Of a stretch of DNA of 64,000 nucleotides, positions 1 to 64,000 are shown in pieces (the first letter of the stretch is position 1; the number at the start of each line of letters is the position of its first letter). Origin of the DNA: Pomacea canaliculata (Eukaryota; Mollusca; Gastropoda; Architaenioglossa; Ampullariidae); the NCBI RefSeq assembly GCF_003073045.1, contig NC_037593.1:21574720-21638719 (forward strand). The letters are read 5' to 3'. The notes beneath the pieces were generated by a model that saw only the letters and a program-made list of their open reading frames with translations, ran no database searches and was not told the origin of the DNA. Made by a program: the position numbers and the translations under genes.

Positions 1-247
1 ATCAGCATTGTTTGTTGAATTTTAATTGTGATCGCTATAATGATCTTGCTATACCATGTTGTATGACACCGCAGCAGACGACTTTTGCGACCAACAACAC
101 ATCCGCATGGTAACAGGGTCCCTAATTTAGTGCTAGATCGAGTCATCCTTCGTCCTATTTATGAATAATCACAACTAATAAATGAATAAGCGTTTCCAAA
201 ATAAACTTAAATGTTAGTTATAATAGTATCTCCAAATTCTTACTTAC

Positions 248-510
248 TTAGCTCGTCTAGTCAACTTATTTTGTTTGCTCACCTCCTCTAAATATGTGAT
301 CGTGTTTCGACAGTGGCCCATCTTTGACGCAAACGTCGATGTTGTTGGCGACTTGAAATCCTCCCATGTTTCTCGAATAAGTTCGGAAACGTCTGTCATA
401 TCATTTGGCTTCATCAGCTCTAAATGAACAAGAAAGTATTTTTCTCCCTCAGTCACACCCGACAGGAAGTGCAGGGATGGCGACGTTTTTACTGTAGTCT
501 GGCCATTCAA
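248..510 (-). CDS. First coding exon of an unrecognised gene (partial)
   Basis: An ATG at 510 opens 87 codons before a perfect splice donor (GTAAGTAAG) at 247, leaving phase 2. The open frame ends only inside that donor, so this looks like exon 1 of a minus-strand gene that continues past the left edge. The leader just upstream is comparatively CG-rich (490-530), like a promoter. The peptide begins MNGQTTVKTSPSLHFLSG and is mostly hydrophilic and helix-prone, with no signal peptide or membrane segment. Its later part, including KMGHCRNTITYLEEV, looks like soluble helical protein. I do not recognise the family. The start is chosen as the first ATG after the CG-rich leader. A chance open frame remains possible. 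Confidence 0.45.
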
Positions 511-2287
511 GATGGCGGGCGAGGATGCGCTTAAGGCTAAAATTGACGAATCACAGCAGAGAACACATTGATTTCAGCTGCTGCTGACCAAAATTGTCGT
601 CTGCATCTCAGTACAAAAACGGAACACTTATTTTAACTATTTATGTAGTAATCATGACAATTTGATAAACCCCTCAACATGACAGCATTATTTTCCGTTA
701 ATTTTAGGACAGTATAAAGAAGAAAATGTAAGCATGCGACTAATGCGATTTATCCACTTTAAGTTTGTATTTGTTCATAAATGTACTATACGTGCATGTA
801 CGTGTGTGTACTATAGATTTTGCTTTCTGAAGTTTCTTGATTTTGACCTTTATTCTTCCTGGGATCAGTCTCGATGGGATAAAAACTATTAGTGAACACA
901 GTTTTGGAAATCCGGCCAGCTTTCGTACTGCAGCTTATATATACACCTATAGTAGCATATATATATTGGAAGAAAAGGGGGAAAGTGTTAAGGAAACTGC
1001 AACTTAATTTTAATGGTTTTGTCAATGGATACATGTTACAACTAATAATCAAATATCGAATGTTGCATTAACATGTCATGAGGAAACATTTTTATGCATT
1101 TAAATGCGTATCAATGAGACAATGCTTTACAAATTTTTGTATATTTTAAATTATTTTTTTAATTACATTAATTGCTTTTTATCCTTATTTTCGCTGACAT
1201 TTCTACTTCAATAAACGTCAGTAAACGACAAATCATGTTTGTTTTTGTAACATTTTGCATTTTTTTGTGCACTTTTTTGCTGCTTCTTATGTATGTAATT
1301 ATTGCAAAACAATTATTATTAATCCACTTGTTTGGCATTTATAGGGTTATTTTGATGTACTGTATTTGATATTATTGATATTTTAGGAATTTTGGCATAT
1401 CCTGATTTAAAACAATCTAAATCAGAATATGCCAAAATTACCAATAATAGCTGAAGAAAGATATCTGGGATCTAAATGTATCTCTCAAAAGTCCATGAAG
1501 TTGATTTTTTTTTTAAATCAGAATACTAAAGTTGAATATTCTTTTTAATTGTGCTCCTATACCTGGTCTGACGCCAGCCTGTTCTTTTGGTAGCAGTTCT
1601 ACAGAGTGCTTGCATTGATGTGATTCTAGATGACTTTGCTAGGTGGCTGCATGGTTAGCTAGGTTATTACCTTGCGGATTAATTATTATAATTATATTAA
1701 TAGATTATAGTTGTATTATATTGTAGCACTGGTGATCGGTCAGCAAATGGTCGAAATCAACTCTATATATATATAGTGGCGGAAATGCAGTATTGTTCAC
1801 TGCCAAGGATGATACGTTGTATTCATTCATGTTCACTTAAGTCAAGGACTTAACCGTGAGCTCTTTCTCACATCAAACTGTACAACGTGTGCACTCTCCC
1901 ACATACACATATATAGTGACACCTTTGAGAGCCATATATATATATGTTTGAAGTATATATTGTCGCGTGTCAGCGATTGTGCTGTCATCCTTGTATGCCT
2001 CCCATACTGAGCTGGCCCATCGTTAGGTGTTTTCTTCACGCTTTTGCCCCCTCATCGTCTTACGTCTTGCGCGCGCGCACAGCTTCTTTGACGCGTCAAT
2101 TTACTTTTTCCTTCTTTGACGTCATGGGCAGTCGTCATCCACTAACAGACGGTGCTAGACCGTGGCTCTGACAGTCAGAGTTGTTCATTTGTGTCGACCG
2201 ATCTGCCACAAGCCGTTTTGGGTGAGTAGAGATCCATTCTTTCGGGTTCCACACCATTCTAGTCTGTAAGGGGCTTTTGGGTGGCGG
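511..2287. other. Non-coding stretch, no gene seen
   Basis: AT-rich DNA with TA microsatellite patches (around 1762-1776 and 1932-1945) and one near-perfect hairpin at 1388-1439, listed separately. Short open frames here lack codon structure or splice context. I see no supported gene. Confidence 0.6.
1388..1439. repeat. 22-bp inverted repeat (hairpin)
   Basis: Arms 1388-1409 and 1418-1439 are reverse complements with one mismatch in 22 and an 8-bp spacer. The arms read AATTTTGGCATATCCTGATT onward. This could be the tip of a palindromic MITE or a chance hairpin in AT-rich DNA; no clear target duplication was found. Confidence 0.7.
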
Positions 2288-2307
2288 TGGAAGTGCATGT
2301 TAGTTAG

Positions 2308-3060
2308 TTACTGCCCATTATGCCGGTCGGCACGTAGGGCAGCGACAAAGGTCCTCCACTTTTGTCTATCCTGGGCTAACTTCCCCACAGTACCCCAGCT
2401 GTGGTTTAGGGTCTTTATCTCTGCCTCCACAGTTCGTCGCCAGGTGTTCTTGGGCCGGCCTCGCTTGCGTTTTCCTTCTGGGGTCCAGTGTAAGGCAGTT
2501 TTTATGATGGAGTTGCTCCCGCCTCGGAGGACGTGACCAATCCAGCGCCATCGCTTCTTCATCAGGATGGTGGACATGCTCTCTTGCCCACACTGGGCAA
2601 GCAGTTCCTCGTTGGAGATTGTCCTTGGCCAGAAGATGCCCAGGATTCTTCGCAGGCTTTTGGTGTGGAAGACTGACAGTTTGTTGAGGCCGCTGTCAGT
2701 CGTTCGCCAGCATTCCGAGCCATACAGAAGAGTGGACATGACCAGACTCTGGTAAAGTCTCAGCTTGGTATTGATGCTGTACTGTGTCGACTTCCAGATA
2801 TTGCTTAGGCTACAGAAGATGCCCCTGGCTTTGCTCAGTCTGCTCTGGATGTCACGGCCTGCTCCTCCATCTTGCTTGACCACGCTGCCCAAGTAGGTGA
2901 AGCTTTCAACCATCGGCAGGCCTTCTCCCTCTGTGCTGATCGGTGTTGTATTGGTGGTGTTCAGGGTCATCACTTCTGTCTTTGTCCGGCTGATGTGCAG
3001 TCCGACCTGCTGCGCAAAGGTGTTCAGGCGGGTCGTCTTCTCCTGCATGTGTCGGTGGGT
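2308..3060 (-). pseudogene. LINE reverse transcriptase, C-terminal fragment
   Basis: About 250 codons are open on the minus strand. The peptide contains LRLYQSLVMSTLLYGSECW, then RRILGIFWPRTISNEELL, KKRWRWIGHVLR and KRGRPKNTWRRTVEAEI. This order (thumb region, then the GHVLR and RGRPKxTWRR motifs) is typical of the C-terminus of non-LTR retrotransposon polymerases of the endonuclease-reverse transcriptase type. It ends at a stop just before the element's 3' tail. The palm domain is missing in this orientation because the 5' part is inverted (next entry). It acts only in retrotransposition and is a dead fragment. Confidence 0.85.
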
Positions 3061-3071
3061 GTGTGACAGCT

Positions 3072-3254
3072 GTGTTGGAAACAGTGACATCTACTTTGAG
3101 GTCGGGACCGGAGTGAGACAAGGCTGCGTGATGTCTGCCCTGCTCTTCAACCTTGTCATTGACTGGGTAATGCGTCGCACAACGGAAGATGAACCAAGGG
3201 GCATAAGATGGACACTCTCCACGAACTTAGAAGACCTAGACTTTGCCGACGACA
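3072..3254 (+). pseudogene. LINE reverse transcriptase palm fragment, inverted
   Basis: The plus strand encodes GNSDIYFEVGTGVRQGCVMS, then an F-x-D-D box (LDFADD) at the right-hand boundary. These are palm-domain motifs that lie N-terminal to the fragment on the opposite strand. The open frame runs a few codons past the target duplication into flanking DNA, so the apparent protein end is not element sequence. Confidence 0.8.
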
Positions 3255-3267
3255 TGGAAGTGCATGT

Positions 3268-4202
3268 GAAAGAATCTTTTTATGTTCAAAGCCATATTCA
3301 GATGCTTGCATGCAAGACCTTGTTAGGTTAACATTCGTGATTGCCGGGTCGCGACGCTTGTAGCGCGTACTCGTTTCCCGTTGTATGGATTTGTGTAAGA
3401 TTAACATTAGAATTTGAGCGAATCTCATGAATAGTCCGATGGTCAGATATATGTATCGGTGTGAAAATATTGTTTTAGAAATTGAGCAGTTTCAGGACAC
3501 GCCTATTGATTGTAAGAATTGTTTTATCTACAGCTAGGCTTATTTTTCGTTCTTCTTCACTCTTCCTCCTGTTGTCGTTTTTCGCTCTTCCTTCGTATCA
3601 CCGTGTCTTCACATCCTTTGTTCGCATTGCTGTCCGTCATCGTGTCGAGCGTCCACCCTGCACCCTCATCATCATCTCGTCGGCGCGTGAACTCGCGACC
3701 CTGCTGCACCAGTGTGCGGAAAGGCCTTCGACTGAATACCTATAGCAGGAACCTTCGAGCAAGAGTTTTCGTGGCCAGCGGCCGGCCCACATCATCGCAT
3801 CTGGACGAGAAGACAGAGGGGTGGGGATACGTCGTTAGAGCGGCAAGCAAGGCCAGAGGGCGGGCTGCTGTCTGTGGACACCTTCAACGGACTTCTAATT
3901 AAACTGTCACCCCGCAGTGCATACGGGTGATGTATTGTATATACGGTGACTGAGATTAGCCTGTGCACAGGGCAACTGTTTTGTCTTATTTTAATTTTTT
4001 TTTTTTTTTTTTTGATTGCTCGCGCTGATGTATATTTGTTCATGTGAGAGTTTGGAATGTTTGATTTTTTATTCCTATCAGTATTATTTTTGTAGCTAAT
4101 AAATTAGTTGTGATTTGTTACGTGAATTTTGTCTTTGTGATTTCTGTATATGGTCTGCGCTCAGTTGAAGTTCGACTGGCTTCGTAGCGGTCACGCGACA
4201 TA
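3268..4202. other. Non-coding stretch
   Basis: Moderately GC-rich from 3540 to 3900, then AT-rich with a T run at 3996-4013 and AATAAA-like sequence near 4098. Open frames of 87-127 codons on the plus strand are low-complexity serine/arginine/leucine and resemble no domain I know. No gene is supported. Confidence 0.5.
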
Positions 4203-5960
4203 CAGTCAAATCTCCCTACTATGCCACCCCTCTACTATGCCACTCTCGGTATTATGCCACTTTTGCTCGGTCCCGACTATAAATTCAATGTAAAAAAAAA
4301 ATTACTATGCCACCCCTACTCTCCCTACTATGCCACTTTTTTTGTGGCTGTTACAAGACACAAGTTGTAAAATTCCGCGCAGTGCTCGATTACTAAACTG
4401 TACGGTAGTGTGGGACATCGCAGTTAGGTGGATGGAACATAGCACGCACACAGGGAGGGTGGAGGCTGGCAATGTGGGGGGGGGGGGCAGGGATGGGCAA
4501 GCTACTTTTAATTTGTAGCCGGCTAGGCTACAGCTACTTTTCTTCAAAATGTAGCCGGCTACACTACAGCTACAATTTTCCAAAAAGTAGCCAGCTACTT
4601 TGGGCTACTTTTAAAATGTAGCCAGCTTCTTTTGGCTTCTTTTGGCTACTTTTAAAAGAGTGATGTTATAACAAGTTAGCTGTAGCAATATGCACAAACA
4701 TCAAACATACACACTAAACACTATATTACTTGCTTTACAAAGTTTTTATTATAATAATGAACGGAGAACTGCGATATACCGACAATTTTATTTAGTGAAT
4801 CCATAAATGCTTTCATTCATTCCTTGCCCCCTTCCTCTCCGGCCTTTTTCACACAATAAGTACACATATTTTACGATTATATTAAACATTTCTGGATCTT
4901 TTTCCTCATCCTGTTTTAGTGACAAAAGAAATTATATAAGTTTTCCGATAAACATTGTTTTCTATAACTATTTGTTCCCTATTACTTAGAAATGAAAACT
5001 AAACAGATGCTTAAGTATCAGGTACCTGGTGGAATTTTCAATAAGTTAGGTTATGTGGTGATGAAAAATGTCAACCTCTTATCAATACTGTGACAATGAA
5101 CAACAGACCATTGAAATAAATGAGTTTGCATGGAATATAAGTAAAACACTGCTTAATCTAATTTAGGCAAGCAGATCATAAGGCATTTTTTCTAACACTG
5201 ACACTGAAAACAAAGAAAAGAACACAAACTAATGTTTCCAAAAGCTGATAGGGTGAAAAGTATAGTCCTGGGCATACTAGAATAGACTTTAATTATATAG
5301 TAGGATGTCAAATGTAGCATATAAACACTGAATATATATTTTTCAAAAATGATCTGATACAAGATATATTTATTTTAAATCTTTAAGCTTGAATTTCTGT
5401 TTGTCGTTTTTGACATCCAGTCCTAAACTATAAAAAACATATTTCTCAAGATTGGCTTGTGCTACAGCAGTAAAATTTTGCAATTTTGTTTAGAAATGCA
5501 TAAGCTACAAAGTGATGCATTTGAGAATATGGTATAAACATTACTTTTAATAAAATTAACATTTTTCTAAATATTTTTTCTAAATATTTAATTGCCACAT
5601 TCACACTGAGTCGGGGGGTACCATGTCTGATTTTTATATCTCCTAGAAATCTTGAGATATCAAAACGGCTTATGCATCAGTTTTCTTATCAGTGCCTCTA
5701 GTTTACAAAAAATCCAAAACCTTTGGTATATGACTTATGGTATTGTGTAAATTTGTTTTTAAAATGCTTGTACGTTTTGAAACAAAAACGTTGATTAAAG
5801 TCACAATTTTCACTTTAGGTACTCAAAACAGTTTTAAAGTGCTATATTTATGTTATTTTGTTACTCTATATTTAAAAACCCTTAAAGATATTTAAAATAT
5901 GGATTTTAATTTTTGGAGTGTACCGGTAACCTTAAAACAAATCTACATTCTTTTAGTCCT

Positions 5961-8900
5961 TCATAGAATTGAATTTGACCAGAACTTTGGCTCGAAGTTG
6001 CTGTCTGTCACCCTAGTGCGCAGCTTTGTCATGATAAGTCCTGCCAGACTGAACAATCTCTCAACCGCAGCACTGCTTGGCAAGACGGTGTTGGTGCGCA
6101 AATAAATTTGTTTGACCGTGGGATATTTGTCCAGTTCACTGACATTCTGCGACAATCCAGACATCAGGAAGGTAGTTGTCTCAGGGGTGCCGGTAACTTC
6201 TTCATAAATGATGAAGTCTGCCTGTTCGTCTGTGCACTTGGTTGGGGATTGGACTGGCGTGTCCATCAATGCTGCCTCTGCAGTCAAGAGGGATCTGCAT
6301 TTCTCACGCAGGGTTTGTCCCCAGTCCACATCAACTTGCAGCTGAAACAATAATATGCACAATAATTAATGCTTTGTTTAATTTGGTTAAAATTTTTTTC
6401 TTATTGTTTTTTAATTAATTTTCTAAAATGTACTGGTTTTTATGTACTTATTTTGATTTGTACGCAAGTGTCAAAAGACCAGTGACAGTGAATATTATGT
6501 TGGTTTTTTTTTTTAATCAACATCCCCCTCCCCCCCCCCAAAAGTTTATTTTTTAATTTATTTACGGATATTTGTATAGCGCTTATTCTCGTTTAATCTG
6601 AGCTCTAAGCGCTTCACATTCTTCTCATTCTCAAAAGAACAGTGACACAGAGTAGCTTATAAATGAAGAAAAAATACATTGAAATAACGAAAACTCTCCC
6701 TCACCTTGGGTTCGACACAGTTGCAAGCAGGGTGTCTTGGTCCTTATAGGCATCAGCAAATCTGGTCTCCAACCCATTCAGGACAGCAGTAGCCAGGGGA
6801 CCACAGATTTCTAGCTTGGACTTCTGTTGCTCGATGCGGATCTTGAGGGTGTTGAGCTGAGGCAGGAGTGTCCCAAGCCCACGCACTTCTCGCCCTGCAA
6901 GTAGTTGAGGCATCTGGCAAGAGGCCCCATCACCTGCAACAAACAAATAACAGCCAAATGTTGAACCCCATTTTCAAAGGGAAAAAAGGGAAGCAACCAC
7001 ATACCTGTGTGTGTTGACATCTAACCTGAACCAAGGGGAATAATTTGAAAAATAGTATAGCTTAGCTCAAGGAAAAATTTTGCAATAATACATAAAAAAA
7101 CTTACCATAACAAACTCTTTCATGAAGAGCTGGTCTCTGGGGGTAAACCTTGGGAGGCCAAGGCATCTGCTAACTTGGTCAGCTGCTCAGCCGTGAGGTC
7201 TTGAAGGCATTGGACGGCATCATACGTAGAATTCCAGCGGGTTTGGTTTGGAATGATCATCTGCCGTCCCGTAGCCTCTTGAATGCTCTCTGTTGGACAT
7301 ATAAAAAAAAAAAATAAATAAACACACATTACAAACACACACACTCAAAACATACAAAATTAATTCTAAAAAAGACTGGGGTGGGTGGGAGGTGGAGGGG
7401 GAAGTGAAACAATTTTGTAAGTAAACAAATGAATTACCTGCAGCAGACACAACTCTGGACTGCTTATTCCAGACAGCTTGAGCTTTTGCAAACAGGGATC
7501 TGCTGGCAGTTCGGAATGCACCGTCCTGAAGGGCAGCCTCACTGTCCTTGCTTGCGACCAGGTTAAGCGTGTGGGCCGCACAACGCTGGTGAGGGGGCAG
7601 TACAACAGATGTTGATTCCCCTGGCAGGAACTCCACAGAAGTGATGTTCTCCTCTTCCTCATCACTGTCTGAGTCTTCTGGTGACTGATCCTGACCAAAC
7701 ACCCTGGAAAACAAAATGCAACGGAAATCATTAAATAATCTGAAGTGCATTTGGCCACATAGAACAAACTACTTTTGTTTTTAAAAAAAAATAAAGTGGT
7801 AACATAAGAATCTTCACATTGGAAGTACCTCGCCCACAGCCTGCTTGCTCATCCTAGATATATACAGCAGTACAGTAACGTACATAATCATCATAATACA
7901 TGTACACACCTGAAAGCTTTCACGAAGTTTGATGCGTTGTCCGTCACAATGCGAACAACTTTGTTCTGGATCTTGTACTCTCTCAGGATGGAGTTGAGCT
8001 GCGTGGCTAGGACATCATGGGTGTGCGAACCTTTCACTCTTTTGCAGGCCAATGCAAAGGATTTCTTTCATAGCCTTCCAAAAAATGGCAGGTAACTCCC
8101 AAGAATGACCTGAAACACAAAAAGGAAAAGTAACATTAAAACTTAACCCTAATTTACATTGGCATCAAAATATTCTTTATAGATGAAAAACAAATACCAA
8201 CTGAAATTAAACATTGAATTAAAAAATATAAAAAAACTTGCCTTCGATGAGCAGTCCAGCAATCTGCAGTGATGCATACATGCTCCACATTCTCCAGTTC
8301 ACCGATAATTTCTTCTTCAGCTCAGCCATCTTTCCTGAAAACACAATGCACAATGCAATTTTAGCAGATGAAATTTGAGTTCTGTGACCAAGAACAAAAG
8401 ACATTAATTGTGGATACATCACCCTACTTAAAATAAAACTAGTAAAACAAACAAAAAAGGAAGAAAAAAAATAGTAAAACTTACCTCCAACATTCTGTTC
8501 GCCGTTTTCCTGCTCATTAACTGGGTTTCCTGGCCAGTGAGTCTGGACACGAACTTTGAAAACTTCTCGTTCTCCAGCATGAAGAAGGACAGGTTGCATT
8601 CCAACAGGTAATCAAGGACGGCGGAATTGACGTCTGCTTTGCTGACGGTACTCTTGTGTTCCACTTTGAAGAGCTTCGAGACAGAGGGTTGGTCGTCGTC
8701 TTCCCTTTTCCGCTTTCGTGACGTTTCCAAGTCTTGAGTCAACTGCCTGGCAAGCAGTGGATGTTTCCTCTAAAATAAAACACATGAAAATGAAACAAAA
8801 TTTTAGAAGTCCATTCACAATCACAGCAAGTTTCTACCAAGCTAATTGTCATATTAAATTACTAGCATTAAATATAAAATCCTTCCAGCCACCATACTGT

Positions 8901-9297
8901 TCAAACGTCCTCCATGCTCTTTTCATACAAACAAACCAAAAAACACACACACACACTTTATGACAAAGACTAAATAGATAGTACAGAAATGGTAAAGACA
9001 GCAGTTTGATCAGTCGACGCCCCTGCGGTAATCACGTTGACGCAACCCCTTACCTTTCCACAATCTTTACAACATGTACACTCCTCTAAGCAGACAAGCA
9101 AGAACATGAAGAATGAAGATCGATGAAAATCTCAACGAACTTACCTGCAAGTGCGTTCTCAAATTAAACGCCGACGTCTTGTTCGTTGAGTACTTTTTCG
9201 TGCACCCATTCTTGCATTTGAAACTATAGCCACATTTTGTGGCTTCGCAAAATGTAAAAAATTTCAAATAAGGCTGGAAATTGATGGGTACGTCCAT
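5961..9297 (-). pseudogene. hAT transposase (BED finger, RNase H-like core, hAT dimerisation domain)
   Basis: Exons by splice signals: 9145-9297, 8485-8769, 8242-8334, 7910-8109, 7438-7703, 7106-7289, 6705-6933, 5961-6341. Exon 1 carries a BED-like zinc finger (CGYSFKCKNGC and downstream His). Exon 3 encodes the VEHVCITADCWTAHR block with the catalytic aspartate. Exon 4 encodes [17 protein letters not shown], exon 5 the RCAAHTLNLVA histidine region and exon 6 QTRWNSTYDAV. The last exon has LPSSAAVERLFSLAG, the hAT C-terminal dimerisation motif. The third intron starts with GC (AG|GCAAGT), an accepted minor donor. About three single-base frame slips (exons 3, 4 and 6) make it a likely pseudogene. 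It would cut and paste the surrounding element. Confidence 0.85.
6550..6650. repeat. Possible short dispersed repeat inside a hAT intron
   Basis: The string ATTTGTATAGCGCTTATTCT followed by CTCTAAGCGCTTCACATT resembles a motif pair common in short interspersed repeats of invertebrate genomes. No target duplication or promoter boxes were recognised, so this is tentative. Confidence 0.3.
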
Positions 9298-9466
9298 CTT
9301 CGTGTAGCAGGGTTAGATGTGATTCTTCCCCAGTCTCTCCACAACACCAAACACAACACTGTCGTGGTTCTAGATGGTTTTAATCCGACGCCAGTCGATA
9401 TTTCTGGCAGTGGCGAACCTTGATCTCACATACATCAGCATTTTTCGCAAGCATCAGCACTTTTCC

Positions 9467-9680
9467 CGCATGCATCAGCAAAACTATTTTCGCCCTCTTA
9501 TGAATCAGCACTTTTTCCCGCAAGCATCAGCACTTTTCCCGCATGCATCAGCAAAACTATTTTCGCCCTCTTATGAATCAGCACTTTTTCCCGCAAGCAT
9601 CAGCACTTTTCCCGCATGCATCAGCAAAACTATTTTCGCCCTCTTATGAATCAGCACTTTTCCCGCATGCATCAGGTCCC
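9467..9680. repeat. 73-bp tandem repeat, about 2.9 copies
   Basis: The unit begins TTTTCCCGCATGCATCAGCA and repeats with almost no change every 73 bp. Each unit itself holds two related halves (CCCGCATGCATCAG and CCCGCAAGCATCAG). A second, shorter duplication with ACATTGTTGAACATCATTTC follows at about 9776-9880. Both lie upstream of the transposase gene within the hAT element. The near identity implies recent expansion. Open frames here follow from the repeat and are not genes. Confidence 0.9.
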
Positions 9681-10315
9681 ACACCACTGTCAGTCCTGTT
9701 ATTTATTCTCCCTCCCCTCGAACATTCTAGCACAGACATTCTATTTCGTCGCAATAAAGACATTTTTGAACATCGCTACATTGTTGAACATCATTTCCTC
9801 CCTCGCGCAAAGACAAGACATTTTTACTTTGAACATTGCTACATTGTTGAACATCATTTCCTCCCTCGCACAAAGACATTCTACCTTTTACATTGCTGCC
9901 GTGCTGAACATTCTGGAATATAGATGCAAATCTACAACCCAAAGACATTATACTTTGTACACTACTAGAGTGCTACAGTCGTGAAAGTAGCCAACCTGTA
10001 GCCAAGCTACAGCTACTTTCTAAAATGTAGCTACGGCTAAAAGCTACTTTTTTTAAATTTGTAGCCGGCTAAGCTACAAGCTACAAATTTGTAGCGGCTA
10101 CAGTAGCTGTAGCTAGGCTACAGCTACTCCCATCCCTGGGGGGGGGGGTGGTCGCTAGCCGGGTGACAGTCACGTGACAGAGGGAAGGTGTGAGGGAGTC
10201 GACTAGCGACAGGATTCAGGTGCGCGGATGTGGTTGGAGGGGTGGAGGATGAAGAGGTGAGGGGAGAATGAGAGGAGACAGCTAGCGAAGCCGACGATTC
10301 TTGAGAGCTTTGGAC

Positions 10316-10478
10316 CAGACCTGGGCAAAGGACTCCTGTCTCTGACCGGCCGCCCGCCAGTAATATATACTATATATACAGTATTGGGTAAAAACTGAGT
10401 TAACTATATTAGTCCGGCCCTCTAAAACCATCCCAATGTCTCATGCGGTCCCTTGGGAAAATTAATTGCCCACCCCTG
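10316..10478. mobile_element. 163-bp hAT-type MITE with 8-bp target duplication
   Basis: The exact duplication CTTTGGAC lies at 10308-10315 and 10479-10486. The ends are CAGACCTGGGCAA on the left and the inverse of CAGGGGTGGGCAA on the right, typical of hAT ends. There is no coding capacity. It lies in the right arm of the 4203-10605 element. Confidence 0.85.
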
Positions 10479-10607
10479 CTTTGGACTGACGGGTAACTTG
10501 AGCAAATAAAGCCGTTTTTACGAACACTCTCTACTATGCCACTCTCCCTACTATATGCCACTTTTGCTCGGTCCCGGTAGGTGGCATAGTAGGGAGATTT
10601 GACTGTA

Positions 10608-10838
10608 TATAAGTTTTGGACATTTTTCGGTACACGTACTCGATGGATCTTGCTCAGGATTATGATATCTGGATCCATCACATTGAACAGAGGGAAGTGG
10701 AGCTGAGCAGATTAAACTGAAGGAAGTGGAGCGTGGAGATATGCGCTGATCTAAGCAAACCGGGTGATAGATACGGATCGATATTTTAGATATTTCGATC
10801 GTACTCTAAATTAAATTAGGCTAAGCATATATAGTATA
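10608..10838. other. Short unique non-coding stretch
   Basis: AT-rich DNA between two transposon insertions. No gene, repeat or regulatory pattern was recognised. Confidence 0.5.
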
Positions 10839-10846
10839 CTCAAGAC

Positions 10847-11072
10847 TAAGGTGACCAGACGTCCCGCATTAGGCGGGACAGTCCCGCTTTTGACCTCTTG
10901 TCCCGCCTGCTCATCGGGCTGGACGCCCAATGTCCCGCTTTCTGGCTTTCTGGCAAGTCCATCAAATGTCCCAGTTGTCTTTAAAAATCACTTTTTTCGG
11001 CGTTCTTTGACGGTGACGACACCATCATCGGCACGTGTCCCGCTTTCGCCCCCGAAACGTCTGGTCACCTTA
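10847..11072. mobile_element. 226-bp MITE with 8-bp target duplication
   Basis: The ends are TAAGGTGACCAGACG (10847) and its inverse CGTCTGGTCACCTTA (to 11072). The exact 8-bp duplication CTCAAGAC flanks it at 10839-10846 and 11073-11080. The interior is rich in GTCCCGC motifs. An 8-bp duplication fits hAT or P superfamilies; I cannot choose between them. There is no coding capacity. Confidence 0.85.
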
Positions 11073-11080
11073 CTCAAGAC

Positions 11081-11523
11081 ACAACTCAACTTTGGTATAT
11101 TATGCTTTTTGTACCCGCTTTCGTAGTCTAATGCTCCCAAACCCGTCTGCTCTGTAATTATTTTGTCTGCCCCGTGTTTCTAGCAACGATTAATGCATCC
11201 CAGACAAGGTTAAATTATAGGTCACTGGTTAAATACCTCACAACACTAAGTAGGTCACTCTTGGATACGACAGGCTTATGGGGTCGCATATCGTCCGTCG
11301 CGTCTAGTAACGGATTCAGTGTCATGTTATGAGAAAAGTATCGCTACAAACAGATGGACCACGGAGGATAAATAGTTCGCTGTATGTGTACCAGCCAAAC
11401 TCTGATGTGATAACCAACTGTCATTTGTTATCTCCCTTCGTCAACAACGAGTGCTGTAACTTGTGCAACGCACTTGTCTGCAATACCATTTAGTATTTTC
11501 TTTTGCTGTAACCTGTAAGAGCC
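11081..11523 (+). promoter_or_regulatory. Upstream region and 5' UTR of the PRPP synthetase-like gene
   Basis: No gene is seen before the ATG at 11524. No TATA box is evident near a plausible start site. The leader just before the ATG (CTGTAAGAGCC) contains no upstream ATG for about 100 bases. The transcription start site cannot be fixed from sequence. Confidence 0.35.
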
Positions 11524-14500
11524 ATGACTTTGAACCAACAGTCGGCACGAACATTTGATGATGATGTGTTGCTCTATTTTCACCCTTCGATGGAAAACCT
11601 TGCGAGAGAGATTGCTAATAAATGCGACGGTCAGAAAAAGGTATAGTGTATAGATCACACCGCCACACGTACTCTACAGTTTACACATATATCTTGAAGA
11701 TAACACAAATTCTGTGGTGATGACGTGAATGTGAGCTATAGCATGATTTGAGGTGAATTATTACACTTTGAATCAATGGTCGTAATACATTGTCACAGTT
11801 TTTTTTTCTTTGATTACATTTATTACTTTTGTTGTGGGGGCGAAGTATACATTATAATTTCCACTAATGCTGTCCAACAAAACCACCAGCTGGTATTATC
11901 CTGCATTATTTACCAACATAAATAAAGTTATAATTGTACAATTTTTTTAAAAAGCTAATAACGTTATTCGTATACACATAAGGTGTAATTCAGAACCCAT
12001 ACATTAATTTCTTGCACTAGTGCATTCTGCTATATCTTCTGTTGCAATCTTTCAGTTAATTCAGAATCTGATCTCACTAAACAGGATGAATAAACATACA
12101 ACAGTTTCTAGTTGACAACACTTATTAGATTGAGCCTAAGCAGTGCAGACTGAACAATGAAAAAGATAAATCAAATCAAGCATAAATGTGGCATTGTAAA
12201 CCAAAGATAAACCATTTTAGCTGTTAGTATGAAAATGATTATCACAGCACATGTATCAGATGTCAAAAACTCCAGGGGCATTTAGTTACATGTGGACTGG
12301 AGGGAAAGGGTGCCTCTGGATTTAACCCTTGCATGTAGCATGTAGAGGCTGTGGCAGCCCCACCTGCTACCTAAGACCTTTGCTCTTAACCAGAGTTAGG
12401 ATAGTTCAGGGATCTTTATAGGTTATCTGCTGACTTCCATGGTCTTTGTCTGCTGCAGTGCTTGCTGCCAGACAATCTTACTTTGTTTCCTGTCCATAGC
12501 TATGAGCCTACACACTTTGGAATCAAGAAACCTTACGTGCTTTCATTCTGTTTTAAAACTGTCATGTACAACATTTTTTATGTCCTTGTTTTTACTTATT
12601 TTCTTCTTGTCATCATCATGATGTTGAAGGAGATTACAAATAATGTTTAGAAGGAAGCTGAGTCATACAGTCGCCGGGTATGCTTTTGTGATAAAATCCG
12701 GTGGAGGCATTTCAACGATGGTTTTCCAGACCTTTTTATTGATGATGTAAAGGCGATGGCTGGAAAGGACGGTCAGTAGCTTATTGTGTATATTTTATGT
12801 ATAAAATATGTATGTTTTTTGCATCAAAAAGTAACAGAAGATTTTTGTGTTTATCACTTAATATGTGAGTGGTATCATACAAGAGCGGTAGCTAGGCAGT
12901 GTCATTAGCGAATTTCACAATAGAGCTCCTATCTATAGTGCTTCTACAACTGTTAGTATGTAGTATGATCAATAGTGATGACAAACAGCAACTTTGATGG
13001 GAAACTGCACAGAATCTTTAAACAGAATCTACTAGATTCATTTTGTAGCATTTTATGAATCAAAATATCAAGTGCACCTTGATTTGTTTATACATGCACA
13101 CACACATTAATTATATATATATATGAATCATTAAGCTGATAGTTTTTAGTGTTTTTATAGAAGCATGGGATATACTTTCAAAATTAATGGGTGATATTTT
13201 ATTTTTGGGTCACTGCTGATATAACATTCTCTCTTTTCTCTCTCACTCTTGTGCCATTATATAGCCCTAGTTGCTAGCACGGCGTTACACACACACTCTC
13301 TTGCTTGCTGACATATACAGGCAGACATCTTAGAATTTGCTTTTATTTTTTTTTTATAGTTATCTTTCTTGGGAGCTTTCATTCTCCAGAGGTAATATTT
13401 GAGCAGCTCTCACTACTATATGCATTCCCAAGGTGAGTACAAAAGGCTGCACTGCATTATGTGTCAGAAGTTATTTCAAATTTCAGTAATTCATTTAATT
13501 TCTTGGCCTGCACATAGGTAACAGAACATCCCTTATTATTATTAAGTTTTAAGCTAGAGCTATAATTTACAGCATTATTCTTTTTTTTTAGCAGTCTTTT
13601 CACTTGTCTTTGTCATAAATATCTCCATTGGTGTGATTCACTCTTCATACTCCATCCCATCCACTTTGTTTAGCAGTGGATACATTTTTATTCCACATCC
13701 CCTTCATTTTGCTGGTCAATGAGCCTTTACTAATGTTCTTTCTGCTTGGAACACTCTCCCCTCGCCACTTTGCCAGGCTAATTCTTTAAGTGGTTTCCAT
13801 TTGCTACTCACCTCTTTAAAATGATTCTCAGTCCCCAGCGTCATACCTGTTTTCATGGAATTAGTGCCCTTTGCAAGCCTCATAAACTTAATTAACTTGT
13901 TATATATAGTTTATGGGCGCTCTTTATTTCTTTTAAAAGGGAGTAAATTAAAGGAATGAGCTTTTAAGGGTTTGTTGTGCATGATAAATTTATATTTTGA
14001 TGTTAACAGGGTGAAGAGAAAACCAGCCTTAAAAAATGGCATAAAGTCAATCCTTTTCTTTTAAGATTTGGTATCACTTGAACTGGCATGTGTTAATTTT
14101 CACTTGAAATATTCTATTTTCAGGTATCTTGCAAGATCATTTCACTTCATCATGCCTTATTTTCCAACAGGAACTATGGAACGCATTGATTTGGAGGGTC
14201 AGATTGCCACAGCAAAGGCCAGAATACTAATTAGCCATTGCCATCATGAGCTAATATTTTAACATAAACATAAACAAATTATGGGTCGCATTATTTTAAA
14301 CACATGCGTTTTAAGATAAAATTGTAATCTATTTGGTCCCATCCCTTTTTATCAGAGCTGTGTTTCAAGTGCAATTGTAAGTAAACAATTGTTTTGTAGC
14401 CCAATATTTTAAATAGGAACAATTTAAAATGTCAGTATATCTATTATTTAATCCCAAGTTATCATTTCCATTACCCTTTTGGCGTTTGAAATTGTTCAGT

Positions 14501-17174
14501 CTTTGTTGTAGACTCTGGCCACACTGCTGTCTGCAATTCCCCTAAGTGCTAAGGGACCTGCCCAGATTATGATTTATGACATCCATGCCTTGCAGGAGAG
14601 ATTTTACTTTTCAGATACGGTCATCCCAAGGTAAATAACTATCTTAGTAACACAAGTTTCAATTTTTAACTTCTTTTTTAATGGATTGGTTGATAAGCTC
14701 AGTAGCTATCTTCCTGGCTTGAGTTTATTATTAATTTTTTTGTCAGGTGTGATTCTTCTTCCTGTATGATTCCTGTTTTGGCTTTATAAATGTTAACATG
14801 CCTTAAACAAATACTGAGTAGCCATTCCGTGATTTCTTTACTTGGTATCTTTTCTGACAGACTTGTAACTGCCATTCCTCTTCTTCAACGGGAATTAGAC
14901 CAGCTTTCAGACTGCAGTAACCTTGCTTATGCCTTTCCTGATGATGGAGCTTATAAGAGGTTTCATCATCATTTCAAGGATGACCGTACCATTATTTGTG
15001 CCAAAGTGAGAGATGGAACTTCAAGGACTGTCACAGTAAAAGATGGTAGTTGTTTTTCTTGAGCATACGAGAAGTTCTGAAGTTGACAAAGTTAAAAGGT
15101 GTTTTTTTCAAGTCTGTTGTAAGCAATTGAACAAGATTTTAAAAGAAGGTTGAGACACTTGACTGGCTGCTTTTAAATAACTGGACTGAGTTTTAGATTG
15201 CAGAGAGAACATAAGAGAGATAATACAGCTGATAGGACTGATAATTCGTGAAGATCTGCCAGAATAACAGCATACCAAAGTCAGCAAAGTATCCAACCAT
15301 CATCAAAAACACATTCAGCCAGTTTCAATAACATTGCACTATATGTGTGCACAGCAAAAAGCATTTGTGACATCACAAGGAAGATTCTGAGGAAGTTAAA
15401 TTTTTTTTAATCAACTTTACAAGAGAAAAAAACTGCTGCGCTGAAAAGCCAAATCAATATTCCATAGTTACTTCCCTTGAAATCTATTTCCTTGTTGAAG
15501 TGGGGCAGTCCGGTGGCGCAATGGTTAGCGTCTGTTACCAATAAAGTGAGGACTGGCTATCCTGGGTTCAGCTCTCGCCCCAGCCCCGGTGTTTCATCTT
15601 TGCATCCTTGCCATAGGTGCTGTCTTGGTGTGAAAGAAATAACAACTAAATGAATGGTTTAAATGGCAGTGTGCTCAGATGCACTGAGTTCTATTTTACA
15701 GGACTCTCAGTTACATGCTGAGATACTATTCTACTTGAGTGTAGAACAACATAAGATTTGATCAAAAACAAAGCAGATCAGAGATTTAAGGCAAGAACAG
15801 CGTTTGGTGGTTAAAGGCATATTTTTCATGAAAAATTTACTGTTTATTTTATTTTATTACCATTTTATTTCTTGAAATCATAAAATGTACCTGTGTTAAG
15901 GATGGATAATGTCCCCTCCCTCAGCAACACTCAGCACTCGAGTTAATATTGTAGAGACTACCTTCCTCTTATTTTAGTAGATGCAGATTGTTTGATGGTA
16001 GATATTATTCTCAAACATTTGCAAACTTAACAAGTTACCAAGTATTACAGTAAACAGATTATTTTATGCTCACCTGCATGTTTAGTTATTTAGTCATCTT
16101 TTTACCAATATGGAACATAAAACTTCCACTACAGACGTTCATTTTTGTCTCTCAGCAGTATATTTGGTTATGTTGCTCCATGTCAGTTTCTGGTTCTTCA
16201 GTTCTTTCTCTGCTCTCTTCTTCCTTTTTATTTTTTCAGCCACGTTTCCTCATACAATCATTGTCTAAAAAAAAAAAAGTTATTTTGGGTGGTGCCTCTG
16301 TTTTTTCTAGTAAAAGGCTATCAGCATTTTTAACGGTTTAAAAGTTTAAGCCAAATACTTTTTAAAAAATGCTTCATTTCTCCTATTTTAGCAGCTAATC
16401 TCCAAGATCTAAAATGTCAGTTATTTCCATTAGATCACATACTCCCTCCACTTTATGATCTTTCAAGGATATAGATTGGAGAGGAAGATGTCATGAAAAA
16501 TCTAAGTGCATCAGCAAAGTTTTATAAGCGATTATTTTTCTTTTTTTGTGTTCTTTTTTTTTAATGTTTGCATATGGTTTTGACATAGTTTTGAAAATAA
16601 ATTCTTATTTCAGGCCATCCAGAAGGAAAGCATGTGATCATTATTGATGACCTGGTACAAACTGGTGGAACCTTGAGGGAGTGTGCCAAGGTATAGATAT
16701 TTTATGGCTCTCAAAAAAAAGTTTTAACCTTGTAAAAGTTGATAATGCTACAGTTACTTTAATGGTCTAAAGTTACAGCTATCACTGTAGTAGTTACATG
16801 TGATCTAAATGTAAATTAGGAATAAAAGTAAATTTTGTGTAATCATCCTGATGGGGGATATATCCATATGCAGGTACAAAAATAAACGGTATCTTTCAAA
16901 GAGATTCCAAAAGTCAAATCAGTTGCATGTCATCACATTTCAGGCACTTGTTCAGAGAGGAGCTGAGAAAATCAGTGCGTATGTGACTCATGCTATTTTC
17001 CCAAAAGAGTCATGGAAACACTTTATAGGCTGCACACCAGAATTTGAAAATTTCTGGATGACAGACTCAGTTCCCCATGCCGTTGAAATCTGCAAGAATC
17101 CACCTTTTAAGATGATTTCACTGTGTGATTCAATCTCTGAATCTCTTCTTGGTTATGACCTTATGCCTCAGTGA
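11524..17174 (+). CDS. Class II (plant PRS3/4-like) ribose-phosphate pyrophosphokinase-like protein
   Basis: Eight exons join in frame to 338 codons: 11524-11640, 12651-12771, 13360-13432, 14124-14217, 14512-14630, 14861-15045, 16614-16690, 16944-17174. The protein matches plant cytosolic PRS3/4 in length (about 337) and motif order: [41 protein letters not shown] (114-124), [12 protein letters not shown] (157-168), [11 protein letters not shown] (199-209). The PRPP-binding loop [13 protein letters not shown] is at 245-257. PRPP synthetases make phosphoribosyl pyrophosphate from ribose-5-phosphate and ATP in the cytosol, feeding nucleotide synthesis. Plant class II enzymes are reported to be phosphate-independent. 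Whether the animal copy is catalytic is inferred. The exon 1/2 junction gives about 12 extra residues compared with plants, so that boundary is the least sure. The exon 4 donor is non-canonical (AAG|GCC). Confidence 0.9.
15503..15640 (+). mobile_element. tRNA-derived SINE in an intron
   Basis: A polymerase III A box (TGGCGCAATGG, 15514-15524) is followed about 40 bases later by a B box (GGGTTCAGCTC, 15564-15574), the spacing of a tRNA-derived promoter. The body continues through CGCCCCAGCCCCGGTGTTTC, and the 3' end is unclear. It lies in the sixth intron of the PRPP synthetase-like gene, in the sense orientation. The right boundary is approximate. Confidence 0.75.
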
Positions 17175-17294
17175 CTTTTGTGCATGACAGATCTCTACTG
17201 TACCATGGACATAAAACATTTTATCATCATTGTTTGATAACATGAACTATTGGTATCAACTAGGAGATTTTTGTACAGGAAATCTGATGGCGAT

Positions 17295-17300
17295 AATAAA
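17295..17300 (+). terminator. Poly(A) signal of the PRPP synthetase-like gene
   Basis: AATAAA lies 121 bases after the stop codon. No other AATAAA is closer. Confidence 0.5.
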
Positions 17301-20130
17301 ATAATACATTGTAAGGATGCAGATGTAAAATTGCTTATTCATAGGCATGCAGATCACTTTCTTGTAACTGCAGTCAGAAATTTGTTTAAGGTTCCTGCAG
17401 TAAAGGGTGATGACTCCAAAAAGCAAGGTTTAGTGACATCAGGAGAATATTGAATATATTGAGAAATCTTGAGCATATTAAACATTCAAAAGGTGTAATG
17501 AGTTGTGGTAGGTGTGTATTGTTTTGTGCACGAATGGCACTGTCTTGTGTCTGACGTCTTGTGTGCGTCATTTGTTCCACGTCACTTGAAGCAGAAAAAG
17601 ACGTCATATATAAGAAAATGGCCAAGTGAGCGGGAAAACAACGGTGTATGTATGTGTTTGCGATTCGCCCGCTGGCTACAATCGATTTGACAACTAATTA
17701 CAGAAGTTACTTTACAGATCATTCGTCTGCAGACACACGCATCCACACACAAAATTCATTTAATCATAAAAGACAGACGGTTTATGGACTAGCTGGTAAA
17801 GTAAATTACGCCAACCGGCAAACTAACTCCCGACTTACATGAGTTACTGAGGAGGCTAAGTTACCTAATCAACCGCCATAGTGGACATTCTCGATAAAGG
17901 GGTCAGAGGGCAAGGGTGAAACTTAAAACTAAAACGAGAAACATTAATAAACAAGTGAACAAATGAAGAAGAAGCTATATGAAGTCACATTTATTCATCC
18001 TGACCAAATGATGTTCTAGCAAGTATTGAATATCAAAAGTATTACGGTCGGGGTACGATGTCGGTTGTAAAGTTCGGTTTTGTTTTATTATGGCGTCTAC
18101 TATATACTCTCAGATTCAGTGAAAACGACATTCGCCCTGAACATATCTCTGTGCCACTTTATCGGTCCAGTTTATTTGTGAGGTTTAGACAAACTTCGCT
18201 TGAACTAAAAACGATTTACCCAGTTCGAGTAGGGTGACAGACGGGAAAACGTGCTTCATGACTGAGCCCTCGGCGACGCACAACAAGAGGGAGAGACAGC
18301 TTCTGCGCTTGGACGCTGAGAGTCTGCTGGGGATGCAGTCAACGCAGCCGCGGCGTTTGTTTAATTAAGCCCGTGCAATTAAAGACCAGTGCATTTGCTG
18401 GCTCTCCGTCTGTTTCTGGCTATATAGGTTGAAAGTTTGCTTACTCACATCAAACCTTCCACCACTCGGTTGCCATCGATTCAATGCGCAGATTATGGCC
18501 ACCCCTAAACTGGATTCTGGTGTACAGAAGACTTCTTTGCAATAATTATCATAAATTTGATGAGTTGGAGAAGGCACTTGAATTGGTCTAAGTTCGCATG
18601 CACACAAAATCGGTCGTACTTTGCACGCTAGCAGTCCGGTCAGAACAGCTGATAATGCACTGATCGCCATGTTATACACCATACTTTAATAATAAAAAGA
18701 AAAAAAAGAAGAAAGGTACAGAAATAAAAGTCTTTTTTGATATATCACACCTAGAGAAAATATTAAATCAAGTTTCGCTGTTATTTGACTTTGATAAGAT
18801 CGTTTTGACTGAATCATTCTGAGCCATTTACTGTCGACGTGAAGATTACTCAATTTACAAAACATTAACATCTTCATACCTTCTTCCTTCGCTCCTCGGC
18901 ATTCTACTTTGCTCCAAAGTACACTGTTTTTGTTTTATTCTTACCAACCACCCAAAGACAATTAACACTGGAATTAATTGCAATGTAAAACATCACAGTG
19001 ACAGCTAGGAGCTTAATCTGTAATTCATATGTTGCACCCATGCAGTATGTTCAGTGTCCCAAACAAGAGTTTCTGTGTGACACCTTTTGAAGAACTTTTA
19101 AAAGGTGTAGCATATCTGAAAACTTAAGCAGACAAACAAATATTAGGTACATATTTGTGTTTTCGTGGTACTCGTCCTGATTCATTTGGGTTTAATTTAT
19201 TGCTATAGTATCATGCCTCGTTTTAGTAGTTATAACTGGAAAAAAACCCTCTGCCAGCAGTCCAGTCATACAAGTTTGTGCTCCAATAGTCGGTTCAAAA
19301 CAAAGCTAACTTAACTATAGGGTTTATCCATGCGTTTCAAATCAGTGAGACCGAGTCAGTATGCATGACAACAATTGCCTCCTCCAAACTGAATAGGCTG
19401 TTAGGGTGGGGTGAACGGAGATTAAAAGCAAACTCAAAAACTGTCGAGAGCTAATTGATAGCAAGAACAGCGCAGAGCAGCTGTGATTACCAGTCCTGAT
19501 TGCTCGAGAATTGTTCCCCCGTCTACCAGGTAGAAGACAAAATAAAAATCTGTTCTTACGCGCGTGCTAACACTTTCACAGATGTCACATTATTCTGGAT
19601 AAACGTTCTGGATGGTGGGACATTTCGCAAATGTCACTAAATAGTACCACACCCCATTTGATTCATTGCATTTCTAAACTCTCCTTGGTGGGTGATATAT
19701 GGTCTCCAACACACACCTGTCAGCGTGTGAAGCCGGCCGCAAAACAGTTCGGCAAACATTTCACAGGCTGCTTGACGCCAAACGTTCCTCAGATGCCAGT
19801 TGACATGCAGCAGGTGTTATTATTCACTTGCTATAATACGATACAATCAATTGTAACAACAATTAAAGAATACACGTCTGCGTGTGCAGCCAGCAACCAT
19901 TCCAACGAAACGTCCTGACAGAGTGATTATGTAGACACCACAACTTTGTGTAAACAAATAAGTAATTAAGGGTGAAATGCTAAGAGACTGCCACGCAGAA
20001 GAATTTTACTTTATGAAGTAAATAAAGGACGTTATGTCATGCCTCCCACTCTCGAGTGAATGGTGGTTGTCTGCTCTTCCTTGACAAAACAAACAACAAA
20101 ACCAAGCTCAGACATTTCTTTTACGTTTTA

Positions 20131-20183
<53 letters not shown>

Positions 20184-20755
20184 GTTTGTTTCGTTGCTTT
20201 TAAAGAAAAACATTCAAAATAATTCAGGAAACCTTGAGCCAGTTTGGTATTTTATGTGTTGCAGACAGTGTTAGCCTAAGGGGGTAGAATAATGCCCAGA
20301 GGTTTTATTAACCTTTGGTGTAAATAGCTGCTTATATTTGGTCCGTATGTAAGAAACATTTGGGTGTTTGACAGTAGTTTCTCGATCCTGGCGGTGAGAA
20401 AATTTGCTCTGTTTCAGGCCGGATATAGTTTCAGATATTTTACGGGTATAAGTTTGAATATAGTTGGCAAGGAAAGACATTAATTTCTCGTGATCGTATG
20501 TCACCAGTTCCATAGGCGTGTCATATTGAGAGCATTGAGTAGTGAACTAAAAGCTGTGTTTTGCAGTGCAGACTCCCAAAACAAAAGGAACGGGTGCGAG
20601 GGAGTAAACAGCCCGCACAGCTGATAATTAAAACCAAGAGGTGATTAATTATGTTTACGGGGGAAAGGATAAGTGGCAGCTTTATTCGATTCGAAAACAA
20701 ACATCTCGCATTCTTTTATGGATCGATGTCTACCATTTTGACTGGTGCTGACGTG
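17301..20755. other. Intergenic stretch
   Basis: No supported gene. It contains a fragment shared with 57745-57870 (around 19210-19290), a GTT microsatellite at 20132-20181 and scattered CG-containing patches (17520-17600, 18240-18360). Open frames of 60-105 codons here are short, unspliced and without recognisable domains. Confidence 0.5.
20132..20181. repeat. (GTT)n microsatellite
   Basis: About 16 to 17 uninterrupted GTT units, followed by TTTG units. The polycysteine open frame across it is an artefact of the repeat. Confidence 0.95.
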
Positions 20756-20846
20756 TATATAAACCTTGCATTAATCCTTCTTCCTCGGACATCATCCAGG
20801 ACCAAAGCGCTTGTTGAGAAAGTTGACGAAGCAGCATTACCGACCT
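20756..20846 (+). promoter_or_regulatory. TATA box and untranslated first exon of the VWD/C8 gene
   Basis: TATATAAA at 20756-20763 is followed about 30 bases later by a likely start site. A strong splice donor, ACCT|GTGAGT, ends a putative leader exon at 20846. The matching acceptor (GTGTGGCAG) is at 21229, just before the exon that carries the start codon. A TATA box suits a tissue-specific, highly expressed secreted product. The exact start site is not known. Confidence 0.55.
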
Positions 20847-21122
20847 GTGAGTATCTGTGTGTCGTGTTGTTCACTTAGATGTCAAAAAAGAACTTCAGTG
20901 CGAATAAAAAGCTTAATAATGCATTGGTCGATTTTGAAATATTAGTCACAATTGATGACACGTCACAGATCATGCAGCCCGCGAGAATCGAAAGCATGGG
21001 GAAACTTTTTTTTTCTGACTCTAATGTCAGTAAATATTAAGAGGCAGAGAACATGCTAGGGTCGAGATTCGACAAAACTTGGCTTGAGGAGTGTAGAATG
21101 AGGCATTTCGTATCCTCACTAT

Positions 21123-21224
21123 GACTGACTAACAGACTGTGAAATCCTCGCTGTGTGACTATCTAACAGACTGTGAAATCCTCACTGTATGACTGACTAA
21201 CAGACTGTGAAATCCTCACTGTGT
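21123..21224. repeat. 34-bp tandem repeat, three copies, next to a splice acceptor
   Basis: Three copies of a unit starting GACTGACTAACAGACTGTGA, with one to four differences each. The last copy runs directly into the acceptor of the start-codon exon of the VWD/C8 gene. Each unit contains an AACAG that could serve as an alternative acceptor in the 5' UTR. Confidence 0.9.
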
Positions 21225-21261
21225 GGCAGGTTCGACTAACGTGGCTGTACCAAGCATCACC

Positions 21262-24200
21262 ATGAGGATCCTGTTTACTGTCCTTGTCTGGACAGCCGTT
21301 ATCCTAGGGCTGAGTAAGTGACTATCTATGTTTGTCTGAATAGCCGCTATACTAAGGCTAAGTTATCATGTTTACCTTGCCAAGCAGGGCAAGTATGCTC
21401 GACCGGACAGCACCATACACTATAAAAGTAGTTATGTTGTCTTGGAAACATTTGCTTACCTTTTTCTTGATATTTAGGACTGAGTGATTGTATCTTGTCC
21501 TCACATCTTTCGCTGAGTCACCCAGATAACGTTTGTCTAAACAATTAAGAATAATTGTGTGGCTGATTTTCTTTGTTTTGTTAAGGTTGTTTGTTTGTTT
21601 GTTCGTTGCTTTCTTTTTTTTTTCCTTTTTTTATACTGATAGCGTACTAAGATAGACTTTACTGTCCTGCTTGAAACTACTTTCGGGGACACAAATATGA
21701 TTCATAAAGACCTCTTTCTTCTTCAAGCGACCACAAGTTTCATGAGACAGAAGGCACGTGACAGAAGAAGACTTGCATTAATATTGTATATGGATCTAGA
21801 AATAGAGTACTGCACGTTAAAGTTGAATCGAGTGTGGATCGCTACTACACTAGATTAGTATAAATTAAAAGTGATACAGGTATGTATCTCACGGTAGACG
21901 CCTGTGTGTACCTGGCTGTAAAGCACTTAAATTAATGTTGATAAATGAGCACAAAAATGGTATTCATTGTGCTCTGATAGCCTGCATTTTATTTGTCTAA
22001 TTGTTGAGGTCAAGCAAGTTACATCTGCTACGGAGAGAAGGGGAAAGATCTGTACCAGTTTTCCGGCGAGAAGATCACCGTGGAATTTCCCTGCAAGTAC
22101 AACGCCATCAGGTCGCAAGTGTGTGGCGGCTACAAGTTGACCATCACCAATGGCAACGCGTGGAATGGAGTGCGCTACCTCGGCTTCTCCAGCTGGATAA
22201 GTGTCACCAGGGTGTCAGACGGAAAGTTCTGGGAAGGCCGCACCGACCTCAAGGTGGCTGGCAAGGTCAGTATTGGAAACACATTTCTTACTCTTGTTCT
22301 CGGAGTCATTTGTCAGTTGGTTTATGTAAGGAAAGTAATGATGATTTCTCAGAAAGGTGGGAGGGGGGGGGGAGCGAGCAATAAAAGGTGAGGAAACCAG
22401 AGAAGGACACACCGACAAGTCCAGGTAGAAGTATTATGATCCAATATGCAATTTGAACCCCAGACTTAATGATTGTCACCCCAATGGTGACGAGACCCTA
22501 TTACAAATACAGAACGGATCGACTCCTTTGTGTGTGTGTGTCTTTTACACTTCTGGAAAATTGTGCAATATCAAATAATGTTCAATATTTTTAATATACA
22601 TATACGCTGCAATTTTCCCTGTCTTAAAGTAAGGATGGATAGATGTAGAACTCTGCAAATGCAGTAAAGACAGCAGTAGAACAAAGAAATCAAATGCATG
22701 GTAAAATATGTGTGCACGTGAGAACCCACTTGCAAAACATTTTCTATATTTATGTATATTTTATAGTTAGAAGATAACCCTTACCCGACGTCCTTTGCAG
22801 TATGTCAAAGACATCCAATGCACGAATACCAGCGATCAGTTGCCGTACAGCACAAAAGGCGGCAACATCAACTTTGAGGATCTCTTTGATATCAGCATTG
22901 CAGCTGATCATCTATCTCTTACCATCACAGAGAAAACAAAACAGCACCTTTTCTTTTGAGTTCGGCTTCTACCAGGTAGCAGGCGACAGGCAGTCATCAT
23001 CAGACTGGAAATTCATCTGCAACGACGACAGCGCTGTTCTCAACCCGTATCCCGCACAACTATGTGGTGAGATATTGCTGACATTTCATTTCTTGATATT
23101 AGGGCTAGCAAATTAACTGCAGCCTTTAAAGACAGGAAGCATTGTTTTATTGATATGATTCGAAGTTTACGAGTTTTAGCAAAACATAATATTGTTCCTT
23201 GCTATGAAGCAATTGTTTTGCTTCCCTGTTGTAATGTACAGGGCTAGCTGCCTTTCATGATATCGCCTCAGTTTCTGGCTCTGAGTAAAACACCAATCAT
23301 CCCATCCCCACCTTCATGTAATTGTGACTGAGCGTCTCTGGTGCGTGCCTGCATCCGTGCACGCGAATGTGTGCATACGTGTTGCACGTGTTCTTTATGT
23401 AGTGTACGCAAGAATGTTGCGCGTGCGTTTACTTGCTAAAGATGTTAGTCTGCTTGTCAAAGGTGTACCCATGCCATGTTTGACAGGTGACGGGAAGCTG
23501 AAGGTTGTCAGAGACAGGACTAAATCCATCCCATTGTTCAGTGATGATACGGAGACCGTTATCTACGACGTTTTCAGTAATCCTGACATCACTCAGTATG
23601 ACCAGTGAGTCATCATTACATGGTTCTCATCACACAGCATCAGCCCACGCAACTTCATCATTAGCGTCGTTACCTACAACATTCTGCTAATGACCATATC
23701 GTCGACAATGACAAAATAAACTTATTTACATCTTATACAGTCTGGCACAAGGCAACAATTTCCCATATCACTCGTTTCACCTTCACTTCACCGTTTGCTT
23801 CTATACATTTCTGCACTGACTATAGAAATACGTGTTGAATGTGTCGTTTTTTTTCGCCCGGTAGAAAGGAACCCTCGTGCGAGGAGGCCCAGTTCCATCT
23901 GACCAAGACTTGCCCAGACGACGCGGCGAGGCAACTGGCTGTCAGCTACTGTTGGCCCATAGTGGGCAGCCTTGGACACAGAAACTGCCTGTCGAAGTAT
24001 ACCTACGATATTGCTGAAATATTTGCGGTAAATACACACTCAAACACACGTCTTTCTATTAGATACCTTAGAAAGATATAGTCTGCCTTCTCACCCGAGA
24101 ACTAGCAATGGAAACAGAAAACTAGAATTTAAGTATACTGGCTTCCTTATCTTTTAAAAATGTTTTTGATGTACACATTCTTTGTCAATCATTTCTGATT

Positions 24201-25169
24201 TGTTTGAAAGAAATCTTTAAGAAACTTAAAGCAGATACTAAATAATTGACATGTTTCACTTGCTTGTTCTGAAAGATTTCCACTACTTGTTGTTGAAAGT
24301 ATTAACTGTGTAAAACTCAGCAGCGGCATATGTGTGCGAGAATAGCAGAAAATTTATTCTAATGCCATTTATGCTTTTTTATAAGACCCCCCCCCCCCGA
24401 AAAAAAAAAAAAAAAAAACCCTACAATACTTTAGTGAAAAATGTTCGAAGCATTTTTGTCCGAGTCTGTTTATTTATGTGGGTAAAAATTGTATCATAAA
24501 CAGATTAAAAGCTCTTTAATGCTGGTCGATTTCTGTTTCCCATTTTAAATTCGACTTGTCGTAGAAACTAATGCATTGTCTCAAATCTTATAAATTTTAT
24601 ATTAAAATAAACTCCATCTTCTTCCTATGTTATACACTTTTTCTGGACAATCGTTCAAGTTTCACACTTCTATCAATTTGTATTTATTATGTAACAAAAA
24701 ATGGAGAAAACTCTAATCATATGTCAAATTAATTTAAAATGAAAGATTAATACTTAGATTAAGCACTAAAATCTTAAAATTTGACTGTCCAGTTTAATTA
24801 CATACAATATTGGTAGAACTATTTTATGCTGTCCACTGCATCGTTAATTTAGCTTAGTTTTGTAGCTATTACACCTGGCAGTATTGTCCGTCTCGGTGTA
24901 CTATTTTTCATTATAACCATAGAAACTGGGAATATCTTTACTGTGTTTACATTTAAGACTTTGTTGATCATCAGGCATGTGTGGAGTGGGCGTGTAGCGG
25001 TTTTCCAAAGCCCGGTGCTGACAAGGACAAGAACTGTAACGCCCTGGCGGAAGCCATTGACGACTGCAGGCGGTTCCCGGGTCTGAAGGAGAAGATCGAC
25101 GAGAGCAAGTGCTACACCGGCCTCCGCTGGGTGCAGTCGGAACGCGAGGACGACTGTCCGAGTCTCTGA
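21262..25169 (+). CDS. Secreted VWD/C8-type cysteine-rich protein
   Basis: Exons: 21262-21313, 22009-22265, 22801-23066, 23487-23604, 23865-24027, 24975-25169, about 349 codons. The first 17 residues (MRILFTVLVWTAVILGL) form a signal peptide. Residues about 20-240 resemble a von Willebrand D-type beta domain, with CYGEKGKDLYQFSGEKITVE and CKYNAIRSQVCGGYKLTITN. The C-terminal part has C8-like cysteine spacing: TKTCPDDAARQLAVSYCWPI, NCLSKYTYDI, ACVEWACSG, KNCNALAEAIDDC. VWD-C8 pairs are found in extracellular mucins, vitellogenins and other matrix proteins; the role here is unknown. Exon 3 reads through only if one extra base in an A-rich run (22935-22945) is ignored. All other exons join cleanly, so this may be a sequencing error. 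Confidence 0.75.
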
Positions 25170-25512
25170 GTTAAAGGTCGTATGTACCCCTACTCGACCT
25201 ACCCTGGGTGACGACTGACGCCTGCGTACCGGCAAGAGCTCAGTTCCGATCAAACAGCATCCCGACTTCAGCAACTATTCACTGCATATGGCGACTTGTT
25301 TAGAAACATCAGACTGACCTCGCTTTACATTGAATCCTCCATAAACTTCAGCTCCTGTAACAACCACGACTACAATCACCCAAAACGCTCGTCCACATAC
25401 CCAGGCACGCACACACTTGATATGTTACTCTGTAACGTTCTGAATTTTTATTCTTTTTCCAAGAGACTTTAAATTAGTGGTCTTGATGTATTCATTGAAA
25501 AAATGAAGAAGA

Positions 25513-25518
25513 AATAAA
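25513..25518 (+). terminator. Poly(A) signal of the VWD/C8 gene
   Basis: AATAAA about 345 bases after the stop codon, in AT-rich DNA following a cysteine-free, stop-rich stretch. It gives a 3' UTR of ordinary length. Confidence 0.5.
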
Positions 25519-25519
25519 A

Positions 25520-27637
25520 CGTAATGTGCAGTGATATTCAGTGTTTTTGGGTTATATTTAGTGTTCTCCTCTTTACATATATTCGCACACATATATTCCT
25601 GTCTGCGCGTGAATGTGTGGAGATAGGTGTGTGTGCGTGCGGTGCGCGTGTTTGCTGTAAGTACGGACTATCGATATTTTTTAATCGCGTGTCTGCGCGC
25701 TCGCTAGTGCGTGTGCTTGCACACGTTAATACATCTTTCACGAAATAAAACAATTATGAATAAGTTATTTTAAAATACGTCTTCGATCGTACATTTATTT
25801 ACAACGTAAAATCAATTACATGTATGTGAGGATATTTTGCGATATGTTTAACTGAAGCTGTGTCTGTTGACTACGAATGCCTGTCTTTCTCTGCTTATGC
25901 ACCTCATGTCTATCACACCTGCCTCTCCAGCATGCAGCACTTAATTGTTGTCTTGGGTTTGGACACTTGTGTTAAGGGCTTTGTGACCAGCTTTCTCCCC
26001 AAAGCTTGATGAATTCAGTGATAAGTATTGTACAGATTAAGATTATGAAAACCTTCTTGCCATTATTTCTAGGTATAAATTGTGGTGCCGTGTTTTAATC
26101 CCTTTCATTTCGATTTTGCATTCAACTTGTATGCAATGACAAGAAAATATGTCCAGAATTACTAAGATAAAAGATATTCAGAAAAGCTGTGCACTGCTCA
26201 ACAATGAGTTTGTGAACTGCAAGAAATGAGGAAGGGCAATATGTAGCTTTTAAACCCATCAGTTTTAGACCTATTAGTGAAACATCAGCATGGAATAAAC
26301 AATTTCTTATATCACAAAATGTCATTTGAACACAAGCAATCAGATTTCATCACAACCAATAATCGTCTGACATACTTGACAAAAGTTTAAATCATATTGG
26401 TCAATTTAGTTGAAGACTTATGTATAGATTTTAGGTCTGCATGTAGTACAGGGATATGTGGGGGAAATAAACTTTGATAATTATTTCAATGAACAAAATG
26501 CGTTTTAATTAACACATTTTTTTAACATATTGGTCGCATAAGTATACATATTGTTTTTAATTACAAATACCATGCATGTCTATATTGATTAATAAGAATC
26601 AAAAATTGTCAATTTGTTTTTAATAGAAACTTCTGTACATAGCGATCTTGTGACAGCATTGTTAAGTTATGCAAATAGTAAGAACAAAAGAGTCTGATCT
26701 AGATAGGAGTGAAACACCTTGATGAAAAGCTCTCAACATGTTCTACAGAGATGCTTAGTCTTTAATGCATGTTAAAAGATAATGCACGGAGATAATGATC
26801 TATGTCATTGAAATAAGAACAGAGCTTCATTTTCATCAGCACTTCTTGTGAAAAAGAAAACTTGTTATGACGTAGCTGGTAGATGCATAATTAGCAAGGA
26901 ATCTCTTTATTAATAATTTACTAGAAGCCCATGGCACATGGGAGGAAATTTAGCACCAATAAATTCTAAAGAGAGAAATTGGAAATACTGCTTCAAATGA
27001 TTTAAGCTCAGCTTAACAACACTTATTCTCAACCAAACTTTACACAAAAAATTATTTTCCAAAAACAGTATAAACTTAAACCTTTATATGCTGGTATCTT
27101 GAAAGTAGTACAAGCTCAAACACTTTTACTCCAGACAATCTATTCTCTCACAAAAGAAAATCTGGAGTATGAGGAGAGTTTGAAATGGGGGACGAAGTTC
27201 TCATGGTCACATACCTGCATGTACACACAGGATAACACTGGAAAACTGGTGTTAAATTTTGATTTGATGAATGCCAGAAAGAAATAACAATAAAATTTGA
27301 AAGTGAACTGGTGAATAAAGACACAAAATACTGTTAACTTTTCAGTTCCAAATGTAAGAAAGCAAACTGAGGAGACAAGAAAAAAAAAAAGTGCAGTAAA
27401 TGAAAATGTAAACAGATCTGAATTTTATATTATAAACTATGTAGAACTAGCACAATTTTCACATTCCAAAAATAATATCCTCTTTATCTCTACATACATT
27501 GTATGCCTATTGCAAGTTGACATCTGATAAATACTAAACTTCCCATTTAAAAATGTTAAATGTTAAATTTCAAAGCATACAATCATATTACACAGTGATG
27601 ACTAGAATCAAACCTTATCAGCTAGCTGGGTTTGCAC

Positions 27638-27671
<34 letters not shown>

Positions 27672-30600
27672 TAGGGATAGTAGATTCCAGACCAAACACC
27701 CACCCAACACTTGGTCCAAAAAAAAACAAACAAAAAAAACCAACACAAAAACAAACCACATACATCACCCCACCCATACAAAAACAACCCCCCACCCCCA
27801 ACAGCAGTGTACTTTTGCTTTATCTGCATTTCAAATTCTTTTGTGAAGGAATGTTACATCATCAAAAAATATCAGTAAAAACTAACCCAAGTCACCTACA
27901 GCTGAAAACCCTAACAGTACCTGCAGCAACAAAGTCCCAGGCACTTGCAAAAGGGTCAGACAAATATTATAATAAAGCAGTCACTCATGATGTTTCCAGT
28001 AAAGAAATACAACAAAGCTGAATAGGAAAGGAACTGAAATATTTAGTGCCAAATAAGCAGCCAAATCTTGAGGTCTGTCCAAGTGCAGAACTGGCTATGA
28101 CTCTCACTGGAAGTGAAGTTTTAGTTGTTGGTCATAGGCAAATTTGGAATAAATGTTAAAGTCAGCGTCATGAAACTTATCTGCTGTTGAGCTGATCTAA
28201 TATTGTCTTCTGCATTAATTGAAAAAAAGGCACAGTACAGCAGCACTCTAGGAAGGTCAATTATATATAAAAATATCCCAACTGCTTTGTTTATTAAAAG
28301 AAAACAACTCCCCCACCCTCTCCCCTCTGTTCAATCTGCTCAACTCTACTCCCCTCTTGTCCCAATACCTGTGTTCAAGCACATTATTTCTATAATTGCC
28401 TCATCACCTTTGTTTCTGGTGTCACATTATACATTTGTACCAAAATTTGCAGACCTTTTGAAAAAAAAAACACCCTGATAATCAGAAATCTTGAATACAG
28501 TAAAAAAAAAAAACTTTGCTAAAATTCTAAATTTGAAAAACTTAATAAATCTCCTCATTATCTAAATTATAGCCATTTCAAAACCATTCAAGTCACTGCT
28601 GCCTCATTTTTCCAGCAGGTTATGAAAAATAAGCTCTATACTGCCCATAAATTTCTTACACTCAAGCCTAGACCACTGATCCAATATTCTCAGCCATTCA
28701 CCACTAACCATTATATTAAAATGGAATGCCAGTTAGGTTTCATGCATTTACAACACGATAACTTCAGAAGAGTTTATCCTACCTAGGTCCAAGGTTACAA
28801 CTATGTAAGATGTGATGCTTTATAAAATTACCTTAAAGGTCTCCCCAACTGGTACATTTTGTATTTTATCATACAATAACACATCAAAAAGGTGGTTTCT
28901 CAAAGCATGAGCCTAAATCTGCCAGTTCATTCACTTTAAGGAAACCAGAGCATCATAAAACATGTTCATGACTTTTTGACACCTTTCAGCATTGTATGCC
29001 ATCCAAAACATTTTTATCGATACATTTACAGCACTTTAACTAAAAATGCTTCAACAGGACAAGTTTTATCAACATATTAACGATATACTTCTAACCGAAT
29101 AAAGCTTTCTTAAGTGAACCATGTAAGTTTAAAAGGCACTGTACAGATCTATTCGCACATTTGTGCAAGTTCTACACATTTTATAGGCATTCATAGTGCA
29201 AATAGCTTTGCTGTTATGCTGAAAGTGCTGTTGGGAATAAACAGCTCCAGCATTTATTAATGACATACATTGATATTATATATTTTGCATAGATCTATTT
29301 GGCACGGTGTTACACAGGATATAAAATCACTGTACAATGCTAGATATTTATCACACTTGTAGTCAAACTGTCCGGAAATGTCTTAGTTGAACAAACAGCA
29401 TTTCAGAACTCAGGAAAAAATCCCAGTCTCTTGTACACAAGCACATTACATATAAAACTGATGAGAAACAAGAACATTTTCAAATTATCTAAGAATGATC
29501 AGATCCACAAGTTTGCCAAGGTCTTAACAAAGAAGTTATAGATAAGACCCTGCTTTGTCTCGTCAGCCCTGTTCACTGTATGTGCCTCTGCAGCACACCC
29601 AAATTCTAAAAAATGCTTACACCTTCACTGAATACTGAAATTAGCTCAGAAAAGTTAATTTTAAGGTGATTTTTCACCAAATAGATTAGAAGAAGCACAT
29701 GCACTGGTATTCCATGAAATAACGTGCACACACATGCACATGCAAGTGATTATGTGTAAATGAGGCTAGAAAGCTTACAACCAGTCATCTTGAAATAGGC
29801 CTGAAATCAAACCTAATATGGGTAGTTTGGCAGACAAACAAAGCTTTTCAAATGACTAATATTAACTTACAAATAGCTGTCCTTATTGGTAGCTAATGAT
29901 AATATCTTGGGTTCTGGCATTAATACCATGGTAAAAGTTAGGTATCCTTCCCATTCTGGCAATCACATAATTCTTTCTGCAAGTAGCCATTTGTACAATA
30001 CCTTGTTGAATTTGATGAGTATTTCCTTTTTGTGCAATTATCCATAAGCATCAGAGTGAGCAGGTGTTGAGCTTCAAGACTCATGCAGCATAGCTCAAGA
30101 TGTTTTTTTGTTTTTACAAAGATCTTTACAGAAGGAATGAACTTTAGTCCTACTCAGTAATTTCGAGCAGTAGGATCCAGCTGCCATGTTCATCTCCTGC
30201 AGCATGTGTCACTAGTAAGTTTGTAGACAAGGAGATTTAGACAGGTATCAGTTCAACATTTTCACATAATTTTCTTCTATATCAAGCTTGGATGGCACAT
30301 TTATAGGGCCCTAAACAAAGGCTACATAAGACCTGGAAAATATCTGATGCTAGTTCACCAATAATTTTATAAACATCAGTTGATTTCACAATATCCCCCA
30401 ATGTGAAGCTTTGAAGTGGTGTTAATCACCTGTAAATTTCCACCGTTTGCCTTAAAGAGGGGCATTGGACATTTGTTGAATAGGCCTGAAGTTTATTTTT
30501 CTGTAAAGTCCTTGCAAGAAAAAAATTTATGCTTAGCTGTGGTACTAATACAGGGTTAGGGTTATAAATATAAATATATGTGCCTTTCCAAAAATATCTT

Positions 30601-32941
30601 TCAGAAACAATACTCCAAACTTCTGATACATGTTGTTTGCATATTACATACATTGGCTTTTTTTGCGCATCTTTTATCCTGCTTGACTAATGTTAACATC
30701 CATTTCATGATTTAAATTTTTTTAACTGTTGTTTAATCTGAGCAAATGTACTGTAACCACCATAGCAAGTGCATATTCTATTTGTGATGCTATGCCATAC
30801 AATCTTCTATTCATTTTATTATTAAAACTAAGCACAGATCCATTTCTGCATGACTATTGAATACAACAGTAAAATTCCTATTAAACAGCTCTTTATCAAA
30901 GCCAAACAATGCAAATGAAAACTGTTTTTCAAACTGTCACAATTTACAAAAACTAGCTCTCAATAACTAGATGGAGATTTTTAAAATATTCTATAATTTT
31001 CTATGCCACTCAGGCAAAGTTTATAGACAGTAGGCAGATGTGGTCCCAGGAAGTTAAGGAATGGAAGTAAAAACTGTCAGACAAAATATTCCCAGTTTTA
31101 GAGGATTTTATAAAATTATCTCTATTTAAAGCTTTGCACCACAAGATATTGAAAACTGCAAAAAGTGCTTTACTTGCTTTCTCTCTCTCATTAAAACAAA
31201 GATGATCCTAATACTATTATTAGTATTAATGATCTTGACTTATACATGATGCACATGTCTACATTAATGATGAATGACAATAAATGTACACCTTATAAAT
31301 GTTTGTCATGTTAAACATAAAATCCACATTGCTATGGACAAATTCTATTTATAGCTTGATGAGATACCAGTAAATATTATTAAAACCATAATTTTTATAC
31401 TTTATACCTTTATACTGAAATAAAGCAACAAGCTAAAGCAAAAATAAAAATCTTCAAGGCAAAAATGGCAACTTTTAAATCTGAAGAATTTTCAGAAGTG
31501 TCTGAAATGGAACATCTCCCCAGTCAAAGACAGCAAGAAATCAATAATTATAACATTTTAAAATGTAGACTAAGTAACATAAAAGGGCAATTATTTACTC
31601 TGCATCGTAAACTCAAAGCACCAATGTCTACAATTAGCATGCACAGACTACGTTGTAGATTCTGAAATGACAATTCCTTACACTGTAAGACTATTATGTT
31701 TTGGCGGGTAGGGGTGTGCTTTTATTGTACTTACATTGTTCATGGTCAATGACAAGTTCAAGTAACTAGTTCAAGAACAAATCTAAACGCTGAGAAAGCC
31801 TCCACAGCTATTTTACACGTAAATGTGCTTGTGTAAGAATGAATTCTGCATGTTCACATGCCCTTATGGCATATAATACTTATTTTAAAAATTGCCAGCA
31901 TTTGTTCAGCAGAATAAATCAAATTTTACAGTTTTAGCAATCCACATTGCCAACAATGGATTACTTCTTCCCAATTTTTCACATGCAGCCAGCCTATTAA
32001 AAAAAAAAACTCAACCGTGATTTAATTGTGGTACATAGTGAAGCAGAAGTATTTTATAAAATAATGGAGTAGATGCAGCTCAAAACAGAACAGACGGAAT
32101 GAAGTCATGAGCTATGATTAACACCCTTTCTAGTGTTTACAAAGAAATTGCACTTGGAACTGCTGTCTTTAGATATATATATATATGCTAACCCACCAAA
32201 TTAGCTCTCAGATTACTGGCATATGAAGTACCTAGCCAAGACACATACAGGGTCATACACAACTGCCTCTGGTCACTCGCACCAAACAGGATTATGTGAC
32301 AGGCAGATAACACTGCAGTGGCCACATCACGATGAAGTAAACCACAGATTACCACAATCTTCTTAACAAGTATTTTCTGGTAGAGGTAAATAAGGAATAT
32401 AAGTATTGATCATAATGTTCTTTTCTTTTACTATACCAATGCTCTAATGATGACTAGGTTTTGACTTCAGTATCAAGAAGTATTTCAGTATGGCTGACAT
32501 GGGAGAATGATTATCAGCATCTTTTAGGAATGAGTGACCAGCTGCTTTCAGGGAAAACAATTTTTGTAACAGTTGAAAAGGCAAAAAGGCACTTTAGTGA
32601 CTCATGCTGACTTGTGCTTTTTTTTAAGAAAAAGTCCAATTCAAAAACCTTAGTGACAAACATGGATAAAAGAAATGTTTCAGTGGAAAGAAATTCTGAG
32701 AACCTGAATATGTTAGAGTATATAGAGGTAGATTGTTTCTTAGGTTTGATGAAAATAAGCTGCCAATAAATATGAGTCAATGAAATATAGTTTTGTACAC
32801 TGGCATAAATTTTTTTAAACAAAATAATAAAAACAAAAATTAGCATTCTAGCACAGATCAAGGGCAAAAATAAAGGCACTAAAAATGAAGGCAACCAGGG
32901 TAGGGGCGCTCAAGTGGTGTTCTCAGCTCCATCTTTTCTGT
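25520..32941. other. Gene-free 7.4 kb, possibly the long 3' UTR of the zinc-finger gene
   Basis: Uniform AT-rich DNA with no coding exon that I can support on either strand. Low-complexity patches include an A run with A-rich DNA at 27641-27740 and a TA run near 32172-32185. From about 26.9 kb to 32.9 kb there is no recognisable transposon end. Several TTTATT strings (AATAAA on the minus strand) occur, for example near 29252, 28287 and 26904. This would suit a long 3' UTR with alternative ends for the minus-strand zinc-finger gene. That is inference only. Confidence 0.4.
27641..27669. repeat. Poly(A) run
   Basis: Twenty-nine consecutive A residues, followed by A- and C-rich low-complexity DNA to about 27800. 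Open frames across it in both directions are artefacts. Confidence 0.95.
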
Positions 32942-41827
<8,886 letters not shown>

Positions 41828-42129
41828 TTTGGGAGCTACAATAGAGATGTTTGATCTAGGTTATGGGCACTCCCTCTCTAGCAACCAGTGCAGATCTTCA
41901 GAAATAGAAATTCATTTTTTGCAACAACAGAAAAGAGTATCCTTTTGCAACATTTACATATCTAAGACTACAACTCACATTCTGCTCCACTGTAGAGCCA
42001 CAAAGAATCTGAAGATAAATAAGCTTATAACACTTCCATGGATAATGTCTCAGCTGACAAAAACCAATACTCCTAAGTATTTTCTCTACATTCTGAATAG
42101 TAAAACTGAAAATTAAATAAAAACTTATT

Positions 42130-44560
42130 ATTTCATGCATATTTGGGCAAAGATGCTTCAGCCATCTCCAGCTCCAAAAGCATGACGAGACAAAATGTCG
42201 TCTTCTCTGAACAGTACAGATCCAATAGATGGAAAGTTTGTTCCCTGCAACAAGTGGGTGATCAAAGAGCAGTTTATTAAAAACAGAAAATCAGTATTAA
42301 TTTAGAGCTTCACCATTAGCTTTTCAGTTTTAAATTCTTTTAGCATGCAATGCTGTGTCAACAAACAGGTATATATATATATGTGTGTGCGAAAGAGAGA
42401 GAGATTGTGTGAACCTAAACAGGAAATAAGTAACATGTTAGTAAATTAGTAAAGGGCCCCTTCCTTTTCAAAAGGCATTTTTTTTCACTAATGATACTTT
42501 TCTTGCTGGGGTTTTTTGTTTGCCAGTGAAGAGTATCTAGCTGCCTTAAGTCCTACTGAAAGTCTGTGATGTGATGTATGCCCACTTTGGCGGCTATTAG
42601 TTCTGGATCTTGAAGGCAATGAATGAAATATGCTGCAATATACAATATCAATATTTTTCCACGGTATCAACCCTTCATATTATCATGTCTCTCTAAACAC
42701 GATAAAGATTAAAGAAAGCATCTGAAGAAAGCATATTACACTGTAAGCAATACTATGTCCAAAAAATTTAGCAGCATCTGATCATCCCCAAACTTGTCAG
42801 CACCAAGCCATTTTGATTGACGAGAACTCCTTTTACTACAGACTTCCTCACTATTTACAAATTCATACAATTTAATCTGTAAATATGTTCTGTCTGATGT
42901 GCCTTTGCTTAACAATGTTACTTCTCTGGATTTTGTTTTATGATCGCTTTGTTTACTTTGGTGTCTCCTGTTGCCTTGTACTCTCTGTTACACTGTATAC
43001 CTCTGTTTTTTTTAAAGTTCTATGACTGAGCTAACTCATTTCCAGTTGTAGATCCCTTCTTCCACCAACAGCCTCTTCAGTCTGGAACATCTGGTCTGAG
43101 ATTTCTTTCGCTGATATACTGTCTCTATTTCTCTACAGTTATAACATTTTGTTTCTGAGCTATAGGCTATGCACTCTTCACATTTTTCTATGACTAAATT
43201 TTCTGATGTGTATTTAGAATTTGGCTCCTAAATTAATGAGTTTGTGCCCCTAGCAGTTATTATTATTGCATCTTGTTCGTGTAAAGCACTTTAAAGCCCC
43301 CCCTTCCCTTTTCTGATGGTAGAAAAAGACATAGAAATCACATTATATTGTAATTATTTATTATTAGTGCAATCATTAATTAATATTCACTGAGCTATAT
43401 TTAAAAACATGCCACATCACTGTCTACAAAGAGCATATATATATATGAAAACTACTAAACAGATATGCAAATGCCATCCTGGCCATCTTATCAAGCCATG
43501 AGCTGATATTTACCTTGCTAAGAATTAGTGATGACAGACTGAAAATGGCCAAACCTCCCAAATCATGCATGGCTATGGGTAATGCTGTTTTTATGCGCAG
43601 CTTTATTTATGGTTTTTGAAAAATATATCTGATTTAATATTTATATTGTAACTGTACAATTTACATTACACAATTTTCTGGATATTTACTTAAAGACAGT
43701 ACATTTTTAATTTTTAAACAGTGACATAAGTTAATGACAGCCTTTTCCCACCATCTCGTGCTTCGTATGATACACGAATGTACTAACTCCACCCCTTGGA
43801 TTTAAACTGCAACTATCATAGCATCTTCTGTGGGTCTCCGTCTCGCCAATTCCATTAAATTGATTTTTTTTTTAACGCTATCGACAAAGCGTCACCATTC
43901 CTTACATTCTTATCAATTGCAAATTTTTTTATCCATTTAAAAAAAATGAACAGTCAACAATGCCCACCAGTGAACAAAGTGTTGTCTTGTTCAAAAAGAC
44001 GGGGGGGTCAGACGCAGTCAAGTGACCCCGATGCGCCATTGTTGTGATTTCGTCGTTTCGATTTTAAAAGAAAAAAAAGTATTTAAAACAGCTCAGAAAC
44101 TTTCTTAAGTGAACTTATATCCAAAAACACGTCTTACAATCTTACAGATACGTCTCCCAGTATGTAATGCAAACTCCTAAACGACAAAGACAAAGGATGA
44201 GTCGCCACCATCAGCGACAACCACCACCGCCATCGTCACAGCCAGCGTCATCTCTGTACTGCAACGAACGGCCTAGCAGCAGTTCGCAAACTTTTCACGA
44301 CTCTCAATCTATCCTGCCTGTACCTGATACTCGCTTAGATTTTATTCAAAATTAATTCAGATCAAATGATACTTACATAACACGCTTGTTGCCCACTTTC
44401 TACAATTTAGATTTACTCAAAATTTAACTTTCGCGTCTGTTACTCTAGAGAGAAAAGAGAGCGAGGGGTGGGGGGAAGAGTGTGCAAAGGAGTTGTTTCC
44501 CTTGTTTTCCGGTTTCTTTGTCGATGGAAAAGTAGACGACAAGCTACGGATTTCTTTTTT
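42130..44560 (-). promoter_or_regulatory. Probable 5' exons and promoter region of the zinc-finger gene
   Basis: Acceptor-like sequence with TTGTTGCAG near 42247 and an exon-like stretch to about 42170 suggest an untranslated or alternative leader exon. A second possible exon lies at about 42490-42630. DNA at 44020-44360 is richer in CG than its surroundings and could be the promoter. None of these boundaries can be proved from the sequence alone, and the rest of this stretch shows no gene. Confidence 0.3.
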
Positions 44561-46087
44561 TTTTTAACAGTAAAGGTGAAATCCAAGATAAATATCGCGG
44601 TAAACTTAGAGTTTTGGGTTTGATGTATACACAGGGTTAACTGGTATGTATAATCTAGCGTTTGTTTGCCAAAGCATACAGTGTGTATCTGAAGATGACG
44701 CAGTGGAACCGTTTTTTAAAAGGTCTGTAGATCATACGCTGGGTACAGATCAGTGGTATAAATGCATTACTCGCCATGTTAAATTACGTTAAGAGAAATA
44801 TCGAGTACGATCCCATCAAATAGAGGGGAATGAAGTTGAGTAGATTAAATAGACCGCGGAGAGTAATGTCTAATGAACTCCCTTTAATGACCTTGTGCTG
44901 GACGTATTTTGTGGGGTTTTGTTGTTGTTGTTGTTGCTGTTGCTGTTGTTGTTTCGCTATGCTTTTTAAAAAAAAAACATGTATGTTGCTGGAAAAGGGT
45001 CGATTGTGACCTTTCGGTGGTTGCATTAAATGGAGAATCAATCTAACGAAAGCAGGGTTTTATACTTGTTTTGCTATGAGATCGGTTCCCATCTCTTCCC
45101 TGTTGTTTTTATTTACTCACCCCGTACAAGGAATCGCCTGCCAATTTAATGTCTGGACCAACTATGTGCCGAAAACTCCACAAACCAGCGCGTCAAGCTG
45201 TCGTTTATTTCTTTGGTCCATTACATTTTCTTTCCTTTACATGAGGGCGAGTCTTAGAATACCTTATTGATAATGTCAGTGGACCAGTGAAGTCTTCCCA
45301 ATTCTGAAAGCTTTGTTGTGTATTTGTGATCGTTAATAACAAATGTGTATACATGCGTATACAATATGTATTGAGTCAGCTGGGAACAACTAAGAGCTAC
45401 GTATCTTTTATCATCCCATTTGTCATTCTGTAGACATAACGTTTGCATGTTATGTTGCGTGTGTCCATTTAGATATGTGTTCTTATTATTCTGTCTGTGC
45501 GTTTACATTTTTTATCAAGGGCTTTGATGAAGGGATAAAGTTAACTTTAAAATTAACTTGGTTATTATATTTCAGACAAATAACGTGAAATATATTGCTG
45601 AGATTTGTGCCTAGCACCACCAATAATACCATGATTTATATAAACCAAATCAGTTTTGTATTTTAATTGCTGGGAACAATTGACACTTTACACCTAAGGC
45701 ATTATAAACTTCATAATTATAAATTGTATATGCATTTGTGCATTATGTGATGATAGTTGTTTTATGATCTGCTCTACCTAGGGTAAGGTGGTGCAGGGAA
45801 TTATCATGGTTTGTGCCTATAAGCAGTACCTCATCAGTCTTCGAGTATCATAGAGCTTTTCCTCCAAATGTCCAGGTTTCCTAATCCAATTTTATGGGAA
45901 TTATTTTAAACATTTTGACATACTTGTATTGTTTCCTTGCAATTTTGTTAACTGCTTATTAAAATTTGAAAATAGCACACAAACACACACATATAAAAGT
46001 AATTTAAAGACATTTATTCTTGATTTGTTTAGCATATTTATTCTCTGCTCATTTGCCTATCCAATGCTTTAAAGCTGATATTAGGGT
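44361..46087. other. Intergenic stretch
   Basis: No supported gene. It holds a GTT/GCT microsatellite at 44921-44955 that produces a polyglutamine open frame on the minus strand, an artefact. Otherwise it is AT-rich unique DNA. Confidence 0.5.
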
Positions 46088-46091
46088 TTAA

Positions 46092-48805
46092 GGTTAGACA
46101 CCGGTCGAAAAAAAATTTTTTTTGTTTCACGGGATAGCGCGGATTTTTTTGTATCAGCTATTTAGCCCTTGAATGAAGTTTCAAAAAATGGTTTTACTGC
46201 ACTCGTCGCGCTATCGGTTGCCATGGAAACAATCCAAAATGGCGCCAAAACAAACAATTTTAAAAGCTAACTCCTTCTTCAATTTTGTGAGTAGACTCAA
46301 AATTCTTTTTGAAATAGTTACCTAAAAGACAGATCTACATTTCTATGATAAATAATTTGCGAATTCCTCTTAGTTTTTTTTTTATAATTTTTTTTGTAAA
46401 AAAGTGTGTTAAATTTTAAGAAATTTTGATGGAAAACGGTATAACTAACAAACTACTAAGTAATTTTTAAAAATCTATCATAGAAATGTTTTTATATGTA
46501 TGAAGAAAAGCTCAACCAAATTGCAGATCTATATCTCTTGTCAAAAAGAAGGAGTTAGCTTTTGAAGTAAACAGTCTCTAACCAAAACAAGAAGCTGAGA
46601 AAATGAGGAAAGAAAAACTGAAAGTTTAGTAACTACTAAACTACTAAATATTTTTTTAAAAGCTCTCATAGAAATGTTTAAATATGAATAAAGAAAACTT
46701 CAACCCAATTTTAGGCCTGTATCACATGCCAATATAAAGTTATAAGCTTTTGAACTAAACAAGCTTACTAAAACAAGAAACTGAAAAGGCGAAGGAAAAC
46801 AAAGTGAAAGCTTAGTAACTACTAAACCACTAAATATTTTTTAAAAAGCTCTCACTGAAATGTTTACATATGTATGAAGAAAACTTCATTCAAATTTTAG
46901 GCCTGTATCACATATCAATATAAAGTTATAGGGATTTTAAGTAAACAAACTGTAACAAAAACAATGAACGGAAAAAGCGCGAGCAGAAATATCAAGCTTA
47001 GTAACTTTGTTTTATCTAAGCCTTTCATGTAATTTACCTGCTGAATGAAAAATATAACCATCTTTCAATGTGTTACTACATATAACTTTAACATTACTAA
47101 TAAAATTAATTATTTTATTCACTTTTAGAAAAGTCAACATGGTTGTGTTGTGTACCCAAATGTTGACCAGGCTTCAGAGAAGTACACAGTAATAAAAACA
47201 ATGGTGTTTGCAAACATTGAGCAACACAGTTATAGCTTTAGTTAGTTATATAGAAGTTCAGTGTCCACTAGCTTCATGGTTTTTGCCATCTTTGGTCTTT
47301 TGCTATCTAACATTTAGTGATGCGCGATGTCACATATATTGCTTCCAATTTTTGCGAGCATCTACTGAAGTAGCAGCATTAGTAGGAAACACTCTCATCT
47401 TTCTTAGCCTTCAGTTGCAGGGTGATGGGATGAACATCAATTAAAGAAATTATTTCAAAAGCTTATAGGGAGTATAACCAATTCTTGCAGCCCTATGCTC
47501 CACTGGGGGCAAATAGGAATCAGAATAACCTATTCATGAAATCTAGAGATACATCACTGGTGCACCAGAATTTAAGCAGCTGCTCATGTTCTGTTCCTCT
47601 GTATGCTAGGATTATTTTATGAATTACCTCTGTAGTCACATGGATTAAAGATGGTTGATTTTTGTGGCTAGGGGGTATCTTATTTTCTGTCAAAGATTTC
47701 TGGGAAAAGCACTATAGCTGTCTGGCCTTTTAGGTGGCTGACAATGATGTGCTCTCTAGACACTGAATGGCTACAAACTTGACTAGATAGCAGTTTTCAT
47801 TGTTTGTTAGGAATGCTATACATAATTGTCTTCACATTCTGTTTGTTACATTTGGTTGGAGTAAGACCATCCAACCCCCACCCAACCTTTGTTTTCTGTG
47901 CAAATGATGTAAGCTCTGTTTCCCTACATTCCTGACAAAGTACATAAATAACTAGCATTGCAAGTTGACTCAAATGTGTAAATGTTCGCATCTAGTCCTG
48001 ATTACTACCGAGATTTGCAGCAGAAATGAAAACTTCGCTTTATTTTCAGCTCGCTTACCACATGACTGATGGTGTTTTCGACAGCCGAATTCGGTTCACT
48101 AAGTTACTTTTTTTAGCTGCTACGACGGTCTAAGAATGTCCACGTGGTTTTTATTTTTTTGCACGTGGTATTGTGAGAAGAAATGAGCGTCTGACAGTCA
48201 CAATAAACATTTAATATCAACGTTAATGTCTTAGAAAAGAAAATATCCCAGAACAAGCTTTGACTTGCTGTCGCCATTGTTTATACATCCGGAGGCCATG
48301 ACAGTTGCCTTGTGGGATACCCGAGCACAGCCGAAGCGTGTTCGTGTGCCCTATGACCCCGTCTAGGTCGGCATTAGTGAATTCTGATTGGCTATATGCA
48401 AAGTATGTTACGCATGCGTCCATATAAGGAAGTTTCCGACCCTTTGTGTCGTCTAGAAAAGAGCTTGTATCATAGCTTGGGGCCTTCTAAGGGTTTTGAC
48501 CCAGCCTTTGTTTGAAAATTCATGTCCTGACCTTTCGACCGATATACGATGTGACACAGTTGCCCACGTGGCGAGGTGTGTTGCTATGTCTCAAACATTC
48601 TCTATTCTCGCTAATTCTGCGCTCGGGAAAAGTAAATAGGATAGAAGTAGATGTTTTCATTGACAAAATAGACATATTTCTAGATTGTTCTATGAAAAAC
48701 CACTTGGTGAGTGAATAGAACAAAAGATAAACTTTGACATTATGAAGTAATCTGAAAATGGCCAAAATGAAAAATTTTTGACAATTTTTCGACCGGTGTC
48801 TGGCC
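46092..48805. mobile_element. 2.7-kb TIR element with TTAA target duplication
   Basis: The left end GGTTAGACACCGGTCGAAAA (46092) matches the inverse of the right end (to 48805) with about two differences in 21. TTAA lies outside both ends, at 46088-46091 and 48806-48809. TTAA duplications are used by the piggyBac and Kolobok groups. Ends starting GG do not fit piggyBac well, so Kolobok-like is the better guess. No transposase frame is present, so the element appears non-autonomous. It carries internal repeats (separate entry). Confidence 0.75.
46259..47000. repeat. Diverged 185-190-bp repeat array with one inverted unit
   Basis: Units are marked by CATAGAAATGTTT-type boxes near 46475, 46665 and 46852 and by AGTTAGCTTTTGAAGTAAAC-type boxes after each. 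A first copy at about 46259-46360 is in reverse orientation: AAAAGCTAACTCCTTCTT there mirrors 46548-46569. Copies differ by roughly 10-25 percent, so the array is old. It lies inside the TTAA element. Confidence 0.75.
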
Positions 48806-48944
48806 TTAAGCATGCACTAGAATGATGAAGGGCTTGACAGCAGCAGCTAATGTGATGAAGAACATGTTAGCTTGAAGTCTCACGTATATAAAGATGTCTA
48901 ACATATTCAAGCAGTAAAAATTGTCACCTGTGTCAGCAATAACG

Positions 48945-51900
48945 CTAACCATGGCCAAAAGGAAAAGCTAGAGAAGTAAAAGCAATTCTCTCTAGAGCCA
49001 TGGAATGCCCATCCCAACACCTCTGCTTGCTGTCGCAGAAAACAATGTAAAAGTATTGAGTCTTTTGATTGAAGCCTAGGATCAGGAGATGAGAGTGGCT
49101 ACTGTCCAGAGATGTTCTTACCACAATGGGCTTGCCTGCATTAACCACATCGTTCACTTGAGTCTGATTTAATGTTATTGTGTGCCTGTGCCTCATGAGG
49201 TATGGTCGAGTGGAAAATGATGTCACTAAGACCACACTCTGTTCCAGTTGAGTGTGACAAATGTTAATGTCATTGACAAGATTTGAGAAGACAATATCTT
49301 GCATGTCTTGCAAACTGACTTCTGCTCTCTTCGAAACAAGATACACATCCTCTGTTTTCGGCACAGTGTAATTTTCAACTGGATTTTTGATTGTGTTATT
49401 TCTATGTCTTCCAAAAGTCTCAGGAGTTGCTCTACTCAAAAGTACATCTTGATGGGTCTGTCGTTGCAAGAGGCCGGCAGGATGATGCATATATTTCTGA
49501 TGTTGGTTATTCAGAACAATGTCTTTTAACGCCTCCAGCTCTTTCCAGACAGAGCTGCCTTCAGCATGAACAGGCATGATAGGATAGCGCGTGCGCAGTA
49601 CGCCAACGCCTTTAATTTCCGGTAACATTATTCGAACGCCCGAAGCCACAACAGCCTTCACACTACCTTTGCGGTCAAGAACGCCCACTGTACCCTTAAC
49701 CGTGTCGGCAGGGTCAGGGTTCACTTCTCCTCCCAAAAAAAATTCGGCAGGTGTCTGATAAAAATAGCGATTATTGGTGCCGTTGTAAGCACGTTGCACA
49801 GTAGGTTTGCCATCTCTGCCGCCAGCAGTGACCGTCCTTCCAAGATGAGACAGGTTTTCTTCCTTGAAGTGAAGGTCGTAAGGGTTCCAGGAGTGCAGCG
49901 GCGTGAGGAAGACCAGCTCCAGGGGCACGGCGTACGTTACGCGTCGCCAGGCGCGCGTGCATGACTTGCTTTCTCGTGCAGCAGCCCTGCACGTCGTGAT
50001 GGACATAGGGGCCACCCGGGGCTGAGTAGTCTCCGCGACAAACAGGTTTCTGTCAGAGAAGCCGAGGTGGAAAACGCGTTCCCCCATGGCTCCAGCAGCG
50101 GAGAGTCTGTACCACCTGTGGTAGTAGCCTGTGTTCAGCGCGCGCTTATTGTTGGCGTTTAGCTTGACATCGCCCAGCACTCTGTCCAGCAGTCGAGCTC
50201 CATAGTTGTTGGTCCCTAGTCAATATAACATACATGCACATGAAAGAGAAGCGTTCATCCAACCTGCTTACCAACCGACCAGATAAACCAAGCAAAATAT
50301 TCTAGTTGATGGTGATGACCACGACAATAATTTATTGAAATAGTGGCGATGAAGAAGGATAGCCCCAGGATGACCACGAAATAGTGACTAGTATTCAGGA
50401 TGATTGGAAGCTAGACTGACCCGGTATCTGACTCATGATCTTGTCCAGAAGTGACCATTTGAAACTCCTGTCCTGCTTAAGGGTGTTTAGCGTGAATCTT
50501 GCAGCTCGTGTCCGCACAAATTCCTTCATGGTAGTCTTGCTTGCTAGCCGCGCGCCCAGGTCATCCACAGGCTGAAGGTCATTTGGGGAAAGGTCAGAGG
50601 AAATCGGATGACACAGCACCCTGTAGTTCCAGTGTGCAAGCGTGGGTACTCCTGTGTCGTTGAGGAGTAATGTGGGTAGAAAGGCATAATTCTCATCCTT
50701 ATGTTTGTCACCCGTGTAAGAAGTGTACCGAATTTTGTCCTGGAAAAAAGAATCCATGATACAATGTCTTCTTCGTCACTAACGGCATCCATTGGAATTG
50801 GGTTGCTTAAATTTAATAGGATCTTGTATAGTTTGGCTAAAATAGTACTCACCTGAAGATCTGCCCACTCAACAGCTTCTATGCGATGTCTTCGACTCTG
50901 AAACGGCTCTTCCAAAGTGGAGTCAGTTGTCCAGGCTCCCTCCAGGTAACACAGCAATGGTCTAGGACAACAGGATTACAATAGACTGGCTTTGTATATT
51001 CTATTACATATTGTGTTTGCAATTCAGAAAGTAGAAACTGCTCTTCATTAACAACCGTGACTGGTTTAAGGTAGTTTCATTTACTGCGCGTGGTGAACAC
51101 GGCCTGAGTCTCGTCTTGAGCAAATGTCAAAATACTTTACCTAAAGTAGGGCCTGTAGTCTCTTTGTCTGTGATGTTACCATCCTTCCACGCTTTGAACC
51201 ATTCCCTCATCTCCGCAATTTGCTCTTCCACCGATGCCTTGTCCCTCACACGAGGAGGCACGGGAGGGAAAGGAACGTCGTCTGTGGCGTGGTATACCCT
51301 TGTGCTCGCGGGCATGCGCAGGAGGTAGTCATTGTGACGTGTGCGGAAGTGGACGCCATTGAGCACTGCTTCAAACTCCCCGAGACCGCACGTGCGGGGC
51401 ATGTCTGCGTGGTCATGCATGGCCGCCATGCTGGAGCCGGTGTGTGTATTTGTGAAGTAGGGGCGTGTGCCGTCTCTGGCAAAACGAATCTGCAGAGACC
51501 AGCCGCCAGCAAGTGAATCATTCAAATTACATCGCCAGTATTTCAATTTTCTATGTGCAAGCAACCATCTTATAAGATTTGAAACCAAATAATAATAATA
51601 ATGCAAATCGCATACCCACACTCCTAAGGAGCATACTCTTAGCACTTAAGAACAAGAAAGAAACATGGACAGCATACGAGGGACAGGAAAACAAACAAAC
51701 AACATATGAACTATAAAACAATAAACAACCGTACTAAACGAAGAATAAAATCAAATACAGAAAACACAAAGAGGAACCAAATAACAAGATCAAGAGCTGA
51801 GACTAACATGATATTGCAAAAGGAAGGGTGTGACAAAGGACTAGCATTATGGGAAAGGTTGTTAGGAGTAATGTTTACGGAAGAGGTGTGTTTTCAGTGC

Positions 51901-52189
51901 ACTTTTAAAGGATTCAATAGTGGGTTAGGTGGCGGGTATGGAAAGGGTGAGAGTTTGGCTGGACAATACTAGAAATCCTGTGGCCATATGTTGTTGTTCT
52001 GGTGACAAATCTCAATAACATAACCTGTTTCAAACCGGAGTCACCGTCGGATCGCCTTGCTTCCTCCTGCGACAATTGCAACATCATCAAGTGTCGTGTC
52101 AACATCTCCACTGTCCGCTCCAACCTGGACAGGCGCTCGCCTTCGTCTTGGCTTTGTGATGACGTCATTGGAGGCCAGAGTGACGTCAT
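48945..52189 (-). CDS. Large protein of unrecognised family
   Basis: Exons by splice signals: 52025-52189, 51141-51489, 50853-50961, 50421-50739, 48945-50215, about 737 codons. The first 55 residues hold a charged heptad-like helix (ERLSRLERTVEMLTRHLMML). Exon 2 has a striking block with MAAMHDHADMPRTCGLGEFE and NDYLLRMPASTRVYHATDDV. The large last exon includes YAVPLELVFLTPLHSWNPYD and NNRYFYQTPAEFFLGGEVNP. I see no signal peptide or membrane segment. The His/Asp-rich block could bind metal, but I assign no function. Four exon joints are clean. The join of exon 2 to exon 3 is out of phase by one base, so an exon boundary is misread, a tiny exon is missing, or there is a sequence error. The start ATG sits in a CRE-like TGACGTCA. 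Confidence 0.7.
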
Positions 52190-52191
52190 TG
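52158..52191. promoter_or_regulatory. Two CRE-like palindromes at a start codon
   Basis: TGACGTCA occurs twice, about 24 bp apart. One copy includes the ATG of the unrecognised gene's first exon. The octamer is the full cyclic-AMP response element bound by CREB/ATF factors. Position within the coding start makes a regulatory role uncertain. Confidence 0.35.
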
Positions 52192-55100
52192 TGAGGACTG
52201 ACAGGACCGGTAATAAACTGGTCTTGAGAGAGGAAGGCAGGTCATTAAGGGCAATGTGGCGTCAGCAGAGGGCTTATATACATTTTATAAATGATTTCTA
52301 TAATATTCATTGCTGTTACCTTAGACAAACCTTTTAAAAACATTTTTAAAATGATTGTCACTAAATGCAAAAGAGTGAAGATAAATAATTAGAATAATAA
52401 TCTGCGCTGTTTCCGTCGGAAACTTCTACAACGTTTTGACACAAGTACAAGAAAACAAAAAGGTAGACCCAGGGACTATTAAAGCTTAAAATGTTATCCT
52501 TTTAAAATAGTCAATTGTCCATACAAACCCTAAAGTCTTCTCATTTAAGCCATTTCCGTGATTCAAAGTCTGTTCAAATCACAACCACCTAGACATGCAC
52601 TTCAAAGACAAAAACTTCTGCCAGCGAGGATGGTTTAGTAATGGTTGACAATCGTAACTTTTGAGGAGCATCACATGGAGGTGGAGTGAAAAGTCAACCA
52701 ACCCACACTTTCTGGTATCACAACCAAAATCGTTCGAGCAGCGTACGTTTCAAAAACTCATGATGTAATGGAGTGCTTAGCTCTCTTAGTAGTCACATAA
52801 TTAAGCTTGTAATAACCGCCATTCGGTATGCGCATTTGGGCTTTGTGTTAATTAGGATAAAAGACTTGACCTTTGACACCAGGTCATTGCAACAGTCACC
52901 ACGTCTGCTCTCTGTCGGCCAGTAATAATGCGGGGCGGCCTCATATTAAAGACAATAAGACAGCAGGTGGAACAAATATGTAGACGGCCTTAGGAGAGGA
53001 TGAGATCACAAAAAGGTGGTTTGTGGAGTAAAGACATTTAAGCACATTTCTTTAAATTAAAAATATTTAAGTGATTATGCTGCATGATGTGTGTCTTCGA
53101 AGATTTCAAGAAGGCATTTGAATGAGTCATATATGCATATACATATACAGATAATATGTCTCCAGGCACAGAAAGCTATAATTGTTCGAAGAACTTTTTA
53201 CTGCCAAAGCTTAGAGTGATGCAGAAAACCGAAAGAAATTCATTTATGATTCTAATAAATAAAGCAGAGTGTAGCGATATGTGTGTGTGTGTGGTCGTCG
53301 CCGCTACATCTGTCTCTTCCAAGTGAAGGGTTAAAAAAACGAGAGATGTAGTGACGACAGGTAACGATGACGACGATCAGGCAAACATAATTCAGGGATC
53401 ATGTCTTAACGGACTGCAACTCTAGATGATATTCAGCCTCCAGAATAGCATATATATGTTTGTACAACAGAAAAATGAAGGGGCCTACTAAAATTTTAAA
53501 AAGCGACAAATAAAAGTATCACAAGGAGTTAAAAAGAAAACTTACCATGTCTACTGAATCAGTGATGCTGCCTCTTTGATCACTGCTTTCATGTGATGCC
53601 TACTTGATCACCACTTTTCTCTAACTCCTACTTGATGGCCGCTCTGTTAGTGTCTGCTGGGAAGACTAGAGTAGCTCTGATGTTTCGTTTCGAGAGTTAA
53701 AGGAGGTCTGAAGGAAGACGTTGGGTGGGTGCCGAGCTCCAGCAAACTCGCAAATTACCTGCCGGCGTGACCAATGGTGTGACCAATGCAAATCAAGTCC
53801 ATCGGCGCCACAGATGCAGAGGACGCTGCCTGCGACTAATTATAAATTCTGGACTATCAGTTGTCAGGAAGTGGATGAGACACGAACCATACCTCTATTC
53901 CCTCTCCCAAACCTCCACATCACCAGCCACTCCCCTCGCAACCTGACCAGGCTGGGCCAGGTCAGCTCGTGTTGTTATTGTCCCATGCATGGTCTCTAGA
54001 CAGGCTCTCCTAATTAGCCAGCCAGAGGTTTGCTTTCGGACCTAACTATCGTGTCAAGAAATTCTGACATACACAGGGACAATAACATCAACATTTCGAT
54101 CTAAGACCATAGTCACCAGGAAATGCGCGCTCATAGCCACCCATCCATTCATATACACACAATATCTATATATAAAACACATACATATTCCTGAACATGC
54201 ACTCCTTTCTCTCGCTCCCTCCACCACACACACACAGAGTTCTACCAAGACGAACATTTCTACTGGAATGAGGTTTAGACGCTGTATAACTGGCTGGAAG
54301 AAAGTTTGTCTCTTAAACAGTTCAGGCACGTCTTCCTTATTGAAACGACGCCACCAACACCACCACCATCATCCCTGACATTCGTTCTAGTGCTTCTACC
54401 ACCAACAACAATACCACATTACCACTATTGATACATGTTAAATGTTTTGGTTGAAAGTCAACGATATAAAAAGAAAAAAACTGAAACCTCTATGTATTTT
54501 TGAAAATGTATTTGAATTTTCTTGGATGAATCTCTCTTCTCATAAAACACCTTAGTACAAACAAGCACTAGGTCTGCAAGCCTGATTCAGCGGCAAACCA
54601 GTGTTTCACACACATCTATCTCAATATTCACACAGTCACAAACAAATGTCACACACAATCACAGAAAATCTTATTCAAAGTTGGATACACATCCAGAGAA
54701 ATATCTGAAAGATCAAACTTCTCACAACTACTACCCTGAGGTCTAAGGACAGTATGTGGACAGAGGTCAGGATTGTTGTGACTGGCAGAGATGCAGCAAC
54801 TACACAGGGGCGAAGGAAAAGAGACGAGGAAAGCACCATAGTGGAATGATTTGCACGTGACAAACGTTCCACCTGGAAAACTCTGCAGCAAGCTCCAGAG
54901 CATGTCACCGTGAGGAAATGCATGTGAAGACAGGCAAAATTACTGTCAAGAGAGAGAATACAACTTGAAGTTGAGCAGTACACACTCACACATTTTCAAA
55001 ACAAACCATCGCGTCAACTGTGATCATAAATATGGTATGTTGCACTCAAATCGTGGTATGATAGATTGTTAACATTGATTCCAATGCTTGTCCAGGGCAG

Positions 55101-55501
55101 TCAGTCCACCACATTGCAATGAACTGGACAGTAAGAGAAACACTGAAATGCGCAGGAGAGTTAGTGTTAACACACTGCATGAAGGAATTAATTCTATGGT
55201 CGTAGTCATAAACCAGACTACAGGTCTGCCTCACAGGCTGCATTATATTTATAACACCTGCATACAACCTTAGTAATCTTCCATACGGAACTGACCACTG
55301 GACTGCCGTCTTCATCTAAAAACTTTGGGACAACAGCCATGAACAGCAATGTCAGCATGCACGTCTCTGTGATTGTGCATGTGTTCATAACATATAAATT
55401 CCTGTCCACAAGACAATGCCAGTAATAAATCTGTCGTGATATTCTCGTCCGCACGGGGAAACAAGAGGGGAATGTCCAGGTGAAGACCAGGGAGCAGCAA
55501 G
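52192..55501. other. Intergenic stretch
   Basis: No supported gene. It contains a short GT microsatellite (53279-53293) and AT-rich DNA. Open frames of 60-104 codons near 53.7 kb and 54.7-55.5 kb show no domain and no splice context. The part next to 55.5 kb is probably the 3' UTR of the DHHC gene. Confidence 0.5.
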
Positions 55502-57121
55502 TTAGCCTATTTTAATGCCGTCGTAGTTCAGACCGTTGTTGCTTTGCTTGAAGATGATGACAGCCGGGAAAAGAAAATTGATGCCCCAGTAGTCGCCGAA
55601 GACAAGCTCAAACCTTCTCCTGTATGGCATAGTCACCTTCATCTTTGCCTTCCTCACTGCTTCGCTCAGTGTTTTGCCTTGGGCGATGAGACTGTAGACA
55701 AAGGACGTGCGGGGTGATACAGGTGGTGGTATGATGTTAGGATCATTTATGAGAACAATACAATAGACAAAGGCCTCAAACAACAAAACCACCACACTAG
55801 ACAACATCATTGAAGACAGGAAAAGAATAGTGTACCAGTGAAAATCAGTGGGAGTAATGTTTGAGCGATACTGCATGGAGCAAACAGCATTTGAGAGAAA
55901 TTCGTGTTGTCGACAACGGTATCAAAGTAAAGTGAAGAAGAATGCGAATAAAGAGTTAGCAGACTGGTATACCTTATCGGGTGAGGAAAATAAAGTGAAA
56001 CATTCTGGTTTAGCAGCTTGCCACTAGTGATACTTATAATTATAGACATGACACAGTAGACAGACGAATAGACAGACGAGGAACGTACGCTAGCTGGGAC
56101 AGGAAGTACATGTTGCTGACAGGTGCTACGAAGCACAGGGTGTAGGCGTGGAAAGACCAACAGGCCGGTGGTCACGTCCATGGAGCCAGTCAGCACCTGC
56201 AGAAAGGTCAAAGGTCAACAGCGCTTTTTTGGTGCCGACATGTCAGCAGGTCCTGAGGATCTGAGGCTGTGGTGCTTGGGCTGTCTAAGCCCAAGGGGCA
56301 AGAAAACGGATTCATTAGATTGAGTTTCTTTACTTTCCACAAAATAAGAGCTGTGCGTTAGATTACCTGGTAAAAAAATAAATAATAAATAAGCACTCTC
56401 ACTGAGCAGGTAAACTAGTCGAGAAAGGATTGCTACTCACCAGGTAAAAAGAATAGGGCAGAAAATATCTCCACAGCGAGGACTGCGAGTCGTGATGGTG
56501 GCCGAGCCACGAGAGGGTCATGTAGGCGCCGATGTAACCCACGATGATGCAGTAGCCCGCTAACACCACGAAGTAGCGCTGGTTCCAGTGGCCGATGCAC
56601 ACCCCCATCATGTGACAATGGTGGTCGCGGCGCAGCACGCACACGTTGCAGAACTTGCAGTGGCTGGTCCGCGGAGGTACAAACATCCGGCACCTGCTGC
56701 AGTAGTGCCACGGCATGCCGCCCTTCTCACTCACCTCCAGCAGGTGGTGGCCATTGGCCGCAGCACTGGGGTCTGTCCTTTCGGAGGGGTATGGCTGCGA
56801 CAGCGACTTGTTGGCGCCAAAATGTTCGGCAGGTGTTTCCCCGGAGTAACGAGTGTCGAGATCAGGTCTGTCCCTGCTTGCCACGTATTTGCTGCTGAAG
56901 CAGATGGTGCAGAGCCAGTTGGCGCACGTCACTATGCACACGTACACGACGAACACCTTCAGGAAGTACTGAGTCCAGGGGTCGAAACTGGCGAAGATAA
57001 ACGGCACCAGGTAGTTGAGTGTGACGTACAACTGAGTGACGGCTTGGAATACGAACAAAACGCGCAAAGAGGTCTTGGCGTGGGAGCCATGTGGGGAACC
57101 ATCTCTGTAGTGTTTTTCCAT
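55502..57121 (-). CDS. DHHC-type palmitoyltransferase (ZDHHC22/24-like)
   Basis: Exons 56441-57121, 56089-56196 and 55502-55870 join in frame to 385 codons. The cysteine-rich domain spans about residues 140-190 (WHYCSRCRMFVPPRTSHCKF, then RRDHHCHMMGVCIGHWNQRY) with the DHHC active site at 166-169. Two membrane segments precede it (about 19-46 and 53-76) and one follows (183-206). A further segment is in the last exon (WYTILFLSSMMLSSVVVLLF). The tail holds FGDYWGINFLFP, a common C-terminal motif of the family. These enzymes attach palmitate to protein cysteines on Golgi and other membranes. Exon 2 has a more hydrophobic reading in another frame, but only the frame used here keeps phase at both joints. 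The ATG at 57121 is the first in frame after a stop. Confidence 0.88.
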
Positions 57122-59299
57122 TTCTCCCTCAAAGTCAACGGCTTTTCCCAGTGATCTTCGATGGGAACTGATGTATAGTTTGTCATGCTTCTGGTCTCAA
57201 TGCTTCAACAGAGACTCCGTGATGCTGCTGAAGCTGACAGGTCCCCGAGAACGCTTTTATTTCTTCTTAATTCACCTGTTTATGTTATTTGAGGATAACC
57301 ATTATGTGGTGTTAGTATTAGTGCAAGCCTGGAAATCAGAAATAAAACTAAACAAATCAAAATAGGTGAGACGGTAGGCACCAGGCAGCTCAGACTCAGA
57401 CAAGGAGCATAATGACAGAAGAGAAGGTGTAATCAGGAGAACGAAGAAGGCAAAACAATTTAACAAAAGACAAGAATCAAAGATTAATTCTAATCCAGTA
57501 CAATGTTTATAACTTTGAATTATTTTCTGCACTTATGTGTACAAATTGTTCTCAACAAGAAAGTGGTCAGCCTCAGAGACTCAGCCCGAGAAACTCAAAT
57601 TCCTTTCCTTAGTATAAGCGTGGATGTGTATAGATGGACTGCCGTCTGCCGAGACCAACGCTTAGCTTCTTGCGAAGTTCACCGCTGTTAGTCTCGGCGA
57701 GCCAAAACAAAGAATGTGACTAAACCGGAAGCTTTGTAGCCTAATGCCTCGTTTTAGGAGTTAATCTGAAATGTGAATAAACCGGAAGCTTTGTAGCCTA
57801 AAAGGCTATAGGAGTTAAATGGAAAACAAATCGTCTGCCAGCAGTCCAGTGATACAAGTTTGTGGTATGAGCAACAGTCCTTACTACAGGCGGATTCTAG
57901 CAGTTTATTTTCAGCTGGTTTCATGGGACGTTTTACAGAGCAAAGAACAGTCATCATCTGAGTCACTATTTTCTTCCCTTGCACCTTGAACTCTTGACAA
58001 TGAACTGCTTTTAGTCCATGAAGTTTAATTAGTTGTAAGATATAGTGCCTACTGTTAATGTGTGAGTAAGCATTTCCTTTGTAACGCGGACACAATGACA
58101 ACTTACTTCCAATCAGCGGACAAAGTGAGGTGGATCCTCCAGGTAGTTGTAGAGAACTAACCTGCCCACGATTACGATCCCACTGTTCGTCGTCACGTGC
58201 ACAGGCGAGTCACGCAGTCCACTGTGACCAATGCTGTGTGACTGCGACTGCCAGTGGTGTGTGCTGTGACAAGTCGTGCGGCAACCTGCACGTTCCTTCG
58301 CAATGCACACTCGACTGACTTGTCTTGATTAGCTACCCGGCCTCTCCTACCCGAGGACTACAGCTGTCTCAAGACAAGAAACGGCTTCACGCCGCGATCT
58401 AGCGCCTCCCAGTGTGAAGAGTGTGTGTGTACCTGTGTACCTGTCAGCCGACACACACGTTGCCAGGGGAGACAGCGGTAAATAATCTGGCTGATCGAGA
58501 ACTGGCGTGCCCCACGCCTGCCAGGCTTAGAGATCAACTGGTGTGCTAAACCGTTAGACTAGTATAAGATATACTGGTTACCAGAATCCCTTGAAGGAGT
58601 TTGAACACACCTCTAGTTCATATTGTTTGCCTACCTATACGTGTTTGTCTGTCTGTCTACGTTCCTGTCTGTGTTTGTGTCTTCTCTCTGTGTTCATAGA
58701 AAATTTAGTAAGTAAGTCAATAAGACCGTCGTATATAAAAGGTACACCCAGGAAGCGAAGGAAGTGAGTGAGAGGAAAGAAGATGAAGTGAAGAAAGACA
58801 TAAATCAGTTACAACATGATAATGCCCGTTAGTGGAGTAACCAGGCCTTGCTAGTGGCAAATGTCATTTATTCATCTCGTCCAGTCACTCCTTTGTAGTA
58901 TAGTAGTAGTAGGCTGTCATTAGCTCTCTTCCTCATCGTGATTATATATCACAAATAGTTTCCCGTCTGTGAGTGCGTGCAAGCATGGCAACAGATACGT
59001 ATATATATATACAAATACTCAAGAGCACACGCAGGTGATGAGTTTTGTAAAGGTAGTGTTTGACAGCCTGCACAGTGTCACACACTCAACACCAGCTAAT
59101 TAGTTTGCCTCGAGATGACATCGCTCCGCCTCACTGCATCTGTGGTGGCAAAGCACTCGTCATCGCTAGGAAGAAGCTCGTGCTCCGTCTCCAGGTTCGT
59201 GTCTGTTTATAGGGCTAAAGTAGCTTTTGTGATAAACCTTCACCGTTATACCAACCAATACCACTTACGGTAAAACATCACCAATCAAATTTTCATGTT
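57122..59299. other. Intergenic stretch with a dispersed repeat fragment
   Basis: No supported gene. A short duplication (AACCGGAAGCTTTGTAGCCT) occurs at about 57723 and 57779. DNA at 57745-57870 resembles 19210-19290 and is a dispersed repeat. TA- and GT-rich patches occur near 58998-59010. The part next to 57.1 kb may hold the DHHC gene promoter. Confidence 0.5.
57745..57870. repeat. Dispersed repeat fragment, second copy at 19210-19290
   Basis: Both copies share GCCTCGTTTTA followed later by TCTGCCAGCAGTCCAGT and ATACAAGTTTGTG in the same order and orientation, with a small insertion in this copy. It is probably an unclassified interspersed repeat. Confidence 0.65.
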
Positions 59300-59305
59300 T
59301 TTATT
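59300..59305 (-). terminator. Poly(A) signal of the MH2 gene
   Basis: TTTATT on the plus strand is AATAAA on the minus strand, about 610 bases after the stop codon. The open frame of 160 codons on the opposite strand (59485-59967) falls within this 3' UTR and is not taken as a gene. Confidence 0.4.
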
Positions 59306-59912
59306 GGGTCCCTCAAAAGAATGATTCAAATATATTGTCGTCAAATATTATTTTAATCACATTTTCTTGTATTAAATTTTAAAGCTCGTTTTTGCCTCCT
59401 TTATTATCATCGCTGACTGAATGTCAATTTTGGACAGCACTTCACTTGTAAGACATTTGAAACTACCCAGTCGTCACAGTATGTTTGTCACGTGTTATCG
59501 CCACTGAAACTTTCACAACACACATTACTCTCAACAGACAACAGATCTTCAAGCTCGTGGCTTCAGATGACAGTTTTTTCATCATGCAAAATCTCTCGTC
59601 AGAAATGCGACATTATTATCATGTTCATCTCAATCGACAGGAACTATTTACATTTCCAATTTCTCGACACCTTTTCTGCATTCTTACTAGAAAAGCACAG
59701 TTCGCAGCAATCTTGATGGTTCAGTTGTTCATGTTCATGAAAACAAAACATGATTTACTGCCAATGCAGCTACAAAGACAGATTCCATTTCAAAGAACTG
59801 TTCTACTTCCGGACAAAAGAAGCACTAAAAAACCCTCTTGGAAGAGACAGGCCAGAAGACAACAAATGCACTCAGGCTGTAGTATGGAGGGTCATCGTCT
59901 GAAGGCCGTTAT

Positions 59913-60499
59913 TCAGTCTTGTCCTGAAGTCTGGTCGTTAGAGGCATCTTTGGCAGCTTTGATGTGACTGATCTTGATGGCGGTCTCCAGCTTGGCCCAC
60001 TGCCGCACGCGCTCCCCTGACCTCCCTGCACATCCATACGACACAGTCAGTGGGTTAATACACAATAAACACTTTGAAAGTCACTTACCTTACAATGTAA
60101 GCACACAGAAAGTTCAGTGGGAAGGAAAATTATCATAATGACATTATGACAAGTACGTTAAGTGCACAAAACAATCGTCACTCCTACAAGTACTTCAAAG
60201 AGAGAAAACAGATGTTGATGATGATGATGTATGATGTTGATTTTCAGCACAAAAAAAGTCACACAAGTTCTACTAGTTTCTATTTGTTTGACTTTTATAG
60301 CAGTGCAGACTGACGATCACGTTGTCACGTCGTCACGTCGTCACGTACCTATTTTGGGAGCAGCAGGCCTCTGTAATGCTTCCATCGTAGTCCGGTCTTT
60401 GCCTGAAGTAAACAAAAGACTTGCTTGTACAGTAAACAAAGTACCTTGCTTGTATAGCTACACATACACATGCACGTATATAAACACAACACGTACATC

Positions 60500-60533
<34 letters not shown>

Positions 60534-63500
60534 TGACTGACTGGGTGCTCGGCCACTCTGGCGGTACTCTCACCGTACTGAGTGGGGATACACCCAGGCG
60601 GATAAGGTGCTGACTAAGGCCACTGCTCTACACACTCCAACACTAAAGGCTCGAGCGACAGGAACTAACGGGATCTGTATTTTCCCTGTAATCATAATAC
60701 AGTTAAGTAAACTTACTAGGTTGAATTTCCCAGCTGTAATAACCGATACTTTCTCCAACCAACTGTTTTTTGGCCCGCAGCTGCTCTCTCAGTTGACGCA
60801 TGCCCGCTTCTTTGTTGGCCAGGTGGTCTCTCTGGTCAGACTTCGCCCACCTGGATCTGTCCGTCTGGGTATCCATCCATCCATATACGGAAAATGCACA
60901 AAAGGTATAAGAATTCGGAGGTAGAATATTCAAATGTCTTAAAATAGTATTCTGCACATTTACATTTCAATAAACACCACAAAGCAACAAACTGGATGCT
61001 ACATTAACAAACACCTGAATGTAACACCTTACAAACATGTAGCGCGCGCGCATACACACTTGGAGTAGCCAACGGCTGATATTTTGTGTGGATGTGTTCA
61101 CCCACCCGTGGCCACGTATAGACGTACCCGTTGCTTGGCTGCACTTTCTTTGTATTTGTCTTCTGACTTCATTTGCGCCAAGGCGGCCTGCTGCTGTGCC
61201 TGGCGTTTTACTGGGAGTAGACAAAGAGGTAGACAGGTTAGTAGACGAAGAGGTAGACAGGGTAGTAGACAAAGAGGTAGACGGGTTCGTAGACGAAGAG
61301 GTAGACAGGGTAGTAGAAAAAGAGGCAGACAGGTTAGTAGACACAGAGGTAGACAGGTTAGTAGACACAGAGGTAGACAGGTTAGTAGACGAAGAGGTAG
61401 ACAAGGCGACAAGAGTTCCACGTTTCCACATGTCGCATGTAAGGGAACAGACAAGGACACAAGACGCCGACACTGACACCACACCTAAGTACTAAAAATG
61501 AGAAGATGGAATGATGAGAAGGCTGCCAGCATGACTAGGGGGAATGGATGAGGTCCAAACTGTTCATTCAAGGAAGGTCGTATGCAGTTGTCACGTGAAG
61601 GGGGAAGGCACTATGAGGTTGTCGAACGGAGGAATTATACTGATATCACTGTTGTGTTTTGTTTTTACAGAAAGCATACAAGTATACAATATGTGGTAAT
61701 ACTTTCGATTTTATTTACTTACAATTTACTGTTTCACTTCTTTACTGAATGTTAAATTTAAGTACAATTTTATGAACGTTAATAACCTTACAAAGCAATG
61801 TCAAGGGTAGTATTCGGGGTGGTATTCGGTAGGATGTACATCCTTGTACCTGTAATACGTACTCCTACTCGGACATCCCTAATACTTGCGTTACCTTCTG
61901 GTGACTCGAGCTCCTTAAGGGCGCTGATGCTAATGATGTACAGCCAACATGGCGTCTCGAGGTCGTCTGCGTCATCTTGACCAAAGCTGAGGCCCACCAA
62001 GCACGCGCGACGCAGTCTCTCCTTGGAAAACTCTCCTCGCTTCAGTTCCAGTGCGATTGTGCTTCGGAATTCTTTCATGTCAAATATCTGCAACAAGAAG
62101 GACAACAAGTTCGCTGAGCAAAACCAAATTGCAGATGGTCAGATGGCAACTGTTCGAGAGGTCACCTGTCCGGCTGTTTGCCCTTTGTTTCTGTGATCGA
62201 GATCGTTGACCGTCTTGCAGCAGATGTTTCCAGTTGTGTCCTCTCATTTTAAAGCGGATGTTCTCTGTGTTTCTGTTTCTTCAATCTCCATTTTTCGAAT
62301 ACTGACCGACCTCCGTTTGGATATTCAGACTGCGACTTGTTTCTGATTGGTGGTCAATCATCGATGTTCTAGATACTTCGGGTGTTTCCCTGCTTCTAGT
62401 GACGGTGTTACTTCGTGAAGTTTCCTCGATAATTTTGATCTTCAATTACAGTGGTTGCTATGGTGACTGGTGTGCGTTGATCTATTGACATCAAAGTAAA
62501 CATCAAGTCAGCTTGCCTTTGCAACTTCTCACAGTCATCTTGCACACGCACGCGCGTGTTGGAGGGTTAGGGAGAATGTGTGTGTGTGTGCATGTGACGT
62601 GTGACCGTGCTCACGTGCCTTTATGTGACGTTCCTCTGTTTCCAACATTGTGTATGTGTGTACATCTCTTTAAGCCTGACAGGTGCAGTGTGATGACGCT
62701 TTATAAGTATGAATTATTGTTGTTATTTTTATTTACAGACCTTGATTGTCTCATCAAAGGGGAGATTGCCCTTTTGCAGGAGGACGTCAGCAGAGAGACA
62801 GAAGGAATGCGGCTGTTGCAGACCTTTGACCGTGACAGTCAGCTCCGTCAGACGACACGCTAGAATGTTGCCGTCAGAGTCACCCGTTAAACGCACGCCC
62901 TGCCAACAACACAAATATTGGTCAGTGCAGGTAGGAGATGGTAAAGCAGCTCCTAGTATATTTATAGATATATACTTATTATCTTTGAGGAGCGGTGGGG
63001 TAGAGGCTTAGATTGGCGGGTAAGTGACGTTTTGATGAAAGTCTGCCCTCAGTGGTTAGAGAGAGGTTAAAAGAGTTGAATCGTCCGGAATCAGATATTA
63101 CTCATTTGCACGGAAGATAAACATAATATTCTAATTTCTATTTCATCTGATAGACTGATTGTAATACAATTTGATGTTCTTATAGTTTTTAGCGGTTGGA
63201 GGTGATGTCATGCATTGGAGGGAGAGCTGTGGAGGCTAAAAGCAGCTGGACACTTACCTCGCGAATCTGGTCGCGGAAATATGCAGTGTCTCTGTCTCTC
63301 AGGCGATTCTGGAACTGTCTTAAGCCAAACTTGGCAACCGTGGCTCGTTCAGCACTGATCAAAGTGAAATGTACTGACCGATAATTTAGGGGAGGGATCA
63401 GAAATCAGCTAATAGTCATCCTTTCAACAACAATTCAACAGAAACACAAACACACACACACACAAACACGAAGAAGGGAAGAGATCAGGAGCGTTGATCA

Positions 63501-63762
63501 ACAAATTGTCTTGACGGATGGTGACTGAAGAAGTGGAAGCACAGCACAGTGTATAAAATGTTCTCTCAGAACAAGTACAGAGGTGACGTCATCATTAAAC
63601 CCACCTGTCTTCGTCCACTGAGGTAAAGGAACCGTCGATCACGACCGAGCGTGAACTCAGGTAGGTGCTGGTGACTTGTCTCCCCCTCTCCATGTAAATC
63701 ACCTTACCCCAGGTTTTTGACTCGAGCTTGTTCAGGGACACGAGTACTCCGTAAATAAGTTC
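59913..63762 (-). CDS. Divergent SMAD-fold (MH2) protein, Expansion-like, 3' part of gene
   Basis: Eight exons join in frame to 334 residues: 63605-63762, 63258-63354, 62741-62899, 61895-62087, 61128-61210, about 60717-60864, 60349-60402, 59913-60025. The gene continues beyond the right edge. The first 210 residues follow the MH2 order of SMADs: WGKVIYMERGRQV, VVIDGSF, RDTAYFRDQIREGVRL (SMAD: RRHIGRGVRL), GNILACRLTELTVTV, IFDMKEFRSTIALEL (SMAD: IFNNQEFAALLAQSV), RACLVGLSFG, ETPCWLYI (SMAD: STPCWIEL). The C-terminal SSxS receptor-phosphorylation tail is absent; instead there is a charged, coiled-coil-prone tail (KRQAQQQAALAQMKSEDKYK). The GNILxxRL variant recalls Expansion, a protostome MH2 protein known from Drosophila tracheal tubes. 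No MH1 domain is in view. The start of exon 6 (60864) is uncertain. Confidence 0.82.
60501..60540. repeat. (CAGA)n microsatellite
   Basis: About eight CAGA units, then GACT units, in an intron of the MH2 gene. Confidence 0.95.
61217..61405. repeat. 24-bp minisatellite, about eight copies, next to a splice acceptor
   Basis: The unit is GTAGACAAAGAGGTAGACAG plus GTTA, with variants ending GGTA. It ends a few bases before the acceptor of the 61128-61210 exon. On the gene's strand it is almost entirely pyrimidine-rich (CTACCTCTTTGTCTAC), so it forms the polypyrimidine tract. Because 24 is a multiple of three, three frames stay open across it; these are not genes. Confidence 0.95.
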
Positions 63763-64000
63763 CTGAAAAAAGAAGTGCTGAATTTTAATAAATAAATATT
63801 TAAGAGAGGAAGAGCATGAGAGGCGACTAGAGAAAGATGGAGGAGCCTGTAGAGAGAAGTATTGGGAGGGGGGTGTGTGTGGTGTGTGTGAGAGCTATGG
63901 CCTTCTGACCAGTTTGAATATTTCATGCATACTAATTAGGTCTAAGTTCGTATGCACTTCAAGTCTTTCGTAATGTCCATGATCACTCTTTTGTTTAACA

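Follow-up and report, generated by a model that had tools for sequence, protein, structure and literature searches.

A probable Expansion/Rebuf-family MH2 gene with a charged C-terminal tail in invertebrate genomic DNA

The window (the whole 64,000-nucleotide stretch of DNA analysed here) probably carries, at a likelihood that we put near 0.93, the MH2 part and C-terminal tail of an Expansion/Rebuf-family gene from an invertebrate animal. The closest known system is Drosophila Expansion (CG13188, PDB 4r9p), together with its relative Rebuf (CG13183), although likeness to this pair was gauged against Expansion only. With Expansion, the predicted protein shares a short L3 loop, five extra residues ahead of an (I/L)FDMK motif and a tail that continues past MH2; it differs in a domain identity of only 33.5% and in an N-alpha helix of which at most the end lies within the window. 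SMAD1, SMAD2, Mad, SMAD4 and SMAD7 belong to the same MH2 family (Pfam PF03166), but the window protein departs from all five in an L3 stretch shorter by six residues, the lack of SSxS, an MH2 domain that is not C-terminal and identities of 24-27%.

Gene model, MH2 domain and tail

Eight exons on the minus strand, from 63762 to 59913, read in a single frame through 334 residues to a stop codon, exactly reproducing the coordinates and length given in a preliminary description of this DNA. AG acceptors (8/8) and GT donors (7/7) flank the exons and no internal stop interrupts them, but these sites were used in choosing the exons and the boundaries are thus a matter of consistency, not independent proof. 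Exon 1 opens mid-protein; the gene is incomplete in the window and its start lies past the edge at 64000.

63605 to 63762, minus strand: exon 1, first part of MH2 and possible end of the N-alpha helix (ELIYGVLVSLNKLESKTWGKVIYMERGRQV...); splice sites, frame and alignment to Expansion 4r9p from residue 5
63258 to 63354, minus strand: exon 2, MH2 core; splice sites, frame and alignment to Expansion and SMADs
62741 to 62899, minus strand: exon 3, MH2 core including the five extra residues common with Expansion; splice sites, frame and alignment
61895 to 62087, minus strand: exon 4, IFDMKEF motif, short L3 loop, PCW motif and end of MH2; splice sites, frame and alignment
61128 to 61210, minus strand: exon 5, predicted start of the charged tail (VKRQAQQQAALAQMK...); splice sites, frame and codon score, without homology
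60717 to 60864, minus strand: exon 6, predicted charged tail; splice sites, frame and codon score, without homology
60349 to 60402, minus strand: exon 7, predicted tail, 54 bases; splice sites and frame only
59913 to 60025, minus strand: exon 8, predicted end of the tail (...NDQTSGQD) and stop codon; splice sites, frame and codon score, without homology
59300 to 59405, minus strand: candidate poly(A) signals starting at 59405, 59357 and 59305; hexamer match only

Exons 2, 4, 5, 6 and 8 had codon scores above the 95th percentile of noncoding stretches; those of exons 1, 3 and 7 fell within the noncoding range (at or below that percentile), and exon 7 scores higher in an alternative frame than in the chosen one. 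Because the training set consisted of six reading frames from the window, one of them (48948-50219) without a known family, these scores are weak evidence either way; the background set also included two of the three null regions, a bias towards low null scores. Exons 1 and 3, moreover, are MH2-coding by homology yet fail the codon score, which marks it as a weak test. Exons 1-4 are carried by homology rather than by their splice sites. The intron immediately upstream of exon 5 contains a 24-base tandem repeat of 7.8 copies (61216-61403), and since the unit is a multiple of three, it produces long reading frames on both strands that are probably spurious.

The domain part, 202 residues encoded by exons 1-4, matched Pfam MH2 with an E-value of 9e-22 over profile positions 2-172 of 174, and the whole product did so at 3e-21; this HMM check bore out the initial identification of an MH2 protein. 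NCBIfam returned nothing at E <= 1. A profile built from Expansion and five SMADs, with the window sequence left out, gave the product 80.9 bits. A SMAD-only profile gave 45.4 bits for the product and 51.9 bits for Expansion, a match that is expected for a shared domain and is not specific.

Six-frame searches of the window, covering reading frames of at least 20 residues, recovered the same exons directly. The Expansion and SMAD profile found exon 4 (E 3.3e-7), exon 1 (E 8.9e-5) and, weakly, exon 3 (E 0.063), and Expansion as a query likewise placed exon 4 best (E 1.8e-10), followed by exon 1 (E 0.0017) and a weak exon 3 (E 0.27). Exon 2 alone was found in neither search, and a single mononucleotide shuffle of the window yielded zero profile hits at E <= 1. 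No convincing second MH2 copy appeared in the six frames: a stray profile match at 2809-3063 on the plus strand (E 0.14) and three further matches to the Expansion query (E 2.2, 8.4 and 8.7) are read as chance. A search for prokaryotic and viral relatives, made with exon 4 only, gave pattern matches in 274 genome-contig and 12 viral-contig stretches, none of which was confirmed.

Past MH2 the frame continues for 132 residues in exons 5-8 and ends in TSGQD, so that the SSxS terminus is absent, as had been claimed at the outset. A variable C-terminal region after MH2, as in Expansion and Rebuf, is therefore predicted from these exons. The tail holds 45 charged residues (net charge +11), three prolines and six glycines, and is free of proline across 76 residues; its charge and this stretch make a helix plausible. 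Of the earlier picture of a charged, coiled-coil-prone tail, the charge was confirmed (45/132 residues), and the coiled coil stays conjectural: among 1000 shuffles, 425 did as well on a home-made heptad score, and 90 did so once alanine was no longer counted. At E <= 10, Pfam listed only TRIP4_3rd for the tail (E 1.6, under its cut-off).

Elsewhere in the window, ten frames were scanned, and three of them carry a clear or marginal known domain free of transposons, the nearest being a DHHC palmitoyltransferase frame at 56402-57196 (minus strand, E 4.2e-20) on the same strand as the Expansion-type gene. A C2H2 zinc-finger frame with seven scored fingers lies at 36669-38132 (minus strand), and further zinc-finger-like frames were seen by eye from about 32900 to 41900. 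The frame at 48948-50219 (minus strand) encodes 424 residues, for which Pfam gave nothing at E <= 0.01 and a comparison with solved structures nothing at E <= 0.1. Putative mobile-element traces comprise an apparent part of a LINE reverse transcriptase, judged by eye, at 2311-3090 (minus strand), where DUF6451 fell just under its cut-off, and an apparent hAT transposase end at 5964-6365 (minus strand, E 0.00032), also just under cut-off. The window contained no tRNA that we could find, and no Rfam family reached its gathering score there.

Affinity to Expansion and to SMADs

Among solved structures, the best match of the window protein was Drosophila Expansion 4r9p, identified as such in PMC4388265, with an E-value of 4.4e-23 and 85.7 bits. 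SMAD1, the best SMAD, followed at 6.1e-5 and 26.5 bits, 59 bits lower, and SMAD4 and SMAD7 chains were absent from the matches at E <= 10. As a yardstick, SMAD7, the most divergent SMAD tested, reached 77 bits with SMAD1 as query and 86.8 bits with SMAD4, while Expansion scored at most 27.9 bits against any SMAD chain. In a seven-protein alignment, the identity of 33.5% to Expansion compares with 27.4% to SMAD1, 26.5% to SMAD2, 25.9% to SMAD4, 25.2% to Mad and 23.9% to SMAD7.

Two indels unite the window protein with Expansion. The L3-bearing stretch, from a conserved F to P(C/I)W, spans 10 residues in both proteins and 16 in all five SMADs, in line with the L3 loop of 11 residues in Expansion versus 17 in SMADs reported in PMC4388265. 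Five columns ahead of the (I/L)FDMK motif are filled only in these same two proteins, which continue with FDMK and an F two residues on; the corresponding site reads FNNQ in SMAD1, SMAD2 and Mad, FDLR in SMAD4 and FDYE in SMAD7. Further differing columns comprise one all-SMAD column and eight at the N-terminal edge, which count for nothing because that edge is where the sequences were cut. PMC4388265 stresses the N-alpha helix, along with the short L3 loop, as a mark of the new domain. Only the end of this helix can fall in exon 1 (ELIYGVLVSLNKL), and its remainder would belong to a further exon past the window edge at 64000. The window protein also has extra residues of its own, SAERATVA.

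A maximum-likelihood tree (LG+G4) paired the window protein with Expansion, apart from the five SMADs, at an SH-aLRT of 99.8 and an ultrafast bootstrap of 100. The comparison drew on one Expansion sequence and bears on membership of Expansion/Rebuf rather than on a place within it. Since this tree is unrooted and holds seven proteins, has long branches (0.94 for the window protein, 1.12 for Expansion) and places SMAD4 with poor support (24/39), we weighted the two indels above it. In the literature, Reb has also been grouped with a human SMAD3 isoform (PMC6176944), an isoform that served as an out-group in PMC4305360.

The scores, the tree and both indels side with Expansion, and on these grounds a SMAD origin was rejected. 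A divergent SMAD, perhaps inhibitory or lineage-specific, in which SSxS disappeared and a tail was acquired, would suit the plain MH2 label in Pfam, the identity to SMAD1 and the 45.4 bits from the SMAD-only profile, and any MH1 part of it would fall beyond the window edge. Yet even SMAD7, divergent as it is, keeps 77 and 86.8 bits to SMAD1 and SMAD4, far from the 26.5 bits that the window protein retains to its best SMAD, while the 85.7 bits to Expansion, the absence of SMAD4 and SMAD7 from the matches and the two common indels are hard to reconcile with such an origin, to which we give very little weight. A fraction more credence, still slight, goes to a third MH2 lineage, belonging with neither SMADs nor Expansion, whose tail would have its own function with no part in chitin export. 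The long branches to both groups, the private residues SAERATVA and a tail without a recognised domain are what such a lineage might display; against it stand the L3 shortening and five-residue insertion held in common with Expansion, the shared FDMK with its following F, and the report of Expansion from Mollusca and Annelida (PMC4388265).

Least probable of all is that the locus is a pseudogene, or that its exons line up by accident. The unremarkable codon scores of exons 1, 3 and 7 and the lack of homology in exons 5-8 would fit, but eight exons with canonical splice sites and no internal stop, and near-complete coverage of the MH2 profile, weigh heavily the other way. Overall, membership of the Expansion/Rebuf family remains the preferred reading. 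The preliminary description had proposed either a relative of Expansion or a separate MH2 lineage; the 59-bit lead over the best SMAD, the tree and the two indels sustain the former and leave no need for the latter.

A possible part in chitin export

Because the phosphoserine-reading loop is cut short and SSxS is missing, we infer that the window protein would support neither SMAD trimerisation nor TGF-beta signalling. Expansion and Rebuf themselves are described as having no part in TGF-beta signalling in Drosophila (PMC4388265). Extracellular chitin in the fly is reported to require the two proteins along with the chitin synthase Kkv, a combination that is also sufficient for it (PMC9894549). 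According to the same source, versions without MH2 fail to restore extracellular chitin, and MH2 is needed for chitin translocation and not for placement of the protein, while MH2 alone neither reaches the apical membrane nor functions. The CM2 motif in the tail is said there to aid apical placement, but in overexpression tests chitin was still deposited without it.

By analogy with Drosophila, the window protein would act at the apical membrane, positioned by parts outside MH2, and its MH2 domain would recruit or bind partners that allow chitin synthase to extrude the polymer it makes. It may thus be the membrane-side partner of a chitin synthase, and the chitin exported by a mollusc or annelid in this way could be that of shell matrix, radula or chaeta. 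The earlier suggestion of a non-canonical regulator or scaffold is narrowed to chitin translocation by the family role in Drosophila (PMC9894549). We regard a chitin role for the window protein as the likeliest one, at about even odds. Other roles argued for the fly genes count against it: PMC4388265 cites one in tracheal branches, through receptor tyrosine kinase signalling, and PMC6176944 one in the recycling of luminal matrix components. Gut Chs2 is reported to be independent of Expansion and Rebuf (PMC12431666).

Functions of the family are described as apparently conserved in protostomes, with Mollusca, Annelida and Arthropoda named (PMC4388265); given the report from Mollusca, a member in a mollusc or another spiralian is expected. 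In our searches of open-licence papers, we found none testing Expansion or Rebuf function in a mollusc or annelid. Lophotrochozoan chitin synthases are reported to include a myosin head in most clades and to number ten copies in one snail (PMC3942024). Tentatively, and with somewhat more doubt than attaches to the chitin role itself, lophotrochozoan Expansion might be a switch that licenses some chitin synthases for export to shell, radula or chaetae, in which case the two-part chitin export machine of Drosophila would predate arthropods. Ectodermal chitin export in Drosophila depends on Expansion and Rebuf, and a clear family member with a short, readable tail would offer a handle on whether shell and radula chitin share this export step.
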